From: Halorussus caseinilyticus
GTDB lineage: Archaea; Halobacteriota; Halobacteria; Halobacteriales; Haladaptataceae
Reading direction: 5' to 3'
DNA length: 64,000 bases
Assembly: GCF_029338395.1 (NCBI RefSeq)
Contig: NZ_CP119809.1
Location: 2,604,001 to 2,668,000 of the forward strand
The notes under the pieces were generated by a model. That model made no database searches, was not told the DNA's origin, and saw only the letters and a program-made list of their open reading frames with translations. The position numbers and the translations under genes were made by a program. Shown here in pieces: positions 1-64,000 of this stretch. Each line of letters starts with the position of its first letter. The first letter of the stretch is position 1.

Positions 1-1008
1 ATCCGCGAGGACGAGACCATCGTCGTCGGCGGTCTGGACGAACCCATCGTGACCGACGTGCGGGCCATCCTGAAGCCCCGACCGCTCGCGGAGATTCGGA
101 CCGAAGACCGCTTCGAGAAGGTCGAGGAAATCGCGGCCGCGTCCGGCGTCAAAATCGCCGCGCCAGACCTCGGGAAGGCGATGGCGGGCGCGCCCGTCCG
201 GGTCGTCCGGGACCGCGACATCGAGGAAGTCATCGCGGAGGTCCGAGCCGAACTCTCCGAAATCGAGGTCCAGACCCAAGAGCAGGGCGTCGTCGTGAAG
301 GCCGACACTCTCGGCAGTCTGGAGGCCATCGCCAACGCGATGGACGAGGCCGAAATCCCCATCATGCGGGCGGAAGTCGGCGACGTGGCACCGCGGGACA
401 TCAGCGTGGCTTCGACCGCCAACGAGGACAAGCACAAGACCATCCTCGCGTTCAACGTGGACGTACTCGCCGACGCCGAGCGGAAAGTCGAGGAGACCGA
501 CGTGAAGGTGTTCGAGAGCGGCGTCATCTACCGACTCATCGAGGAGTACGAGGAGTACGTCGAGGAACTCGAACGCGCCCAACAGGAGACGGTGCTGGAC
601 AACATCACCCGGCCCGCCCGGTTCCAGATTCTGCAGGACCACACATTCCGACAGAACGACCCCGCGGTGGTCGGCGTCGAGATTCTCTCGGGGACCGTCA
701 AGAAGAACAGCAACGTCGTGAAGTTCGAGGGCAACGACCCGACGCGGGTCGGCCAGTTGAAAGGGATTCAGGAGCAGGGCGACGACGTAGACGAGGCCCG
801 GAGCGGAAATCGCGTGAGCGTCGCCATCGACGGTCCGACGGTGGGTCGCCAAATCGAGGAAGGCGACGAACTCTGGATGGAGATTCCCGAGAAGCACGCC
901 AAAATCCTAGAGCAGGAACTCGCCGACGACATCCCGGTGGACGAGTTGGAAGCCCTCCAGATGTACCTCGACAAACAGCGCAAGCGCGACCCCTTCTGGG
1001 GGAAGTAG
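1..1008 (+). CDS. infB: Translation initiation factor aIF5B, C-terminal part (partial)
   Basis: This is the C-terminal part of archaeal aIF5B, the GTPase that promotes ribosomal subunit joining. The frame is already open at base 1, so the G domain lies outside the window and about 335 residues are visible. They include the domain III signature VVVKADTLGSLEAI, a long Glu-rich connecting helix (EEYEEYVEEL) and the final beta-barrel with an EEGDELW turn. The stop is TAG at 1006-1008. Codon use matches the other housekeeping genes and there is no sign of disruption. The family assignment is firm; only the true start is unknown. Confidence 0.95.
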   Translation: MREDETIVVGGLDEPIVTDVRAILKPRPLAEIRTEDRFEKVEEIAAASGVKIAAPDLGKAMAGAPVRVVRDRDIEEVIAEVRAELSEIEVQTQEQGVVVKADTLGSLEAIANAMDEAEIPIMRAEVGDVAPRDISVASTANEDKHKTILAFNVDVLADAERKVEETDVKVFESGVIYRLIEEYEEYVEELERAQQETVLDNITRPARFQILQDHTFRQNDPAVVGVEILSGTVKKNSNVVKFEGNDPTRVGQLKGIQEQGDDVDEARSGNRVSVAIDGPTVGRQIEEGDELWMEIPEKHAKILEQELADDIPVDELEALQMYLDKQRKRDPFWGK

Positions 1009-1173
1009 GAAATCGGTTCGGATTCGTCGGAGCGAACGGACGCGGATTTTCGATTTCGAGACCGTCGTCGCTTCGACTGGTCTCGCCGAGACGAGAACCA
1101 CGACTTGAGAGCTACTACTGAGCAATAACTTTTAGTCGAAAGAGACCCGACAGTCCCACCGGACGGTGATTTC

Positions 1174-1425
1174 ATGCTCGGGCGAATCCAACTACCCAGT
1201 GGTAACGCCGGAGTACCGAACGTCTCCTACTACGACCTCGCGCTCGCAGTCCTGCCGCTTCCGTTGCTGGTCGGACTGCTCGTCGGAAAACTGTTCTCCG
1301 TCCCGACGCAAGTCGGCGTCTCGGCAGGTGCGGCGCTGTCCGCGATTGCGCTCGGCCATCTCCTCTTCCGTGACCCACCGACGCGGCGCGGTCCGCGCGG
1401 GCCGGTCGGCGGGTCGTCGGCGTAG
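1174..1425 (+). CDS. Small hypothetical membrane protein
   Basis: An 83-residue protein with two hydrophobic segments, about residues 20-40 (LALAVLPLPLLVGLLVGKLF) and 45-65, followed by an Arg/Pro/Gly-rich tail. It is probably a two-helix membrane protein. A TATA-like ACTTTTAG about 40 bases before the ATG supports expression, and it sits 165 bases after aIF5B on the same strand. It ends two bases before the stop of the convergent gene on the minus strand. I do not recognise a family and offer no function. Confidence 0.6.
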   Translation: MLGRIQLPSGNAGVPNVSYYDLALAVLPLPLLVGLLVGKLFSVPTQVGVSAGAALSAIALGHLLFRDPPTRRGPRGPVGGSSA

Positions 1426-1427
1426 CC

Positions 1428-1820
1428 TTATCGACCGGTCGGGGTGATGTTGTCGCCCATCATCTGCTTGACCTGCATGGCGGCGCTGGCCGCGAGACCG
1501 CGAGCGACTTCCGCCTCCTCGTGGGTGTCTAGGTCGTCGCCGTCGAAGTCCTCGATGCTGGGGCTGAAACCGGCGCTGACCGGGTGGCCGACCGGCGGTT
1601 GGACCGACACCTGCGCCTGCGGTCCGTTACCGTCGTCGGCGACCTTCGACCCGACGACGTACTCGTCGGGGAGGAACTCGCGGGTCCGGGACGCGATGTC
1701 GGTGATGCTGTCACGAAGCGACTGCTTCTGCTCGGGGGAGAGGTCCGGCACGTCGGCGTTCGCGCGCTGACCTGCCTGCGTCTTGCCGGGGACGCCCGCG
1801 TAGGGGGTGTTTCCGTTCAT
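1428..1820 (-). CDS. DUF5811-like haloarchaeal protein
   Basis: An acidic soluble protein of 130 residues with no membrane segment. The opening NGNTPYAGVPGKTQAGQRA and the central segments REFLPDEYVVGSKV and VQPPVGHPVSAGFSP match my recollection of the haloarchaea-restricted DUF5811 family, which has no known function. A minus-strand TATA-like element lies about 30-40 bases before the ATG. The protein is complete. The family name is from memory; that this is a real gene is well supported by the promoter, the acidic composition and the clean start. Confidence 0.75.
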   Translation of the reverse strand: MNGNTPYAGVPGKTQAGQRANADVPDLSPEQKQSLRDSITDIASRTREFLPDEYVVGSKVADDGNGPQAQVSVQPPVGHPVSAGFSPSIEDFDGDDLDTHEEAEVARGLAASAAMQVKQMMGDNITPTGR

Positions 1821-1849
1821 CTGTCTAACGCCAGTGGGTTAGGGCCGGA

Positions 1850-1862
1850 TATTATAAAAGCC
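1850..1862 (-). promoter_or_regulatory. TATA-like promoter of the DUF5811-like gene
   Basis: On the minus strand the sequence reads CTTTTATAATATC, an AT-rich island in otherwise GC-rich DNA. It lies 30-42 bases before the ATG at 1820, the spacing expected for a haloarchaeal TATA box feeding a short-leader or leaderless transcript. Confidence 0.55.
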
Positions 1863-1906
1863 CTCGGCTTCGGGAAAGGATGTCACGGTAAACGAGCGCA
1901 CCCTCG

Positions 1907-2404
1907 TCAGCAAATCGGCTCGCTCTCGCCGTAGGCCGCTATCACGACCGCCGAAGCGTAGGTTCCGGCGTCGGGGTCGATGGTCGCGGTTTCGATGCGC
2001 TCGTCGGTGAACGTCCACTCGCGCAGGTCGCGTCCGGCCGCGAGTCCGGTCCGGACTCGCTCGGCCACGACCTCGGGGTCGGTCTCGCCCGCGGCCTCGT
2101 AGAACAGGCCGGGACCGCTCCCGTCGGCGTCCGGTTCGCCCTCGCTCGCCGTCCACCCCAGCGCGGCCGAGACGTGGCCCGGACCCGCCCGAGTCGCGGA
2201 CGCCTCGACGACGGTCAGGCGCTCGCCCGCCGGACCGAGGTCCGGGGCGGTGCCGACCGCCTCGACTTCGGCGTCGGCCGGGATGACCGACGAGACGGCG
2301 ACGAGGTTGTAGTTGTGGAGGTTGGCGTCCGCGAGCGCGGCGTCGTAGGCCGACATCTCCGTGGGTCCCGTTCCCGTTCCCCACGCGACTCGAATCGTAC
2401 TCAT
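1907..2404 (-). CDS. pdaD: Pyruvoyl-dependent arginine decarboxylase
   Basis: A 165-residue protein matching the pyruvoyl-dependent arginine decarboxylase family, which makes agmatine for polyamine-type modifications such as agmatidine in tRNA-Ile2. The self-cleavage site is visible in LVAVSSVIPADAE: chain cleavage at the Ser-Ser pair (about residues 39-40) would create the pyruvoyl cofactor. The N-terminal VAWGTGTGPTEMSAYDAAL and the C-terminal VVIAAYGESEP segments are also typical. I chose the ATG at 2404 because homology begins there. The frame stays open further upstream, but that part reads as low-quality Arg-rich sequence. Confidence 0.9.
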   Translation of the reverse strand: MSTIRVAWGTGTGPTEMSAYDAALADANLHNYNLVAVSSVIPADAEVEAVGTAPDLGPAGERLTVVEASATRAGPGHVSAALGWTASEGEPDADGSGPGLFYEAAGETDPEVVAERVRTGLAAGRDLREWTFTDERIETATIDPDAGTYASAVVIAAYGESEPIC

Positions 2405-2530
2405 GTCCGGTGAGAATCGCCGGGCGAGGTAAGGGGTTGCGATTTCGGACCTGTGTCCTCCTCGGTCCGACGAATCGTCGCGGACGCGGGGGTTGGCTCG
2501 AAGTGTCACTACCACTTCGGACGCGCTCGG

Positions 2531-2770
2531 CGCGACAGACCACGGGACGCGCCCGACTCACCACTCACAGGACTCACCACTCACAGTGATGCGCCGCGTC
2601 TGCGCTCGCGCTCGCGGTTCCCCGCGAGCGCAGACGCACGCGGGGAGGGTCGGGGCGCGGTGGCGGTGCGGTCGGAGTGCTGTCGGAGCGCGGTGCTGTG
2701 CTGTCGCGGTGTGGTGCTGTGCTGTCGCGGTGCGGTTGCGGTCTCCAGTGGCTCAGACTTGTAGCTATCT
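2531..2770 (+). repeat. Dispersed element family A, copy 1
   Basis: Non-coding element between arginine decarboxylase (minus) and RdgB (plus). Layout: the flank CCACGGGACGCGC, a perfect 15-bp hairpin (arms 2596-2610 and 2623-2637), the flank ACGCGGGGAGG, a G-rich stretch with repeated GCGGTGCTGTGCTGTCGCGG units, then CAGTGGCTCAGACTTGTAGC. The same order occurs at about 11650-11800 and 60310-60445 with different hairpin arms. Short direct repeats (ACTCACCACTCACAG, twice) precede the hairpin. Frames across it are open only because the repeat lacks stops; they read as Arg-rich noise. With its edges it fills the gap from 2405 to 2873. Confidence 0.7.
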
Positions 2771-2873
2771 CGCCGTCTTCACACGATTCGCTCTCGCCTA
2801 CCACTCCGCCCGCAAACCGTCGGCTATAACCGCCGCCCAGTCCGACCGGGAACCAACCGGAGGACCCGACAAC

Positions 2874-3416
2874 GTGACCATCAGATTCGTGACGAGCAAC
2901 GAGGGGAAAGTCGCAGAGGCCCGCGAGTATCTCACCGACGACGTGGAACAGGTCAACTACGACTACACCGAGATGCAGAGCGACGACCTCGCGGAAATCG
3001 CCGTCGCCGGAGCGAAGGAGGCCTTCGAGGAGACCGGCGGCGAGGACCCCGTGGTCGTGGACGACGCGGGCCTGTTCGTGGATTCGCTCGGCGGGTTCCC
3101 CGGTCCCTACTCGTCGTACGTCGAGGACACCGTGGGCGTCGAGCGCGTCTGGAACCTCGTGGAGATGGAGGAGAATCGCCGCGCGCGCTTCCGGTGTATC
3201 GTCGCCTACCACGACGGCGAGACGACCGAGACGTTCGACGGCGCGGTGCCGGGTCGCATCGTCGCGCCGCGGGGCGAGGGCGGATTCGGCTACGACCCCA
3301 TCTTCGAACACGAGGGCACGACGATGGCCGAGATGAGTACCGAGCGCAAGAACGCGATTTCCCACCGCGGACGGGCGCTGGCGAAGTTCGCGGACTGGTT
3401 GGCCGAGAATCGGTAG
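2874..3416 (+). CDS. rdgB: Non-canonical purine NTP pyrophosphatase (RdgB/HAM1 family)
   Basis: A 180-residue RdgB/HAM1-family enzyme that hydrolyses ITP, XTP and dITP to monophosphates and so keeps deaminated purines out of nucleic acids. The N-terminal IRFVTSNEGKVAEA is the substrate-binding SNxxK motif, VVVDDAGLFVDSLGGFPGPYS is the catalytic Asp region, and GGFGYDPIF and ISHRGRAL are the conserved C-terminal motifs. I chose the GTG at 2874 because homology starts immediately after it. The longer open frame upstream runs through the family A element. Confidence 0.95.
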   Translation: MTIRFVTSNEGKVAEAREYLTDDVEQVNYDYTEMQSDDLAEIAVAGAKEAFEETGGEDPVVVDDAGLFVDSLGGFPGPYSSYVEDTVGVERVWNLVEMEENRRARFRCIVAYHDGETTETFDGAVPGRIVAPRGEGGFGYDPIFEHEGTTMAEMSTERKNAISHRGRALAKFADWLAENR

Positions 3417-3449
3417 CGCCGAGTTTCGGGACGGTTCTGTTTCGTCCGT

Positions 3450-3900
3450 TCGTTCGCTACGTACCACGACAGCGACCGCAGGAACCGGAGAGACCGTATC
3501 TTCCTCGAAAGTCCCCATCCGCTCGCTCTGCACTGCTACTGTCGCCGCCAGAACCGCGACGATGAAGACCTCGAAAGCCCCCGCCCGCTCGCTACGCAAC
3601 AGCACCGCAACCGCAGGAAAGACGACGGCAAAGAAGTCCTCGAAAGCCCCCACCCGCTCGCGGTCGCTGACCGACGTATCCTCGCTCGCTTCGCTCGCTC
3701 GGATAGAGGTCGGTCAGACGACCACGATAAACGCGAGCGGGCGGCCCCTTTATCCCACCCCGGCGGCTGGTCGGCCGGGCGTTCGCCGGTGGTTGGTCGG
3801 CCGGGCGTTCGCCGGTGGTTGGTCGGCCGGGCGTTCGCCGGTGGTTGGTCGGCCGGGCGTTCGCCGGTGGTTGGTCGGCCGGGCGTTCGCCGACGGCTGT
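3450..3900 (+). repeat. Dispersed element family B, copy 1
   Basis: Non-coding element filling most of the gap between RdgB and the ArsR-type regulator. From the left: imperfect units around CTCGAAAGCCCCCGCCCGCTC; a hairpin at 3662-3723 with arms GGTCGC-TGACCGAC and GTCGGTCA-GACGACC; the conserved GAGCGGGCGGCCCCTTTATC at 3735-3754; then five 26-bp tandem units. Copy 2 lies at 12400-12955 in the same orientation and copy 3 at 20480-20680 inverted. Short frames reading KAPARS-like peptides occur here but come from the repeat. The remainder of the gap (3900-3993) is an AT-rich island. Confidence 0.75.
3765..3894 (+). repeat. 26-bp tandem repeat, five units
   Basis: Five head-to-tail units of 26 bp with consensus GGTTGGTCGGCCGGGCGTTC followed by GCCGGT, starting at 3765, 3791, 3817, 3843 and 3869. 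Units 2-4 are identical; unit 1 has GGCTGG and unit 5 ends with CGA. There are no spacers, so this is not CRISPR. It is the right end of family B copy 1. Two diverged units occupy the same place in copy 2 (about 12910-12955). Confidence 0.9.
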
Positions 3901-3993
3901 GACGCCGACCGTGAGCAATATCTACTGAGCCTATGAAAACCAAAATGAGTGTTAGAGAGAACCCCTTAATCGCAAAAGAAATAATTTCCTTTG

Positions 3994-4953
3994 TCAATCC
4001 GAAATCGCCTGCGCGCCGTCATCGGGGGACGCCGACCCGCACGTCCGGTCGAGTTCCAGCACGTTCAACTCGCCGTCGAGCGTCACCGAGAGCGTCTCGT
4101 CGTCCAGCGGAATCTCGACCCGTAGCTTCCACGGGTCCGCCGAGAGGATGGTCGTGTGCTGGTCGCTGACGCACCACGCGAGCCTCCAGTAGGGCGTCGT
4201 ACAGAGGTCCACGCCGTGTTCGCGGTGGAACGTCACCACGTCCGACTGGTCCAGAAGCGACAGGCCCACCGCCGAGTAGAGTTGGTGGCGACACTGCTCG
4301 CACTCGTGGTCCACGCGGACTTCTAGGCCGAGGTAGTCCTCGGCGTCGCGGGTGACGGTGGTGGTCATCCGGCCGTTGCACTCCGGACACACGCCGTCGG
4401 CGGCCAGACAGTGGAGGTGGCGCACGCGCTGGTTGAACGCGTCCATAATCTCCTCGCGGGACCGGTCGTTGAGTCCGCCCGGCGGGAACGGGTACCGGCC
4501 GTGGTTCTTCCCGCAGTCGGTGCAGTCGATGGCGAGCATCTCGTCGTCGTAGTAGGCCTGCAAGTTCGCGCCACAGTCGGCACAAGTCCCCTCGATTTCG
4601 AAGGGTCCCATCTCGGGGTGTTCGTTGAACGACCCCGCCAGAATCGCTCGGACGACCTTTTTCCCGGCCTGCCGGAAGTCGTAGCCGTCGTCGGTCCGGA
4701 CCACGAAGTGGTCGGTGAGCTGTTTGAGGTGGTAGTTGAACTGCGCGCTGTCGGCCATTCCCACGTCCCGCCGGAGGTCCGAGAACGTCACCGGCCGGTC
4801 GGGTGCCTGCCAGAGCGCCTCCAGAATCGACAGTCTCGTCTCGTTGGCGATGACCGAGAACGCCTCGGCCGGAGCCACGCAGTTCTCGCAGTCCTGAACA
4901 GGGGACTCCTCAGGGTCGCCGAGGTCCGTGTTCGGCCCGGTAGTTCCGCTCAT
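3994..4953 (-). CDS. ArsR-type winged-helix regulator with zinc ribbons
   Basis: A 319-residue predicted transcription regulator. Residues about 30-115 form an ArsR/HTH-20-like winged helix (AFSVIANETRLSILEALWQA, FNYHLKQLTDHFVV). The following regions carry several zinc-ribbon-like Cys pairs (CADCGANL, CTDCGKN, CPECNG, CEQCRHQ), and a beta-rich C-terminal domain ends the protein. An N-terminal DCENC pair may bind metal. This architecture is common among haloarchaeal one-component regulators. No target is evident: the gene stands alone with an AT-rich upstream region (4975-5035). The DNA-binding role is well supported; the ligand is unknown. Confidence 0.85.
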   Translation of the reverse strand: MSGTTGPNTDLGDPEESPVQDCENCVAPAEAFSVIANETRLSILEALWQAPDRPVTFSDLRRDVGMADSAQFNYHLKQLTDHFVVRTDDGYDFRQAGKKVVRAILAGSFNEHPEMGPFEIEGTCADCGANLQAYYDDEMLAIDCTDCGKNHGRYPFPPGGLNDRSREEIMDAFNQRVRHLHCLAADGVCPECNGRMTTTVTRDAEDYLGLEVRVDHECEQCRHQLYSAVGLSLLDQSDVVTFHREHGVDLCTTPYWRLAWCVSDQHTTILSADPWKLRVEIPLDDETLSVTLDGELNVLELDRTCGSASPDDGAQAISD

Positions 4954-5083
4954 GCGACAGTACTGCGACCGCTATCGGCTAAAGTGTTGCCTTAACGCCG
5001 TTTATGTAAATTTTCTAATTTTTACTCGGGGCGCTCGCGGCCGAAACTGCTTTACTCGCGTAGATGCTTCTCCCTGAAGAGCG

Positions 5084-5269
5084 ATGTCGCTGGACGAACG
5101 AATCACGAAAGGTCGGGAGTTCGACGTACATCCAGCGACTGCTAGCCCGCTCGACGACGGAGAGAACCGGCTCGTCGTCCTCGCAGGCGTGCTGATAACG
5201 GCGGGTGTCCTCTACGACGTTTACCGACGAGAGACGAAAGCGAAGGCCGCGACTCGGCCGACCCGATGA
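5084..5269 (+). CDS. Small hypothetical single-span membrane protein
   Basis: A 61-residue protein with a hydrophilic acidic N-terminus, one hydrophobic segment (about residues 30-47, LVVLAGVLITAGVLYDVY) and a basic tail (RRETKAKAATR), suggesting a tail-anchored or single-span membrane protein. A TATA-like GCTTTACTC lies about 35 bases before the ATG. It precedes aIF2 gamma by 106 bases but that gene has its own promoter. I do not recognise a family. Confidence 0.55.
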   Translation: MSLDERITKGREFDVHPATASPLDDGENRLVVLAGVLITAGVLYDVYRRETKAKAATRPTR

Positions 5270-5320
5270 ATCGACCGTGTAGGATTCGAGTGGCTCCGGA
5301 CGCCCGACCGAGAACAGTAG

Positions 5321-5370
5321 GTTTATCAGTCGTTCGGGGCGAATCTTCCAGTAGAATTACTTCAGGAGGT
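5321..5370 (+). promoter_or_regulatory. Promoter and strong ribosome binding site of aIF2 gamma
   Basis: A TATA-like GTTTATCAG at 5321-5329 is followed by a perfect GGAGGT at 5365-5370, five bases before a TTG start codon at 5376. Shine-Dalgarno sequences are uncommon in haloarchaea. Here the site decides the start: homology begins with the TTG codon and there is no nearby ATG in frame. Confidence 0.75.
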
Positions 5371-5375
5371 CAACT

Positions 5376-6608
5376 TTGACAGGAAAACACGCCCAACCGG
5401 AGGTGAATATCGGACTGGTCGGTCACGTAGACCACGGAAAGACAACGCTCGTGCAGGCGCTTTCCGGCGAGTGGACTGACCAGCACTCCGAGGAGATGAA
5501 ACGTGGCATCTCCATCCGGCTCGGGTACGCAGACGCCACGTTCCGGCAGTGTCCCGGCCTCGACGAGCCGGAGCGATATACGGTAGACGAGACGTGCCCC
5601 GACGGTAGCGAGAGCGAACCGCTTCGCACGGTGTCGTTCGTGGACGCCCCCGGACACGAGACGCTGATGGCGACGATGCTGTCGGGCGCGGCCATCATGG
5701 ACGGCGCGGTGCTGGTCGTCTCGGCGACCGACCCCGTTCCGCAGGCACAGACCGAAGAACACCTGATGGCGTTGGACATCATCGGCATCGAGAACATCGT
5801 CATCGCGCAGAACAAAATCGACCTCGTGGACCGCGAGCAGGCCGAGCGCAACTACGAGGAGATTCAGGAGTTCGTGGAGGGCACCGTCGCCGAAGACGCG
5901 CCGGTCGTCCCCATCTCCGCCCAACAGGAGGTCAACATCGACCTGCTGATTCAGGCGGTCGAAGAGGAGATTCCGACGCCCGAGCGCGACCCCGACGCCG
6001 ACCCGCGGATGCACGTCGCCCGGAGTTTCGACATCAACCGACCCGGCACGACGTGGGACGGTCTGATGGGCGGCGTCCTCGGCGGCAGTCTGGTCGAAGG
6101 CAAACTCACGGAGGGAGACGAACTCGAACTCCGCCCCGGCCGCGAAGTCGAAGAAGGCGGACAGACCCGATGGGAATCCGTCGAGACCGACGTGCGCTCG
6201 CTTCAGGCGGGCGGCGACATGGTAGACGAGGTGACGCCGGGCGGACTGCTCGGCGTCGGCACGGGTCTCGACCCGAGCCTCACGAAAGGCGACGCCTTGG
6301 CGGGACAGGTGGCCGGGACGCCCGGCACGCTTCCCCCGACGTGGAACAAGTTCACGATGGAAGTGGACCTGCTCGAACGCCTCGTCGGACTCGACGACCA
6401 AGACATCGACGACATCTCGACCGGCGAACCGCTGATGCTAACCATCGGCACCGCGACGACGGTCGGGTCCGTGACCAGCGCCCGCGAGGGCGAGTGCGAG
6501 GTCACGCTCAAGCGCCCGGTGTGCGCGCCTGAAGGTGCCCAAATCGCCATCAACCGCCGCATCGGTGCGCGCTGGCGGCTCATCGGGGTCGGCACCCTGC
6601 GCGAATAG
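5376..6608 (+). CDS. eif2g: Translation initiation factor aIF2, gamma subunit
   Basis: A 410-residue GTPase subunit of aIF2, which brings initiator Met-tRNA to the ribosome. G1 is GHVDHGKT (16-23), G3 is DAPGH (90-94) and G4 is NKID (146-149); two beta-barrel domains follow. The zinc knuckle of other archaeal homologues is reduced to single Cys residues at about 59 and 74. The start is TTG, preceded by GGAGGT. It heads a cluster with a PIN-domain protein, Rpo7, Spt4 and dephospho-CoA kinase, an order seen in archaeal genomes. Confidence 0.96.
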
Positions 6609-6609
6609 C

Positions 6610-6990
6610 ATGGTCGCTACGGTCGCCATGGACACCAGCGCGCTCATGATGCCGGTCGAGTGCGACGTGCGCCTCTTCGAGGAGGTGGAGCGTCTGCTGG
6701 GCGACTTCGATTGTGTCGTCCCGCGGGCGGTCCGCGACGAACTCGCAAAACTCTCGGAGGGCGCGAGTGCGCAAGCAGTCGCGGCCAGCGTCGGCGCGGA
6801 CTTGGCGGCCGACAGATGTCGAACAGTCGAACACGAAGCATCGTACGCGGACGACGCGCTGGTCGAACTCGCCCCCGAGTTCGAGTACGTCGTCACGAAC
6901 GACGGCCCCCTCAAGGAGCGTCTGCTCGACGCGGGCGCACCGGTAATTCATATAAGGGCCCGGAACAAACTCGCAATTAGCAAACCTTAG
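6610..6990 (+). CDS. PIN-domain protein, FCF1-like
   Basis: A 126-residue PIN-domain protein with acidic metal-binding residues in VAMDTSALMMP (Asp about 7), RDELAKL and YVVTNDGPLKERL. This class resembles the rRNA-processing nuclease FCF1/Utp24 and commonly sits between aIF2 gamma and Rpo7 in archaea, which suggests a role in RNA processing. It starts one base after the aIF2 gamma stop and ends one base before the Rpo7 start, so it is translationally linked to both. The nuclease activity is inferred, not shown. Confidence 0.85.
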   Translation: MVATVAMDTSALMMPVECDVRLFEEVERLLGDFDCVVPRAVRDELAKLSEGASAQAVAASVGADLAADRCRTVEHEASYADDALVELAPEFEYVVTNDGPLKERLLDAGAPVIHIRARNKLAISKP

Positions 6991-6991
6991 C

Positions 6992-7564
6992 ATGTACAAA
7001 CGGGTCAGACTCAAGGATACAGTCGAGGTCCCCCCAGAACACCTCGCGGACGTGACGCCGAATCTAGTGAAGAAGCTACTGCAGGACAAGTTAGAGGGTC
7101 GGATGGACGAAGATGTCGGGAGCGTCGTCAGCGTCGTGAACGTTCACGACATCGGCGACGGCGCGGTCCTGCCGAACCGACCGGGCGTCTACTACGAAGC
7201 GGAGTTCGACGCGGTTACGTTCGACCCACAGATGCAGGAAGTCGTGGACGGGGAAATCGTGGAAGTCGTCAACTTCGGTGCCTTCGTCGGCATCGGTCCG
7301 GTGGACGGCCTGCTCCACGTCTCCCAGATTTCGGACGAGTATCTCGCCTACGACGAGGAGGGCCAGATGCTCGCCTCCCGAGAGTCGAACCGCACGCTCG
7401 GTGTCGGCGACTCGGTGCGGGCGCGCATCGTCACCAAGAGCATCGACGAGCGCAACCCCCGCGAGAGCAAAATCGGTCTCACCGCAAAGCAGGTGGGTCT
7501 CGGCAAGCACGGGTGGCTGAAAGAAGAGCGCGAGAAGCGCCAAGCGACCACCGAGAGTGAATAA
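6992..7564 (+). CDS. rpo7: DNA-directed RNA polymerase subunit Rpo7 (E prime)
   Basis: A 190-residue RNA polymerase stalk subunit, homologous to eukaryotic Rpb7. The N-terminal RNP-like domain starts MYKRVRLKDTVEVPPE. The C-terminal S1/OB fold is seen from about residue 80 (VDGEIVEVVNFGAFVGIGPV, DGLLHVSQISDEYL) and binds emerging RNA. It follows the PIN gene by one base and precedes Spt4 by two bases, forming a transcription and translation operon. Length and motifs are normal. Confidence 0.96.
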   Translation: MYKRVRLKDTVEVPPEHLADVTPNLVKKLLQDKLEGRMDEDVGSVVSVVNVHDIGDGAVLPNRPGVYYEAEFDAVTFDPQMQEVVDGEIVEVVNFGAFVGIGPVDGLLHVSQISDEYLAYDEEGQMLASRESNRTLGVGDSVRARIVTKSIDERNPRESKIGLTAKQVGLGKHGWLKEEREKRQATTESE

Positions 7565-7566
7565 CG

Positions 7567-7764
7567 ATGGCCGGTGACCGCCTCGCCTGCCGCGAATGCC
7601 ACGCCGTCGCCGAACCCGACGAGGACACCTGTCCCATCTGCGGTTCGACCAGCCTCACCGAGGACTGGAGCGGCTACGTCATCATCGCCCACCCCGACGA
7701 GAGCCAAATCGCCGAGGAGATGGAAGTGACCAAGCCGGGCAAGTACGCGCTGAAGGTCCGGTAG
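7567..7764 (+). CDS. spt4: Transcription elongation factor Spt4 (RpoE2)
   Basis: A 65-residue zinc-binding protein. CRECHAV and CPICGST form the four-Cys zinc site, and the middle EDWSGYVIIAHPDES is characteristic of archaeal Spt4, formerly called RNA polymerase subunit E double prime. It pairs with Spt5 to increase polymerase processivity. The gene is tightly linked downstream of Rpo7 (two-base gap), as in most archaea. Confidence 0.95.
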   Translation: MAGDRLACRECHAVAEPDEDTCPICGSTSLTEDWSGYVIIAHPDESQIAEEMEVTKPGKYALKVR

Positions 7765-7776
7765 GACGGGAACGCC

Positions 7777-8328
7777 GTGAGCGACGTTCTCGTCACGCTC
7801 CCCGACGCGATGCGCGGGGAGCTAAAGGAGCCGATGGGTCCCCTTTTCACCGACGCCGAGTCGCTACTCTCGGAAATCGACGGTCCGCTCCTCGCGGTGG
7901 GCGATGTCGTGACCTACCACCTCGAACGCGCCGGGACTGTGCCCGACGTGGCCGTCGTGGACGGCCTGACCAAGCGCGAGGAAGTCGAAGACAGAGTAGC
8001 CGAGGGCGTCGCGCGCCTCGGCGGTGAGACCCGCGAGGTCCACGTCGAGAACCCCGCCGGGGGTCTCTCCCGCGAGTTGGTCGAAGCCCTCCGCGAAGCC
8101 ATCGTGGACCCCGAACCAACCGTCCTCGTGGTCGAGGGCGAGGAGGACCTCGTGGCTCTGCCCGCCATCGTCGCCGCGCCACTCGGCGCGAGCGTGGTCT
8201 ACGGCCAACCGAACGAGGGGATGGTCCACGCCGAAGTGACCGACGAGTCGAAAGCGGCGATGCGTGACCTTCTGTCACGGATGGACGGCGATAGCGAGGC
8301 GCTGTTCGAGATTCTGGACGCGGGGTAG
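7777..8328 (+). CDS. GTP-dependent dephospho-CoA kinase
   Basis: A 183-residue protein of the DUF359/COG1909 family, established as the archaeal GTP-dependent dephospho-CoA kinase that makes the last step of coenzyme A synthesis. Conserved segments are AVGDVVTYHLERAG, VVDGLTKREEV and the acidic VVEGEEDLVALPAI. The start is the GTG at 7777, 12 bases after Spt4, and completes the aIF2 gamma cluster. Linkage to Spt4 and Rpo7 agrees with other archaeal genomes. Confidence 0.9.
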   Translation: MSDVLVTLPDAMRGELKEPMGPLFTDAESLLSEIDGPLLAVGDVVTYHLERAGTVPDVAVVDGLTKREEVEDRVAEGVARLGGETREVHVENPAGGLSRELVEALREAIVDPEPTVLVVEGEEDLVALPAIVAAPLGASVVYGQPNEGMVHAEVTDESKAAMRDLLSRMDGDSEALFEILDAG

Positions 8329-8391
8329 CTTCCCCCCGTCGTCGCGCTCGTGTCGGTGCGTTTATCTTCCCGTATCGAAGTACCGACGGGT

Positions 8392-9078
8392 ATGCCGCGC
8401 GCTGGAGCGTTGAAACAGATACTCCGGAGTCTCACGGTCGCCGAACTCCGGTCGGTCCGTCGGGCGCACTGTCCACGTGTGACCGAGTACGACGGCGACA
8501 AGTCGGCGTTCGTGGAGCGAATTCGGCGCTCGCTGAAGCGGGCGATGGACGACGGCGAGTGTAGTTACGAAGCCCTCGTGGAGACGATTCGGGAGGAGTT
8601 CGACGACGACGGACCACAGCGAGTGACGACTCGCCTCCGCCACGTCCTGAACGGGGTCGAGATTTCGGCGAATGCGGGCCACGAGAACAGTAGTTCGGTC
8701 CGCGAGGCGTGGATTTGCTCGGAGTTGTTTCAGGGCCTCCAGTATCGCCTCGCCGACCAACCGTACGCGGTCGAACAGGAGGCCAAGTTCGGTCGGAGTA
8801 GCGTCGATTTGCTCGTGTCACACGAGCGGGAGGACCGCCAGTACGTCATCGAAGTCAAACTAGCTGGGAGCTACAGTAGCCGCGAACGACTGCTCTCTCA
8901 GCTCCGGAAGTACCGCAAGAAGGTCCCCGACCTCCGGCGGACGTTCGTCCTGATGGTCGCCGAGCGCGAACGAGACCTGCCCGAGAACAAGGAGTCCGTC
9001 GCCCACGTCGTCACCGAAGCCGAAGACGAACCGCAGACCGAGGTCGTCGTCAAACCGCCGAGCGAACTGCGGTACTGA
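8392..9078 (+). CDS. Predicted PD-(D/E)xK nuclease-fold protein
   Basis: A 228-residue protein of unknown function. Residues 1-115 are a charged helical region. Residues 125-200 contain a nuclease-fold signature: Glu130, Asp139 (SSVDLLVSH) and Glu154-Val-Lys156 (YVIEVKLA), followed by a basic helix (LLSQLRKYRKKVPDLRR). The order and spacing fit the catalytic core of the PD-(D/E)xK superfamily. I chose the ATG at 8392 because a TATA-like GTTTATCTTC lies about 30 bases before it; a GTG at 8350 is possible. It has no evident operon partner. Confidence 0.7.
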   Translation: MPRAGALKQILRSLTVAELRSVRRAHCPRVTEYDGDKSAFVERIRRSLKRAMDDGECSYEALVETIREEFDDDGPQRVTTRLRHVLNGVEISANAGHENSSSVREAWICSELFQGLQYRLADQPYAVEQEAKFGRSSVDLLVSHEREDRQYVIEVKLAGSYSSRERLLSQLRKYRKKVPDLRRTFVLMVAERERDLPENKESVAHVVTEAEDEPQTEVVVKPPSELRY

Positions 9079-9205
9079 CCGAGAGCGTCCGAACCCAGTG
9101 ATTTCCACCGCGAGCGAACGAACGTGAGCGCGGACCAAGCGACGACCGGAAGGAGCGAAGCGACTGGCGGGGGGACCGCCGTGTTTTTCATCAACGTTTT
9201 CCGAA

Positions 9206-9229
9206 GGGCGCGTCTCTCGGGACGCGCCC
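9206..9229. other. Perfect 9-bp hairpin between nuclease-like gene and S24e
   Basis: GGGCGCGTC (9206-9214) and GACGCGCCC (9221-9229) form a perfect stem around TCTCGG. It follows the nuclease-fold gene by about 130 bases and precedes the S24e promoter, so it could separate the two transcription units. No T-run follows it. Confidence 0.45.
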
Positions 9230-9298
9230 GCTGGAAAAGGTTGTTCGAAATCCTTTTACAACGTTCACGGCCAATTAGTGAGTAACTGAGCGATACAC

Positions 9299-9616
9299 AT
9301 GGAAGTCGAAATCCTCTCCGAGGAGCAGAATCCGATGCTCCACCGGTCCGAAGTGCGGTTCCAGATAGTTCACGACGAAGCGACCCCCTCGCGTCTCTCG
9401 GTCCGCGACAGCCTCGCGGCCAAGTTGGACAAGGATTCGAGCGAGGTCGTCGTCCACGAGATGAACACCAAGTTCGGCATGCGCAAGACCGTCGGCTACG
9501 CGAAGGTCTACGACAGCCCCGAACACGCCCGCGACGTGGAACAGGATTACATGCTCGAACGCAACAAGATTGCCGCCGACGCCGACGCCGAGGCGGAAGC
9601 GGAGGAGGCCGAATAA
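9299..9616 (+). CDS. rps24e: Ribosomal protein S24e
   Basis: A 105-residue small-subunit protein. The N-terminal [19 protein letters not shown], the central [16 protein letters not shown] and [15 protein letters not shown] are the S24e core. The acidic Glu/Ala tail after residue 90 is a haloarchaeal addition. A TATA-like TCCTTTTACA at 9251-9260 lies about 40 bases before the ATG. The stop overlaps the start of S27ae by one base (TAATG), so the two are cotranslated. Confidence 0.96.
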
Positions 9617-9750
9617 TGGCGCGCAACGAGTACTACGACGACGACGGTACGACCGACAAAGAGACCTGCACCCGGTGTGGCGACTCGTTCCTCGCCGACC
9701 ACGGCGACCGCCTCCACTGCGGTCGGTGTGGATACACCGAGTGGAAGTAA
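9616..9750 (+). CDS. rps27ae: Ribosomal protein S27ae
   Basis: A 44-residue zinc-ribbon protein of the small ribosomal subunit. It starts [14 protein letters not shown] and has two Cys pairs, CTRCGDSF and CGRCGYTEW, forming the zinc site, followed by a terminal Lys. Its ATG shares a base with the S24e stop. The pair S24e-S27ae ahead of the KEOPS genes is a conserved archaeal arrangement. It is complete despite its small size. Confidence 0.95.
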
Positions 9751-9915
9751 GACCACCTTTTTGCGCCTCGGATTCGCCTCCGACGAACCGCTCGGCGCAA
9801 AAATCTGGACCAAAAAGGCCGCTCGCTCGCGGTAAAACGGCGCTCCCGCTGGTCGCGCCGTATGTTCGGCGCGAACGGCGGCCGTGCGGGAGCCAGAACA
9901 CTGATACGGTGAACA

Positions 9916-11613
9916 ATGTCCAGTGAACGGCGGACTACCGATGCCGACCGGGGCCTGCGAGTCCTCGGAATCGAAGGCACCGCGTGGGCCGCGAGCGCCG
10001 CGGTCTACGACACCGACGCGAGCGACTCCGACGCCGTTTTTATCGAGACCGACGCCTACCAACCCGAGAGCGGCGGCATCCACCCGCGCGAGGCCGCAGA
10101 ACACATGAGCGACGCGATTCCGGAAGTCGTGGAGACTGCGCTGGCGGCGGCCGACGGGGAAATCGACGCGGTGGCGTTCTCGCGCGGTCCCGGACTCGGC
10201 CCCTGCTTGCGGACCGTCGGGACGGCGGCGCGCGCGTTGGCCCAGACCCTCGACGTACCTCTCGTGGGCGTCAACCACATGGTCGCGCACCTCGAAATCG
10301 GCCGCCAGCAGTCGGGGTTCGACTCGCCGGTCTGCCTGAACGCCTCGGGCGCGAACGCTCACGTGTTGGGCTACCGGAACGGCCGGTACCGCGTCCTCGG
10401 CGAGACGATGGACACCGGCGTCGGCAACGCCATCGACAAGTTCACCCGGCACGTCGGGTGGTCCCACCCCGGCGGCCCGAAAGTCGAGGAGGCCGCGAGA
10501 GACGGCGAGTACACCGAGTTGCCCTACGTCGTCAAGGGGATGGACTTCTCGTTCTCGGGCATCATGAGCGCCGCGAAGGACGCCTACGACGGCCGACGGA
10601 ACGGCGGCGACGGCGCGACGGTCGAGGACGTGTGCTTCTCGCTCCAAGAGAACGTCTTCGCCATGCTGACGGAAGTGGCCGAGCGCGCGCTCTCGCTGAC
10701 CGGGAGCGACGAGTTGGTGTTGGGCGGCGGCGTCGGGCAGAACGCCCGACTCCGAGAGATGTTGCGGGAGATGTGCGACCAGCGCGGCGCGGAGTTCTAC
10801 GCGCCCGACCCCCGATTCCTCCGGGACAACGCCGGGATGATTGCGGTCCTCGGCGCGGAGATGGTCCGCGCGGGCGACACCATCGCGGTGGAAGAGTCGG
10901 CGGTGGACCCGAACTTCCGGCCCGACCAAGTGGACGTGTCGTGGCGCGGCGACGACGAGTCGGTGGCCGTCTGGCGCGACGACGGGTCGGAGGTGAAGGG
11001 CGCGGAGGCGACGGTCGAAATCGGCGACCAGCGAGTCACGAAGCGCCGCCTGCCCAAGAGCTACCGCCACCCGGACCTCGACGCGCGCCTCCGGCGCGAC
11101 CGGACGGTCCTCGAAGCGCGCCTGACCAGCGAGGCCCGCAGGCACGGCGTGCCGACGCCGGTGGTCTACGACGTAGACCCCCGCGAGGGCGTGCTGGTCT
11201 TCGAGCGCGTGGGCGAGGCCGACCTCCGAGAGGAGTTGACCCCCGAGCGAGTGCGCGACGTGGCCCGCCACCTCGCGGCGATTCACGCCGCGGGATTCGT
11301 CCACGGCGACCCGACCACGCGGAACGTTCGGGTCGGGCGGCGCTCCGCGCCGCCGCAAGGCGGCGCGGACAGCGAGCGGCGAAGCAGCGAGCAGGGCGAG
11401 CGCACCTACCTCATCGACTTCGGACTCGGTTACAACACCGACGACGCCGAGGACTACGCGATGGACCTCCACGTCTTCGACCAGAGCCTCGCAGGGACCG
11501 CAGACGACGCCGCGGCGCTCCGGCGGGAGTTCGAGGACGCCTACGCCGAGGTCGGTGACAGCGCGGTGCTGGAACGGCTTCGAGAGGTCGAGGGGCGCGG
11601 GCGGTACCAGTAG
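9916..11613 (+). CDS. kae1-bud32: KEOPS complex Kae1-Bud32 fusion
   Basis: A 565-residue bifunctional protein of the KEOPS complex, which makes the t6A37 modification of ANN-decoding tRNAs. Residues 1-335 are Kae1, the threonylcarbamoyl transferase, with the metal-binding HMVAH (121-125), GMDFSFSGIMSA and the Asp of FLRDNAGM. Residues about 370-565 are the Bud32 kinase/ATPase, with the catalytic HGDPTTRN (463-470) and DFG (501-503). About 20 extra residues (475-494) of Arg/Ser/Gly-rich sequence lie between these two motifs. It follows S27ae by 165 bases. Confidence 0.95.
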   Translation: MSSERRTTDADRGLRVLGIEGTAWAASAAVYDTDASDSDAVFIETDAYQPESGGIHPREAAEHMSDAIPEVVETALAAADGEIDAVAFSRGPGLGPCLRTVGTAARALAQTLDVPLVGVNHMVAHLEIGRQQSGFDSPVCLNASGANAHVLGYRNGRYRVLGETMDTGVGNAIDKFTRHVGWSHPGGPKVEEAARDGEYTELPYVVKGMDFSFSGIMSAAKDAYDGRRNGGDGATVEDVCFSLQENVFAMLTEVAERALSLTGSDELVLGGGVGQNARLREMLREMCDQRGAEFYAPDPRFLRDNAGMIAVLGAEMVRAGDTIAVEESAVDPNFRPDQVDVSWRGDDESVAVWRDDGSEVKGAEATVEIGDQRVTKRRLPKSYRHPDLDARLRRDRTVLEARLTSEARRHGVPTPVVYDVDPREGVLVFERVGEADLREELTPERVRDVARHLAAIHAAGFVHGDPTTRNVRVGRRSAPPQGGADSERRSSEQGERTYLIDFGLGYNTDDAEDYAMDLHVFDQSLAGTADDAAALRREFEDAYAEVGDSAVLERLREVEGRGRYQ

Positions 11614-11649
11614 GTCGCGGTCCGCGCGCCGGTTTTTCACTCCACCTCG

Positions 11650-11800
11650 GCGCGCGCTGGTGCGACCCTGTGTCGCGCCAGACCGCGCGAGGGACGACCG
11701 AACGAAGTGAGGGAGTCGGTTGGGGAGGTGTGTGGTTCGCGGTTGCGGTGGCGGTGCGGTCTGAGTGGCTCAAGCCTGAGGCTAGCTCTCTCGTCGGTTT
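11650..11800 (+). repeat. Dispersed element family A, copy 2
   Basis: Element downstream of Kae1-Bud32. It has a 10-bp hairpin with one T-G pair (11657-11681, arms CTGGTGCGAC and GTCGCGCCAG), then TTGGGGAGGTG, a G-rich stretch (GCGGTTGCGGTGGCGGTGCG) and TGAGTGGCTCAAGCCTGAGG. It shares this order with copies at 2531 and 60310. The rest of the gap (11800-12040) holds GC-rich sequence without a convincing gene and then an AT-rich island at 11900-11990. Confidence 0.65.
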
Positions 11801-11899
11801 TCGCCGTCGCGATGTTGTGCGGTCGCGGAGCAGAGGGTACGGAGCGGTAGCTAGCGTCTCTCTCGTCTCCCCACGGCGTCTTTTCAACCGGGCTCCGAG

Positions 11900-11990
11900 T
11901 TAATTGGAACAATAAATACGTATTCTAGAAATCAAAAATAGTTCTAAAAGAAACGTAGAGTTGTTTCTAACCGATAGGAACAATGCTTCC
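11900..11990. other. AT-rich intergenic island
   Basis: About 90 bases of strongly AT-rich sequence with TTCTAGAAATC, GTTCTAAAAG and TTTCTAACCGATAGGAAC, lying after family A copy 2. Similar islands with TTTAGG- or CTAAA-type words occur at 3905, 20780, 35020, 41030, 52000 and 61455. No frame is coding. The function is unknown; it could bind a protein or hold a promoter. Confidence 0.4.
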
Positions 11991-12046
11991 CGACCCCGAA
12001 AGCCGGTCAATGCGACGACAGATGCTTTCGTCGCGTAGCCAAAGCA

Positions 12047-12054
12047 CTTTATTC
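12047..12054 (+). promoter_or_regulatory. TATA-like promoter of the DUF5808-like gene
   Basis: CTTTATTC lies 23-30 bases before the ATG at 12077, placing the expected transcription start at or next to the start codon, the usual leaderless arrangement. Confidence 0.55.
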
Positions 12055-12076
12055 CTCTCCGACGTACTCGTCTCAC

Positions 12077-12352
12077 ATGGCAGACAGACCCAGCACTGGC
12101 GAACTGTTCGGCGTTCCGTACAACTTCGAGCGGCCGAGCATCGGGCGGATGCTCTCGGCGTACTGGAAACCCGACGAGGGGATGCTGGTAGACAAGCCCT
12201 TCGGCATCGGCTACACGCTCAACCTCGCCAACTGGCGGTCGTGGATTGTGCTGGCGGTCGCTGGCGCACTGCTCTGGCACGAGCGCAAGGGCGAACGCGA
12301 GCAGATGGCCGCCGAGGAAGGCCCGGTCGAAGTCGTCGTAGACGACGACTGA
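12077..12352 (+). CDS. DUF5808-like haloarchaeal protein
   Basis: A 91-residue protein with a conserved-looking soluble N-terminus (GELFGVPYNFERPSIGRML), then GIGYTLNLANWRSW and one hydrophobic segment (about residues 55-67, WIVLAVAGALLW), ending in an acidic tail. This matches my memory of the DUF5808 family of small archaeal membrane-associated proteins of unknown role. It has a good leaderless promoter and stands alone between two repeat elements. The function is unknown. Confidence 0.75.
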   Translation: MADRPSTGELFGVPYNFERPSIGRMLSAYWKPDEGMLVDKPFGIGYTLNLANWRSWIVLAVAGALLWHERKGEREQMAAEEGPVEVVVDDD

Positions 12353-12399
12353 GAGCCGTTCGTTCCGCGGTTTTTGCGGTGTCGAGTCGTTCGACTAGT

Positions 12400-12955
12400 G
12401 GTACGTTCGTTCGCTACGTGACCGTACTGCCGAAATCGGGACGAACAACGTTCAGAAAGCTCTCGCTCGCTACGTCTCGTGACAGCTACCGGGGAAACCG
12501 CCACAATGAACGTTTCAAAAGCCCCCTCCTGCTCGCTACGAACCGCTACCGCGACCACAGAAACTGCTAGGAAGACGGCCCAGAAAGTCCCCGCCCGCTC
12601 GCTACGCAACAGCACCGCAACCGCAGGAAGGACGACGGCAAAGAAGTCCTCGAAAGCCCCCGCCCGCTCGCCACCGGAAGACGTTCCTGCTCACTGCGTT
12701 GTCGCCGAAAATCGGAGATTTTCGGGATGACGAGAGCGTCGCTCTCGAACCACGCGGGCGTGCGACTTCCGAGGTCTGCGTCGCTTCGCTCCGCAGACGG
12801 TCGCTCAGCGACATATCTTCCGCTCACTCCGTTCGCTCCAGATAGGGGTCGCTGAGACGACCACGGGCCTTCGGCCCGCGAGCGGGCGGCCCCTTTATCC
12901 ATCCCCGTCGGTTGGTCGGCCGAGCGTTCGCCGGTGGGTGGTCGGCCGGGCGCGT
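12400..12955 (+). repeat. Dispersed element family B, copy 2
   Basis: The longest copy of family B, filling the gap between the DUF5808-like gene and TruA. The left part has imperfect units around CCCGCTCGCTACGCAACAGC and AAGAAGTCCTCGAAAGCCCC. A GC-rich insert (about 12700-12790) with GAGAGCG-type palindromes follows. The hairpin at 12798-12862 has arms GGTCGC-TCAGCGAC and GTCGCTGA-GACGACC. Then come GAGCGGGCGGCCCCTTTATC and two GGTTGGTCGGCC-type units. Reading frames here give only KAPARS-type repeats and are not genes. Confidence 0.75.
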
Positions 12956-13036
12956 CCGGGTCGGTCTGCTGACCACCTCTACGCCCCGGTTCCCGCTTCC
13001 GCCCTTTTAAATACCTCCGCGTCCGACCACGAACCG

Positions 13037-13837
13037 ATGCGGGCGTTCCGAGTCGCCTACGACGGCCGACCGTTCCACGGTTTCCAGCGCCAGCCGGACG
13101 TGCCCACCGTCGAGGACGCCATCTTCGACGCGCTCCGGGCGCTCGGCGTCGCCGACGGCAAGCCGGAGGGCTACGCCGCGGCGGGGCGGACCGACGCCGG
13201 GGTGTCGGCGGTGGCCCAGACCGTCGCCTTCGAGTGCCCCGACTGGTTGACCCCCGCCGCGCTGAACAGCGAACTCCCGGCGAGCGTCCGGGCGTGGGCG
13301 AGCGCCGACGCGCCCGCGGACTTCCACGCGACCCACCACGCCGAGTCGCGGGCCTACGTCTACCACTGCTACGCGCCCGACGCCGACCTCGCGCGCGCCG
13401 GGGACGCACTTGCGCGACTCCGCGGCGAGAACGACTTCCACAACCTGACGCCCGACGACGAGAACACCGTCAGAGACCTGCGCGCCGACGTTCGGCGCGA
13501 CGGCGACTACCTCGTCTTCGAACTCCGCGCGGGCGGGTTCGTCCGCGAGATGGTCCGGCGGGTGGTCTCGCTGGTCCGAGCGGTGGCGACCGGCCACGCG
13601 GAACCCGCGAAAGTCGAGCGCGTACTCGGACCGGCGCAAATCGACGGTCCCGAGGGCGTCGCGCCCGCCCCGGCCTACCCCCTCGTGCTGGTTGACGCCG
13701 CGTACCCGACGCTGGCGTTTTCGACGGACGAGGAGGCCGCCGCCCGGACCCGCGAGGTGTTCGCGGAGTTGCGCTCGGAGCGAGCGACCGGCGCGCGGGT
13801 CGCCGCCGAAGTCGCCGAGCGCGTCGAGTCGCCGTAA
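13037..13837 (+). CDS. truA: tRNA pseudouridine synthase A
   Basis: A 266-residue TruA-family enzyme that makes pseudouridine at tRNA positions 38-40. The catalytic Asp is Asp53 in AAAGRTDAGVSAVAQ. The N-terminal MRAFRVAYDGRPFHGFQRQP and the C-terminal RAGGFVREMVRRVVSLVRAV are characteristic. The ATG at 13037 was chosen because homology begins there; longer open sequence upstream is part of family B. The C-terminal tail after residue 240 is helical and less conserved. Confidence 0.94.
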   Translation: MRAFRVAYDGRPFHGFQRQPDVPTVEDAIFDALRALGVADGKPEGYAAAGRTDAGVSAVAQTVAFECPDWLTPAALNSELPASVRAWASADAPADFHATHHAESRAYVYHCYAPDADLARAGDALARLRGENDFHNLTPDDENTVRDLRADVRRDGDYLVFELRAGGFVREMVRRVVSLVRAVATGHAEPAKVERVLGPAQIDGPEGVAPAPAYPLVLVDAAYPTLAFSTDEEAAARTREVFAELRSERATGARVAAEVAERVESP

Positions 13838-13964
13838 CGAGGAATTTCGGTGCCGGGACACGGACTGTTCGTTCCACTCGCCGACCCCCTCGAAATGGTA
13901 AGTGCCGTTTAAATCGTGTGCTAGCAATCAACGTTATTATCCCGCGCTCCGAAATCGGGAACGG

Positions 13965-14018
13965 CGGTAGCGAGTGCAATCCCATGGCACCACCATTTCG
14001 GATACTGCACTCCTACCG
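13965..14018. terminator. Imperfect hairpin between convergent genes
   Basis: CGGTAGCGAGTGCA (13965-13978) pairs with TGCACTCCTACCG (14006-14018), with one bulged C. It lies between the convergent TruA and M28 peptidase genes, where a two-way transcription end is expected. Functional assignment is by position only. Confidence 0.35.
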
Positions 14019-14041
14019 TCGTTTTGCGTCGAGTAATCCGT

Positions 14042-15361
14042 TCAGTCCCACCCGTCGGGCCAGATTCCGGCCGCCTTCATGCCTTCTTCGTAGTCGCCCG
14101 AGCGCAGATTCCCCGCGACAGACTCCGCGCTCGGCCGCGGTATCTCGTCGGTCCGCGCCACCTCTCGGACCAGTAACGCCGTCAGCATCGCGTGTTCGCG
14201 CAGGTTCCGGTCGTCAACCTTGTCGCGGGTGTCGGCGTGAGTGTGGCCCCACCCGCGCCCTCGCTCGCCGCTTTCGCTGTGGAGTTGGAGCGCGGGCACC
14301 CCGCGCTCGAGAAACGGCCAGTGGTCGCTGAACGGGTGGACCTGCTCGCGGACCGCGATTGGTTGGTTCGCCTCGTCCGCGACCGACGCCACGAGTTCCT
14401 CCATCGTCTCCGAGCCGTGAGTGTGAGCGCGCAGGTTTCGGAACCGGCCAGCGCCGTCCACGTTCACGACCGCGCGGACCGAACCGAGGTCAAGTCGCTC
14501 GGCGAGGGTCTCCGCACCGAGCAGTCCGGTCTCCTCGCATCCGACGCCCGCGACCCGGACCGTCGCGTCGAGGTCCATCCGCGCGAGGAGGTGGGCCGCC
14601 GCGACGACCACGGTGATGCCACACCCGTTGTCGAGCGCGCCCTCCGCGATGTCGTGGGCGTCGTGGTGGCCGACGACGAGGATTTCGTCGTCCGTCTCGG
14701 GCCCAAGTCGGCCGCGGGCGTTGTGACTCGTGCCGGGCGTCGTCTCGGCGTCCACCCGGAGGACGGCCCGCCCTCCCCGGTCGGCGTAGTCGGTCAACCA
14801 GTCGCCGGTCTCCAGACTGACGCCCACGCCCGGAACCGCGGCCTCCCGGTCGAACCGGAGCGCCCCGGTCGGGGGCAGTTGGCCGGGCTTGTGGTTCCGG
14901 AAGACGAACGCCGCCGCACCCGCGGCGGCGGCGTGACCGAACTTCTCCATCCGGTGGATGAACCGCGACCCCTTCGGTGTCGTCGTGGACGCGACCACGA
15001 TTTTCCCCTCCACGTCCATCTCGTCGAGTTCCGCTGGCGTGCCGTGGCCCGCGTCCACGAGTTCGCCCCGAACCTCGCCCGGCGGGGAGTACGGGAGTGC
15101 GATGGTCTCGAACGACCGTTCGACGGGGTGAGTGACGGCGAGTTCGGCCTCGTCGCGCGTCCATCGGTTCATCTCGAAGGACTCGACCGAAACCTCTCGC
15201 GCACCCGCGCGCTCGAACCCCTCGACGACGAGTTCGGCCGCCCGGCGCTCGCCCGGCGACCCGCCCATCCGGTCGCCGATTTCGGTCAGTCTCGTCAGGA
15301 ACTCCCACGGGTAGTCGTCGGTCCACGCCGCCGCGAGCGCGGCCGCGGTCTCTGAGTCCAT
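14042..15361 (-). CDS. M28-family aminopeptidase-like metallopeptidase
   Basis: A 439-residue zinc peptidase of the M28 family. Metal-binding motifs appear in order: GHHDAHD (about 231-237), ALDNGCG (242-248), CEETG (275-279), VDGAG (302-306) and a late His in GWGHTHADTRDKVD. A protease-associated-type insert lies before the catalytic core (residues 100-200). There is no clear signal peptide, so a cytoplasmic aminopeptidase is likely. The ATG at 15361 gives MDSETAAALAAAW; a start nine codons upstream is possible but less plausible. Confidence 0.88.
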   Translation of the reverse strand: MDSETAAALAAAWTDDYPWEFLTRLTEIGDRMGGSPGERRAAELVVEGFERAGAREVSVESFEMNRWTRDEAELAVTHPVERSFETIALPYSPPGEVRGELVDAGHGTPAELDEMDVEGKIVVASTTTPKGSRFIHRMEKFGHAAAAGAAAFVFRNHKPGQLPPTGALRFDREAAVPGVGVSLETGDWLTDYADRGGRAVLRVDAETTPGTSHNARGRLGPETDDEILVVGHHDAHDIAEGALDNGCGITVVVAAAHLLARMDLDATVRVAGVGCEETGLLGAETLAERLDLGSVRAVVNVDGAGRFRNLRAHTHGSETMEELVASVADEANQPIAVREQVHPFSDHWPFLERGVPALQLHSESGERGRGWGHTHADTRDKVDDRNLREHAMLTALLVREVARTDEIPRPSAESVAGNLRSGDYEEGMKAAGIWPDGWD

Positions 15362-15512
15362 GGCCGGGTGTGAGTCGCCGACGGTCAAAAACCCACGCCC
15401 GGAACTGCCGACTGCCGCCGACCCTTGCGGACTCCCGACGACCCTCCCGGGTTCCCCGAACCCGACTTCCGAATGACAAAGGCTTACAGTCGGTCTTTCC
15501 TAACCAAACGAT

Positions 15513-17306
15513 ATGAGTTCCGTTCCCGAACGGTCGGAGATAGACGACGAGTACAAGTGGGATTTGGAGAGCATATACGCGACCGACGACGAGTGGGAGC
15601 AGTCGTACGAAGACGCCCAACAGCGACTCGAGGAACTGGCCGCCTACGAGGGGCGGGCCACCGAGGACGGCGAGACGCTACTGGAAGTCCTCGAACTCCG
15701 CGACGAGTTGCTCCGGCAGGTCGAGATGGTGGTCAACTACGCCCGGATGCGGAAAGACGAGAACACCGCCGACCAGCAGTATCAGGCCCTCTCGTCCCGC
15801 GCGATGGCGCTCGGGTCGCAACTCGACAGCGCGAGTAGCTTCCTCGAACCCGAGATTCAGGACCTCGACCGCGACGAACTCGACGCGATGATAGAGGCGA
15901 CCGACGGACTGGAGACCTACGACCACTACCTCCACGACGTACTCCGCGTGGCAGACCACACGCGCTCTTCGGAAGTCGAGAACGTGCTGGCCGAACTCGG
16001 CGAGGTGACGCGGGCCTCCGACGACATCTACAACATGCTGATGAACTCCGACGTGGAGTTCCCGACGGTCGAGAAACCAGACGGCGAGTCGGTCGAGATT
16101 ACCCAGAGCAACCTCACGACCCTCCTGAAGAATCCGGACCGCGAGTTCCGCCAGACGGTCTACGAGAGCTTCTTCGGCACGCTCGGTAACTTCCACAACA
16201 CCATCGGCACCGCCTTCGAGAAGACGGTGAAGTCCGACGTGAAACTCGCCCGGATACACGACTACGACACCGCGCGGGAGGCCGCACTCGACGGTCCTAA
16301 CGTCCCGGCCGAGGTGTACGACAACCTCGTGGGGACGGTCCGGGACAACCTCGACAAACTCCACCGCCACGCCGAACTCAAGCGAAAGAGCCTCGGCGTC
16401 GAGGAACTCCGGATGTGGGACCTCTACATGCCCATGACCGAGACCGAGACACCCGACGTGGAGTACGAACAGGCCCGCGAGTACGTCGTGGAGGCGCTCG
16501 GTGCCCTCGGCGACGACTACCAGAACCGCGTGCAGGAGGGACTCGACTCCCGGTGGGTGGACGTGTACGAGACCGAGAACAAGCGGTCGGGCGCGTACAG
16601 CAGCGGCACCTACGACACCCAGCCGTTCATCTTGATGAACTGGCAAGACGACATCTCCTCGATGTTCACGCTGGCCCACGAACTCGGCCACTCGCTACAC
16701 TCCCAACTCGCCGACGAGACCCAACCGTACGTCTACAGCAACTACGAGATTTTCGTGGCCGAAGTCGCCAGCACGGTCAACGAGGCGCTTTTGACCCGCC
16801 ACCTGCTCGACACCGTAGAGGACCCCGAGTTCCGACGCCACGTCCTCAACGAGTATCTGGAGCGGTTCCGCTCGACGCTCTACCGCCAGACCCTGTTCGC
16901 CGACTTCGAACACCAGACCCACGAACTGGTCGAAGAGGGCGAGGCGCTCACTCCCGAAGCGGCCGACGAAATCTACGGCGACCTCAAGTCGGAGTTCTAC
17001 GAACCCGCGGTGATGGACGACCACATCGCTCGCGAGTGGGCACGGATTCCGCACTTCTTCAACTACACCTACTACGTCTACCAGTACAGCACCGGCATCA
17101 GCGCCGCCGTCGCGCTCGCCGACGAGATTCTCGAATCCGACGGCGAAGTCGCCGACGACTACCTCGAATTCCTCCGAAGCGGTTCGCGGGAGTACCCGCT
17201 CGAACTCCTCGAAACCGCCGGAGTCGATATGTCCTCGCCCGACCCGATTCAGCGTGCGCTCGACGTGTACGACGACCACCTCGACGAGATGGAAGAACTC
17301 GTCTGA
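15513..17306 (+). CDS. pepF: Oligoendopeptidase F (M3B metallopeptidase)
   Basis: A 597-residue cytoplasmic zinc oligopeptidase of family M3B. The catalytic motif is HELGH at 389-393 (TLAHELGHSLHSQLA), with the third ligand in NYEIFVAEVASTVNE about 25 residues later. The N-terminal KWDLESIYATDDEWE and the Tyr-rich YYVYQYSTGISAA near the end are typical. Length matches bacterial PepF (about 600). It degrades peptides of roughly 7-17 residues released by proteasome-like enzymes. It has its own promoter region and stands as a single gene. Confidence 0.93.
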   Translation: MSSVPERSEIDDEYKWDLESIYATDDEWEQSYEDAQQRLEELAAYEGRATEDGETLLEVLELRDELLRQVEMVVNYARMRKDENTADQQYQALSSRAMALGSQLDSASSFLEPEIQDLDRDELDAMIEATDGLETYDHYLHDVLRVADHTRSSEVENVLAELGEVTRASDDIYNMLMNSDVEFPTVEKPDGESVEITQSNLTTLLKNPDREFRQTVYESFFGTLGNFHNTIGTAFEKTVKSDVKLARIHDYDTAREAALDGPNVPAEVYDNLVGTVRDNLDKLHRHAELKRKSLGVEELRMWDLYMPMTETETPDVEYEQAREYVVEALGALGDDYQNRVQEGLDSRWVDVYETENKRSGAYSSGTYDTQPFILMNWQDDISSMFTLAHELGHSLHSQLADETQPYVYSNYEIFVAEVASTVNEALLTRHLLDTVEDPEFRRHVLNEYLERFRSTLYRQTLFADFEHQTHELVEEGEALTPEAADEIYGDLKSEFYEPAVMDDHIAREWARIPHFFNYTYYVYQYSTGISAAVALADEILESDGEVADDYLEFLRSGSREYPLELLETAGVDMSSPDPIQRALDVYDDHLDEMEELV

Positions 17307-17390
17307 GACCCCGCCCGAATCTGACGATTCGTTTTCACTCTCTGAGAACGCGGGGTTCGGTTTATCCGACGGGATTGTGTACGCGGTCGT

Positions 17391-19100
17391 ATGGAACGCA
17401 ACCCCCTCGCCGCGTACGAAGACGCGCTGTGGTGGTCGATGGACCGCCTCGGCGTCACCGAGTCGGTCGAACGCAAGGTACTGGCGGCCGTCGTCATCCA
17501 GTTCGCCATCTCCGTCTCGCAGGCCGTCCTGCCGTTTCTGGTCTCGGGTACCGCACGGGTCGCTCTCACGGTCGGACTGCTGACCGCGGCGGCCGTCGCG
17601 TTCGCTAACACCGTCTTGGTCGCCCGCCGGGACATCACCGAACCCATCGCGGCTTTAGACCGGGCGGCCGCCGCCATCGCGGGCGGGGACTTAGACGCGC
17701 CGGTCCCCGAGACCGACCAAGACGACGAAATCGGGCATCTCGTGGCTTCGTTCTCCGATATGCGGGCCTACCTTCGGGTGGTCGCCGAGCAAGCCGCCGC
17801 CCTCTCCCGACAGGAGTTCGAAGACCCCGTACTGGACGAGAACGTGCCCGGCGAGTTCGGCGCGTCGCTCGACCGGATGGCCGATAGCTTGCGCCAGTAC
17901 ACCGCCGACCTCGAAGCCACGACCGAACAACTCGAAGCGACGACCGCGGACTTAGAACGCCGGTCGGAGAACTTGGGCCGACTCGTGGAGGCGTTCGGCG
18001 AGGCGACCGAACGCGCCGAGAGCGGCGACCTGACCGCGACTATCGACCCGGAGGTCGCCGACGAGAACCTCCACGAGGAAGTCGTGGACAACTACAACGC
18101 CCTGCTCTCGACGCTCGCGGACGCCGTGGGCGAACTCGCCGACTTCGCCGACGAGGTGGCGACCGCGAGCGAACGGGCCGACACCGACCTCCGGGAGGTC
18201 AGCGAGGCCAGCGACGAGGTGGCCGGAGCGGTCGCCGAGATTTCGGAGGGCGCGGCCCGCCAGACCGAACGACTCAACGAGGCGGTGGCCGAGATGAACA
18301 CCCTGTCTGCGACCATCGAGGAAATCGCGGCGTCGGCCGACGAGGTGGCCGACACCGCCGGGACCGCGACCGACCGCGCGCGCTCGGGTCGGGACGCCGC
18401 GCGGGAGGCCGCCGAGGAACTCGACCGGGTGGAGGACGGCATCGACCGGACCGCCGAGGCGGTCGAGGAGTTGGTGGCCGACATCGCCGAAATCGACGAG
18501 GTGGTCTCGTTCATCGACGAGGTTGCGACCGAGACCAACCTGCTGGCGCTGAACGCCTCGGTCGAGGCGGCCCGCGCGGGCGAACGCGGCGACGGGTTCG
18601 GCGTGGTCGCCGACGAGGTGAAGAACCTCGCGGAAGACACCGGGGAGGCCGCCGACGACATCACCGAGCGCATCGAGACCATACAGGACAACTCCGAGCG
18701 GACGCTGGCCGACGTGCGCGAGACCCGCGAGCAGGTCTCCCGGAGCGTCGAAACCGTCGAAGACGCGCTCGGCGACTTCGAGGACATCGCCGACGTGGTG
18801 GGCGAAGTGGACGAGAGCGTCCGGGAGATTAGCGACGCGACCGACCAGCAGGCGATGTCGGCCGACGACGTGGTGTCGGTGGTCGAGGAGGTGGCGGCCA
18901 TCAGCGAGGAGACCACCGCCGAGTCCGAGACGGTGGCCGCGGCGACCGACCAACAGGCCACGTCGCTGTCGGGCGTCTCCGAGCAGTTGGCGTCGTTGGC
19001 GTCGCAAGCCGACGAACTCGACGCGCTACTCGGCGAGTTCCGCCTTCCCGACGAGGGGTCGGCGACCGAACCGGTTCGCCACTCGGCCAGCGCGGACTGA
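17391..19100 (+). CDS. Haloarchaeal methyl-accepting transducer (Htr/MCP)
   Basis: A 569-residue membrane-bound sensory transducer. Two hydrophobic helices at about residues 27-47 and 52-70 are separated by a very short loop, so there is no extracellular sensor domain. HAMP modules follow (about 75-130 and near 205-260), then a long coiled-coil signalling domain with the conserved tip IDEVATETNLLALNASVEAA and FGVVADEVKNLAEDT. It would signal to CheA/CheW. Lack of a periplasmic domain suggests sensing of a membrane or cytoplasmic signal. The input is unknown and no che genes are nearby. Confidence 0.9.
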   Translation: MERNPLAAYEDALWWSMDRLGVTESVERKVLAAVVIQFAISVSQAVLPFLVSGTARVALTVGLLTAAAVAFANTVLVARRDITEPIAALDRAAAAIAGGDLDAPVPETDQDDEIGHLVASFSDMRAYLRVVAEQAAALSRQEFEDPVLDENVPGEFGASLDRMADSLRQYTADLEATTEQLEATTADLERRSENLGRLVEAFGEATERAESGDLTATIDPEVADENLHEEVVDNYNALLSTLADAVGELADFADEVATASERADTDLREVSEASDEVAGAVAEISEGAARQTERLNEAVAEMNTLSATIEEIAASADEVADTAGTATDRARSGRDAAREAAEELDRVEDGIDRTAEAVEELVADIAEIDEVVSFIDEVATETNLLALNASVEAARAGERGDGFGVVADEVKNLAEDTGEAADDITERIETIQDNSERTLADVRETREQVSRSVETVEDALGDFEDIADVVGEVDESVREISDATDQQAMSADDVVSVVEEVAAISEETTAESETVAAATDQQATSLSGVSEQLASLASQADELDALLGEFRLPDEGSATEPVRHSASAD

Positions 19101-19148
19101 CGGCGGCGAAAGATTTTTTTGCGGGAAAACGTCCGAGACCCAAAGGCA

Positions 19149-19156
19149 CTTTTAAG
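19149..19156 (+). promoter_or_regulatory. TATA-like promoter of PAN
   Basis: CTTTTAAG lies 28-35 bases before the ATG at 19184 in otherwise GC-rich DNA, the usual place of a haloarchaeal TATA box. Confidence 0.6.
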
Positions 19157-19183
19157 CTGGTCCTCTAAGAATCAGTAACAACG

Positions 19184-20422
19184 ATGTCGCGTAGCCCACC
19201 CCTCCCCGACCAACCGACACTGGAACTCGACCCCGAAATGACAGACAGGGAGCGGCTTGCGGCGCTCCGGGAACACTTCGCCGAAATCGTGGACGTGAAC
19301 GCCACCCTCGAAGAGCGCCTCGGCGACGCCCGCGAACGCCGCACGAACCTGCGAGAGGAAGTAGACCAACTCGAACGCGAGAACGAGACCCTGAAAACCA
19401 CGTCGCTGTACGTCGCCACGGCCGAGGAACTGACCGAGGACGGAATCGTCATCAAACAGCACGGCAACAACCAAGAGGTGCTGACCGAAGTCTCGCCCCA
19501 ACTCCGCGACGAAATCGAGTCGGGCGACCGCGTGGCAGTCAACGACTCCTTTACGGTCCAGACGGTGCTGGAGACCGAGAAGGACGCTCGCGCGCAGGCG
19601 ATGGAAGTGGACGAATCGCCCGAAGTGACCTACGACGAAATCGGCGGTCTCCACGAACAGACCCGCGAGGTCCGCGAAGCGGTCGAGGAGCCGCTCGAAA
19701 ACCCCGAGCAGTTCGAGACGGTGGGTATCGAACCCCCGAGCGGCGTCCTGCTTCACGGCCCGCCGGGGACCGGCAAGACGATGCTGGCGAAGGCCGTCGC
19801 CAACCACACCGACGCCACCTTCATCAAGATGGCCGGGTCGGAACTCGTCCAGAAGTTCATCGGGGAGGGTGCGAAACTCGTCCGCGACCTCTTCGAGTTG
19901 GCGAGTCAACGCGAGCCAGCTATCGTCTTCATCGACGAGATAGACGCCGTGGCCTCCAAGCGCACCGACTCGAAGACTTCCGGTGACGCCGAAGTCCAGC
20001 GCACGATGATGCAACTTCTCTCGGAGATGGACGGCTTCGAAGAGCGCGGCGAGATTCGCATCATGGCCGCGACCAACCGCTTCGACATGCTGGACCGCGC
20101 CATCCTCCGGCCGGGCCGGTTCGACCGCCTCATCGAGGTTCCCAACCCCGACGAGGAGGCCCGGCGCAAGATTCTGGACATCCACACCCGCGACATGAAG
20201 ATAGCCGACGACGTGGACTTCGAGGACCTCGCCGACCGGACGGAAGGCAAGAGCGGCGCGGACATCGAGAGTCTGACGACCGAAGCGGGCATGTTCGCCA
20301 TCCGCGACGGCCGGACGGAGGTCCGACAGGACGACTTCGCGGACGCCCTCGACAAACTGGAAGCCGACGACGACGAGTCCGGCATCGTCACGAAGGGGTC
20401 GCTTCCGAGCTACGCGTACTGA
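19184..20422 (+). CDS. pan: Proteasome-activating nucleotidase (PAN)
   Basis: A 412-residue AAA ATPase that unfolds proteins for the 20S proteasome. Residues 25-75 form the N-terminal coiled coil and 76-135 the OB-fold ring. The ATPase core has Walker A GPPGTGKT (192-199), Walker B IVFIDEID (247-254) and the second region of homology AATNRFDMLDRAILRPGR. The C-terminus is LPSYAY. The Tyr lies last and third from last rather than in the classical penultimate place of the HbYX gate-opening motif, so docking may differ or pair with another PAN paralogue. Confidence 0.95.
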   Translation: MSRSPPLPDQPTLELDPEMTDRERLAALREHFAEIVDVNATLEERLGDARERRTNLREEVDQLERENETLKTTSLYVATAEELTEDGIVIKQHGNNQEVLTEVSPQLRDEIESGDRVAVNDSFTVQTVLETEKDARAQAMEVDESPEVTYDEIGGLHEQTREVREAVEEPLENPEQFETVGIEPPSGVLLHGPPGTGKTMLAKAVANHTDATFIKMAGSELVQKFIGEGAKLVRDLFELASQREPAIVFIDEIDAVASKRTDSKTSGDAEVQRTMMQLLSEMDGFEERGEIRIMAATNRFDMLDRAILRPGRFDRLIEVPNPDEEARRKILDIHTRDMKIADDVDFEDLADRTEGKSGADIESLTTEAGMFAIRDGRTEVRQDDFADALDKLEADDDESGIVTKGSLPSYAY

Positions 20423-20479
20423 GACGGGGTTTCGGGCTTCGGGGCTTTTTCTCTCGGTTTCGGACACGCTTCGCACGGC

Positions 20480-20680
20480 CAGCGACGGCACTCGGCGCGA
20501 CCAACCACCGGCGAACGCTCGCCCGACCAACGGACAGAACGCGCTCGGTGCCACAAACCACGGCAAACGTCCGGCCGACCAACCGACGGGGCGAGATAGA
20601 GGGGCCGCCCATTCGCGGGTCACGCGAGCGGTGCAACCGTGAAAGCGAGTGTGACCCGCGACCGGACGGGGGCTTTCTGA
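20480..20680 (-). repeat. Dispersed element family B, copy 3 (inverted)
   Basis: Read on the minus strand this copy has AAAGCCCCCGTCCGGTCGCG, a 10-bp hairpin (20614-20623 with 20651-20660; arms CGCGGGTCAC and GTGACCCGCG), TGGGCGGCCCCTCTATC, and GTCGGTTGGTCGGCCGGACG-type units. It lacks the long left array of copies 1 and 2. The hairpin arms differ from those of the other copies but occupy the same position. It follows PAN by about 60 bases. Confidence 0.65.
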
Positions 20681-20864
20681 ACTATCGTTACAGCGATTCC
20701 CACGGTTTCTCCACCGTTTTCGGCGACGTAGCGCGAGAGGGACTTTCGAGGCAGAGATTTCACAGCTATCGGCAAGAAAAGCAGTCGGTAAGAAATTATT
20801 TTTCTATATTTAGCAAATGTTTCGATTGCTCAAAGCGACCGGAGTTCACCCGACGACCACGCGA

Positions 20865-20960
20865 GATTTTAAATACCGGAACGGGACCAACCCGTCCCGT
20901 GACCTGAGAATCGCCGCGGGGAGGCCAGCGATAGCGCGGCACTCCTCTCCGCGGGCCGTC
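20865..20960 (+). ncRNA. Possible small RNA: promoter-like site plus hairpin
   Basis: GATTTTAAATACC at 20865-20877 is a good TATA-like element with no coding sequence after it. A 10-bp hairpin follows (20914-20923 CCGCGGGGAG with 20945-20954 CTCTCCGCGG, one G-T pair). No frame on the plus strand is credible. The rest of the 20423-21095 gap holds family B copy 3, an AT-rich patch near 20780-20830 and a short tandem repeat. A small RNA is only one reading. Confidence 0.3.
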
Positions 20961-21012
20961 CGTGCCGCCTGTTCGCTACTCGCGCTAGTGACTGGTACGC
21001 TCCCGGCCGACT

Positions 21013-21057
21013 CGCCAGCGACCGACCCGCCAGCGACCGACCCGCCAGCGACCGCGG
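21013..21057 (+). repeat. 15-bp tandem repeat, three units
   Basis: Units of CGCCAGCGACCGACC start at 21013, 21028 and 21043, the last one diverging at its end. They lie just outside the stop of the SHOCT-domain gene. They are non-coding and have no recognised role. Confidence 0.7.
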
Positions 21058-21095
21058 TCGGCGACCGGTCGCCGACCGCTCACCCCCGACCGAAG

Positions 21096-21482
21096 TCACT
21101 CCCGGTCGAAGACTCGCTCTCTGGACCCGGTCGCACCCACGTCTTCGGTCTCCAGCAGTCGTTCGAGTCGGCGCTCGAACTCCGCGTCCGTGAGTTCGCC
21201 GCGGGCGTAGCGCGCTCGGAGTTCGGTTATCGGGTCGTCCGCGGTCGTCCCCTGACCGACGCGGACGCCAGCGGCGTCCGCGTCGTCGTCGCTCGCGACC
21301 ATCGGCAACGAGTCGCCCAGTAGCGCGACCAGCGGGACGACGATGAAAAAGCCGAGGACGAAGACGGTCGGGACCAGAAAGTCCAACCCTACGACGGCGA
21401 AGAACGCCGTCAGTCCGAAGGTCAACACCGACAGCACCGCGAGCAGGGTCTTCTTCTCGAACTGTGCGGAACGCTCGCGCAT
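21096..21482 (-). CDS. SHOCT-domain membrane protein
   Basis: A 128-residue protein with two hydrophobic segments (about residues 12-32 and 35-56) and a C-terminal SHOCT domain (DPITELRARYARGELTDAEF then a short helix). The SHOCT module is a short interaction domain found at the C-terminus of many prokaryotic membrane proteins. It starts 45 bases after the hisS stop on the same strand, so the two are probably cotranscribed. The specific function is unknown. Confidence 0.8.
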   Translation of the reverse strand: MRERSAQFEKKTLLAVLSVLTFGLTAFFAVVGLDFLVPTVFVLGFFIVVPLVALLGDSLPMVASDDDADAAGVRVGQGTTADDPITELRARYARGELTDAEFERRLERLLETEDVGATGSRERVFDRE

Positions 21483-21527
21483 GTCCGGGGGTACGGAAGA
21501 CGCCGGTAAAAAGGTTCGACTACGGAA

Positions 21528-22835
21528 CTACTCGAAGTCCTCGTAGGTCGGCCGCGCTTCGTCTTCAGGCGGGAAATCCTCAACCGGCACCTGCGTCTGG
21601 TCGCCCGAGTCCATGTCCTTGACCGTCACGTTGCCGTCGGCGAGGTCCTGTTCGCCGACGATGACCACCGTCTGTGCGCCGATGGAGTCGGCGTAGTCGA
21701 GTTGCGCGCCGAAGCTCCGGCCGGACACGTCGGTCTCCACGACGTGGCCCTCGCCGCGGAGTTCGCGGGTAATCTCGGCCGCCACGTCGCGGGTGTCGCC
21801 GACTTGGAGGACGTAGTAGTCGGTGGCGAGTTCCTCGTCCGGCCAGACGCCCGCGCGCTGGAGCAACAGCGTCAGCGTCGCGTCGCCGACCGCGAACCCG
21901 ACCGCGGGCGTGGGCTGACCCCCGAAGCCCTCAATGAGGTCGTCGTAGCGCCCGCCGCCGAAGATGGAGCGGTTCACGTCGCCCGTCGAGTCGAAACACT
22001 CGAAGACGACGCCGGTGTAGTAGTCGAGTCCGCGGGCGGTGTCGAGCGAGAGCGTGCAGAACTCGCGCGCGCCGAAGTCCGCGGCGGCGTCCAGCACGTC
22101 GGTCAGGTTCGAGACCGCGTTCTCGACGCGCTCGGTCCCGGCGAACGCCACGAGGTCGTCGAGGTTCTCTTCGGGCGTGTCGAGCAGGTCGTCGAACTCT
22201 CGGGCTTGGTCGTAGGAGAGTCCGGCGTCGTTGAGCAGACCGTAGAACTCGTCTTCGCCGACCTTCTGGTTCTTGTCCACCGCGCGAATCGCGGCCTCGG
22301 TGTCCACGTCGGCGTCGAAGGCTTCCAGCAGGCCGCCGAGGATGTCGCGGTGGCTGACTCGGAACTCGAAGTCCTCGCTGGTGAGTCCGAGGTCCGTGAG
22401 CGCGTCCGCCGCGCACGCCAGCAGTTCGGCGTCCGACTCGGGTGCCGACGACCCGAAGATGTCCACGTTGGTCTGGTAGAACTCCCGACGGCGGCCGCTC
22501 TGGGGTTCCTCGTAGCGCCAGAACGGACGGGTCGAGAACCACTTGATGGGCTTGGAGAGTTCCTGCTGTTTCGCCACGACCATCCGGGCGACCGTCGGGG
22601 TGAGTTCGGGCGTCATCGCTACGTCCCGGCCGCCTTGGTCCTCGAAGCTGTACAGCTCTTCGACGATTTCCTCGCCGCTTTTGTCCACGTACATCTGGGT
22701 GCGTTCCAAGGCGGGCGTGCCGACCTCTCGGAACCCGTACCGGCGCGCGGTCGATTCGAGCGCGTCGAACATCTCACGGCGCGCGCCCATCTCTCCGGGG
22801 TAGAAGTCCCGGAAACCCTTGATGTGGTCGTACAT
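21528..22835 (-). CDS. hisS: Histidyl-tRNA synthetase
   Basis: A 435-residue class II synthetase that charges tRNA-His. Motif 1 lies in IKGFRDFYPGEMGARREMFD, motif 2 in KWFSTRPFWRYEEPQSGRRR, and the His-binding signatures are LDTARGLDYYTGVVFE and FGGGRYDDLI. A C-terminal anticodon-binding domain (about 330-420) includes GRSFGAQLDYADSIGAQTVV. It is of normal length. A SHOCT-domain gene follows in the same direction. Confidence 0.96.
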   Translation of the reverse strand: MYDHIKGFRDFYPGEMGARREMFDALESTARRYGFREVGTPALERTQMYVDKSGEEIVEELYSFEDQGGRDVAMTPELTPTVARMVVAKQQELSKPIKWFSTRPFWRYEEPQSGRRREFYQTNVDIFGSSAPESDAELLACAADALTDLGLTSEDFEFRVSHRDILGGLLEAFDADVDTEAAIRAVDKNQKVGEDEFYGLLNDAGLSYDQAREFDDLLDTPEENLDDLVAFAGTERVENAVSNLTDVLDAAADFGAREFCTLSLDTARGLDYYTGVVFECFDSTGDVNRSIFGGGRYDDLIEGFGGQPTPAVGFAVGDATLTLLLQRAGVWPDEELATDYYVLQVGDTRDVAAEITRELRGEGHVVETDVSGRSFGAQLDYADSIGAQTVVIVGEQDLADGNVTVKDMDSGDQTQVPVEDFPPEDEARPTYEDFE

Positions 22836-22931
22836 GGGGAAGCGTTGGACGAGCGCGCGCTTGAAACTTTTACTTCGCGTGCGTCTTGCCGGACGCAGAA
22901 TCTTGCCGACCGAAACGCGGGACGCGGGCGC

Positions 22932-24146
22932 TCACGCCGCGACTGTCACCGAGACGTTACCGTCGTCCGCGGTGGCACGGACGTTTCGGACCGTCTCGGG
23001 ACTGCCGACGGCCACGACCACGGTCCGGTCGCTCGCGCGTTCGAGACCGAACTGCGTCCCGCTCGCTTGCCAGCGGCGAGCGCCTCGGCGCTCGCCGCGG
23101 GCGTCCATGTAGTCGGCGAACGCGCCCGAGAACTCGGTGGCGTTTCGTTCGTCGTCCCACCGGAGCGTCCAGACGAAGTTACGCCGACTGGACTCGTTCG
23201 CACCGTAGTTCCAGAGCATGAGGAGTCGGTCGTTACCCCACCCGGAGGCGGCAGTGGCCGACCGCGATTCGGGAAGTTTCCCGCCGAGCAGGTCGCGGAC
23301 GAACAACTCACCGGCCGTGTCCGCGTTCCCGGCGCTCACGTCGTCGGTCTCTGCGACTGTCACGCGCAGGTCCGCGGGCGGTTCGCGCTCGGGCGCGTAG
23401 CCGTGAATCACCTGCTCGGTCGTGTTCGGCGGGTTTCGGTACGCTCGCGTCAGGTTCGCGGGCGAGTCGAGGCGACCGTCGAGGTACCGCCCGCCGAACA
23501 GGTAGGGACCGCGAACGAACCGCCCCGGAGCGGACTCGTTCCGGTAGTCACGGGCCATCTCGCCGGTCGGGTCCTCGCTCGGCCGGTAGCGGTCGGCGTA
23601 CTCGTCGGCGACGAACACCGCGCCGCCCTCCACGAGCGCCCGGTAGACCCGGCGACTGTCCATGGAGGCGTCGGCCGGACCGCCGAGACTCGACCGGAAG
23701 CGCGGGTCGCCGAACTGGACGGCGTGAGCGTACTCGTGAGCGAGGACGACCGCTAACCCGGCCTCGTCCGTCTCGGCGGCGGGCACCCCGTCGTGCAGGA
23801 GGACGGTGACGCGGTGGGGGTCGCGGGCGTAGTAGGCCGCGGCCGAGGCGCTTCCGTCGCCCTCGACGCCGAGCATCAGCCGGTAGAACGGCCCGAGTCC
23901 GCCGAGATAGCTCACGCCGCCCTCGCCCGCGTCGGCGGTGCGCAGTGACGGCTGAGAGACGTTACTCTCGGCGAGGTCCGCCACTCGGCCGAAGATTCGG
24001 CTCTCGTTCACCGGGAGGGCGCTCGGTCCCGTCGTCGGCGTCCGCGTTTCGAGCGCGGACCCCTCGGCGGTCGGTCCCTGCGCCGTCGGCGCGGAGCATC
24101 CGGCGAGAACGAGAAGCGCGGCGAGCGCGATTGCGGTGCGACTCAT
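22932..24146 (-). CDS. Surface lipoprotein with HExxH motif (Hvo_1808-like)
   Basis: A 404-residue exported lipoprotein. The N-terminus has a hydrophobic signal and lipobox LVLAGC with Cys17 as the lipidation site. HEYAH at 137-141 (VVLAHEYAHAVQF) is a zinc metallopeptidase-type motif, and GGAVFVADEYADRY about 45 residues later may give the third ligand. The long C-terminal region has no recognised domain. It resembles what I recall as the Hvo_1808 family of haloarchaeal surface proteins. Proteolytic activity is inferred from the motif only. Confidence 0.8.
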   Translation of the reverse strand: MSRTAIALAALLVLAGCSAPTAQGPTAEGSALETRTPTTGPSALPVNESRIFGRVADLAESNVSQPSLRTADAGEGGVSYLGGLGPFYRLMLGVEGDGSASAAAYYARDPHRVTVLLHDGVPAAETDEAGLAVVLAHEYAHAVQFGDPRFRSSLGGPADASMDSRRVYRALVEGGAVFVADEYADRYRPSEDPTGEMARDYRNESAPGRFVRGPYLFGGRYLDGRLDSPANLTRAYRNPPNTTEQVIHGYAPEREPPADLRVTVAETDDVSAGNADTAGELFVRDLLGGKLPESRSATAASGWGNDRLLMLWNYGANESSRRNFVWTLRWDDERNATEFSGAFADYMDARGERRGARRWQASGTQFGLERASDRTVVVAVGSPETVRNVRATADDGNVSVTVAA

Positions 24147-24186
24147 GCGCCGAGTGTCGAACCGGCGGGCGAAAAGTATCGGTGGT

Positions 24187-24777
24187 TCAACTCAAGCCGT
24201 TCACGTAGGTCTGGGTGTGGTCGGGAAACACCTCGGCCACGGCGTCCTCGCCGTGTTCGCGCGCCAACAGTTCCCGGAGTTCGGCCTCGTAGTCGGCCTT
24301 CGGAATCTGCTCGCTCGGGCCGACAGTCACGTCCAGCGTCTCGTCGACGAGCGAATCGACCGCGCCGCGCCCGAATCCCGCCAGCGGGACGATGTAGTCG
24401 ATGCCGTGGCGGTCTTCGAGGCTCTGGGCCTGCGCGCGCGACACCGACGGCACTCGGTCGTCGCGTCGGGTGCCGTCGGCCACTGCGTCGAAGTCCATCT
24501 CCGCGACCATCTCAAGCGCGTGGAGGTGGACCTGCTGGATGCCGTTGCGGGGGTAGCCGTCCTCGACCATCTGCTCGACGGCTTGGTCGGCCACGTCGTC
24601 GTCCAACTCGACCGTCTCGAAGTCGAAGCCGACGCCCTCGGCGGTCCGACGGGCGTGGTCCCACGCCTCGGCGACACCGAACGTCGCGGTGACGAGGGTC
24701 ACGTCGTAGAAGTCTTCGAGCAGGAGGGCGGCGAGCGTCGAGTCCTTCCCACCGCTGTAGAGTAGCCCGAGGTCCAT
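24187..24777 (-). CDS. PP-loop ATP pyrophosphatase family protein
   Basis: A 196-residue nucleotide-binding protein with the PP-loop SGGKDS at 8-13 (GLLYSGGKDSTLAALLL), shared by tRNA-thiolation enzymes, asparagine synthases and diphthamide synthetase. Other segments are VADGTRRDDRVPSVSRAQ and the C-terminal YEAELRELLAREHG. It starts one base after the PDCD5 stop, so it belongs to the S19e operon. This suggests a role in tRNA or ribosome modification, but the substrate is unknown. Confidence 0.82.
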   Translation of the reverse strand: MDLGLLYSGGKDSTLAALLLEDFYDVTLVTATFGVAEAWDHARRTAEGVGFDFETVELDDDVADQAVEQMVEDGYPRNGIQQVHLHALEMVAEMDFDAVADGTRRDDRVPSVSRAQAQSLEDRHGIDYIVPLAGFGRGAVDSLVDETLDVTVGPSEQIPKADYEAELRELLAREHGEDAVAEVFPDHTQTYVNGLS

Positions 24778-24778
24778 C

Positions 24779-25120
24779 TCACCGACGCCGGATGTTGAAG
24801 CTCTTGGAGTCGGGCTTGAGTTCGCGGAGAAGCTCTTTCATCTTCTCCTCGTCGATTTTGCCGCTCACCCGACCGCTCTGGGCCAGCGCGAGGACCTGTC
24901 GTTCCACTTGGTCGGCGAAGTCGGGTTTGCTCATCCGGACTGAGTTGAGTCGTTTGCGCGCGCCGTCGGTCAGATGCTTGCGGAGCAACGCCTGCTTCTG
25001 GGCGTCGGCCTGCTGTTGGGCCTGCTCTTGGGCCTCGCTCTGGTCGGCTTGGTCCTGCATCTCCTGCATCTTCTGTTTGCGGAGTTCTTCGAGTCGCTCG
25101 TCGTCGGGCTGTTCGCTCAT
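24779..25120 (-). CDS. PDCD5-family DNA-binding protein
   Basis: A 113-residue helical protein of the PDCD5/TFAR19 family, conserved in archaea and eukaryotes. It has a charged, Gln-rich N-terminal helix (residues 5-45) and a triple-helix core with [20 protein letters not shown] and the end [20 protein letters not shown]. Homologues bind DNA weakly and in eukaryotes interact with the chaperonin CCT. It lies between S19e and a PP-loop protein on the same strand, a common archaeal neighbourhood. Confidence 0.92.
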
Positions 25121-25212
25121 GAGTTATCTCGTAGTTAACGCCCGCGGCCAAAAATGATTACGGAGCGACGATGGTGTTCTGGCAGTCGTAGAAACGCATC
25201 GCCGTCGGTCGT

Positions 25213-25668
25213 CTACGCGTAGCGTTCGAGTTCCGGCCGGTCGAGGTCCTCCATGACCTCGCCCGCGGTGTCGTCGAGGAGGCTACGGCCCTCGCCGGTC
25301 ACGATGCGGCCAGCGTTGCCCTCGGTACCCACGAGGTCCTCGTCTTCGAGTTGCTGGAGGATGGTCCGGATGACGTTCCGGCTCCCGTCCGTGCGGTGTT
25401 CGGGGGCGACCTGATAGCGGTTCGACCCGCCCTTCTTGTCGCCGTACTCCGTCGAGAGTCGCTCGACGCCGACCGGTCCGTCGGTGGCGACCTTCCGGAG
25501 CAGACTGGCCGCACGTCGCGCCCAGAAGTTCTCCTGTTCGGGCGGGAGTTCGCGGCTCTCGCCGGTTTTGGCGTACTCGGCCCAGTCGGGTGCTTCGAGT
25601 CGGTCCTCCAGTTTGGCGGCGACCGCGTCGATGAGGTCGTCCGCGGGAACGTCGTAGAGCGTCGTCAT
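25213..25668 (-). CDS. rps19e: Ribosomal protein S19e
   Basis: A 151-residue small-subunit protein. It begins MTTLYDVPADDLIDAVAAKL. The core FWARRAASLLRKVATDGPVG, STEYGDKKGG and VIRTILQQLEDEDLV is characteristic of S19e. The ATG at 25668 is chosen on homology. The frame remains open far upstream, but that sequence overlaps the flippase-like gene and is Arg-rich. PDCD5 follows 92 bases later and the PP-loop gene after that, forming one operon. Confidence 0.95.
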   Translation of the reverse strand: MTTLYDVPADDLIDAVAAKLEDRLEAPDWAEYAKTGESRELPPEQENFWARRAASLLRKVATDGPVGVERLSTEYGDKKGGSNRYQVAPEHRTDGSRNVIRTILQQLEDEDLVGTEGNAGRIVTGEGRSLLDDTAGEVMEDLDRPELERYA

Positions 25669-25745
25669 ACCCACGAATTCCGTTCCGCGGCGTTTAAAGG
25701 CATCGTTACGGAACGTGGCCGACATCGACCTCCGATTCGGCCGTC

Positions 25746-26789
25746 TCAGTCGCTCGCGGACCCGTGAGCGTTGTCCGCCTCCAGCATGGCGGTCGCGCTC
25801 CCGCCCAAAAGAACCGGGAGCAGGTAGGTCGCGCCGCGATGGAGGACCGCCGCGGCCGCCGCGGTCTGTGCATCGACTCCCGTGATGGGGACGATGAGGA
25901 GAACGAGCGCGGCCTCCACCCCGCCGAGACCGCCCGGTAGCGGCGTGACACCCGCAACGCTTCCGAGTGGGACGATGAACAACGCGGCCGCGAACGGGAC
26001 CCAGTGGCCGAGCGCACCCAGCGAGAGCCACAGCGAGACCGACAGCAGGAACCACCCGAGCGCAGAGAACGACACCGCGAGCGCCAACTGGTGGTGGTCG
26101 CCGCCGACCCGTTCCAGCGCGCCGAAAAAGCCCTCGATGCGGTCGCGGACCTGTGGCTCCTCCGGCGGTTCGAGTTTGGGGAGGGCGCGCCCGAGTGTCC
26201 GACCCACGGGAACCGCGGCGCGGACCACGAGGTCCGAGAGGTGGTGGCGACTCCGCCAACCGAGGTACGCGGCGACCGGGACCGCGAGCGCGAGGGCGAC
26301 CAGCGCCACCGCCGCGAGTTCCACCCGGTTGCCCACGGTGAACCGGGTCGCGTAGTAGCCGACGCCGACGAGCGCGAACGAGATGGAGGGGACGAAGTTG
26401 AGGGTATCCACGCTGGCGACTGCCGCCAGTCCGTTCTCGTACTCGGTCCCCGTCGTCCGCGAGACCAGCAGGGCGCTGAACGGTTCGCCGCCCGCCTGTC
26501 CGAACGGCGTGACGTTGTTGGCGAACGTCGCGCCAGCGAGCAACAGAAACGACTGCCACATCGACACGTCGACTGCGATAACCGAGAGGACGGTCCGGAG
26601 CGCGAGACCCCACGCGAACAGCCAACAGATTGCCGCGACGCACACCGCCGCGAACAGCAACGGGTCGGCCTGCGACAGCGCCGACAGCACGTCCTCCAGT
26701 CCGACTATCGAGTAGAGCGCCAGCAGAACGACGCCGCCAGCGCCGAACCCGACGAGTATCGAGCGCGCGTCCCCGAAGTCTACGTCCAT
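25746..26789 (-). CDS. Flippase-like / LPG-synthase TM-domain membrane protein
   Basis: A 347-residue integral membrane protein with about eight hydrophobic segments. Signatures are NNVTPFGQAGGEPFSALLV and the late PLGSVAGVTPLPGGLGGVEA, typical of the UPF0104/YbhN or flippase-like family related to the membrane part of lysylphosphatidylglycerol synthase. In haloarchaea the AglD C-terminal domain is of this type. A role in moving a lipid-linked substrate is possible but not shown. It is divergent from thiL. Confidence 0.85.
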   Translation of the reverse strand: MDVDFGDARSILVGFGAGGVVLLALYSIVGLEDVLSALSQADPLLFAAVCVAAICWLFAWGLALRTVLSVIAVDVSMWQSFLLLAGATFANNVTPFGQAGGEPFSALLVSRTTGTEYENGLAAVASVDTLNFVPSISFALVGVGYYATRFTVGNRVELAAVALVALALAVPVAAYLGWRSRHHLSDLVVRAAVPVGRTLGRALPKLEPPEEPQVRDRIEGFFGALERVGGDHHQLALAVSFSALGWFLLSVSLWLSLGALGHWVPFAAALFIVPLGSVAGVTPLPGGLGGVEAALVLLIVPITGVDAQTAAAAAVLHRGATYLLPVLLGGSATAMLEADNAHGSASD

Positions 26790-27019
26790 CGACTCCCACC
26801 GACGGCCGGTCGGGGCTTGAAGCCACCGAAGACGAAAGTTCGGACGTGAGAAATGTTACCGAGAGACGTTCCGATGCAGTTGCCCGTCACCTCGACGGAT
26901 ACGGGTCGCCCGCCATCAATCGAAGATTCCGCGACTGTCCGTCGGTCTCGAATCGGAGACGCGCCAGTCCACGAGTCCGATACCGCAGACCTTTCACTCC
27001 GGACCGGCAACCACGAGGC

Positions 27020-27898
27020 ATGGACGAGCGGGCCGCACTGTCGCTTCTCGCCGACCGACTCCCGCACGCGGGCGACGACGCGGCGGTCGTAGACGGGAAC
27101 GTGTTGACGACCGACATGCTCCACGAGACGACCGACTTCCCCGACGGAACCACGCGCTACACCGCCGGTTGGCGGTCGGTCGGCGCTTCGCTGTCGGACG
27201 TGGCCGCGATGGGCGGCGAGGCAGTCGCCGCCGTCGCTGTCTACGCCGCGCCCGAGTTCGACGCCGACGGACTCGAATCGTTCGTCGCGGGCGCGAGCGA
27301 CGTGTGCGAGGCGGTCGGCGCGGAGTACGTCGGCGGCGACTTGGACGAGAGCGGGGAGTTCACCACCGCGACCACCGCGCTCGGCCGGACCGACGACCCC
27401 GTGCGCAGGACGGGCGCGAGTCCGGGCGAGCGGGTGTGCGTGACGGGCACGCTCGGGCGCACGGGCGCGGCGCTCCGGCGCTTCGAGCAGGGAGACTTCG
27501 AGCGAGCGAACGACCTGTTCCGGTTTGAACCGCGAGTCGCGGCGGGCCGCAAACTCGCCTCGCACGCCACCGCGATGATGGACTCCAGCGACGGACTCGC
27601 CCGGTCGCTCCACCAACTCGCGGAAGCCAGCGACTGCGGATTCTCGGTCGCGTGGGACAGCGTGCCGGTGGACGAGTCGGTCCGCGAAGTCGCCGACGAC
27701 GAGGACGAGATTCGGGAGCTATCGGCGTTCTTCGGCGAGGACTTCGAACTCGTGTTCACGGTGCCCGAGCGCGACCTGTCGGCGATTCGGGACGAATCGC
27801 CGACGCCGATTTCCGTGATTGGCGAGGTGACTGGTTCGGGTGTCGAGATGGACGGCGAGAAACTGCCCGACCGGGGGTACACGCACGGTGAGGGGTAG
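27020..27898 (+). CDS. thiL: Thiamine-monophosphate kinase
   Basis: A 292-residue ThiL enzyme that phosphorylates thiamine monophosphate to the diphosphate cofactor. Mg- and nucleotide-binding segments are GDDAAVV (about 18-24), TTDMLHETTDFP and the AIR-synthase-type ASLSDVAAMGGEAVAAV. MMDSSDGLARSLHQLA and FFGEDFELVFTV are conserved in the C-terminal half. The ATG at 27020 is chosen on homology. It is divergent from the flippase-like gene, leaving 230 bases between the two starts. Confidence 0.94.
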   Translation: MDERAALSLLADRLPHAGDDAAVVDGNVLTTDMLHETTDFPDGTTRYTAGWRSVGASLSDVAAMGGEAVAAVAVYAAPEFDADGLESFVAGASDVCEAVGAEYVGGDLDESGEFTTATTALGRTDDPVRRTGASPGERVCVTGTLGRTGAALRRFEQGDFERANDLFRFEPRVAAGRKLASHATAMMDSSDGLARSLHQLAEASDCGFSVAWDSVPVDESVREVADDEDEIRELSAFFGEDFELVFTVPERDLSAIRDESPTPISVIGEVTGSGVEMDGEKLPDRGYTHGEG

Positions 27899-27957
27899 TC
27901 GGACCTGTTGCTATCTCGGCCGAGAGTGATAGCCTGAAAATCGTCAGAAAGACCGTT

Positions 27958-28245
27958 TTACCGGCCGTATTCTTTGTGCGCTTTGTCGATGTCCATCAGG
28001 TCGGTCACGCGAACCTTCTTTTCGTCCTCTAAAATGAGGTAGAAGGCGGTGTACGACCGACCGACGTGTATCCGGTAGATTTCCTCGTCTTGAGCCTTCA
28101 ACTTCTTCTTGTCACCCTGTCCACGACCCGGATACGGGTTTTCTTCGAGGTCGTCCAACGTCTCGAAGCAGATTCGCTGACTCTTCTCGTCCAGTGAAGC
28201 GAAGAAGTCTCGTGCGCTTTCACTCCAGAAGATTTCGTAGCTCAT
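27958..28245 (-). CDS. RelE/ParE-family toxin
   Basis: A 95-residue toxin-like protein of the RelE/ParE fold. MSYEIFWSESARDFFASL is the first strand and helix, and KKKLKAQDEEIYRIHVGRSYTAF with VRVTDLMDIDKAHKEY is the catalytic half, carrying Arg and basic residues as in mRNA interferases. Its start overlaps the end of the antitoxin gene by 26 bases, the classical coupling of type II toxin-antitoxin operons. GC is lower than in neighbouring genes, suggesting acquisition. Confidence 0.88.
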   Translation of the reverse strand: MSYEIFWSESARDFFASLDEKSQRICFETLDDLEENPYPGRGQGDKKKLKAQDEEIYRIHVGRSYTAFYLILEDEKKVRVTDLMDIDKAHKEYGR

Positions 28246-28429
28246 CGTGAGGCGTCAGCTCCTCTTCGTCCATTTCGCGGACCTCGCGCGCTCGCTCGGC
28301 GAGCCGACGCTCTTGATGCTCCTGAATGAGTTCCGTCAGGAGTTCGTCGAACGTCTGTCCGGGTTCCTTCAATTCGTGCAACTCTTTCCATGTTTCTTCG
28401 GTGGCAGGTATTCTTTTATTTGCTGACAT
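28220..28429 (-). CDS. Antitoxin of the RelE-type pair
   Basis: A 69-residue acidic protein upstream of and overlapping the RelE-type toxin. It starts MSANKRIPATEETWKELHEL and continues with KEPGQTFDELLTELIQEHQE, a pattern of short VapB-like haloarchaeal antitoxins with an N-terminal DNA-binding strand and helix and a charged C-terminal toxin-wrapping tail. The ATG at 28429 is preferred to a longer frame. It would bind the toxin and repress its own promoter. Bases 28430-28651 upstream are AT-rich and hold the promoter. Confidence 0.82.
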   Translation of the reverse strand: MSANKRIPATEETWKELHELKEPGQTFDELLTELIQEHQERRLAERAREVREMDEEELTPHDELRNLLE

Positions 28430-28651
28430 TCTTTGCCTCCGCACCACTTGCTGTGTGGTCGTGGTGCGCGGTTTTAGCTTGTACTCGGCTACTACCTCTC
28501 TACTCAGCGTTGGTCTATCGTGGAATGGATATTCCACGGTAACACTCGACGCTGTAACTCTATACCATCCTTACAACGCTTACAACATAAACCTTCGGGA
28601 GAGATACATCTCTAAGAGCAGAAAACCCGCAAATCCCGAAATCGGGCGTTC

Positions 28652-29767
28652 TCACGTGATAATCTCGATGGGGACCGGTGTGAAACACAGCACCCCCAGC
28701 ACGAACGTCAGAATCCCAATCGCTTTCCGACTCAGGTCGAGTCCCTCGTCGTCGATTGGGTTGGCCGGGCCGACGTAGGCGACGTACGTCGCCAACAGGC
28801 CCCAGAACACCCACAGCACCGAGGCGTTGCTCACGTCCTCGACGTAGAAGACGTAGGCCGCGAGTCCGAACAGCGCGACGGGGACCAGCGCGGCGACTCG
28901 CTCCTGCTCTTTGCCCAGAATCGCCCGGACGATGTGGCCGCCGTCGAGTTGGCCCACCGGGATGAGGTTGAGGAAGGTGATGAACATCCCGACCCACCCG
29001 CCGATGACGACGGGGTTGACGGCCTGTCCCGGCCCGTAGTTCGTCGGTTCGCCGAGGACCCACGCGATGAGTTCCAGAAGCGGCGGGTAGCCGAACTCGA
29101 TTTGGATGGTGTCGGGGTTGTTCATCAGACTCGCCGGGACCTGTTCGGGCGGGAGCGAGAGACCGATTGCCGTCACCGCGATGGTCGCCACGAGTCCCGC
29201 GAGCGGTCCCGCGACGCCGATGTCGAACAGCGCCTTCCGGTCGGGCATCTGGCCCTTCATCCGGATGACCGCGCCCATCGTCCCGATGAGCGACGGCATG
29301 GGGATGAAGTACGGTAACGAGGCGTCCACGCCGTGGTATCGGGTCATGACGTAGTGTCCCAGTTCGTGGGTGAGTAAGACCCCGAGGACCGCGGCGGTGA
29401 ACGGCCACGCTTCGAGGGCGGCCAGCGGACTCTCCATAGCGTCGATGTGGTACCACGCGGTTCCCGCGTACAGCGTCGAGACGACCGTCAGGAAGAAGAG
29501 GACGACGTTCGTCCACGGAATCCCGTCGATGCCGGTGTCGGCGGGTTCGGCCACGAGGACGTACTCGCCGGTCTCGGTGGTGAGTTGGACCTCGTAGCCG
29601 TGTTCGCGGAACACCGGCCACGCGGCGTCGAGCAGTCGCTCGCGGGGAACCAGCGGTTCGCCGTAGTACACCAACCGGTCGCCGTCGCGGCGGGCCTCGT
29701 ACACGCGGAACACGGCACTCAAACGCTCCAGCGATGGACCGTCGGCAGGCGGGTCGGTCGAACCCAT
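28652..29767 (-). CDS. Site-2-protease-type membrane metalloprotease (M50)
   Basis: A 371-residue integral membrane zinc protease. The catalytic HELGH is at 134-138 (LLTHELGHYVMTRYHG) and the third-ligand motif NLIPVGQLDGGH at 267-278. A soluble N-terminal domain (1-75) precedes about seven hydrophobic helices. Such proteases cleave membrane-embedded regulators. No PDZ domain is visible, unlike the second S2P-type gene at 44363. It stands alone on the minus strand. Confidence 0.92.
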   Translation of the reverse strand: MGSTDPPADGPSLERLSAVFRVYEARRDGDRLVYYGEPLVPRERLLDAAWPVFREHGYEVQLTTETGEYVLVAEPADTGIDGIPWTNVVLFFLTVVSTLYAGTAWYHIDAMESPLAALEAWPFTAAVLGVLLTHELGHYVMTRYHGVDASLPYFIPMPSLIGTMGAVIRMKGQMPDRKALFDIGVAGPLAGLVATIAVTAIGLSLPPEQVPASLMNNPDTIQIEFGYPPLLELIAWVLGEPTNYGPGQAVNPVVIGGWVGMFITFLNLIPVGQLDGGHIVRAILGKEQERVAALVPVALFGLAAYVFYVEDVSNASVLWVFWGLLATYVAYVGPANPIDDEGLDLSRKAIGILTFVLGVLCFTPVPIEIIT

Positions 29768-30106
29768 TCACCTTCGGTTATGGCGCGAATCGTGATAAAC
29801 CCCCGGACGGAACGGCGGAAATCTAGTACCGACGCCGCGGCGGACGCTCGACGGCGGGTTTCGGCCGTTCGACGCCTTCCGAGGAGAGTTTCGACCGTTC
29901 AACGCGGGCGTCGGAGAATCCGACGCCCGCTGGCGCGCTCGTTGCGAGAGAGACGTAAGTAGCATTCTTTGACGATTGTAGAGATAGTCGAAACGACGAT
30001 TTACGTTTCCCCGACCGGCGCAAAGGTTGAATGGGTCGGGAACGTACCAGTGTGACGAGCATGGGGGCGAGTGACACCGCGATGCAGTGGAAACCGGGGG
30101 AAACGA
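29768..30106. other. Intergenic region between divergent genes
   Basis: 339 bases without a credible gene. It contains two similar segments (TTTCGGCCGTTCGACGCC and TTTCGACCGTTCAACGC) and a perfect 12-bp hairpin at 29904-29930 (GCGGGCGTCGGA with TCCGACGCCCGC around GAA), then an AT-richer part leading to the zinc-finger gene at 30107. Promoters for both flanking genes must lie here. Confidence 0.5.
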
Positions 30107-30730
30107 ATGGAGGAGTGTGACTACTGCGGTGCGTCGTTCGACGGCGAGACGGCGTACCTCGAACACCTCGGGGACGAACACGGAAATGAACTCGGCCGGA
30201 TAGAACAGCGCCGCGTGGCCGCGTTGGAGTCCGACGACGGCGGTTCCAACGCCGCGACCTACGGGGGTGCGCTAGGTGCGCTGGCGCTCGGAGGCCTGCT
30301 GGCGTACCTGATACTCTTCTCGGGCGGCGCGCCCGGAATCGGCGGCACCGACGGCAGTAGTTCGGGTAGCGGAGACGGTCCCTCGGCGGTGGGGTCGGTC
30401 CACTACCACGGAACCATCGACGCGACCGTCGGCGGCCAACCGCTCGACTTCGGTCGCCAGCGGTTCCAACTCCAAGCCGACGCCTTCCACTTCGAGAACG
30501 GCGACGGCCAGCGGTGGCACGTCCACGCCGAGGAGGTGACGCTGGCCTACGCGATGGGGACCCTCGGCATCGACGTGACGAACGAAACCGTCGCCTACGA
30601 CGGGACGACCTACGGCGACGACCCGAACGAAACGGCCGTCGTGCGGGTCAACGGCGACCCGGTGAACCCCTCGGAGTACGTGCTTCGGAAGGGCGACCAC
30701 GTTCGCATCGCGGCGAACGCCTCGGGATAG
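30107..30730 (+). CDS. C2H2 zinc-finger membrane-anchored protein
   Basis: A 207-residue protein. Residues 1-25 form a C2H2-type zinc finger (CDYCGASFDGETAYLEHLGD then EH). A Gly-rich hydrophobic helix lies at about 50-72, followed by a Gly/Ser linker. The C-terminal 110 residues are a beta-rich, probably external domain (VGSVHYHGTIDATVGGQPLD). The topology, with a cytoplasmic zinc finger joined to an outside domain, occurs in haloarchaea but its purpose is unknown. The ATG at 30107 gives the zinc finger at the N-terminus. Confidence 0.75.
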   Translation: MEECDYCGASFDGETAYLEHLGDEHGNELGRIEQRRVAALESDDGGSNAATYGGALGALALGGLLAYLILFSGGAPGIGGTDGSSSGSGDGPSAVGSVHYHGTIDATVGGQPLDFGRQRFQLQADAFHFENGDGQRWHVHAEEVTLAYAMGTLGIDVTNETVAYDGTTYGDDPNETAVVRVNGDPVNPSEYVLRKGDHVRIAANASG

Positions 30731-30738
30731 CGGTGCAA

Positions 30739-31536
30739 TCAGTCGAGCGGGTCGGGCGACGGCGGGACCCGACGCTTGTGTTCGCTCCGCGCGTGCATCT
30801 CGCTGACCCGACGGACTTCCTCCTCGGTCACACCATCGACCTGCCGAGCGGTCGCCGAGACGGAGAGCGGACCGTCGATGTGAAGCGCGAGGATAGCGTC
30901 TAAGGTGTCGTAGTCGATGCCCATCTCCTCCTCGTCGGTCTGGCCCGCCCAGAGTCCGGCGGTGGGTTGCTTCTCGACCAGTTCGTCGGGGACGCCGAGG
31001 TGGGCGGCCAACTGCCGGACCTGCTGTTTGTAGAGGTTGCCGACGGGGTGGCAATCGACCGCGCCGTCGCCGTACTTGGTGAAGTAACCGACCAACGCCT
31101 CGCTCCGGTTGCCGGTCCCGAGGACCAGCGCGCCCTCGTGGTTGGCGACGAGGTAGTTGAGGACCGCCCGCGTGCGAGCGCGAGCGTTGCCGACCGCGAG
31201 TTGGTCGTCCTCGGCCTCCGAGTAGGCGTCGAGGAGTTTGTCCACGATGGGGTTTATCTCGAACACGTCGTAGGGGATTTCCAGCTCCTGTGCGACCCAC
31301 TCGGCGTCGGTCATGTTCTCCTCGCGGCTTACCGCGCCCGGCATCACCAGACCGTGGAGGTTCTCCTCGCCGAGGGCTTCGACCGCGAGGTAGGCCGTGA
31401 GCGTGCTGTCGATACCTCCCGAGAGTCCGAGGACCGCCTGTTCGGTCCCGGCGTCCGCGGCGGTGTCGCGGATGAACTGGACGAGGTGTTCCCGGTGAGC
31501 TTCGAGTTCCGACTCGGAGAGTCGCAGGTCTATCAT
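30739..31536 (-). CDS. nadE: NAD+ synthetase (ammonia-dependent)
   Basis: A 265-residue NadE enzyme that amidates deamido-NAD to NAD. The PP-loop is SGGIDS (39-44, LGLSGGIDSTLTAYL). LGTGNRSEALVGYFTKYGDG and HPVGNLYKQQVRQLAAHLGV are substrate-binding segments. No glutaminase domain is fused, so free ammonia would be the donor. It converges with the zinc-finger gene, leaving eight bases between the stops. Confidence 0.95.
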   Translation of the reverse strand: MIDLRLSESELEAHREHLVQFIRDTAADAGTEQAVLGLSGGIDSTLTAYLAVEALGEENLHGLVMPGAVSREENMTDAEWVAQELEIPYDVFEINPIVDKLLDAYSEAEDDQLAVGNARARTRAVLNYLVANHEGALVLGTGNRSEALVGYFTKYGDGAVDCHPVGNLYKQQVRQLAAHLGVPDELVEKQPTAGLWAGQTDEEEMGIDYDTLDAILALHIDGPLSVSATARQVDGVTEEEVRRVSEMHARSEHKRRVPPSPDPLD

Positions 31537-31684
31537 GTCCGACGGTAGGGTCCGCGACGACTAAAAGACGTGCGACAGGCCGGAATTTCTGGACGAATGG
31601 GCAGGTCTACGGCCGTCGAAGGGCAGGGGTGAAGCGCTACGTTGAAGTGCTGGCGGGAAGAAAAGGCGGACGGAGTTGCGACGT

Positions 31685-31818
31685 GCGCCGGTGGTAAGAA
31701 AACGCGCCGCGTTTTCGAGCCTCGGCGTACGAGTGAGTGCAACGAACGCAGTGCGCCGGTGTCTTGCCGAACGAAGTGAGGCAAGGCTCGGCGCGTAAGC
31801 GAACGAAGTGAGCGCAAC
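31685..31818 (+). repeat. Two tandem minihelix-like relics in front of tRNA-Gly
   Basis: Two units precede the tRNA with nearly the same period. Unit 1 (31685-31727) starts GCGCCGGTGGT and ends CTCGGCG; unit 2 (31753-31794) starts GCGCCGGTGTC and ends CTCGGCGC. The ends match the tRNA acceptor arms, and each unit encloses a small hairpin (AAAACGCG with CGCGTTTT; CTTGCC with GGCAAG) in place of the D, anticodon and T arms. Spacers of 24-25 bases separate the units from each other and from the tRNA at 31819. Confidence 0.6.
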
Positions 31819-31889
31819 GCGCCGGTGGTCTAGTGGTAGGACATGAGCTTCCCAAGCTCATAGCCCGGGTTCAATTCCCGGTCGGCGCA
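31819..31889 (+). tRNA. tRNA-Gly (anticodon CCC)
   Basis: A complete 71-base cloverleaf. The acceptor arms GCGCCGG and TCGGCGC pair (one G-T), the D arm is GTCT with GGAC, and the anticodon stem TGAGC with GCTCA holds loop TTCCCAA, giving anticodon CCC. The T arm is CCGGG-TTCAATT-CCCGG and the discriminator base is A. CCA is not encoded. It would read GGG codons. A restriction-modification pair follows 135 bases downstream. Confidence 0.96.
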
Positions 31890-32023
31890 CTTCTCAAGGC
31901 TTCTATCGACGGTTTTGCCAGAAGAACACTAGTAACCGACACATCCCCACCGAGGACAACACCATAGACAATTTACGCCACTGAATCGGTCAAACTACAT
32001 ACCTCTACGATTGGTGTCGAAGT

Positions 32024-32866
32024 ATGGAATTTCCGAAGGCCAGCGAAGACTTACTCCCGGACCTCTATGAGCGACTAGACGAAGCGAACGAGACCGCAGA
32101 ATCCGTCCTCCGGAAGCAGTTCTGGATAGAGAACAAGGGGAACGCTCGAGTAGTAGTCTTTGGAGAAGCGACGAAAGACGATTTTCTCGAAGCGATGCAC
32201 GAAGCCCCCGAAATCATGGTCCCGTTTTTCATGAAAATAAGCGGATTACCGAGTCGGGAATTTGAACGAGTTTACGGGGTAAAAAGTGTCGATGCAATAA
32301 AAACGTGGACTCAAAAGGACCTACGAGAGTCCCAAAAAGGCGAGGTGTTTGCGGAAGCCCTTACGCAAGTTCTTCCGGACCGTTTATACCTTGAAACGTG
32401 TTTATACACGTTTTACCTGCTCTGGGAGAACGACCAGCGTCGCCATCAGCGAGCAAAATACGAACAGGTCGTTCGAGAACGACTCGAGGACGCCGGGTTT
32501 CCAAACCGGAAAGGTGAGGATTTGGCCGGGAAACCAGATATAGTTCTCCCACCTGACAAGCCCTTCAAAGCACTTGGAGAAGTCCGGGACATGCATCGGA
32601 AAGACTTCCGAAAACGTAACAAGAACTTCGATAGCGAAGCGCGGCGCGCAAAGGAGAACTTTCCCGACGCGAAGTTCGTCGTCGTGGCAAAGTTCCCGAA
32701 ACATCAAATAGATAATAATAGGCGCGAACTGCGGGACATGGTACTTGACCTGAATCCGGACGACATCGACGCGGTAATCTTTCCGGATGAGTTCGACCGA
32801 CTCTACGAATTACTCGAAGAATGGGGCATCTCTCGGTCAACACCGACTAAACAAACGGAACTGTAG
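32024..32866 (+). CDS. Probable type II restriction endonuclease
   Basis: A 280-residue protein immediately upstream of a DNA adenine methyltransferase. The N-terminal 150 residues are helical and unfamiliar. Residues 165-225 look like a nuclease core: GKPDIVLPP (Pro171-Asp172), LGEVRDMHRKD (Glu186-Val-Arg188) and FPDAKFVVVAKFP, a PD-(D/E)xK layout with Arg replacing the usual Lys. It has more A/T-ended codons than flanking genes, which suggests transfer. The endonuclease role is inferred mainly from its partner; specificity is unknown. Confidence 0.65.
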   Translation: MEFPKASEDLLPDLYERLDEANETAESVLRKQFWIENKGNARVVVFGEATKDDFLEAMHEAPEIMVPFFMKISGLPSREFERVYGVKSVDAIKTWTQKDLRESQKGEVFAEALTQVLPDRLYLETCLYTFYLLWENDQRRHQRAKYEQVVRERLEDAGFPNRKGEDLAGKPDIVLPPDKPFKALGEVRDMHRKDFRKRNKNFDSEARRAKENFPDAKFVVVAKFPKHQIDNNRRELRDMVLDLNPDDIDAVIFPDEFDRLYELLEEWGISRSTPTKQTEL

Positions 32867-32884
32867 ATTCCTCCTCCCCCTCGA

Positions 32885-32906
32885 GTTTTATATATCTTTA
32901 AATAGT
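32885..32906 (+). promoter_or_regulatory. Separate promoter for the methyltransferase
   Basis: The 63-base gap between the two restriction-modification genes contains TTTTATATATCTTTAAATAG, a strong TATA-like tract 24-45 bases before the methyltransferase ATG. An independent promoter would let the protective methylase be made without the nuclease. Confidence 0.5.
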
Positions 32907-32929
32907 ATCGTCTAAGTACGTCGTTGTAG

Positions 32930-34288
32930 ATGAAGGGCCACGTTCCGACGCACGCCGAACTCGCCGACCGGATGGTAGCGAAACTCTTTGAGAAGCGACT
33001 GCCGCGAGACGGCGATAGAATACTCTACCCCGGAATCGGTACTGGTCCGTTCGCTCTCGCCGTCAGTCAGTTCTGCAACGAACACGACGTACCTGAACCG
33101 GCAGGCGTCGGAATCGAACTCGACCCTGACCGTATCGAAACGGCACGTGACCGCTTGCAGGACGCGAACGTCGAGATAGAGAGGCGGGAGTTTCTCCGGG
33201 AACTCTCAAATCTCGGTGAATTCCGGTATGTCGTCGGTAATCCACCTTACGTTCCAATCGAAGGTCTCGACGAAGAGGAAAAGGAACGATACAGAGCGCA
33301 GTTCGATGTTGCAAACGGCCGTTTCGACCTCTTCGCGTTGTTCTTCGAACAGGCACTCGGTGTACTTGCCGATGATGGCCGACTCGTCTTCGTGACTCCG
33401 GAAAAGTTCGAGTACACGGAAGCGACGACTCCGCTCCGTCGATTGATGACGGAGTACCACGTCGAAGAGATAGAACACTTGCAGGAGGATGCGTTTGACG
33501 GGCACATCACGTTTCCGACGGTCACGACGATTCAGAACCGGAGCGGCGACGAAACTCGAATCGTTCGGCGCGACGGTACGGAAGACACTGTAGTTCTGCC
33601 GACCGACGGAGGGAGTTGGGCAAGCACGCTTCGAGAGACAAGAAGCGAGACGCTGGAGAGCGACGTGACTCTCGGCGAAGTGACCGAACGGATTTCGTGC
33701 GGCGTTGCGACAGGAGCGGATAGCGTGTTCGTCACGGACGAAAGCGAGGTACCGCCGCAACTGGACGACTGGACGTATCCGACCACGAGCGGCCGACAAC
33801 TCCGCATCAACGACGGGCCGTACTCGAATCAAGTGTTTATTTGCCCGTATAATGAAGATGGTCGATTACCACCCGAAGACGAACTCGGTGCGTTCGGCGA
33901 TTGGGCAGAGATGCACCGAGACCGACTCGAAGACAGGTCGTGTGTCGAAAAAGGAAAGCAAGTCTGGTACGGATGGCACGAGAACCCACCGCTACAGGAC
34001 ATTCTCCAGCCGAAAATAGTCTGCAAAGACGTAGCTGACGAACCAGCATTCTGGGCAGACCGAGAAGGCAGTGTCGTTCCCCGTCATAGCGTGTATTATC
34101 TCGTTCCAGCCGACCACGTAGACCTAAAGGAAATGTTAGACTATCTGAACAGTGAACCAGCGCGAGCGTGGATTGAGTCCCACGCACAAAAGGCACACAA
34201 CGACTTCTATCGACTTCAATCGAAGATGCTGACGGACCTCCCCGTTCCCGAGGAGTGGGGAAAATCCTACCAAACGACGCTCGTCTGA
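32930..34288 (+). CDS. DNA N6-adenine methyltransferase, TaqI-like
   Basis: A 452-residue gamma-type N6-adenine DNA methyltransferase. The AdoMet motif is YPGIGTGPF (33-41), the acidic ribose-binding segment is VGIELDPDRIE, and the catalytic motif is NPPY at 104-107. Residues about 230-450 form a TaqI-like target-recognition domain (ERISCGVATGADSVFVTDES, LQPKIVCKDVADEP). It protects host DNA from the adjacent nuclease. GC is lower than in neighbours. It is complete. The recognition sequence cannot be read from the protein. Confidence 0.9.
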   Translation: MKGHVPTHAELADRMVAKLFEKRLPRDGDRILYPGIGTGPFALAVSQFCNEHDVPEPAGVGIELDPDRIETARDRLQDANVEIERREFLRELSNLGEFRYVVGNPPYVPIEGLDEEEKERYRAQFDVANGRFDLFALFFEQALGVLADDGRLVFVTPEKFEYTEATTPLRRLMTEYHVEEIEHLQEDAFDGHITFPTVTTIQNRSGDETRIVRRDGTEDTVVLPTDGGSWASTLRETRSETLESDVTLGEVTERISCGVATGADSVFVTDESEVPPQLDDWTYPTTSGRQLRINDGPYSNQVFICPYNEDGRLPPEDELGAFGDWAEMHRDRLEDRSCVEKGKQVWYGWHENPPLQDILQPKIVCKDVADEPAFWADREGSVVPRHSVYYLVPADHVDLKEMLDYLNSEPARAWIESHAQKAHNDFYRLQSKMLTDLPVPEEWGKSYQTTLV

Positions 34289-34292
34289 CCGC

Positions 34293-34886
34293 TCAAATCA
34301 CCACGAACCCGAGATACACCTCGCCCGACTCGGAGACGTGGACCGAGAGCGCGTGGTCGGGGTCGCGCACCTCGGTGTCCCACCGTTCGGTCGCCGTCGC
34401 GTCACCGACTCGGACCGTCGCCTCGTACGCGCCAGCGTGCGGGAAAACGAAGTCAAACTCGCGGGACTCGTTCGGTGCGAGTCGAACCGACTCGTCGAAC
34501 GCCACGGCCGAGTCGTTGGCGGCGACGATGCGGACCGTGACGTTCCGGGCCGTCGCGCCAGCGTTCGAGACTCGCATCTCGTAGCCCACGTCTCGGTTGT
34601 ACGTCGCGGTGTTCGCCCCCGACGTGGTGACGTTCGTCCCGTTCGTCGCGGTGGCGTTCGTCAGCGCAGTCGCGTCTCCGGTGGTCGGTGTCGGTGCGCT
34701 TCCGGCGGTCGAAACCGTACTGCTTCCGGTGGTGGTCTGGTTCGACGGCGGCGCGGCTATCACTCGCTCGGAGTTCGCAGTCACCTCGGTCGTCTCGTCG
34801 GTACCCTCACCCTCTGCGAACGGCCCACTGCACCCGGCGACGAGAACGCAGGCGACGAGTGCAACGGCTGCTATCCGCTTCGACAT
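34293..34886 (-). CDS. Secreted lipoprotein with Ig-like (CARDB-type) domain
   Basis: A 197-residue lipoprotein: signal MSKRIAAVALVACVLVAGC with Cys19 as the lipidation site, then a Thr/Ser/Ala-rich linker (residues 25-95) likely to be glycosylated, then a beta-sandwich (residues 100-190) with NAGATARNVTVRIVAANDSA and LAPNESREFDF, like CARDB domains. It is probably a cell-surface protein. Its stop lies four bases from the methyltransferase stop (convergent). Ligand and partner are unknown. Confidence 0.75.
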   Translation of the reverse strand: MSKRIAAVALVACVLVAGCSGPFAEGEGTDETTEVTANSERVIAAPPSNQTTTGSSTVSTAGSAPTPTTGDATALTNATATNGTNVTTSGANTATYNRDVGYEMRVSNAGATARNVTVRIVAANDSAVAFDESVRLAPNESREFDFVFPHAGAYEATVRVGDATATERWDTEVRDPDHALSVHVSESGEVYLGFVVI

Positions 34887-34944
34887 CTACACTTCGTACG
34901 GGTAGTTCCGGCAAGTGCCTTGTGGAGTGAGTGCCCCGCTAGAC

Positions 34945-34977
34945 GGGACGCGCGCCGGGATTCCCGGCGCGCGTCCC
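34945..34977. other. Perfect 15-bp hairpin
   Basis: GGGACGCGCGCCGGG (34945-34959) and CCCGGCGCGCGTCCC (34963-34977) are perfectly complementary around ATT. It lies between the lipoprotein start and the end of the Nmad3-like gene, both on the minus strand. It could end transcription from the upstream gene, although no T-run follows. An AT-rich island follows at 35020-35090. Confidence 0.6.
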
Positions 34978-35118
34978 CTCGGCCGTCGCCGGTGCGTCGA
35001 TAAGTCTCCCGGCGCAGAGAAATCTTTAGATTGCTAAAACATGTTTCTACAATTCTTTAGGAACGATAGATATGTCTTAGAAGCGGTGAACGACCGGGGA
35101 CGGCGGACGCGCGGCGAG

Positions 35119-35826
35119 TCACCGGAAGCCGTCTTCGACCAGTGCCAGCACCTCGGCGGTTTCGCGCTCGCCGAACCGCATCGGCCGTCGCCACCACGGT
35201 CCCTTCCCGGAGTCGCTCGACAGGTCGGTCACGACGCGGTTCGCGTCGGCACCCTTCTCGGAGGCGCTCAGCGGAACCGCCGTCTCGTAGAGACCCGACT
35301 CCTCGTCGTCGCCCGCCAGCAGAACCGCGGCGTCGAACTCCTCGCGCTTGACGTGGGCGTTGTTCCGAAAGGTCGCGCGCTCGCTCTCGGGGAGGTCCGT
35401 GTACTCCTCGCGCGCCACGGGGTCGCGCGCGAGGCGGAAATGTCCGACGAGGTACGCGCCCCAGTCCGGCGCAATCCACCCTCGCTCGGGGTCGCCGCGG
35501 GTCGTGAGCGTGGCGTAGAACAGCGCGTAGTCGCCCTCGCGCAGGTCGAGCAGTGGCCGGGCCTTCACGCCGTGGGGGTCGCCGTAGGTGTAGGCTTCGC
35601 ACTCGGGGTACTCGGCGAACTCGGGGTCCAGATGAACCGGCGCGTCGGCGCTCCCGGCGGGCAGGTCGGTGTCGAGGTCCAAGTCGGCGTAGGTCGGAAC
35701 CGACTCGCTGGTCGGTTCCTCCTCTGGAATCGGCACGTACTCGAAGGACCCGTCGGGGTAGACGGGTCCGCGGACGCCGGGCGCGTTGGTGTTGGCTCCG
35801 ACGTTGATGGCGACGGCACGGGGCAT
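35119..35826 (-). CDS. Nmad3-like protein (putative nucleotide-modification-associated)
   Basis: A 235-residue soluble protein. The opening GANTNAPGVRGPVYPDGSFE and VPIPEEE, followed by HLDPEFAEYPECEAYTYGDP and LREGDYALFYATL, resemble the Nmad3 domain, predicted from phage and bacterial contexts to accompany modified nucleotides. The assignment is by remembered sequence pattern and is moderate. It lies close to a restriction-modification pair but on the opposite strand, with no visible partner gene. A role in DNA or RNA modification is only possible. Confidence 0.6.
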   Translation of the reverse strand: MPRAVAINVGANTNAPGVRGPVYPDGSFEYVPIPEEEPTSESVPTYADLDLDTDLPAGSADAPVHLDPEFAEYPECEAYTYGDPHGVKARPLLDLREGDYALFYATLTTRGDPERGWIAPDWGAYLVGHFRLARDPVAREEYTDLPESERATFRNNAHVKREEFDAAVLLAGDDEESGLYETAVPLSASEKGADANRVVTDLSSDSGKGPWWRRPMRFGERETAEVLALVEDGFR

Positions 35827-35921
35827 TCAGATGTCGAATCGGGTGCTATCGAGAAAGGCGTGTCGTTACTCTTGTTGAACTGAACTTCTATTTGCTTCAA
35901 TACTGGCGCGCCTACACGCTC

Positions 35922-35985
35922 TTATTGAAGCTATTTGTTATTCGGTTGAATAAGGCTGAGCCGTAGCCCGTGTTATTCAAGCTAT
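35922..35985 (+). promoter_or_regulatory. Repeated operator-like sites before the Fic fragment
   Basis: TTATTGAAGCTAT (35922-35934) recurs as TTATTCAAGCTAT (35973-35985), with an inverted TTGAATAAG at 35946-35954 between them. All three belong to one word, CTTATTCAA or its complement, in an AT-rich 140-base region directly before the Fic gene. Such clustering suggests binding of an autoregulator. Confidence 0.5.
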
Positions 35986-36002
35986 ACGCATAACAGTTCA
36001 AT

Positions 36003-36419
36003 ATGAAGGCGGATGATGACAGATATATGAATATCGAACAGTTTCAGTCTGCTACGACCCCCGGCGAGCTGGTAAATTCGGATGGGAGGATGGCATTCAA
36101 ACCCGCTCCGCTTCCTCCGACAATCGAAATTGAAGGAGAGTTACTCGACGTTTTTACAGAAGCAACGACCAACGTAGGACAATTGAGTGGTATTGGCAGC
36201 CGGGTCGAAAATCCGAGTATGCTTATCAGTCCGTTCATCTACAAAGAGGCGGTCATTTCTTCGGAAATCGAGGGGACACGAGTAACACTATCGGACGTTT
36301 ACGAGTACGAAGCAGGACAGGACGACCCTGACGGCCCAAATCGAAACCGAGTGTTTCGGGCGAAGGAAGTCTTCAAAGTGATAGAGAAGCCGGTAGACGA
36401 GCTAAAGTACAGCCTCTGA
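36003..36419 (+). pseudogene. Fic-family protein, truncated to its N-terminal domain
   Basis: A 138-residue frame holding only the Fic N-terminal domain: FKPAPLPPTIEIEGELLDVF, VGQLSGIGSRVENPSMLISP, and the inhibitory-helix-like VISSEIEGTRVTLSDVYEYE with its Ser/Glu core. After about residue 110 similarity fades (GPNRNRVFRAKEVFKVIEKP) and the frame ends. The catalytic HPFxxGNGR motif of the AMP-transferring core is missing, so the protein cannot act as a Fic transferase. GC is lower than in neighbours. It is a remnant, or possibly a stand-alone inhibitor domain. Confidence 0.75.
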
Positions 36420-36448
36420 CTGTCGCTAGTGGAATTGTCCGTACCTCG

Positions 36449-36721
36449 CTACCGCGCCGCCATCGGACTCACGCAGTTGCGACAGTAGGTGTACCCGGTG
36501 TCGTTCTCCGCGCCGCACCGCGGGCACACCACCACCGACGGGTCGTCGCTCTGCGACCGGTCGTCGAAGTCCCGAATCTCCTCGACGGGAGCGGGTTCCC
36601 GGTTCGGCGGTGTCGAGCGGAACAGCGGTGCGTCCTCGTCGCTCCGGAGGTATCGGTAGATGAGTAACTGGAGCAGGGAAAACAGGAGGACGTACAGCAC
36701 TATCCATCCCCAAACGCCCAT
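36449..36721 (-). CDS. Zinc-ribbon protein with N-terminal membrane helix
   Basis: A 90-residue protein: one N-terminal hydrophobic helix (residues 4-22, WGWIVLYVLLFSLLQLLIY), an acidic linker and a C-terminal zinc ribbon (VVCPRCGAENDTGYTYCRNC, Cys pairs at about 67/70 and 81/84). This is a recurring haloarchaeal design of unknown purpose. It is divergent from the sulfotransferase-like gene, leaving 113 bases that hold both promoters. Confidence 0.75.
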   Translation of the reverse strand: MGVWGWIVLYVLLFSLLQLLIYRYLRSDEDAPLFRSTPPNREPAPVEEIRDFDDRSQSDDPSVVVCPRCGAENDTGYTYCRNCVSPMAAR

Positions 36722-36834
36722 GTCATGGTATACAATGTCATGGTACTTTGCTCTTCTGACGGCCCCGACAGATACGGGGTGGCTGTCGGACCCAGACCAG
36801 CAACCCTTAATTCGGCGAGGCGACAGGCACGAAC

Positions 36835-38103
36835 ATGGAGCGACGACGGCGGATGCGGTATCTCGGGTGGGGAGTGTTGCTGTTGGCGCTGGCGTTCGGC
36901 GCGCAGGGACTGGCCGCGAACGAGGGCGTCACGGCCACCTCGGACGCCGGAGGTCCCTACGAGGGCCACACCCTCGTCAGCGTCCAGAGCTACGGCTTGG
37001 ACGGGAAACTGCTCGAACTGAACGAGGACAACGAAGTCGTCTGGAAGTTCGACCCGCCGAAATCGCGGGTGTTCGACGCCGAACAGTTGGAGAACGGAAA
37101 CTTCCTCGTGGCGGTGACGACCAAGCTTTCGCCCGAGAAGTGCCCCGACGACCAGTTGGTCGTCGCCTCGGACCAGTGTATCGAGGCCCGCGTGGTCGAA
37201 CTTGACTACGAGACGAAGGAGGTCGTCTGGGAGTATTCGTGGTACGACGAGTACATCACTCACCACGAGGTCCACGACGTGGACCGCCTCGAAAACGGCA
37301 ACACCGCAATCGTGGACATGGGCAACGACCGGGCGTTCGTCGTGAACGAGTCGGGCGCGATTACGTGGGAGTGGCAAGCCGAGAACCACCTCGCGCAGGG
37401 CACCGAGTTCCACGAGAAGTACGGCGGTCCGGCCGACCCCGGCGGCGAAACCGACTGGACCCACATGAACGACATCGACAAGTTGGAGAACGGGAACTTC
37501 CAGCTCTCGGTCCGGAACTTCGACGTGGTAATCGAAGTGGACCGCGAGACGAAAGACATCGTGAACGTCGTCGGCGAACCCGGCAACCACGAGGTACTCG
37601 ACCACCAGCACAACCCCTACCGACTCCGGAACGGGACGGTGCTGGTCGCCGACAGCGAGAACGACCGAGTGGTCGAACTGAACGCCACGACGGACGAAAT
37701 CGTCTGGCAGTACGGCGGCCGGGGACTGCTCCACTGGCCGCGGGACGCCGACCGACTACCCAACGGCAACACCCTAATCGTCGATACCTTCAACAACCGC
37801 GTGGTGGAGATAGACCGGAACGGTGACGTGGTGTGGTCGTACTCCGGCGTCCAGATGCCCTACACCGCAGACCGCCTCTCGGTGTCCGAGGAAGACCACG
37901 AGACGGTCCCCGGCACCGAACTGGAGAGTCGCTACGTCGAGACCGACTCGGTACGGAGCGCGCTCGAACAGGCCGAAGCCTACGCCGCGTTCGTCTTTCC
38001 GTCGTGGGTCGAACTCCCCGAACTCCTGACGCTCGCGGGGATGGTTCTGGGTACAGTGTGGTTCCTGCTGGAAGGGGCGGTCGCAGTCGCTCGCGGCCAG
38101 TAA
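36835..38103 (+). CDS. Arylsulfotransferase-like beta-propeller membrane protein
   Basis: A 422-residue exported protein: N-terminal hydrophobic signal (residues 8-27), then six propeller-like repeats of the form LENGNFLVAVT, RLENGNTAIVDMGNDRAF, KLENGNFQLSVRNFD, RLPNGNTLIVDTFNNRVVEI, and a C-terminal hydrophobic helix (about 397-417) that anchors it. The fold matches the arylsulfate sulfotransferase/NHL-type propellers. HHEVHDVD and DHQHNPYRL supply conserved His. Enzyme activity is not assured; related haloarchaeal proteins have no known substrate. Confidence 0.75.
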   Translation: MERRRRMRYLGWGVLLLALAFGAQGLAANEGVTATSDAGGPYEGHTLVSVQSYGLDGKLLELNEDNEVVWKFDPPKSRVFDAEQLENGNFLVAVTTKLSPEKCPDDQLVVASDQCIEARVVELDYETKEVVWEYSWYDEYITHHEVHDVDRLENGNTAIVDMGNDRAFVVNESGAITWEWQAENHLAQGTEFHEKYGGPADPGGETDWTHMNDIDKLENGNFQLSVRNFDVVIEVDRETKDIVNVVGEPGNHEVLDHQHNPYRLRNGTVLVADSENDRVVELNATTDEIVWQYGGRGLLHWPRDADRLPNGNTLIVDTFNNRVVEIDRNGDVVWSYSGVQMPYTADRLSVSEEDHETVPGTELESRYVETDSVRSALEQAEAYAAFVFPSWVELPELLTLAGMVLGTVWFLLEGAVAVARGQ

Positions 38104-38118
38104 GTCGTCGGAGACCTC

Positions 38119-39213
38119 TCACGCGGGCTGAATCCGAAGTACTCGGTCGTCTTGGGGCGCGGGCGTTCCCCTGCCGTCCCGGTTGCTGGTCGTGACGTAG
38201 AGGTGGTCGTCCGGACCGGTGAAGACGGTCCGAAGTCGGCCGTACCGCCCGTCGAGCAGTCGCTGTTGGGCCACGACTCGGTTCTCGTCGTCTATCCGAA
38301 CCCGGTGGAGGTGAGTCCCGGCGAGCGTCCCGAAGAAGAAGTCGCCGTCCCAGTCGTCGATTGGCCCGCGATAGAACGCGGCGCTTCCGGGCGCGATGGT
38401 CGGCGTGTAGGCCGCGATGGGGTCGGTGAACCGGTCGCCGTCAGTCGGTCCCATCGTCTCGGGCCACCCGTAGTTTTCCCCGGCCCGGAGGACGTTGATT
38501 TCGTCGTCGGTCGAGGGACCGTGTTCCGTGCCGAAGAGGGTGCCCTCGCGCCACGCGAGTCCCTGCGGGTTCCGGTGGCCGTAGGTGAACACGGCGTTCC
38601 CGAAGGGGTTGTCCGGGTGCGGTTCGCCGTCGGGAGTCAGTCTGAGAACCTTCCCCGCGAGCGAGTCGCGGTCCCGCGCGAGACTCCCCCTGCTCGCGTC
38701 ACCGGTCGTGACGTAGAGCGCACCCTCCGGACCGAACGCGAGGCGGCCGCCGTCGTGGATTGACGCGGCCGGGATGTCGTCGAAGACGACGGACTCGCGG
38801 GCGAATCCCTCGGAGACGCGGTGGCGCACGACCCGATTGGCGAGTCCCTCGGCGCTCTCGTAGGTCTGGTAGGTGTACGCGATGTCGGGGTCGTCGGGGT
38901 CGAGTTCCAACCCGAGCAGGCCGCCCTCGCCGCGTGCGGCAACGTCGTCGGTGAGGTCCGCGACCTGTTCCTTGCGGCCGTTCTCGTGGGCGACGCGCTG
39001 GACTCGGCCGGGACGCTCGGTGAGATAGAGGTCGCCGCCCGGCGCGAACGCCGCGCCCCACGGCACCTCCAGTTCCATCGTCACCGTCTCGGTGCGGAAC
39101 GTGGGTTGGTCGGTGGTCGTGGTCGGTTCGTCTCCGGCGGTCCGCAGGCATCCCGCGACTCCGACCGCTCCCACCGTCGCCGTCAGCGACCGAAGGTAGG
39201 CGCGCCGCTCCAT
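38119..39213 (-). CDS. PQQ-dependent glucose/sorbosone dehydrogenase-like lipoprotein
   Basis: A 364-residue exported protein of the soluble aldose sugar dehydrogenase (GSDH) family. Twin-Arg-like MERRAYLRSLTATVGAVGVAGC suggests Tat export and lipid attachment. The propeller carries LTERPGRVQRV, GEGGLLGLELDPD, HDGGRLAFGPEGALYVTTGD, YGHRNPQGLAWREG and GENYGWPE, where the PQQ and Ca-binding residues lie. It would oxidise sugars outside the cell. The ATG at 39213 is preferred because it places the signal at the N-terminus. It converges with the propeller gene. Confidence 0.88.
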   Translation of the reverse strand: MERRAYLRSLTATVGAVGVAGCLRTAGDEPTTTTDQPTFRTETVTMELEVPWGAAFAPGGDLYLTERPGRVQRVAHENGRKEQVADLTDDVAARGEGGLLGLELDPDDPDIAYTYQTYESAEGLANRVVRHRVSEGFARESVVFDDIPAASIHDGGRLAFGPEGALYVTTGDASRGSLARDRDSLAGKVLRLTPDGEPHPDNPFGNAVFTYGHRNPQGLAWREGTLFGTEHGPSTDDEINVLRAGENYGWPETMGPTDGDRFTDPIAAYTPTIAPGSAAFYRGPIDDWDGDFFFGTLAGTHLHRVRIDDENRVVAQQRLLDGRYGRLRTVFTGPDDHLYVTTSNRDGRGTPAPQDDRVLRIQPA

Positions 39214-39390
39214 GCGTACAGCAATGTGACGGCGGGAGAAAAATAGCGTGGTTTCGGGGAGTAGTGGCTCCGAACGAAAGGGTGCGCCGTGCGAAGGAGG
39301 TGGCACGGCAAGAAGGGAGAACCGCCGTCCGAAAGGGGACCAGACGGACGGCGCACGCGACGATTCGGCTACGAGCGGACCGCGGCGAAC

Positions 39391-39654
39391 TTACGCCGAG
39401 CAGACGCGCCACGTCGTCGCGGACGTGTACGACCACTTCTCGATTTCGAGGTCGGTGGCCGAGTCCTTGAGTTTCACCATCAGCGCGCCAATCTCCTTGG
39501 CGGAGAGACCAACTTCGTCCGCGATGAACTTGCTCTTGAAGTACATCTCCCCGTCGTCGGCCTTGCTCCGGAGGAACTGCTTGAGGCGCTGTTCCTTGGA
39601 TTGTGGTTCGGGGGCGTCGGAGGGCTGGGTAGTTGCGCTCATCGTCGTTTCCAC
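39391..39654 (-). CDS. DUF7123-like small haloarchaeal protein
   Basis: An 87-residue soluble protein with a winged-helix-like pattern (KEQRLKQFLRSKADDGEMYF, KFIADEVGLSAKEIGALMVK, then LEIEKWSYTSATTWRV). I recall this as the DUF7123 family, restricted to haloarchaea. Helix spacing suggests a small DNA-binding protein but no function is known. The ATG at 39642 (MSATTQ) is an alternative start. A TATA-like TTTATATC on the minus strand lies about 20-30 bases upstream. Confidence 0.72.
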   Translation of the reverse strand: METTMSATTQPSDAPEPQSKEQRLKQFLRSKADDGEMYFKSKFIADEVGLSAKEIGALMVKLKDSATDLEIEKWSYTSATTWRVCSA

Positions 39655-40024
39655 GTAGGAGACGGGGGATGATATAAAGGGCAGACGGTTAGGGTCGTTT
39701 TCCGCTGATTTGGGTCACGAGAACTACACGAACCGAGAAAATGGGGTGAAATTGACTTTTTACGACTTTTTCTACGACTCTTTTATCGTTCAAAACGGAA
39801 TCTAAGTCTTTGTTTCGGCTTTCTAGAGGTAGACTACAAACGTCATACGAACGACCGACATCGAGGGGTGAGCGGACAAATTCGGCCGGTCGTCGCCGCG
39901 GTCAGAACGGGCCACAGCGCCGCCGAAACTGTCGTCGGCGCGAATAAAACGTTTCTCGGCAGGGTCGAATCGTCCGCCAGTAACGGTTTCGAGGGCTCGG
40001 TCGGCAGAAATCGGGGAAATCGGA
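39655..40024. other. Intergenic region, no gene seen
   Basis: 370 bases between the DUF7123-like gene and the end of MoaE. The first 180 bases are AT-rich (GACTTTTTACGACTTTTTCT, TCTTTTATCG, TCTAAGTC) and include the DUF7123-like promoter. The rest is GC-rich without a credible frame. A small RNA from the AT-rich part is possible but unsupported. Confidence 0.4.
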
Positions 40025-40849
40025 CTACGGGCGCTCGTGGACCCAGAACTGCTCGTCGGTCGTGACCTCTTTCTTGAACAACGGCACTTCGTCCTTGAGG
40101 CGGTCGATACCGTCGCGGACCGTCCGAAACGCCTCGTCGCGGTGGCCCGCCAACACGACGACGAACACGATGTCCTCGCCGTACTCGATGACGCCGGTTC
40201 GGTGGTGCATCACCACCTCGAAGACGCCATCGCGCTCCTCCAGTTCGGCGCTGATGGCCGCCATTCGCTCGTCTGCGACTCCCTCGTACTTCTCGAATTC
40301 GAGGAACTCGGTCGGGTCGTCGTCGTCGTTCTCCTTGGCGCGAACCCGGCCGGTGAACGTGGCGATAGCGCCGGAGTAGGGCGCGTCCTCGGACCGCTTG
40401 GCCTCGGCGACCAGCGATTCGAGCGTCTCGTAGGGGTCGGTCTCGGCGAGCGCCGACCGGACTTCGGCGGGGTCCACGCCCGCGGCGTCGTCGGCGCGAA
40501 CCAGCACTTCCCCGGTGGAAACGGATTCGGTGGCGGAGACGGACGCGGGTCCACCGTCGCCGACGACTACCCGCGGCGCGTCGGCGTCGGGAAAGCCGAC
40601 GAGAAGCGCGTAGTCGTGGTCGGGCGCGAGGTCCGCGAGCAGGTCCGACAGCGACCGGTCGCGGCCCGAACCCGACCAGCCATCCTCGGTGAACTCGTAC
40701 CTCGCGGCCGCGGGGCCGTCGTGCGGTTCGACGTTCGTCCCGGTCCGGTGAATCTCCGCGACGCGGCCGTCTTCGCCGAAGCGACCCGCCAGTCGGTCGG
40801 CGACCGCTTGCGCCGCCGCGTCGGGACCGACGACGCTCAGTACGTGCAT
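40025..40849 (-). CDS. moaE: Molybdopterin synthase large subunit with N-terminal MobB-like domain
   Basis: A 274-residue fusion. The C-terminal half (about 140-274) is MoaE, which with MoaD inserts the dithiolene sulfurs of molybdopterin: GAIATFTGRVRAKENDDDD, FEVVMHHRTGVIEYGEDIVF, and the active-site Lys pair in VPLFKKEVTTDEQFWV. The N-terminal half (MHVLSVVGPDAAAQAVADRL, HDYALLVGFPDADAPRVVVG) resembles MobB, but I see no intact P-loop, so nucleotide binding is doubtful. The gene stands alone. Molybdopterin serves enzymes such as nitrate reductase. Confidence 0.9.
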   Translation of the reverse strand: MHVLSVVGPDAAAQAVADRLAGRFGEDGRVAEIHRTGTNVEPHDGPAAARYEFTEDGWSGSGRDRSLSDLLADLAPDHDYALLVGFPDADAPRVVVGDGGPASVSATESVSTGEVLVRADDAAGVDPAEVRSALAETDPYETLESLVAEAKRSEDAPYSGAIATFTGRVRAKENDDDDPTEFLEFEKYEGVADERMAAISAELEERDGVFEVVMHHRTGVIEYGEDIVFVVVLAGHRDEAFRTVRDGIDRLKDEVPLFKKEVTTDEQFWVHERP

Positions 40850-41299
40850 GTCTGGAGGAAGGGCGGGGGCGCGCTTGTAGCCTTCGGTGGCGCTAGAGCG
40901 ACGGGAGTGTTGGGGACTGCGAGCGCCTTCGTGACGACCGGCGAGACGCAAAGCGTCTCGCCAGCTTCTCGCCCCTCACGCGCCGTGGGCGCGATACGTT
41001 CACGCGGTCACGCCAGCGCGCGGGATAGTCGAGTATAATATATCTGAATATATCCTTTAGCATCTTTTGTATTCTTCTTAGCAATTTTTAGATGTCTTTA
41101 GGACCGGTACTTCAACGTCACCGCCAGACGCTGACACCGAACCTGCCCGGCCGCTCTCCCGGCGTGTGTGACGTGAACGAATACCGGGGGCGACGTGAAC
41201 GAGAACCAACCGCGAACGCCGCGCGAGTGACGGAAATCGGGACGACGCTCCCGGCAGTTGGCAATCCTTAAGGCCGCGTCCGGGCTACTCCGCCACAGA
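40850..41299. other. Intergenic region between divergent moaE and UMP kinase
   Basis: 450 bases without a gene. It contains a perfect 10-bp hairpin at 40940-40962 (GGCGAGACGC with GCGTCTCGCC around AAA), an AT-rich island at 41030-41105 with CTTTAGCATC, TTTTTAGATG and TCTTTAGGACC, and a TATA-like TCCTTAAGG at 41265-41273, 27-35 bases before the UMP kinase ATG. The moaE promoter must also lie here. Confidence 0.5.
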
Positions 41300-42028
41300 A
41301 TGAAAGTAGTCGTCTCTATCGGCGGGAGCGTACTCGCTCCGGACCTCGGTTCCGAACGCGTACGCGACCACGCCGACGTAATAGAGGACCTCGCCGCCGA
41401 AGGCTGTACCGTCGGAACCGTCGTCGGGGGCGGTGGCGTCGCACGCGAGTACATCGCCAGTGCCCGCGAGTTGGGAGCCAACGAGATAGAACTCGACGAC
41501 ATCGGCATCGACGTGACGCGACTCAACGCCCGCCTGCTCATCGCGGCGCTGTCCGAACAGGCCGCCCCGAGTCCGCCCGAGGACTACGAGTCGGCGGGTG
41601 CGGCGATGCATCGGGGCGACATCGCCGTCATGGGCGGCGTGACCCCCGGCCAGACCACCGACGCCGTGAGCGCCGCGCTCGCGGAGTACACCAACGCCGA
41701 CCTGCTGGTCTACGCGACCAGCGTGCCCGGCGTGTTCAGCGACGACCCCAACGAGGACCCCGACGCGAAGAAGTACGACGAACTCAACGCCGGGGAACTC
41801 GTGGACGTGATTGCGGGTCTGGAGATGAACGCCGGGAGTTCCGCGCCGGTGGACCTGCTCGCCGCGAAGCTCATCGAGCGGTCGGGCGTGCGCACCATCG
41901 TCTTGGACGGCACCGAACCCGAGCGCATCGCCGACGCGGTGCGGTACGGCGACCACGACGGCACCGACATCGTGCCCGAGGGCGCGGACGACCAGATGAC
42001 CTACTGGGTCCGAGACGAGCAAGAATGA
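41300..42028 (+). CDS. pyrH: Uridylate kinase
   Basis: A 242-residue archaeal UMP kinase of the amino-acid-kinase fold. MKVVVSIGGSVLAP is the phosphate-binding start, VVGGGGVAREYI and LNARLLIAAL follow, and VTPGQTTDAVSAALAEYTNA is the nucleotide-binding segment. It makes UDP for pyrimidine synthesis. The ATG at 41300 has a TATA-like site 27-35 bases upstream. The stop overlaps the lysS start by four bases (ATGA). Confidence 0.94.
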   Translation: MKVVVSIGGSVLAPDLGSERVRDHADVIEDLAAEGCTVGTVVGGGGVAREYIASARELGANEIELDDIGIDVTRLNARLLIAALSEQAAPSPPEDYESAGAAMHRGDIAVMGGVTPGQTTDAVSAALAEYTNADLLVYATSVPGVFSDDPNEDPDAKKYDELNAGELVDVIAGLEMNAGSSAPVDLLAAKLIERSGVRTIVLDGTEPERIADAVRYGDHDGTDIVPEGADDQMTYWVRDEQE

Positions 42029-43833
42029 GCGACGACGCGACCGAACCCACCGACGCCCGCCAGATGCACGACGACGACGACCCCTACGTCCTCCAAGGCC
42101 CGCAACCCCACGCGTTCTGGGCCGAGTCGGTCGCCGAGAGGATTCTGGACCGGAACCCCGACGACCCAATCGTCATCAAGGGCGGTATCTCGCCGTCCGG
42201 CGTCCCGCACCTCGGAAACATGAACGAAATCGTCCGGGGCTACTTCGTCGCCGAAGCCCTCAGAAAACGCGGCCGTGAGGTCCGGCAGGTGTTCACCGCC
42301 GACGACCGCGACCCACTGCGCAAACTCCCCCGAAAGCTGGCCGACTTGGACGGCAACATCGTGGAGTTAGGCGACGTGAACGCGGGTGCGCTCGGCCGGA
42401 ACCTCGGCAAGCCCTACACCGAGATTCCCGACCCCTTCGGGTGCTGTGACTCCTACGGCGAACACTTCTCGAATCTCATCGAGCGGAGCGCCCGACTGCT
42501 GGGCATCCCCGTCGAGATGGTCTCGAACACCGAACTCTACGAGTCGGGCGAGTTCGAGGACGCGACCCGCTACGTCCTCGAACACCGCGAGAAGGCCCGC
42601 GAAGTTCTCGGCCACTATCAGGACAAGGTGGACGAGGAGTACGTCCCGTTCAACCCCATCTGCGACGAGTGCGGCAAGATTACCGAGACCGTGACCGCGG
42701 TCAACACCGACGAGGGTACCGTCGAGTACCGCTGTACGGACATGGAGGCTGGCGACCAGACCATCGAAGGCTGTGGACACGAGGGCACCGCCACCTTCCG
42801 GGAGGGCAAACTCCCGTGGCGCTTCGAGTGGCCCGCCCAGTGGGAGGTGCTGGGCGTGGACCACGAACCGTTCGGCAAGGACCACGCCGAAGGGTCGTGG
42901 CCCAGCGGTTCCGACGTGGCCCGCAACGTCTTCGAAATCGAACCGCCGGTTCCGATGGCCTACGAGTGGTTCACCCTCGATGGCGAGGCGTTCTCGTCGT
43001 CGTCGGGCCACGTCGTGATGGTCCAAGACGTGCTGGAGATGATAGAACCCGAGGTCCTGCGGTACTTCTTCACGAAGGACCCGAGCAAGGCGCGGGACTT
43101 CAGCGTCGAACACTTCGACCACCTCGTGGACGACTTCGACGCCTTCGAGCGCACCTACTACGGCGAGGACGACCGCGACGACTCCGACGCCGACGAGAAG
43201 GCCGCCGAAATCGCGTCTGCGGCCTACCCGCCGACGATTCGGCCGACGCTCGCGGCCCGGTTCGACGCCGACGGCGCGCCGATTCTCGACCCCGAAGACA
43301 AGAGCGTGCCCGTCACCGACGACCGGCGCGCGCAACTGGACGAACTCGCGGACGACGAGTTCAGTGGGCGCGTCCGCCTGCCCTACACTTTCGCGGCGGT
43401 CCTCGGCATGACCGACGACCCGGACCTCCGCGAGAGCATCGCCCGGCGCGAGGGCCACGTCCCCGACGACGCCCCCGAGTGGGTCACGGAGTTTGCGCTC
43501 TCGCGGGTCGAGCGAGCGCGCGAGTGGGCGCGGCGAACGGGCAACGAGTTTGACTACGAACTCAAGCGCGCCGAGATGCCCGACGTGGACGTAGACGCCG
43601 ACACCGAGGCGGCGCTGGACGAACTCGCCGACTTCGTGGCGGACCACGACGACCCCGACGAGATTCAGGGCGAAATCTACGAGACCGCAAAGCGCCACGA
43701 CATCGACATCGGCGACTTCTTCTCGGTGGGCTACCGCCTCTTTTTCGACGACGAGCAGGGTCCGAAACTCGGCCCGTTCCTCGCCAAACTCGACCGAGAG
43801 TTCGTGCTGACTCGACTCCGGCGCGAGGGGTGA
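42025..43833 (+). CDS. lysS: Lysyl-tRNA synthetase, class I
   Basis: A 602-residue class I LysRS, the archaeal form unrelated to the class II enzyme. The HIGH-equivalent is SPSGVPHLGN (57-65). The KMSKS-equivalent is the Ser-rich FSSSSGHVV near residue 330. A Cys pair in FNPICDECGKIT and a later Cys may bind zinc. A helical anticodon-binding domain ends the protein. It is longer than some homologues because of acidic insertions (DDRDDSDADEKAA). It is translationally coupled to pyrH. Confidence 0.95.
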   Translation: MSDDATEPTDARQMHDDDDPYVLQGPQPHAFWAESVAERILDRNPDDPIVIKGGISPSGVPHLGNMNEIVRGYFVAEALRKRGREVRQVFTADDRDPLRKLPRKLADLDGNIVELGDVNAGALGRNLGKPYTEIPDPFGCCDSYGEHFSNLIERSARLLGIPVEMVSNTELYESGEFEDATRYVLEHREKAREVLGHYQDKVDEEYVPFNPICDECGKITETVTAVNTDEGTVEYRCTDMEAGDQTIEGCGHEGTATFREGKLPWRFEWPAQWEVLGVDHEPFGKDHAEGSWPSGSDVARNVFEIEPPVPMAYEWFTLDGEAFSSSSGHVVMVQDVLEMIEPEVLRYFFTKDPSKARDFSVEHFDHLVDDFDAFERTYYGEDDRDDSDADEKAAEIASAAYPPTIRPTLAARFDADGAPILDPEDKSVPVTDDRRAQLDELADDEFSGRVRLPYTFAAVLGMTDDPDLRESIARREGHVPDDAPEWVTEFALSRVERAREWARRTGNEFDYELKRAEMPDVDVDADTEAALDELADFVADHDDPDEIQGEIYETAKRHDIDIGDFFSVGYRLFFDDEQGPKLGPFLAKLDREFVLTRLRREG

Positions 43834-43969
43834 ACCGCTCCCCGCCCGCTGTCGATTAGCACCCCGATAGTCCGGTTCAGGGCCAGCATAACAAAGTGGG
43901 TAGCTCTCGTTACTTCCGACGGAAAGTCGGACGACGCGGTTACGGTCGCTCCGACCCAAGGAGACTACT

Positions 43970-44290
43970 ATGGCGATAATCGAACTCAATCTCGAGAAAC
44001 CAGCGTTGAAGCGAGTCGAGTCGGGCGAAGAGAAGCGAGTCGAGGAGAAAGAAATCGAGGCCGAAGTCAACCCCGAGGAGGCGGCCGAGATGATGGACGA
44101 AGAGACGGCGGTCGAAATCGAGGACGAGACCGACGAGGGTTCGAAGAGTCGCGTCGGGAAGTACGCGCGGCGACTCCTCATCGTCGGCGGTGCCGCGGTG
44201 GGTATCCTGACCGCTCGGAAGTTCCGCCAGCGTCGCAAGTCGAAGTCCCAAGAACAGGAACTCGAAGAGGACTGGCAGACCGCCGAGTGA
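43970..44290 (+). CDS. Small hypothetical protein with basic C-terminal anchor
   Basis: A 106-residue protein. Residues 1-60 are very acidic and helical (EKRVEEKEIEAEVNPEEAAE). Residues about 66-84 include a short hydrophobic stretch (LLIVGGAAVGILTA) flanked by Arg and Lys, so it may attach to the membrane, followed by KFRQRRKSKSQEQELEED. It lies between LysRS and an S2P-type protease on the same strand. I do not recognise a family. Confidence 0.6.
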   Translation: MAIIELNLEKPALKRVESGEEKRVEEKEIEAEVNPEEAAEMMDEETAVEIEDETDEGSKSRVGKYARRLLIVGGAAVGILTARKFRQRRKSKSQEQELEEDWQTAE

Positions 44291-44362
44291 GGCGGTCTCC
44301 GCCGACGGTCTTTTCGTGACGTTCCCAAACGCCTTTGACTGGCGCGTCCCTTCTTTCGCTCG

Positions 44363-46150
44363 ATGAATACGCTCGTGTGGGTTCTCGTCGGAATTGCGGT
44401 CTACTGGCTCGGGGTATTGGTCCTCGACTCGCAGGGCCTCCTGCCGTCGTACGTCGGCACGCAGGGGCCGATTCTGACCGTTCACACCCAGCGCGGCAAG
44501 CAGTTCCTCGACAGACTCGCCCGACCCAAGCGGTTGTGGCGCGCGTGGGGGAACTTCGGACTCGGAATCGCGCTGGTCGTGATGGTCGGCACGTTCCTCC
44601 TCCTCGTCGTGCAGGCCGTCGCAGTCGTTCGGAATCCGCCGCCCGCGACCGCGGCGACCCAACCGCAGAACGTCCTCGTGATTCCGGGCGTCAACCAGTT
44701 CCTCCCGCTGTCGGTCGCGCCCGAAATCCTGTTCGGCCTGCTAGTCGGTCTGGTCGTCCACGAGGGCGGCCACGGCCTGATGTGTCGAGTCGAGGACATC
44801 GAAATCGAGTCGATGGGGATTGCGGCCCTCGCGCTTCTGCCGGTCGGCGCGTTCGTGGAACCCGACGAGGAGAGTCGGGCGAACGCCGACCGGGGCGGCC
44901 AGAGTCGAATGTTCGCCGCGGGCGTCACCAACAACTTCGCGGTGACGCTGGTCGCGTTCGTCCTGCTGTTCGGCCCGGTCGTCGGGTCCATCGCCGTCGC
45001 GCCCGGCGCGGCAGTCGGCGGCGTCATGCCGGGGTCGGCCGCCGACGACGCCGGTCTGTCGGCGGGCGACCGCATCGTCTCGGTCGGCGACACCGCAGTC
45101 GGGAACAACGACGAACTCGACGCCACGCTCTCGAAGGCCGAGGACCGCTCGGTCGAAGTGACCTTAGCCAGCGGCGAAACCACGACCATCGAGCGGTCGC
45201 TCCTCGTCACCGGCATCTACACCAACTCGCCGTTCGCCGGGAGCATCGGCGAGGGCGCGACCATCGCCGCGGTCAACGGCACGACGGTCCACACCGAAGG
45301 CGAGTTCCACCGAGCGGTCGCCAACCGCACGGTAGCGACCGTCGAAACCGGCGACGGGACGACTGCGACCGGACCTATCGGTGCGCTTGCGACGGTTCGA
45401 CCCGACCGAGCGGCCGCGAACGCCGAGATGCCGACCGAGGGGTCGGTCGTCATCACGTCCATCGAGGGCACCCGCGTCCGCAACTCCTCGGAACTCGGCA
45501 CCACGCTGGACCGGTACGACCCCGACCAGCGCGTGACCGTCGAAGCCTACGTCAACGGGAGCGTCGAGAGTTACGACGTGCGACTCGGCGGGAACGACGG
45601 GGACGCCATGCTCGGCATCTACGTCATGCAGGGGACCAGCGGCGTCTCGGTCAACGGGTTCGGCGTCCAACTCTACCCCGCAGGTCAGTACTTGGACCTG
45701 TTGGGCGGCAAGTTCGGCGACTTCGTGGGCGGCATCGGCGGCCCGGTCGTCTCGTTCCTCTCGGGCGTCCTCGGGGTACTGTTGCTCCCGTTCGCCAGCG
45801 TCTCGCTCGGCGCGACCTACAACTTTGCCGGGTTCGTCGCGTGGAACGGCGGCTTTTACACCGCCGCGGGCGGTCCGCTGTCGTTCCTCGGCGACTGGGG
45901 CCTGTTCGTGCTGGCGAACGTGCTGTTCTGGACCGGATGGGTGAACCTCAACCTCGGCTTTTTCAACTGCATCCCGGCGTTCCCCCTCGACGGCGGCCAC
46001 ATCCTCCGGACGAGTACCGAGGCGGTGGTTTCGCGGTTGCCGACGAGTCAGGGCCGCCAACTGACCACGATGGTCACGACGACAATCGGTCTCGTGATGC
46101 TCGTGAGTCTGCTGTTGATGGTGTTTGGCCCGCAACTGCTGTCGGGATAG
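44363..46150 (+). CDS. Site-2-protease-type metalloprotease with PDZ-like domains
   Basis: A 595-residue integral membrane zinc protease. The catalytic HEGGH is at 133-137 (GLVVHEGGHGLMCRVE), and FNCIPAFPLDGGH near residue 535 supplies the third ligand. Between them lie two PDZ-like domains: VGGVMPGSAADDAGLSAGDR with DTAVGNNDELDATLSKAEDR, and a second around ITSIEGTRVRNSSELGTTLD. Several membrane helices flank these. This is the second S2P-type gene in the window; the one at 28652 lacks PDZ domains. The substrate is unknown. Confidence 0.92.
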   Translation: MNTLVWVLVGIAVYWLGVLVLDSQGLLPSYVGTQGPILTVHTQRGKQFLDRLARPKRLWRAWGNFGLGIALVVMVGTFLLLVVQAVAVVRNPPPATAATQPQNVLVIPGVNQFLPLSVAPEILFGLLVGLVVHEGGHGLMCRVEDIEIESMGIAALALLPVGAFVEPDEESRANADRGGQSRMFAAGVTNNFAVTLVAFVLLFGPVVGSIAVAPGAAVGGVMPGSAADDAGLSAGDRIVSVGDTAVGNNDELDATLSKAEDRSVEVTLASGETTTIERSLLVTGIYTNSPFAGSIGEGATIAAVNGTTVHTEGEFHRAVANRTVATVETGDGTTATGPIGALATVRPDRAAANAEMPTEGSVVITSIEGTRVRNSSELGTTLDRYDPDQRVTVEAYVNGSVESYDVRLGGNDGDAMLGIYVMQGTSGVSVNGFGVQLYPAGQYLDLLGGKFGDFVGGIGGPVVSFLSGVLGVLLLPFASVSLGATYNFAGFVAWNGGFYTAAGGPLSFLGDWGLFVLANVLFWTGWVNLNLGFFNCIPAFPLDGGHILRTSTEAVVSRLPTSQGRQLTTMVTTTIGLVMLVSLLLMVFGPQLLSG

Positions 46151-46168
46151 GCAGAACCCGAGGGCGTT

Positions 46169-46597
46169 TCACGACGCGACTCGCTTTCGAACGTAGTATT
46201 CGAGACCACCGGCGACCGCGTAGCAGACGACGTAGAGCGGCGAGAGACCGATGGCGTACAGTCCGAGTCCGAACACGGCTTCGGACGCGAGAATACCGGT
46301 CACGACGGCGTATCCGACCCAACCGAGGAGGACGACGCCGAGAATCACGACCGGTGCGACGACGTGAAATCGGACGTAGGCGGTAATCGGTATCGCAAAC
46401 GTAGCGACCGTAAGCGCCCCCAGAAGCAGAAACGCCCCGACCATTTCGAGAGTGAGGCGCGTAGAGAAGTCCGCGAGGTCCCACCGTGCGACGACGAAAC
46501 CGGTGACGAGATAGAGGGCCAACACGCCGACGCCGACGCTGATTCCGACTCGTATGGCGGCGGCCGTCGAAGCATCCTTTCTGACGGGCCAGTTCAT
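46169..46597 (-). CDS. Hypothetical four-helix membrane protein
   Basis: A 142-residue protein with four hydrophobic segments (about residues 17-36, 50-72, 80-103 and 107-131) and short loops. It starts MNWPVRKDASTAAAIRVGIS and ends YYVRKRVAS, with positive charges at both ends. It converges with the S2P-type gene. No family is recognised. The ATG at 46597 is preferred over an upstream start inside the AT-rich leader. Confidence 0.6.
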   Translation of the reverse strand: MNWPVRKDASTAAAIRVGISVGVGVLALYLVTGFVVARWDLADFSTRLTLEMVGAFLLLGALTVATFAIPITAYVRFHVVAPVVILGVVLLGWVGYAVVTGILASEAVFGLGLYAIGLSPLYVVCYAVAGGLEYYVRKRVAS

Positions 46598-46795
46598 ACG
46601 TCCGACTACCCCTTTAATTTGTATAAGCATTTGGGGGATAGAGGGCTACGTGACCGGCTCAATCGGGGACGTTTCGTGAGCGCGACACCGCGTCGTAACT
46701 CCCTCATGTCGAGATAGCGGCGTTCACGAGCGAGGTCGGTTCGGAACGAGAGTGGGTTTCCGACCGGTCGTCGTCGCCGTCGAAAAGCGAATCGG

Positions 46796-47701
46796 TCAGT
46801 AGTTACCGTAGATTCCGGCGTCGACGCGGAGCGCCGTCGCGTCTTCTCCGGTGTGCCAGTGACTCGTACTCCAGTCGAGAGAGCCATCGGGATTACCGAC
46901 GGCCGTGACGCGGTGGTGGGATGTCGTCTTGTTGGTGTCGTAACTCCACGTCCAGTTGTAGTAGTCGGCGTACACCTCGCTATCGACATCGTAGCCCGAC
47001 CAGTCGGGAGAGTAGAAGCCCGAGTCGTCGACGTGCCAGATGGACGCGTTCTTGCCGGGACTCGGTGGTGCCGGAGGCGACTCCACTCGGTACGCGTTCG
47101 CGTCGTACTTGCGGCCCACCCAGTCGGTCTCGCCGCCGCTGGTGGTCCACTCGATTCGGTGGTTCGTCTTCGTGACCGTGATGTCGATGGGGTCCTCAGT
47201 ACGTGCCCAAACACCGCCTTCGTAGTCGCTTTCGCTATCGCCACCGCCGTGGCTCAGCGTTCCGATACCGTCGTCTTCGGTGGCGGTGTCGGTGCGCGTC
47301 TTCGAACTCGAAAGCTCGGTCTGTCGGTCGCTCTTCTGTGCCGGAAGCTCCGACTCGGGGAGCGGAACCACCGTCGCTTTCGCCTGCTGTGGAGTCGGCC
47401 GTCCGCTCTCGGTCTGAGCGTCGTTCAGTTCGACGCGGTAGCCCTTCGCCGCACTGACGCCAGCGCGCTTCGTCCCGGACATCTCGACGCGGACGTTGGC
47501 GTCTTCGGTCACGGTCACTGCGGCTTCGCTCAGCGCCTCGATACCGCTCGTCGAAGGTCGAAGTGTCCGTCCTCGACCGGAGTCGGCGGCCGCGACGCTA
47601 GACGAAACGGTCAGGGCGGCACCCGCGGCCCCCAACTTCTTCAACGCGTCTCGCCGAGAGACGTTAGAAAAACTATCCGTTAATTCCTCTTTTTTAGTCA
47701 T
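46796..47701 (-). CDS. Tat-exported hypothetical protein
   Basis: A 301-residue secreted protein with a twin-arginine signal (NVSRRDALKKLGAAGAALTV, residues 14-33) and a likely cleavage site after SSVAAA. The mature part has a Thr/Ser-rich central region (QTELSSSKTRTDTATEDDG) and an aromatic-rich C-terminus with WHVDDSGFYSPDWSGYDVDS and DYYNWTWSY. It may bind a cell-surface polymer, but no domain is recognised. The 212 bases upstream (47702-47913) are very AT-rich and hold its promoter. Confidence 0.65.
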   Translation of the reverse strand: MTKKEELTDSFSNVSRRDALKKLGAAGAALTVSSSVAAADSGRGRTLRPSTSGIEALSEAAVTVTEDANVRVEMSGTKRAGVSAAKGYRVELNDAQTESGRPTPQQAKATVVPLPESELPAQKSDRQTELSSSKTRTDTATEDDGIGTLSHGGGDSESDYEGGVWARTEDPIDITVTKTNHRIEWTTSGGETDWVGRKYDANAYRVESPPAPPSPGKNASIWHVDDSGFYSPDWSGYDVDSEVYADYYNWTWSYDTNKTTSHHRVTAVGNPDGSLDWSTSHWHTGEDATALRVDAGIYGNY

Positions 47702-47913
47702 CTTACTCTAATTTTACTATATATTATAAATATAAAAGTGTTCTTATTTATAAATGGAGCGAGCGCATTATCTATATCGAGTATCTCGGAGCGAGTAGCC
47801 CGATACCGACGAAAATCCTCTCGTCCGCGGTTACATCGCCGCGTCTACGGAGACGACCGCCTTTCGCGGGCGAGAAACCGACGTTGCGCGCCGATGGCGG
47901 CGCGACCACCGAC

Positions 47914-48438
47914 TTACTTCCCGTCGTCCGCCAGTCCCATTCGCTCGGCGAACTCCTCGGGGGTGTCGGGGATGCGCTCGAAGTCGCCGAAGTCGCGTTC
48001 GTAGTGGCGGACCAGTTGTTCGATGACCCACGCGTTGAACGCCTCGTCGAAGCGCCACTCGCCGGGCGGACTCCCGACCTCGAATCGGTCGTCGGTGGCG
48101 AACGCCGCGAACACGTGGTAGAAGCCCAAGATTACGTCCGCGAAGTCCTTGGCCTTGCCGCCGGTCTCCTCGCGTTTGTCCTGCAACTCCTCGCGACCCG
48201 CGTCGGTGAGTTCGAAGTACTTTCGGTCGGGTTCGTCCGCGCGTTCGATGCGCTCGGCCCAGCCTTTCTCCTCGAACTTGTAGAGGATGGGGTAGACCGA
48301 CCCGTAGGACGGTTCCCAGTGACCGCCGCTGATAGAACGAATCTCCTTGAGTATCTCGTACCCGTACCGCGGTTTCTCGTCCAGAAGTTCCAACACGAGA
48401 TACGCGATGAGGCCTTTCGGCGGGCCGCTTTTCCGCAT
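47914..48438 (-). CDS. PadR-family transcriptional regulator
   Basis: A 174-residue PadR-type repressor. The winged helix occupies residues 1-80: LIAYLVLELLDEKPRYGYEI, SISGGHWEPSYGSVYPILYK, KYFELTDAGREEL. A helical dimerisation part follows (AWVIEQLVRHYERDF). It is divergent from the PitA-type gene, and the 119 bases between the two starts would hold both promoters and a shared operator, so it probably controls that gene and itself. The ligand is unknown. Confidence 0.85.
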   Translation of the reverse strand: MRKSGPPKGLIAYLVLELLDEKPRYGYEILKEIRSISGGHWEPSYGSVYPILYKFEEKGWAERIERADEPDRKYFELTDAGREELQDKREETGGKAKDFADVILGFYHVFAAFATDDRFEVGSPPGEWRFDEAFNAWVIEQLVRHYERDFGDFERIPDTPEEFAERMGLADDGK

Positions 48439-48557
48439 TGGCGGATGATTCAGAGCGTATTTTTGAAAGGCTTTCGGTCGGGGGGAGACGGCCGATTTCG
48501 GCGTCGGTCTCGGGACGACTCAAAAACCTATTACCGCCACGGAACCGAGAGTCAGAC

Positions 48558-50090
48558 ATGACGAGAGAACCCCCGGCGACGAACGAGGGTTGGTACGCGC
48601 TACACGACTTCCGAACCGTCGATTGGGACGCGTGGCGGGACGCCCCCGAGCGCGAGCGCGAGACCGCTTTAGAGAGCGGCGTCTCGTTCCTCCGAAATCG
48701 AGTTGACGTGACCGACGCCGAGGAAGGGTCGTCGGCGGTGTTCTCGGTTCTGGGCCACAAGGCCGACCTGCTGGTGGTCCACTTCCGGCCGACGATGGCC
48801 GACTTGGACACCGCCGAGCGAGCGTTCGAGGACACCGCGTTCGCCGAGTACACCGACCAGTCGAACTCCTACGTCTCGGTGACGGAAGTCGGCGGCTACA
48901 CCTCCGAGGAGATGACGAAAGAACCCTCGGAGATAGAGGACACCGGACTCGCGCGCTACGCCGAGAGCAAACTCTACCCCGAGATTCCCGACAGCGAGTT
49001 CATCTGCTTCTACCCGATGGACAAGCGCCGCGCGCCGGGGGAGAACTGGTACGACCTGCCCTTCGACGAGCGCGCCGACATGATGGACACCCACGGCGAA
49101 ATCGGCAAGACCTACGCGGGACAGGTCTCGCAGGTCATCACCGGGTCCATCGGCTTCGACGACTACGAGTGGGGCGTGGACCTGTTCAGCAACGACCCGA
49201 CCAACATCAAGGACCTGCTCTACGAACTCCGGTTCGACGAGAGCAGTTCCAAGTACGCCGAGTTCGGCCCGTTCTACTTCGGTCGGCAGTTCCAACCCGA
49301 GGACCTCCCGGCGTTCATGGCCGGGCGAGCGGTCCCCGCCGACGGCGAGAGTGACGAGTCGGGCCACCCCCACGGAGAAGGCGGGCATCACGGCGAGGGT
49401 GGACACCACGGCGAGGGTGGACACCACGGCGAGGGTGGACACCACGGCGGCGACGGCGGAGACGACGAGGGCGGCGACATCCGCGGCGAACTCGAAGACC
49501 GCGACATCCGCGGCGAACTCGAAGACCTCGACATCTACGCGGGCCAACCCCACGGCGAGGACGTGTACGCGATGGTACTCTACTCGGAGGCCGACCCCGA
49601 CGAACTCTTCGAGGAGGTAGACGGCCTCCGGAAGAACTTCGACCACTACGACACCCACGTCAAGACCGCGGTGTACGAGACCCGCGAGGGAGTCGAAGGC
49701 GGTCGGTCGGCGGTCGTGAGCATCTGGGAGACCCAGAGCGCGGCCGACACCGCGGGCGGGTTCCTCGCTGACCTGCCGGGCATCGTCGCTCGCGCCGGAG
49801 AGGAGAGCGGATTCGGCACGATGGGGATGTTCTACACCACCAAGCCCGAACACCGCGGGGACTTCGTGGAGAAGTTCGAGACGGTGGGCGAACTCCTCGA
49901 AGACATGGACGGCCACTTCGAGTCGAACCTGCTGGTCAACCGCGAGGACGAGAACGATATGTTCATCGCCAGTCAGTGGGAGTCCCGCGAGGACGCCATG
50001 GCGTTCTTCCGGAGCGACGCCTTCTCGGATACGGTCGATTGGGGCCGGGACGTGCTGGCCGACCGACCGCGACACGTCTTCTTGGCCTGA
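48558..50090 (+). CDS. pitA: PitA-type haem protein: chlorite-dismutase-like plus ABM-like domains
   Basis: A 510-residue fusion. Residues 10-260 form a chlorite-dismutase/HemQ-like domain (WYALHDFRTVDWDAW, LVVHFRPTMADLD, DTHGEIGKTYAGQVSQVITG with His179 as likely haem ligand). Residues 268-300 are a His-rich linker of HHGEGG units. Residues 335-510 are dimeric alpha-beta barrel (ABM-like) repeats. This layout matches the Haloferax PitA protein. The family suggests haem binding or haem maturation. It is divergent from a PadR regulator. Confidence 0.9.
   Translation: MTREPPATNEGWYALHDFRTVDWDAWRDAPERERETALESGVSFLRNRVDVTDAEEGSSAVFSVLGHKADLLVVHFRPTMADLDTAERAFEDTAFAEYTDQSNSYVSVTEVGGYTSEEMTKEPSEIEDTGLARYAESKLYPEIPDSEFICFYPMDKRRAPGENWYDLPFDERADMMDTHGEIGKTYAGQVSQVITGSIGFDDYEWGVDLFSNDPTNIKDLLYELRFDESSSKYAEFGPFYFGRQFQPEDLPAFMAGRAVPADGESDESGHPHGEGGHHGEGGHHGEGGHHGEGGHHGGDGGDDEGGDIRGELEDRDIRGELEDLDIYAGQPHGEDVYAMVLYSEADPDELFEEVDGLRKNFDHYDTHVKTAVYETREGVEGGRSAVVSIWETQSAADTAGGFLADLPGIVARAGEESGFGTMGMFYTTKPEHRGDFVEKFETVGELLEDMDGHFESNLLVNREDENDMFIASQWESREDAMAFFRSDAFSDTVDWGRDVLADRPRHVFLA
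49392..49445 (+). repeat. 18-bp tandem repeat encoding GEGGHH, three units
   Basis: GGCGAGGGTGGACACCAC is repeated exactly at 49392, 49410 and 49428, giving three identical GEGGHH units in the His-rich linker of the PitA-type protein. A diverged unit precedes it. Exact DNA identity points to recent slippage, so copy number probably varies among strains. Confidence 0.9.
49476..49529 (+). repeat. 27-bp in-frame duplication encoding DIRGELED
   Basis: Two units starting GACATCCGCGGCGAACTCGA at 49476 and 49503 encode DIRGELEDR and DIRGELEDL just after the His-rich linker of the PitA-type protein. It is a second tandem expansion within the same linker. Confidence 0.85.
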
Positions 50091-50144
50091 GGGGGCGCTC
50101 GACCCCGACGCAGGTTTATCCGTCGGTAGATTGAACAGTTCGGC

Positions 50145-50741
50145 ATGGGGCGAGAACTACTCGGGGTGCCTCGGGAACGCCCGGCAGTTGAGGGGGTTCC
50201 GGGCGTGTCCGACGCGGCACGGCGCCGTGCCGCGTCGGACGACGAGAAGACCGTCGAAATCGAACCGTCGTGGGTAGACAACGTCACGGACGCGATTCCG
50301 GTCGAAGTCGTGACCGCGTGGGCGACTATCGACGCGGTGCTGGCTATCGGGTCCGAGGACCCGTCGGCGACGGTGTACTGGGCGCTGTTCGGTCTCTTCG
50401 CCGTCGCTACCGCCCTCCACATGTGGGCCGACATCGAGACGCCCACCGCCGACAGAGCCGACCGTCTCGGAACCTCCCTCTCGTACCTGCGAAGCGTCCA
50501 GTCGGCCCAAATCGCGCTCGCCGTCGGCGCGTTCGTGGTGTGGGTCTACTACCTCAGGGGACCGTTCGCGCTCGACGCCACCGACTGGTACAACCAACGC
50601 TACGCCGCGGTGTTCCTGCCGCTGTACGTCGCCGTGGGACCACAACTGGTGCCGAGCGTCCTCCGGAAGTGGTACCGCGTCGGCGACGGTGGTGACGGCG
50701 AAGGTGGAAGCGGTGAGGACGGCGACGACGACCGAAGATAA
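50145..50741 (+). CDS. Hypothetical membrane protein
   Basis: A 198-residue protein with four probable hydrophobic segments (about residues 52-68, 76-93, 118-138 and 150-170) and a low-complexity Gly/Asp tail (GDGGDGEGGSGEDGDDDRR). It begins MGRELLGVPRERPAVEG. A later start is possible because the first 35 residues are soluble and variable-looking. A TATA-like GGTTTATCC lies about 30 bases upstream. No family is recognised. Confidence 0.6.
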   Translation: MGRELLGVPRERPAVEGVPGVSDAARRRAASDDEKTVEIEPSWVDNVTDAIPVEVVTAWATIDAVLAIGSEDPSATVYWALFGLFAVATALHMWADIETPTADRADRLGTSLSYLRSVQSAQIALAVGAFVVWVYYLRGPFALDATDWYNQRYAAVFLPLYVAVGPQLVPSVLRKWYRVGDGGDGEGGSGEDGDDDRR

Positions 50742-50843
50742 CCCGACGGTTCGGTGTGGGGTACCGTCCCGTACCGCCGGAACCAAAACCCCCATCAAGT
50801 CAGAACGAGTAGGAATCGAGAGATAAACGACGGAGGACCCTGT

Positions 50844-51749
50844 ATGACCAAACGACACGTATCCCTCTCCGACGAGATGGAGGATTCACTGGCGGAGTTC
50901 ATCGCGGAGGTAGACGAGCGACTGGCGAGTGACGAGAACACCTGCGGCGTGGTAGAGGAGGTGCTGGTGGACCTCCACGGCGACAGAGACGCCTACGACC
51001 GGTGGCAGAGCGGCGAGGATGTCTCGCCCGCCGAGCGCGCGCGACTCCAGAGCTACGACCCGTGTAACGCCACGCTCGAAAGCGAGTACTACGCCGAGAA
51101 GGACGAGGAGCAGTTCAAACACTCCAAACACCTCCAGTGGCTCTGGCGGCAGTTCGACGCCACGCCGATGGCCGACAACGTGGAGTTCGCGCTCCGGTTC
51201 CGGCGCATGCTCGCCGACCATCTCTTCGAGGAGTGCGGGGACGACTGCCGGTTCTTCAAGGGCATCACGTTCACCTACGGCCACAACATCTCCGTCGGGG
51301 ACAACACCGTCGTCCACGACGACGTGCATCTGGACGACCGCGGGAAGTTGACCATCGGCAATCGGGTCTCCATCTCGGACTCGGCGCACGTCTACACCCA
51401 CGACCACGACGTGGTGGACCAGACCGAGGTCGAGAACTATCACACCGTCATCGAGGACGACGCCCGCGTCACCTACGACTCGATGGTCAAGGCGGGCGTC
51501 CGCGTCGGGGAGAACGCCATCGTCGGCGCGAAGTCCATCGTCCAGCGAGACGTTCCCGCCCACCACGTCGCGGTGGGCCAACCCGCCAAGAGCGTGAAAA
51601 TCAAGCCCGGATGGGAGGACGTGGCCCGACCGCTCGACGCCGACGTGGAGACCGACAAGGAGTCCCGGCGCATCGACTACGAGTTGCCCGACGATTTGGA
51701 AGTCTACGACGAGTTCCAGCGCGACCTGAACCCGCCGGGCGAGCGGTGA
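50844..51749 (+). CDS. Left-handed beta-helix acyltransferase (maltose/galactoside acetyltransferase-like)
   Basis: A 301-residue protein. The N-terminal 110 residues are acidic and helical. Residues about 140-255 form a left-handed beta-helix of hexapeptide repeats: ITFTYGHNISVGDNTVVHDD, HLDDRGKLTIGNRVSISDSA, VYTHDHD with the catalytic-type His, VKAGVRVGENAIVGAKSIVQ, VAVGQPAKSVK. It resembles O-acetyltransferases using acetyl-CoA. A GGAGG lies seven bases before the ATG, an unusual strong ribosome site here. The acceptor is unknown. Confidence 0.85.
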   Translation: MTKRHVSLSDEMEDSLAEFIAEVDERLASDENTCGVVEEVLVDLHGDRDAYDRWQSGEDVSPAERARLQSYDPCNATLESEYYAEKDEEQFKHSKHLQWLWRQFDATPMADNVEFALRFRRMLADHLFEECGDDCRFFKGITFTYGHNISVGDNTVVHDDVHLDDRGKLTIGNRVSISDSAHVYTHDHDVVDQTEVENYHTVIEDDARVTYDSMVKAGVRVGENAIVGAKSIVQRDVPAHHVAVGQPAKSVKIKPGWEDVARPLDADVETDKESRRIDYELPDDLEVYDEFQRDLNPPGER

Positions 51750-52089
51750 GCGCGTCGGCCTCGGGTCCGCCGGTCCTGAATCGGGAGTCGAAGGTTGCTG
51801 GTTTTTCTGTCCGAGTTTCGTCGGTGAACCGTGCGGTTCGTCGGTGAAGGGTCCTGACGGCCCGGTTAGTTCGCGTGCCAGCGGCTTCGCTTCCGCCGCC
51901 GGACGGACCGTTTCGCCGAACGGTCGCCGCGAAGCGGCGACTTCGAGGCGGCGGGCGCGGCGCACGAGCGCCGCGCCCGCCGTGGGCGGTGGGGGAATAT
52001 TTACGAGTGTTAAAGAAATATTCTTGTTTTATAGACCAATGTTTAGGATTGTTTCGTGCGAGAACACGGCGGGACGGCCCGGTGGGAAC
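51750..52089. other. Convergent intergenic region with two strong hairpins
   Basis: 340 bases between the acyltransferase (plus) and the toxin (minus). It holds two perfect hairpins: GTCGCCGC with GCGGCGAC around GAA (51923-51941), and GGCGGGCGCGGCGC with GCGCCGCGCCCGCC around ACGA (51950-51981). An AT-rich island with TTTATAGACC and GTTTAGGATTG follows at 52000-52050. The hairpins may end transcription from both sides. Confidence 0.5.
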
Positions 52090-52374
52090 TCAGTCGTCGC
52101 CGGGTTTGTACGCACTGCCGCGGCGTTCGATGGTGTACACGTCTAACTTCTTGTCAGCATAGTCACATTCGGCACCGAGACGGAACTGACCGATGCGGAG
52201 TTTCGAGTGGGGAACGCCAGTCAACGGCTCCAAGTAGTCGTCCGGGTTCCGCCACTGGTCGTTTACGATTTCGTCGAGTTTGTCGGTGATACGGTTCTGT
52301 CCGTGGGTATCCAAGTCGTCGTACGTCCGTTTCGCAGGCGCGCGAAACTGCCACGTCCATTCGTCGTCACTCGT
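52090..52374 (-). pseudogene. RelE-type toxin, apparently without a canonical start codon
   Basis: The frame matches haloarchaeal RelE-type toxins over 94 codons: SDDEWTWQFRAPAKRTYDDL, NRITDKLDEIVNDQWRNPDD, YLEPLTGVPHSKLRIGQFRL. The codon where the ATG is expected, before Ser-Asp-Asp-Glu, is ACG (52374-52372), and no ATG, GTG or TTG occurs in frame until a TTG at 52314. That start would remove the first strand and helix. The toxin is therefore silenced, shortened or uses a rare start. The antitoxin ends 13 bases upstream of the ACG. Confidence 0.65.
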
Positions 52375-52387
52375 GCGTCGTCCCTCG

Positions 52388-52663
52388 TTACTCGTCTCCG
52401 GTCAGAACGTCCTCGCGGGAGAACGTCTCGCTCTCGCCCGTCCGACGCGCGTGTTCGACGGCGGCGATTTCCTTCCAACTCTCGCGGGTGAGGTCCGGAT
52501 GACGGACTGCATCACGGAGTGCCTCTCGGACGAACTCGCTTCGACTGTTGTAGCCTTCGTCCTGCCACGTCGCGTCGATGTCTGCGAGGAACGATTCGGT
52601 CAAACGGATATTGATGTTCGTTTTCTCCGGGTCGTTCGCCCCGTTTGTATCTGTATGAGACAT
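52388..52663 (-). CDS. Ribbon-helix-helix antitoxin
   Basis: A 91-residue CopG/ParD-like antitoxin. NINIRLTESFLADIDATWQD and GYNSRSEFVREALRDAV make the ribbon-helix-helix DNA-binding domain, and the acidic C-terminal tail (RRTGESETFSREDVLTGDE) would wrap the toxin. The toxin frame follows closely on the same strand. A perfect palindrome three bases before the ATG is a likely autoregulatory operator. It looks intact even though the toxin may not be. Confidence 0.85.
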   Translation of the reverse strand: MSHTDTNGANDPEKTNINIRLTESFLADIDATWQDEGYNSRSEFVREALRDAVRHPDLTRESWKEIAAVEHARRTGESETFSREDVLTGDE

Positions 52664-52665
52664 AC

Positions 52666-52680
52666 GTACGTATTACGTAC
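52666..52680 (-). promoter_or_regulatory. Operator palindrome of the antitoxin gene
   Basis: GTACGTA-T-TACGTAC is a perfect 15-base palindrome ending three bases before the antitoxin start codon. Ribbon-helix-helix proteins bind such short inverted sites as dimer pairs, so self-repression is likely. For a leaderless transcript it would cover the transcription start. Confidence 0.65.
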
Positions 52681-52758
52681 AGAAGGGAAAAAGCGTTTCC
52701 CCGCCGCGTCTGGCCGCCTCCGACACCTTTGTAACGCCGAGTCGCCACCCTCCGAGAC

Positions 52759-53715
52759 GTGTCACTCGTCTCTGCGCTCGGGACGGCCATCCTCCCGGTC
52801 CTCTCCGTCGCGGCGGTGGGCTTCCTGCTCGGGAAGACCCGCGACGTGAACGTGGATGCGCTCGGAACCGTCACCATCTACGTGCTGACGCCCGCGCTCA
52901 TCTTCCACAGCCTCGCCACCTCCGACATCTCGGGCGGGCTAGCCGCGAAGCTAATCGGCGGCGTCGTGGTCTTCACGCTGGCGATGGTGGGACTCGCGGA
53001 GGGCGTCGGCCGTCTGCTCGGCGAGACCGAACCCGCGCTGAGTGCGCTGGTCCTCTCGTCGTCGTTCCCCAACGCGGGCAACTACGGCATCCCGCTGTCG
53101 GCGTTCGCGTTCGGCGCGGTCGGACGCTCGACGGCGGTTCTCTACATCGCGGGCCAGTCGGTGCTGATGTACACCGTCGGGGTGTATCTGGCCTCCCGCG
53201 GCGACGAGAGCGACCTGCGCTCGGCCGCGACCGAGGTGTTTCGCCTGCCGCTGGTCTACGCCGTCGTCGCGGCGTGGGTCGCGCGATTGCTCGGGGTCGT
53301 CCCGGCCTCCGGAAGCGCCGCGATGGAGACGCTGAAACTCGTCGGCGACGCCTCCATCCCGGTGATGCTGTTGATGCTCGGCATCCAACTCGCCAACACC
53401 AAACACGGCGCGGCCATCTCGCGCGTCGGCGTCTCGAACGGCCTGAAACTGGTGGTCGCGCCGCTGGTCGGCGTCGGCGTAGCCCTGTTGCTCGGTCTCG
53501 GCGCGAACCCGGAAGTCGCGCGGGTGTTCGTGCTGGAGTGTGGGATGCCCGCCGCGGTCACGCCGCTGATTCTGTCCATCGAGTACGACTCGGGCGAGGG
53601 CGAGGGGTTGTCGGGACCGGAGTACGTCAGCACCGCCATCTTCGCGAGTACGGTGGCGAGCGTGGTGACGCTGACGGGCCTGATTGCGGTGTTGCAGTCG
53701 GGAATGGTGATTTGA
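52759..53715 (+). CDS. AEC-family transporter (auxin efflux carrier family)
   Basis: A 318-residue membrane transporter with about ten hydrophobic helices in two halves. Signatures are ILPVLSVAAVGFLLGKTRDV, the half-one crossover VLSSSFPNAGNYGIPLSAFA and the half-two VFVLECGMPAAVTPLILSIE. The family moves organic anions such as malate; the substrate here is unknown. It begins with GTG at 52759, divergent from the antitoxin. Confidence 0.9.
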   Translation: MSLVSALGTAILPVLSVAAVGFLLGKTRDVNVDALGTVTIYVLTPALIFHSLATSDISGGLAAKLIGGVVVFTLAMVGLAEGVGRLLGETEPALSALVLSSSFPNAGNYGIPLSAFAFGAVGRSTAVLYIAGQSVLMYTVGVYLASRGDESDLRSAATEVFRLPLVYAVVAAWVARLLGVVPASGSAAMETLKLVGDASIPVMLLMLGIQLANTKHGAAISRVGVSNGLKLVVAPLVGVGVALLLGLGANPEVARVFVLECGMPAAVTPLILSIEYDSGEGEGLSGPEYVSTAIFASTVASVVTLTGLIAVLQSGMVI

Positions 53716-53906
53716 GTTCGCGTGTGGCGTGTGCGTAGCGTCAGATGGACGTGACTACTCGAATTCCCAGTAGACGACTACGAGGAACGAACGGAACGAC
53801 GATAGACGCGAGTAAAAACACGAACGGACGCGAGAAGCTACCGACAGGCTTGGACCGATGAAGACCGCCCCGCACCGCGACCGCGGGCCTCTCACCTCCC
53901 CAACCT

Positions 53907-53974
53907 CGGCGGCCGCATTCGCGGCCGCCGTCCCTCGCGCGGACGGGCGCGACACGCTTTCGCGGTCGCGCCCG
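53907..53974. terminator. Two hairpins between convergent genes
   Basis: CGGCGGCCGC with GCGGCCGCCG around ATTC (53907-53930), and CGGGCGCGAC with GTCGCGCCCG around an 11-base loop (53944-53974). They lie in the 292-base convergent gap between the AEC transporter and the enoyl-CoA hydratase homologue. A T-rich tail is missing, so a terminator role rests on position. Confidence 0.4.
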
Positions 53975-54007
53975 CGCGCGCCGGACTCAACAAATATTGA
54001 GGATGGC

Positions 54008-54709
54008 TCACGACTCGCGCCGGTCGGCGATGGCGTCGGCGTGGCGCGCGACGAGTTCGCCGAAGACCTCCGCCTCGCGGCGCTGTTGGGTCTCCGGCGG
54101 CGCGTCGTCGCGCATCCGCGCCTTGACCGCGCGGAGGGTCCGGGGGTCGTTGGCGGCGAGTTCGTCGGCCACCGCGCGGGGGTCGTCGGTCACGCGCGAG
54201 ACCAGTCCCATCCGGCGGGCGGACTCGGCGTCCACGGTCCGCCCCGAGAGCGCGAGGTCCAGCGCCTCGCCCTCGCCCACGACGCGGGGCAGGCGCACCG
54301 TCCCGCCCCACGCGCCGAACAGGCCGAGTTTCACGCCGGGTTCCGCGAAGGTCGCCTCCGGCGTGGCGACTCGGAGGTCCGCGGCGAGCGCCAACTCGAC
54401 GCCGCCGCCGCGCGCCGCCCCGTCGATGCCCGCGACGACCGCGCTGTCGGCGTCCGCGATGGCGTCGGCGACTCGCTGGCCGCGCTCTGCGAACGCCTCG
54501 GCCCCCTCGCGGTCGAGTCCCGCCACCACGTCGAGGTCCGCGCCAGCGCAGAACGCCGGTCCCGCCCCGCGGAGGTAGACCACCGGTTGGCTGGCGTCGG
54601 TCACGGCCGCTTCGAGGGCGTCGAGTCCGTCGGGCGTGAGCGCGTTTCGTCGGTCGGGTCGGTCGAGCGTCACGACCCGAACACCGTCGTCGTCCTGTGT
54701 TCGAATCAC
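54008..54709 (-). CDS. Enoyl-CoA hydratase/isomerase family protein
   Basis: A 233-residue crotonase-fold protein. VVTLDRPDRRNALTPDGLDA, the oxyanion-hole LRGAGPAFCAGADLD and DGAARGGGVELALAADLRVA are diagnostic. The position following FGAWGGTVRLPRVVG lacks a clear second catalytic Glu, so hydratase, isomerase or related thioester chemistry cannot be told apart. The GTG at 54709 is the likely start; no ATG occurs in frame near it. It is divergent from the DUF7114-like gene. Confidence 0.87.
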   Translation of the reverse strand: MIRTQDDDGVRVVTLDRPDRRNALTPDGLDALEAAVTDASQPVVYLRGAGPAFCAGADLDVVAGLDREGAEAFAERGQRVADAIADADSAVVAGIDGAARGGGVELALAADLRVATPEATFAEPGVKLGLFGAWGGTVRLPRVVGEGEALDLALSGRTVDAESARRMGLVSRVTDDPRAVADELAANDPRTLRAVKARMRDDAPPETQQRREAEVFGELVARHADAIADRRES

Positions 54710-54769
54710 GTTCGCATCTCGGAGTCGCTTTCCAAAGGTCTTTGGCGATTCCGTCGTAAGGGTCGGGCA

Positions 54770-55495
54770 ATGGAAGCGGCCGTCCGGGCACGAAAAGCGG
54801 GACGACAGGCGGTGCGAGACGTTGCGCCCGACCGACTCCGCGAACGTATCCACGCCCTCCTCGACGAGTCGGCGATGGTGCCGGGAGTGCTGGCGCTCAC
54901 GTCCGCGAACGCCGTCGAGGGTGCGAGCGCGACCGGAGGCGCGAAGGTGACGGGGAGAGCGCACGACGCCGACGAGCGAGGCGGAACCGGTCCCGTCGGG
55001 GTCCAAGAGCGCGCCGCGGGCGTCCAACTCATCTACGAGGGGTTGCGCCTCACCCGCGCTCTCGCCGACGAACCGCCGTGGAACCTCGACCCGCCACACA
55101 CCGACAGCAACATCGACATCCTCGCGGCGGACGTGATGGTCGCCCGCGGGTTCTCCCTGCTCGCGCGGACCGAGGCCGCCGACAAAGCCGTCGAGACGGT
55201 CCAGTCGTTCGGCCGCGACGAGACCGACGGCCAGCAGGGTCGTCCGACCGCCCCGCACGCGCTGGAGACCGACGTGTTCGAACTCGCCGTCGTCGCGGGC
55301 ACGACCACCTTCGGGTCCGAACCCTCCGACGCCCTGCTGTCTTACGCCGGAGAACTGGCCGAATCGCTCGACGGCGAACGCCCGGAACCGCCCGAACCAG
55401 TCGCCGAAGCGGTCGAACAGGCCGTTGCCGACGCGCCGGACCCCCGGCAGTTCGGCCCGGCCGACGACCCGCGGCCGTCGGCCACCGACCCGTGA
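54770..55495 (+). CDS. DUF7114-like haloarchaeal protein
   Basis: A 241-residue soluble helical protein. RAAGVQLIYEGLRLTRALAD, DILAADVMVARGFSLLARTE and AADKAVETVQSFGRDETD resemble what I recall as DUF7114, a haloarchaeal family of unknown function; the helical pattern also recalls isoprenoid-type helical bundles but the Asp-rich motifs are not present. The C-terminal 40 residues are Pro/Asp-rich. It is divergent from the crotonase-fold gene, with 60 bases between the starts. Confidence 0.65.
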   Translation: MEAAVRARKAGRQAVRDVAPDRLRERIHALLDESAMVPGVLALTSANAVEGASATGGAKVTGRAHDADERGGTGPVGVQERAAGVQLIYEGLRLTRALADEPPWNLDPPHTDSNIDILAADVMVARGFSLLARTEAADKAVETVQSFGRDETDGQQGRPTAPHALETDVFELAVVAGTTTFGSEPSDALLSYAGELAESLDGERPEPPEPVAEAVEQAVADAPDPRQFGPADDPRPSATDP

Positions 55496-55573
55496 CCCCG
55501 TTCCCTATCGTGAATCGAAACGCCTAAAGAGGTTTCCGGGCATACGATGAAATGCGACGAAGCGCCGCAGTGC

Positions 55574-55645
55574 GCCTGGGTAGCTTAGAGGTAAAGCGCG
55601 TCCTTGGTAAGGACGAGAGCCCGGGTTCAAATCCCGGCCTAGGCT
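55574..55645 (+). tRNA. tRNA-Thr (anticodon GGT)
   Basis: A complete 72-base cloverleaf: acceptor GCCTGGG with CCTAGGC (one G-T), D stem GCTT with AAGC, anticodon stem CGTCC with GGACG and loop TTGGTAA (anticodon GGT), T arm CCGGG-TTCAAAT-CCCGG, and discriminator T. CCA is not encoded. It reads ACC and ACU codons. Confidence 0.96.
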
Positions 55646-55660
55646 CTTCTTCCGAACGTC

Positions 55661-55688
55661 ACGCCGCGGAGACGAATCTCCGCGGCGT
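55661..55688 (+). terminator. Hairpin downstream of tRNA-Thr
   Basis: ACGCCGCGGAGA (55661-55672) and TCTCCGCGGCGT (55677-55688) form a perfect 12-bp stem with a CGAA loop, 15 bases after the tRNA. A short T-rich tract (GATTTTCG) follows, so it is a plausible transcription end or processing signal. Confidence 0.5.
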
Positions 55689-55783
55689 TCGATTTTCGAG
55701 CGGCCCGGCCGGTTCGTGAGACCTGTTATCGCGCCTCGACCTTGCGAAAGGGACTTCCCCGCGTTCTCTGTACCTTCGCCGCG

Positions 55784-56560
55784 ATGACGTTTCCCAACTA
55801 CCCGGACAAGTACGGGGCCGAACCGCTGGTCACGCCCGAGCGACACACCGACTACCGGAAAGCGCAGTCCGAGGGCGACGCCGCGGCGTCGCCCGAAGCA
55901 GTCGTCCTCTGTTACAGTCGGGGGCTGATGGACTACTTCACCGAGGAGTACGACGGCCGAACCGTGGACCACTACTACGGGGACCTCTACGCCTTCGCGG
56001 ACGCCGACTACAGCGTCGGCGTCCTCGGAAACTTCGGCATCGGTGCGCCGACGACCGCGATGCTGATGGACGAACTCGTGGCCAACGGCGTCGAAACGTT
56101 CCTCTCCATCGGGTTCGCGGGGTGTCTCGACGACTCCATCGAGATGGGCGAGTTCGTCGTCCCCGAGAAAGCCATCCGCGACGAGGGGACCTCTCACCAC
56201 TACGTCGAGTCCGAAAAGTACGCCCACGCGAGCGAGTCGCTGGTCGCCGACACCAAACGGTTGCTCCGCGAGCGAGACGAACCGTTCCACGTCGGTACCT
56301 CGTGGACGACCGACGCCATCTACCGGGAGACCGAAAAAGAGGTCGAGCGATACGCCGACGAGGGCGTCCTCACCGTCGAGATGGAGGCATCGGCGGTGTT
56401 CGCGGTGGCCGACTACCGCGGCGTGGAAGCCGGTGCGATGTTCGTCGTGAGCGACTACCTCGGTCTCTCCGAGTGGGAACCGAAGTTTCACCTGACCGCC
56501 GAGGACATGCGACGGCTCGGCGACACCGCCAAAGAACTCCTCACGAGTCGCCGGAACTGA
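55784..56560 (+). CDS. Nucleoside phosphorylase (uridine phosphorylase-like)
   Basis: A 258-residue PNP/UDP-family enzyme that splits nucleosides to a base and ribose 1-phosphate. VGVLGNFGIGAPTTAMLMDE is the phosphate-binding region, TFLSIGFAGCLDDSIEMGEF the conserved core, and VLTVEMEASAVFAVADYRGV the ribose/base-binding Glu segment. The ATG at 55784 was chosen because homology starts soon after (FPNYPDKYGAEPL); an upstream start adds 14 poor residues. It follows tRNA-Thr and converges with nirK. Confidence 0.9.
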   Translation: MTFPNYPDKYGAEPLVTPERHTDYRKAQSEGDAAASPEAVVLCYSRGLMDYFTEEYDGRTVDHYYGDLYAFADADYSVGVLGNFGIGAPTTAMLMDELVANGVETFLSIGFAGCLDDSIEMGEFVVPEKAIRDEGTSHHYVESEKYAHASESLVADTKRLLRERDEPFHVGTSWTTDAIYRETEKEVERYADEGVLTVEMEASAVFAVADYRGVEAGAMFVVSDYLGLSEWEPKFHLTAEDMRRLGDTAKELLTSRRN

Positions 56561-56611
56561 GAAGAAAGCGCCGGTCGAAAACCGGAACCGCGCCGACTCA
56601 CGAGTCGGGCC

Positions 56612-57676
56612 TCACTTCTTCGGTTCGGGGTCGAAGATTTCGGGGTTCTCCTCGCCCTCGGCGGCCACGACGGCCATGCACCCTTTCCGCGCCACGCGAC
56701 TCAGCGAGTGGTCCACCAGTTTGAACGCGCCGGGGACCGGGAAGTCCATCGTCGCAACCGCGGTGCTACCGGGCGCGACCTGTTTGGTCTGGATGTGGGT
56801 CTGCGGTCGGGTGGTCAGCGACCCTTCGGGCCAGAGCTTCTCGAAGACGTTGCCGATGGGGTGGAAGCTACTGGTGAGGTTCGGGCCGCCGGTGACGAAG
56901 AACACCCGCGCGGTGTCGCCCGTCTCGACTTCGCCCGCGCCGTACTTGTCGGGCGTGCAGGCGTACTTCTCGCCGTTCATCACGACGTAGGTGGGTTCCT
57001 CGCGGGCCATCGCCGCCACGTCGAAGTTGTGCTGGCCCTTCTCGCCGGGGCGCTTGTCGGTGTAAATCTCGTGCTGGCCGACGTAGAACTCGTGGTCCAC
57101 CTCCGGGAGACCCTCCTCGGGTTCGACGAGGATGATGCCGAACATGCCCGCGGAGATGTGCATGTCGAGGTTCGGCACGGCGCAGTGGTAGATGTACGCG
57201 CCGGGGTAGGTCGCCTTGAACTTGAGGCGGGTGGTCTCTCCCGGCGCGGTCATCGTGGCCTCGGCCCCGCCGCCCGGTCCCGCGACCGCGTGGAAGTCCA
57301 CGTTGTGGGGCATGTCGTTCTCCGCGGGGTTCTCGAAGGTGAGATTCACGGTGTCGCCCTTCCGGACCCGAATCATCGGGCCGGGGACCTGCCCGTTGTA
57401 GGTCATGTAGTTGAACGTAACGCCGTCCTCGACTTCGGCCGTGACCTCCTCGGGACGCAGGGTCACGTCCACCGCTCTCGGTTCGCTCCGGCTAATCGGG
57501 TTCGGGATGTCGGTCGGGTCCGCCGCGACTCGCTTGACGGTCTTCCGTTTCTGTTTGTTCATGGCCTGCTGAGTCTGAGTCGTTTTCGGGGCGGAGCGGG
57601 TGGAACACCCGGCGAGGGTGGCCGCGCCACCGAGACCGATACCTTGCAGGACCGTGCGACGATTGGTTGCGGGCAT
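56612..57676 (-). CDS. nirK: Copper-containing nitrite reductase (NO-forming)
   Basis: A 354-residue exported cupredoxin enzyme reducing nitrite to nitric oxide. A Tat-type signal (NRRTVLQGIGLGGAATLAGC) ends in a lipobox with Cys24. Type 1 copper ligands are His124, Cys165, His173 and Met178; type 2 ligands are His129, His164 and His294; catalytic Asp127 and His272 are present. All key residues are intact. A CGAACGTGTTCG palindrome 81 bases before the start is shared with norB. It catalyses the step before NO reductase. Confidence 0.95.
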   Translation of the reverse strand: MPATNRRTVLQGIGLGGAATLAGCSTRSAPKTTQTQQAMNKQKRKTVKRVAADPTDIPNPISRSEPRAVDVTLRPEEVTAEVEDGVTFNYMTYNGQVPGPMIRVRKGDTVNLTFENPAENDMPHNVDFHAVAGPGGGAEATMTAPGETTRLKFKATYPGAYIYHCAVPNLDMHISAGMFGIILVEPEEGLPEVDHEFYVGQHEIYTDKRPGEKGQHNFDVAAMAREEPTYVVMNGEKYACTPDKYGAGEVETGDTARVFFVTGGPNLTSSFHPIGNVFEKLWPEGSLTTRPQTHIQTKQVAPGSTAVATMDFPVPGAFKLVDHSLSRVARKGCMAVVAAEGEENPEIFDPEPKK

Positions 57677-57756
57677 TGGGAGTCACCTTACAGTTACAGA
57701 TAGTCGGCGACGTATCTTCAATCGAGAACCCGATTCTCGGTCGTCAGGAAGGCTCA

Positions 57757-57768
57757 CGAACGTGTTCG
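57757..57768 (-). promoter_or_regulatory. Denitrification palindrome upstream of nirK
   Basis: CGAACGTGTTCG lies 81 bases before the nirK ATG. The identical word stands before norB (60220), and CGAACATGTTCG and CGACCATGTTCG stand before the two DUF2249 genes. It is a likely binding site for an anaerobic or NO-responsive activator. I recall a similar CGAAC-spacer-GTTCG site for NarO of Haloferax; the spacer length there may differ. Confidence 0.65.
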
Positions 57769-57855
57769 CTCGGTTCTCGGGGTACGGGAATCGAAGTAGC
57801 GATTCCGCGAACATCTCCGGGAAGTGTCGGAAAAGCGGCGGCAGAAGGGGACCGC

Positions 57856-60153
57856 TCAGTCGTCGGTCTCGGCCGCAGGTCCGGCCGCGACCGGTGAGTC
57901 GGCGGGTTCGTCGGTCGGCGTGGTCTCGCCGCGGGCTAGCACCTTCTTCACCACGTCGTAGCCGAAGACGGCGGTGCCGAGGATGACCAGCGTGTCGCCC
58001 GGCATCCGGAGCCAGAACAGCAGTTGGACCAGTTCGCCCTCGTAGAAGGCGAGGCTTCGGGCGGCGTCGTAGCTTCGGGTGAACGCGACTTCCAACTGGA
58101 GGAAGCCGACGGGGAGCAGGCTGAGACCGACCATCAGCGCGAGTCCGACGTTCCACGCCCAGAACGCGCGCCGGAGGTTGGTCTCGGACCACTTCGCCTC
58201 GGGCACCGCGATGCGGAGCATGTACGTCACCATGCCGAGCGCGAGGAATCCGAACGCGCCGAACATCGCGGCGTGGGCGTGGGCCACCGTGAGATAGGTG
58301 CCGTGTTCGAAGTAGTTGATGAACGGCAGGTTGATGAAGAACCCGAGGACGCCCGCGCCCACGAAGTTCCAGACGCCCGACGCGACGATGAACATGAACG
58401 GGAGCGTGTAGGGGAACGACTCGCCGCTCGTGGCCATCGCGCGGTACTGGCCGATGGCCTCGTAGAGGATGAACACGAGGGGGATGAGTTCGAGCGTCGA
58501 GAACGCGCTCCCGATGGGCACCCACACGTCGGGTTGGCCGACCCACCAGTAGTGGTGCGAGACGCCGATGACACCGGTACCCATCACCAGCAGGGCTTGG
58601 ACCATCACGGCTTTCTCGGCCGACCGCTTCGAGAGGAGGTTCATGCTGACCAGCGTGACCCCGACCAGCGCGACGATGAAGAACTCGAAGGCCCCCTCGA
58701 CCCACATGTGGACGACCCACCAGCGCCAAAACTCGGTGACGACGATGTTGGTCTGGGGCGTGTAGAGGAAGCCCGCGCAGAACAGCAGGGCGATGGACCC
58801 GCCCGCGTACAGAATCATGTGTGCGAGACCCCATCTGGGTTCCCGGTCGAGCAGGGGCTTGAGTCCCCGCGCCACGAGGACGGCCCACGCAAGGAAGCCG
58901 ACGAGGATGCCGACCTGCCAGAGCCGACCGACTTCGAGGTACTCCAGCCCCTCGTTGCCCAGAATCCACCAGAGTGCGCCGTCGAAGTAGCCCTTCGACC
59001 CGAGCCAGATGCCCGCCATGGCACCGACGACGACCACGACGAGGACACCGAGCAGGCGGTTAATCCACGCGCCCTGTTTGCGGGGTTCCCGCCCCGTCAA
59101 CAGAGGCGGGAGGAACAGGCCCGCGCCGAGCCACAGGGTCGCAATCCAGAGGACGCCGAGGTCGATGTGCCACGTCTTGGCGATGGAGAACGGCAGGAGT
59201 TGGAGGACGCTGACGCCCAGCATCTCGCCGAGTCCGAAGAAGTCCGCGCGCTCGATGTAGTAGTGGGCGAGCAGACCCCCGAGCAGAACCTGCGCGAGGA
59301 ACAGGCCCGCGCCGACGACTGCGAACCGGAGCGCGGCGGCCTGTCCGGGGAACAGGTCAACCTCGTCGGGTCGGGGCACCGTGACGCCCTCGGTTTCGGG
59401 TTCGGGGAGTTCGATGGACTTGTAGAGCCAGACGCCGATTCCGGCACCGGCGACCAGCAGGACCATGGCGACGACGCTCCACGTCATGGCCGCGCCGGTG
59501 GCGTCGTTACCGGCCGCGGGTTGGTAGGGCCACTCGTTGGTGTAACTGTGGTCGGCGTTCGGCCGGTCGGTGTGGGAAATCCACGCGGTCCAGAGCGCGA
59601 AGTCGGCGAACCGCTCGGCCTCCTCCTCGCTCGCTATCATCCCTTCGGGGACGCCGCGCTCGTGACTCCCCTCGTGGTAGCGCTCGACGTACACCTGCTG
59701 GACCTGCTTGTGGGCGTACGCCTCGGCCGCGGAGTACTCGATGCGCTCGCCGGGACTCCCGTCGGTCAGGTCCGACTTCACCGCCACGTCAACGGTTGCC
59801 TGCTCGCTCGCCGAGAGGCTACCGTAGTCGTCGGTGCCGTGCTGTTCGCGGGCGTAGTACCGGCGCATGAACTCGACCTTCAGGTCCAGCGCGTCGGCGG
59901 TGTAGTCTTCGCCGTAGTACGCGCCGTTGCCCAGTATCGACCCGTGGTTCATCATGCCGTTCGACTGGAAAGTCGTCTTGCCGTCTCGCACTTGCTCGGC
60001 GGTCACGATGGTCCGTCCGTCCGGTCCCTGAACCTCCTTCGGGATGGGCGGGGCCTGCTGGTAGGAGTACCACGCGCCGACGCCCATCACGGCCAGATTC
60101 AAGACGAACACGACCGCGAGTATCTTGGCGAGTGTGCGACGTTTCACTCTCAT
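57856..60153 (-). CDS. norB: Nitric oxide reductase, quinol-dependent single-subunit type (qNor)
   Basis: A 765-residue integral membrane enzyme reducing NO to N2O with electrons from quinol. The N-terminal part (40-270) is the cytochrome-c-like extension found in qNor (FQSNGMMNHGSILGNGAYYG, RYHEGSHERG) without haem-c CXXCH. About 14 hydrophobic helices follow. The haem/FeB ligands lie in FWRWWVVHMWVEGAFEFFIV, GVSHHYWWVGQP and YLTVAHAHAAMFGAFGF. The ATG at 60153 is preferred to an upstream start. The palindrome and a TATA-like AGTTAAATG precede it. Confidence 0.95.
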   Translation of the reverse strand: MRVKRRTLAKILAVVFVLNLAVMGVGAWYSYQQAPPIPKEVQGPDGRTIVTAEQVRDGKTTFQSNGMMNHGSILGNGAYYGEDYTADALDLKVEFMRRYYAREQHGTDDYGSLSASEQATVDVAVKSDLTDGSPGERIEYSAAEAYAHKQVQQVYVERYHEGSHERGVPEGMIASEEEAERFADFALWTAWISHTDRPNADHSYTNEWPYQPAAGNDATGAAMTWSVVAMVLLVAGAGIGVWLYKSIELPEPETEGVTVPRPDEVDLFPGQAAALRFAVVGAGLFLAQVLLGGLLAHYYIERADFFGLGEMLGVSVLQLLPFSIAKTWHIDLGVLWIATLWLGAGLFLPPLLTGREPRKQGAWINRLLGVLVVVVVGAMAGIWLGSKGYFDGALWWILGNEGLEYLEVGRLWQVGILVGFLAWAVLVARGLKPLLDREPRWGLAHMILYAGGSIALLFCAGFLYTPQTNIVVTEFWRWWVVHMWVEGAFEFFIVALVGVTLVSMNLLSKRSAEKAVMVQALLVMGTGVIGVSHHYWWVGQPDVWVPIGSAFSTLELIPLVFILYEAIGQYRAMATSGESFPYTLPFMFIVASGVWNFVGAGVLGFFINLPFINYFEHGTYLTVAHAHAAMFGAFGFLALGMVTYMLRIAVPEAKWSETNLRRAFWAWNVGLALMVGLSLLPVGFLQLEVAFTRSYDAARSLAFYEGELVQLLFWLRMPGDTLVILGTAVFGYDVVKKVLARGETTPTDEPADSPVAAGPAAETDD

Positions 60154-60164
60154 ACAGGATAGGT

Positions 60165-60180
60165 TGCCCCTCGTGGGGCA
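60165..60180 (-). other. Short hairpin in the norB leader
   Basis: TGCCCC-TCGT-GGGGCA is a perfect 6-bp palindromic stem 11 bases before the norB ATG, downstream of the TATA-like site, so it lies in the likely leader RNA. It may influence translation or transcript stability. Confidence 0.4.
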
Positions 60181-60219
60181 TTTAACTGGGACGCGGTTCC
60201 TGCAGTTCGGGAAGTCGGG

Positions 60220-60231
60220 CGAACGTGTTCG
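60220..60231 (-). promoter_or_regulatory. Denitrification palindrome upstream of norB
   Basis: CGAACGTGTTCG, identical to the site before nirK, lies 67 bases before the norB ATG and about 30 bases upstream of its TATA-like element, a usual place for an activator. Confidence 0.65.
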
Positions 60232-60309
60232 GGACGGGGACGACACCCGTTTCGGGACGCCGGGAACTCACGCCCGAGAACGACTCCACCGACCACCGAC
60301 CGCGCCCGA

Positions 60310-60445
60310 CCCCACCGACCACGGGACGCGCGTGGGTCGCGCCTCGTGCGCGACCCACGCGGGGAGGTACGGGGGCGCGGTGCGGTCGCGGTGCTGTGCG
60401 GTCGCGGTCCTGACTGGTTCCAGCCTGAAGTTAGCGCCTCTCTTC
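60310..60445 (+). repeat. Dispersed element family A, copy 3
   Basis: Contains CCACCGACCACGGGACGC, a perfect hairpin (60330-60342 GCGTGGGTCGCGC with 60348-60360 GCGCGACCCACGC), GGGGAGGTACGGGGGCGCGG, a G-rich tract and CTGGTTCCAGCCTGAAGTTA. It aligns with copies at 2531 and 11650. It lies between the norB promoter and the cupin stop. The remaining gap to 60593 has no credible gene. Confidence 0.65.
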
Positions 60446-60593
60446 AGCTACCCTTCCGAGTCTGACCCTAGCATCTCTCTTATCTCTTCGAGAAGCACGA
60501 CCATCCCTTCGGAAGTGCGAATCCCGAAGAAGAGCGGGAAGACGGGTGCCGAAGTGTTCAGTCCGTTCGAATCTGTGCGACCGCGGCGACTCG

Positions 60594-60902
60594 TCACTCG
60601 TCGTCGGCCCGCGGAGCCAACACCAACAGCGCGGTGCTGTCGTTCTCGGCCGTCGGTGCCACCTCCCGTCGGCCGTCGAACCGCAGGAGGTCGCCGGGTT
60701 CGAGGACGTTCGACTCGCCGTCGATTTCCACGTCAAGGCGGCCCGAGACGAGGTAGATGACGATTTGTCGCTCGGGGTGGCGGTGGGCCGGGACCTCCTC
60801 GCCCGCGTCGAGCGTCAGGCGGACTGTTTTCGGCTCTGTACCGGGGAACGCCACTTCGCGCGGGCGTTCGGTCAGGTCGTCGAGTGAGACTATCTCGGTC
60901 AT
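60594..60902 (-). CDS. Small cupin-domain protein
   Basis: A 102-residue single-domain cupin. The metal-binding motif appears as VPAHRHPERQIVIYLVSGRL (His-X-His and Gln) and the second motif as LEPGDLLRFDGRREVAPT. It starts 19 bases after the DUF2249 stop upstream, so both belong to one transcript driven by the palindrome at 61190. The position suggests a metal-dependent sensor or enzyme in nitrogen-oxide metabolism. The substrate is unknown. Confidence 0.85.
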   Translation of the reverse strand: MTEIVSLDDLTERPREVAFPGTEPKTVRLTLDAGEEVPAHRHPERQIVIYLVSGRLDVEIDGESNVLEPGDLLRFDGRREVAPTAENDSTALLVLAPRADDE

Positions 60903-60921
60903 GGCATCTCCGGTGGGGTCG

Positions 60922-61149
60922 CTACTGCTTGGGGAACTGCGCGACGAACGTCCGTTCGCCCTCGCGTTCGACTTCGTAGCCGTCGGGGTCGAACGACTCG
61001 ACTTCGGCCCGCATCTCGTAGAACAGTGGCTTGGGTTCGTGGTCGTTGACCACTTCGAGGACCTCGCCGCCGTCCATCTCGGCGAACGCGTCGTGTATCT
61101 CGGTGTGGCGCTCCGGCGGCGGCATCTCGCGCACGTCTACTCTCGGCAT
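60922..61149 (-). CDS. DUF2249 protein, copy 1
   Basis: A 75-residue protein of the DUF2249 family. VDVREMPPPERHTEIHDAFA and GGEVLEVVNDHEPKPLFYEM are the signature; the fold resembles the sulfur carrier TusA/SirA but without its active Cys. The family is frequent beside denitrification genes. The promoter carries the CGAACATGTTCG palindrome 41 bases before the ATG. It is the first gene of a two-gene unit with the cupin. Confidence 0.88.
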   Translation of the reverse strand: MPRVDVREMPPPERHTEIHDAFAEMDGGEVLEVVNDHEPKPLFYEMRAEVESFDPDGYEVEREGERTFVAQFPKQ

Positions 61150-61584
61150 ACACGTCCAACGAGACGAACGCGGCCCTTCGGGATTTCCCCGAACATGTTC
61201 GAGCGAGTCGGCGTCGGTCGGGTTCAGCGTCGGAGCGAGCAAATTCCGGAAGTGTGCTATCTGATACCGTTGATAACTGTTATCCCACTTGTGCGCCGTA
61301 CGGGAATCGCGCGACTTCTCCGGCGCGCAGTCGAGATACGGAGCGAAGACGGGACCCACCGCCTCGCGCGGAAAGTATCGCGGGCGCTCTACGACCGGGC
61401 GTACCTCTATCGACCGGCGACGAGCGAGTGGAGACTCCTTCGTGATTCTTATCACCATATATAGAACATTTTAAGAAATCTATGTCTTTTTTTAGGAAAT
61501 ATATACCATGCTCTATTCGCGGCGGCCGTGGGCTTCGCCGAACGGGTTCGGTAGAGTCCGCCGCTCGTCGCTCCCCAGTCGCAC
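61150..61584. other. Intergenic region with regulatory palindrome and AT-rich island
   Basis: 435 bases without a credible gene between the DUF2249 promoter and the stop of the haem-copper-oxidase-like gene. It includes the palindrome at 61190, GATACCGTTGATAACTGTTA near 61264, and an AT-rich island at 61455-61515 with CATATATAGAACATTTTAAG and CTTTTTTTAGGAAATATATA. The latter could be a promoter or protein-binding site. Confidence 0.45.
61190..61201 (-). promoter_or_regulatory. Denitrification palindrome upstream of DUF2249-cupin
   Basis: CGAACATGTTCG is a perfect 12-base palindrome 41 bases before the DUF2249 start. The mismatched site at 63269 lies 39 bases before the second DUF2249 gene, almost the same spacing. 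Confidence 0.65.
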
Positions 61585-62946
61585 TCACGGAGCTCGCTCG
61601 TCGGGGTCCGAGTCGGTCGGGGACGCGCCGAGCGCGTCGATTCGGAGCGGGTCGGGACCGTGGCGGACCACGACGCCGACCAGATTCGCGGCGAAGACGG
61701 CGAAGCCGAGCGTCGCCGCGACGCCGCCGACGAGTCGGACCGTCTCGACGGACCCGCCGACGACGACCAGCGCGAGACCCCCGAGCGTGAGCCAGAAGTC
61801 CGCGGCGGCGAGGCGGGCGTCGTAGAGGTCGTCAATCATCGGCACCGGTTCCAACCCCACCCGGTCGCTGTACCGGCGGACCCAGACCACGAACGGCACG
61901 ACGTGGTAGAGCGTCCCGAGCAGGACGAATCCGACGACGGCCGCGAGGAGGTGGCCCGCCTCGGGGTGGCCGAAGGTGGCCGCGGAATCGGTCGGGTCCG
62001 CGAGCCACGTCGGAAGCGCCGCGAGCGCCCACGCCGGGAGCGCGAGCGCGACTACCGCGTATCTGGAGAGCATCGGCGTCCGCTCGACGCTCGTCTCCCG
62101 GAGCTTTCGCGCGAGGACCGCCGCGAACGCGAGCAGTCCCGTGACCACGAGCAGACCGCCCGCACGACCAAGCCACTCGTGGCCGACTAACCGCCCGCCA
62201 GCAAGCGCGAGGACGCCGGGCGCGTAGGTCCACTCCTCGACCCGCCGGAGGGTCGCGTCCGCGCGGCGAAGTTCCGTCTGCGTGAACATCGTGGCGAGTT
62301 GGTAGAGCGCACCCACGACAGTCGTGAGGACGACGCCGAACACCGCGAGCGTGGCGTGGGCCGCGACGACCCGCGGACGAGCGAGTCCCGCGGGCGCGAG
62401 CGTCGGCCGGGCGAAGTCCACCGCGAGGGCGAACCCGAGCGCCGTCACGAGCAGGACGTGAGCGAGCGCCGCCACGAAGTGGCGTTCGGTCACGTCGAGC
62501 GCGGGAGCGGTCCGGTCCCCGAATTCACCCGACGCCGCGCGCCACAGCGTCCGACCGACGTTGTAGACGAACGTCCAGAATCCCGCGAGCATCGCCGCGC
62601 CAGCGACCGCGAGCAGGTCGAGTCGCCCCGCCAGAAGCAGACCCGCAAAGCCCGCAATCCCGCCGCCGACGAGCGCGAGCTGTGCGAGCGCGAGTCGCCG
62701 CGAGTGGAGTTCGACGCCCGACCACACCGGGACGAACTGGGTCATCGCGCCCAGAATCGTGAGACACACCCACCCGACGAGCAGGAGGTGGACGTGCGCC
62801 AGTCCGGAGGGTCCGGGCGCGAGACCCGCTCCGAGGACGCCCAGTGCCGCGCCCGCCAGCAGGAAGGCGAACCCCGCGAGGAAGTGCGCGAGGGGAATCG
62901 CCGTCGGCGGGCCGCTGTCGGCGTCGATACCGGCGGGGACGCTCAT
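61585..62946 (-). CDS. Haem-copper-oxidase-subunit-I-like / NnrS-like membrane protein
   Basis: A 453-residue protein with about 12 hydrophobic helices and several His residues in membrane segments: IPLAHFLAGFAFLLAG, GLAHVHLLLVGWVCLTILGA, VAALAHVLLVTALG, VVAAHATLAVFGVVLTTVVG and LLGTLYHVVPFVVWVRR. The pattern resembles haem-binding relatives of oxidase subunit I and NnrS-type proteins of NO metabolism, but no full set of active-site ligands is assured. It overlaps the second DUF2249 gene by four bases (ATGA), so both share the palindrome-controlled promoter. Confidence 0.7.
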   Translation of the reverse strand: MSVPAGIDADSGPPTAIPLAHFLAGFAFLLAGAALGVLGAGLAPGPSGLAHVHLLLVGWVCLTILGAMTQFVPVWSGVELHSRRLALAQLALVGGGIAGFAGLLLAGRLDLLAVAGAAMLAGFWTFVYNVGRTLWRAASGEFGDRTAPALDVTERHFVAALAHVLLVTALGFALAVDFARPTLAPAGLARPRVVAAHATLAVFGVVLTTVVGALYQLATMFTQTELRRADATLRRVEEWTYAPGVLALAGGRLVGHEWLGRAGGLLVVTGLLAFAAVLARKLRETSVERTPMLSRYAVVALALPAWALAALPTWLADPTDSAATFGHPEAGHLLAAVVGFVLLGTLYHVVPFVVWVRRYSDRVGLEPVPMIDDLYDARLAAADFWLTLGGLALVVVGGSVETVRLVGGVAATLGFAVFAANLVGVVVRHGPDPLRIDALGASPTDSDPDERAP

Positions 62947-63230
62947 CGCCGCGTTATCTCCACCCGCCACTCGTCGGGTCCGACCCGTTCGGTCTCGTGG
63001 TCGAAGCCGCGCCGGTCGAGGACCGCGTAGAGCGGTTCGGGGTCGAAGCCGTTGTAGAGGACCAGCGTCTCGCCGTCGCCGAGGTCCGACAGCGCCGACG
63101 CGATGGTCCCGAACGGCGGACCGTCGATTTCCCGCGCGTCGAGTTCGCGCGCGGGTCGGCCGTCTCGCGCGGGCCGGTCGTCCGCGTCGTCGTGACCTGT
63201 GGAGTCGTTGGGAGGGGCGCGCGTGGTCAT
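62943..63230 (-). CDS. DUF2249 protein, copy 2
   Basis: A 95-residue DUF2249-family protein with a 28-residue Asp/Arg-rich leader and then ARELDAREIDGPPFGTIASA and GDGETLVLYNGFDPEPLYAV. It is paralogous to the copy at 60922 but diverged. Its stop overlaps the start of the haem-copper-oxidase-like gene by four bases, implying joint action. A near-palindrome (CGACCATGTTCG) lies 39 bases before its ATG. Confidence 0.85.
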   Translation of the reverse strand: MTTRAPPNDSTGHDDADDRPARDGRPARELDAREIDGPPFGTIASALSDLGDGETLVLYNGFDPEPLYAVLDRRGFDHETERVGPDEWRVEITRR

Positions 63231-63268
63231 ACGTGTAGTTACCGCCGGTCGTCGCCTATCGGTTGTCC

Positions 63269-63280
63269 CGACCATGTTCG
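63269..63280 (-). promoter_or_regulatory. Denitrification palindrome upstream of the second DUF2249 operon (one mismatch)
   Basis: CGACCATGTTCG differs from CGAACATGTTCG at one base and lies 39 bases before the start at 63230. Spacing and neighbours support it as a weaker copy of the same regulatory site. Confidence 0.5.
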
Positions 63281-63376
63281 TCCGGGTGCGATTCCGGCAC
63301 AGGCGGACTCGAACGGCCGGGTCGGTCGGCACCGACGCCGCGGCGATTCGGTGGACCGCGACGGTCCGAAAAAACG

Positions 63377-63661
63377 CTATTGTTCGACGCGTTCGAGCAG
63401 TGCGACCACGCTCCGGACGGCGAGTAGCGGGAGCGCGAACGTCACGCCCACCGCGGCGACCCACCCCGCGAGCAGGGTCGGAATCGTCGTCGGCACGAGG
63501 TCGGCGACGGTGGCGAACGCCGCGCCGGTCAACAGCGCCGACGCCACCAGCGCCAGCAGGGTGGCGACGGGGAGCGTGAAGCGGGTGAGTTTCGAGGCGA
63601 TGCGCCCGCGCCGGGTCCGGGCCGCGGGTCCGGCCCGTCGGAGTTGCGTGTTCAGTTTCAT
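63377..63661 (-). CDS. Hypothetical two-helix membrane protein
   Basis: A 94-residue protein: basic N-terminus (RRAGPAARTRRGRIASKL), then two hydrophobic helices (about residues 28-52 and 58-84) and a short tail (LLERVEQ). No family is recognised. It lies upstream of the DUF2249 operon on the same strand with a 146-base gap that holds the regulatory palindrome, so it is probably a separate unit. The ATG at 63661 is preferred over a start 13 codons upstream. Confidence 0.6.
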   Translation of the reverse strand: MKLNTQLRRAGPAARTRRGRIASKLTRFTLPVATLLALVASALLTGAAFATVADLVPTTIPTLLAGWVAAVGVTFALPLLAVRSVVALLERVEQ

Positions 63662-63787
63662 GGGTCGTTCCTCGAGTGGAGGTAGGAGCCACGACCCCAA
63701 AAGTGTAATCTGAACTATATTTCTGTAGTCGGCGTTACCGGAATCGGTTTCTGTAATTCGGTTGTCTATTCCGCGAGTTCGCCAGTC

Positions 63788-64000
63788 TCAGACCCGCGGG
63801 TTCCGGTCCGGTCCCGGATACTCCCCGCCCTCGACGGCCTCGTACAGCGACTCGGCGTCGAACAGCGCCGCGAACCCCTCGGGCGTCTTGACGCTCAGGT
63901 TCAACCGCGACCCGAACGTCGCGCTGGTCTCGGGACCGCGAAGCCCCTCGTCGTAGCTCAGGACGTGCGCGGCCTGTCCCCGATACGCGCTCGCCAGCGC
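63788..64000 (-). CDS. Hypothetical protein, C-terminal part (PIN-like, DUF7384-like; partial)
   Basis: The last 70 codons of a minus-strand gene that continues beyond the window. The visible part has AHVLSYDEGLRGPETSATFG, NLSVKTPEGFAALFDAESLY and the end EYPGPDRNPRV. The Asp in LSYDEGL followed by a short variable loop resembles the last acidic site of PIN-like nuclease folds, and I recall this end in a haloarchaeal DUF7384 family. The start and most of the protein are not seen, so the assignment is tentative. Confidence 0.6.
   Translation of the reverse strand, partial: ALASAYRGQAAHVLSYDEGLRGPETSATFGSRLNLSVKTPEGFAALFDAESLYEAVEGGEYPGPDRNPRV

Follow-up and report, generated by a model that had tools for sequence, protein, structure and literature searches.

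A dispersed hairpin repeat family of Halobacteria whose loops suggest a role as folded single-stranded DNA

Results

A hairpin first seen in three copies belongs to a large, covarying family

Three hairpins in a 64,000-nucleotide stretch of the Halorussus caseinilyticus genome (positions 2604001-2668000 of a 4.39-Mb genome, hereafter the window) belong to a dispersed family of roughly 110-120 hairpin repeats in this salt-loving archaeon, and the family was found in about a third of the sampled genera of its class. The sequences of the hairpins change while the pairing is kept, and their loops suggest that a folded single DNA strand, rather than an RNA, is what selection preserves. The relatives of this genome by gene identity are Halorussus species. 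The initial annotation of the window described three copies with shared left and right motifs, repeated units on the right, and differing but complementary arms. This observation is confirmed, and it understates the size of the family. The features of the three copies are as follows.

3536-3641, plus strand: copy 1, left-hand repeated units (GAAAGCCCCCGCCCGCTCGCTACG..., about 70 bp each), which begin with the same sequence as the left arm of the hairpin
3642-3768, plus strand: copy 1, hairpin element, GAAAG-CCC-[12-bp outer stem 3650-3661/3733-3744]-module M2-CCC-CTTTATC plus the conserved CCCACCC edge; covariance-model match of 133.9 bits
3662-3723, plus strand: copy 1, inner module M2, GGTCGCT[GACCGAC]GTATCC...GGATAGAG[GTCGGTC]AGACGACC, with arms of the variable type
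3765-3895, plus strand: copy 1, five tandem tail units of ~26 bp (GGTTGGTCGGCCGGGCGTTCGCCGGT)
12652-12899, plus strand: copy 2, hairpin element with nested hairpins inserted between the outer left arm and M2; covariance-model match at 12779-12913, 82.4 bits
12672-12798, plus strand: copy 2, nested module M4 (CACCGGAAGAC...GCAGAC), itself holding M5 (about 12702-12753), delimited by comparison with copies that lack it
12799-12862, plus strand: copy 2, M2 with arms CAGCGAC/GTCGCTG
12865-12877, plus strand: copy 2, small hairpin GGGCC-TTC-GGCCC, on the minus strand a C-GAA-G triloop
12900-12960, plus strand: copy 2, right edge and tail units (GTCGGTTGGTCGGCCGAGCG...)
20581-20677, minus strand: copy 3, short variant in which M2 is absent and the hairpin GGGTCAC/GTGACCC belongs to another module; covariance-model match of 42.7 bits
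20490-20580, minus strand: copy 3, tail units
12993-20463: segment inverted relative to Halorussus and Haladaptatus relatives, with copies 2 and 3, in opposite orientation, at its two ends

The arms of copies 1 and 2 (TGACCGAC/GTCGGTCA and TCAGCGAC/GTCGCTGA) occupy the same positions of the same module. Copy 3 differs in that its GGGTCAC/GTGACCC hairpin is a different module, seen as an extra nested hairpin in other copies (e.g., loci L034, L041, and L043), and in that it lacks the module shared by copies 1 and 2. Only the comparison of copies 1 and 2 is therefore compensatory change in the strict sense.

In the orientation in which the element was first read, a full element consists of repeated ~70-bp left units that begin GAAAGCCCCCGCCCGCTCGC, the sequence GAAAG-CCC, a 12-bp outer stem CCGCCCGCTCGC/GCGAGCGGGCGG, an inner module GGTCGCT-[7 variable]-A-TATC-loop-GATA-GNGG-[7 variable]-AG-one bulged base-CGACC, often a small hairpin GGGCC-TNC-GGCCC, and then CCC-CTTTATC-CC(A)CCC followed by tandem ~26-bp tail units. 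Minimal copies keep only the outer stem (L021, L032, L045), whereas other copies hold further hairpins inserted at the base or in the loop of the inner module (L031, L039, which is window copy 2, L049, L073, L034, L043). Five copies (L058, L059, L065, L074, L077) share the ends of the family but have an unrelated core between outer arms that have themselves changed together, GCGCGCTCGG/CCGAGCGCGC. In other genera, another hairpin pair, similar to module M4, is inserted between repeats of CAGTCCC downstream of the hairpin (L218, L220, L222). The ~70-bp left units at 3536-3641 can be read on the complementary strand as an open frame with hydrophobic stretches (like GAFEDFFAVVLPAVAVLLRSERA) whose pattern recurs in other copies, which could reflect either coding or chance.

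To determine the size of the family, the genome was searched for the right-hand motif GGGCGGCCCCTTTATC with up to two mismatches, which occurs 82 times against 8 for the reversed control. Copies were collected by search and from stretches of the genome, and a covariance model built from the family finds 117 places in the genome at E<=0.01 and 114 at E<=0.001. To test whether pairing is maintained, we examined 43 full copies of this genome. Of the cells, 98.1% pair, against 90.9% in shuffles and 37-45% when the partner is slid by 1-3 columns, and 14 pairs and 102 cells have changes on both sides (0/500 shuffles). In 54 copies from other genomes, 96.6% of cells pair, and 25 pairs and 216 cells have double-sided change (0/500 shuffles). 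It should be noted that related sequences can beat shuffles without structure; however, the slid controls keep relatedness and fall to 31-45% paired.

Distribution and genomic context

At E<=0.001, the covariance model finds 0-147 copies in each of 18 Halorussus genomes. At E<=1e-6, hits are present in 89 of 391 sampled Halobacteria genomes, representing 31 of 86 genera; at most eight candidates were scored per genome in this survey and thus the counts are floors. All 72 copies of the Halorussus caseinilyticus genome that were checked lie between genes, as called with a simple codon-usage gene caller. In the orientation of the element, 28 are in (-,-) gaps, 15 in (+,+) gaps, 17 in divergent gaps, and 10 in convergent gaps, and no orientation rule relative to genes is apparent. 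No replichore orientation bias was found (runs test z -0.63). No common flanking gene was found in this genome, nor in other genera apart from the Haloarcula plasmid gene described below. No copy was found in a phage collection, and the exact core pattern was not found in viral contigs. Searches against Rfam returned no match at or above the gathering score. No TATA-like box lies within 60 nt of either end in any of 66 copies. Four C-runs of at least three on the plus strand, which would permit a G-quadruplex on the minus strand, occur in 32/66 own and 30/53 other copies and so are not required in that form.

The loops carry a strand-biased signature

To distinguish a folded RNA from a folded DNA, we compared wobble-type pairs and terminal loops on the two strands. 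Wobble-type pairs are not consistently concentrated on either strand. In own copies, G.T pairs number 20 versus 10 A.C pairs, or 8 versus 10 without the stem-closing pair. In other genomes the counts are 34 versus 35, or 13 versus 35 without the closing pair, which if anything leans to the minus strand, although the counts are not independent events. In contrast, the loops differ by strand. Read on the minus strand, apical loops are chains of 2-5 bp helices that vary and pair, are separated by GA/GA, and are closed by GAA, GCA, or GGA; some copies close with GTCA, GACA, or GCCA, which are GNNA. GNA/GNNA loops number 60 on the minus strand against 8 on the plus strand in own copies and 27 against 2 elsewhere. 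The parser that produced these counts also reports chance centers ("neither" 88 and 46), so they are a strand comparison and not a census. In a strict parse of 45 apical loops, 31 were parsed, 29 of those with GNA loops, 14 did not fit, and 65 of 66 internal 2x2 loops were GA/GA. GNA/GNNA loops with two G-C pairs are described as extraordinarily stable DNA mini-hairpins by Hirao and colleagues (PMC4686876), and GA/GA between a pyrimidine and a purine forms sheared pairs in DNA. In addition, a GTGG tag lies on the minus strand, 1-4 nt from the AAAG helix, in 45 of 72 own and 35 of 49 other copies. The loop type is not limited to this family: three GA-X-GNA-X'-GA mini-hairpin motifs lie at window positions 31735-31811, just upstream of tRNA-Gly (31819), and others lie at 9153 and 11700.

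Hairpins are constrained while modules and whole elements turn over

To estimate constraint, two Halorussus genomes (G002 and G016) that are mostly 92-95% identical over shared loci were compared. At five shared sites, the orthologous hairpins are identical at 631/657 positions (96.0%), other intergenic DNA at 2249/2592 positions (86.8%), and coding DNA at 95.5% (Fisher p = 2e-13 for hairpins against intergenic DNA). Gene conversion among copies could imitate part of this constraint. Turnover was also observed. Within one shared element, a 51-bp hairpin module is present in one species (L279) and absent in the other (L272). At another site, G002 keeps both ends but lacks the hairpin, and a nearby 48-bp hairpin pair bounded by CGCC repeats is also absent (L105/L288). 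At a third site, about 250 bp including the element are replaced (L268/L291), such that the element is missing at the same site in L291. Presence or absence does not by itself say which state is ancestral. A site upstream of truA is empty in all relatives but too diverged to give insertion ends, and at whole-element insertions no clean target duplication was seen, with relatives too diverged at most sites.

REARRANGEMENT

The segment matching window positions 12993-20463 (7.5 kb) lies in the opposite orientation relative to its neighbors in H. ruber, H. salinisoli, H. aquaticus, H. marinus, and a Halorussus-like MAG. Window copies 2 and 3, which are inverted to each other, sit at the two breakpoints. 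One ancestral site (between the gene ends at 12352 and 20422) holds an element in three relatives, each with a different module content, and none in two. The simplest account, which is an inference, is recombination between inverted copies in the lineage of the window. Elsewhere, two inverted element copies (L129:10442-10638 and 12893-13089; 197 nt at 90%) flank a usp-like gene (uspA) and aroA.

Haloarcula megaplasmids carry a single copy at a fixed place

Haloarcula megaplasmids carry one copy each at a fixed place, a noncoding gap followed by a gene annotated SOSS complex subunit B (SOSS-B), for which the OB-fold match is weak (E 0.004). Between distant plasmids, most of the upstream gap is unrecognizable while the outer stem, the 5' arm, and the CCCCTTTCAGTCCCACC edge are nearly invariant. 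The gene has its own TATA-like TTTATATA sequence. In pNG500, a T4SS coupling protein (PF10412) and a relaxase-like protein (PF03432) lie 3-6 kb downstream. About 80 bp from the hairpin, a second conserved noncoding block of about 150 bp (L235:1458-1610, L256:205-343, L257:2727-2902) matches noncoding DNA of the small plasmids pNB101 and pHLAJ5II and is possibly a replication site. This context resembles in part the bacterial leading regions in which Frpo sites precede ssb (PMC11541004), which is a lead and not a proof.

Discussion

The family, the covariation, and the constraint are solid. With moderate confidence, only somewhat better than even, our current hypothesis is that this is a dispersed, REP-like family of intergenic elements of Halobacteria whose conserved form is a long hairpin in one DNA strand, the minus strand relative to the orientation used above: 5' GTGG-(1-4 nt)-AAAG-GGG-outer stem-[branched inner stems capped by GNA/GNNA loops, with GA/GA mismatch pairs]-outer stem-GGG-CTTT. 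The analysis itself establishes the family and its variation in copy number, the covariation, a divergence slower than that of neighboring intergenic DNA, the presence and absence of modules and elements, and the strand bias of the loop sequences. The remainder is inferred, namely that the strand works as DNA and not RNA, that it folds when single-stranded (in replication, repair, conjugation, or natural DNA transfer) or as a cruciform, that a protein acting in trans binds it through the GTGG tag, the unpaired G-runs, and the fixed sequences of the inner stem, and that this protein, or replication slippage and recombination at hairpins, spreads the element and swaps its modules. No protein has been shown to bind the element, the stable-loop argument relies on published DNA thermodynamics, and minus-strand RNA with the same loops is not excluded. 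The single near-invariant copy on Haloarcula megaplasmids suggests that the ancestral role was a cis-acting single-strand site of plasmids, in which case the chromosomal copies would be dispersed relatives.

The interpretation offered in the initial annotation is partly supported. Its proposals of selection on a folded form and of dispersal are both supported by the covariation, the slower divergence, the variable copy number, and the present/absent alleles. It left open whether RNA or DNA is folded, and the small-RNA alternative is weakened here. Its suggestion of repeated replacement of the arm is also partly true, as whole hairpin modules are gained or lost inside elements. That the element is transposable is not proven, as no mobilizing enzyme and no confirmed target duplication were found.

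Several alternatives remain possible, though each appears unlikely. A family of structured noncoding RNAs, stand-alone or within transcripts, would account for the strong covariation, the fixed unpaired sequence, the conserved bulge, and the G.U-type closing pair GGTCG/CGACT on the plus strand in 12 of 43 copies. However, the absence of TATA-like boxes near 66 copies, the use of all gene orientations including 17 divergent gaps, the lack of a consistent wobble asymmetry, and the lack of an Rfam match argue against it, and the frequent terminal loops are GNA triloops with no RNA-type GNRA tetraloop seen among the listed loops. We consider it equally doubtful that this is a true REP/REPIN or MITE, a non-autonomous element moved by an IS200/IS605-like Y1 (RAYT) or other transposase. 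The high copy number, extragenic location, GTGG-type 5' tag, some close pairs in opposite orientation, and empty sites are consistent with this reading. However, a search for the Y1 transposase (PF01797) found none in this genome, which holds about 117 copies, although control genomes were positive, and the element has no common neighboring gene and no demonstrated target duplication. A search for the Y2 transposase of IS91-type HUH transposons (PF04986) gave nothing but is uninformative, because no control genome was positive.

A single-strand initiation or promoter site (Frpo/ssi or sso analog) of conjugative or rolling-circle plasmids, with chromosomal copies derived from it, is likewise only a tentative possibility. 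It is favored by the near-invariant Haloarcula plasmid copies, their position upstream of the putative OB-fold gene, the nearby conjugation-type genes in pNG500, and the block shared with pNB101 and pHLAJ5II. Against it, no transfer origin is mapped, the OB-fold match is weak, the gene has its own TATA-like sequence, the relaxase and coupling-protein genes point the other way from F, and over 100 chromosomal copies need another reason. Any priming or promotion of synthesis from the single strand is inferred by analogy. Least likely, in our view, is that pairing is a mutational by-product of quasi-palindromes corrected by template switching and of copies homogenized by gene conversion, with no selected function. 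The changes are indeed Watson-Crick to Watson-Crick with few intermediates, and the inverted copies flanking uspA-aroA are 90% alike. However, correction should erase the bulge, the CCC/CCC internal loop, and the GA/GA mismatches, yet these stay while the helices between them change, and the hairpins diverge at the rate of coding DNA. A more far-reaching reading, which we regard as improbable but not excluded, is that Halobacteria carry a class-wide family of single-stranded-DNA sites, folded by DNA-specific mini-hairpin loops, that began as plasmid single-strand initiation or establishment sites and colonized chromosomes, where modules keep inserting into one another's loops and the copies drive inversions.

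Among described systems, bacterial REP, BIME, and REPIN elements (GTAG- or GTGG-tagged and RAYT-associated) share the many extragenic palindromic copies, the species-to-species variation, the 5' tetranucleotide tag next to a hairpin (here in part of the copies), and the opposite-orientation pairs. REPs are defined as 20-40 bp palindromes with a GTAG or CGTC (or GTGG) tag at one end (PMC3733652, PMC2817692), whereas the present element is about 110-250 bp, branched, and archaeal, has nested modules and compensatory arm variation over many genera, and shows no clear preference for gene 3' ends. It cannot be filed as a REP because the associated transposase was looked for and not found. Frpo/ssi single-stranded promoters and plasmid sso sites are folded single-stranded DNA with mismatches, and the Haloarcula plasmid copies lie in a partly similar context; however, the present family has no bacterial -35/-10 and is a chromosomal multicopy family. 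Prokaryotic MITEs are also small, intergenic, noncoding, dispersed, and polymorphic. The ends of the present element pair (AAAG/CTTT), but these ends have so far not been matched to the terminal inverted repeats of a known insertion sequence. Integron attC sites have conserved ends with variable but paired arms and are recognized by fold in other systems, but here there are no cassette arrays and no integron integrase context, and the elements are intergenic singletons.

This is a widespread structured repeat family in archaea that we could not match to any catalog or paper among those we were able to consult. If the DNA reading holds, it would be an example of compensatory evolution kept at the level of folded single-stranded DNA across many genera, which is rarely documented, and a handle on how haloarchaea process single-stranded DNA in replication, transfer, and repair. 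The copies may also mark places where chromosomes rearrange.
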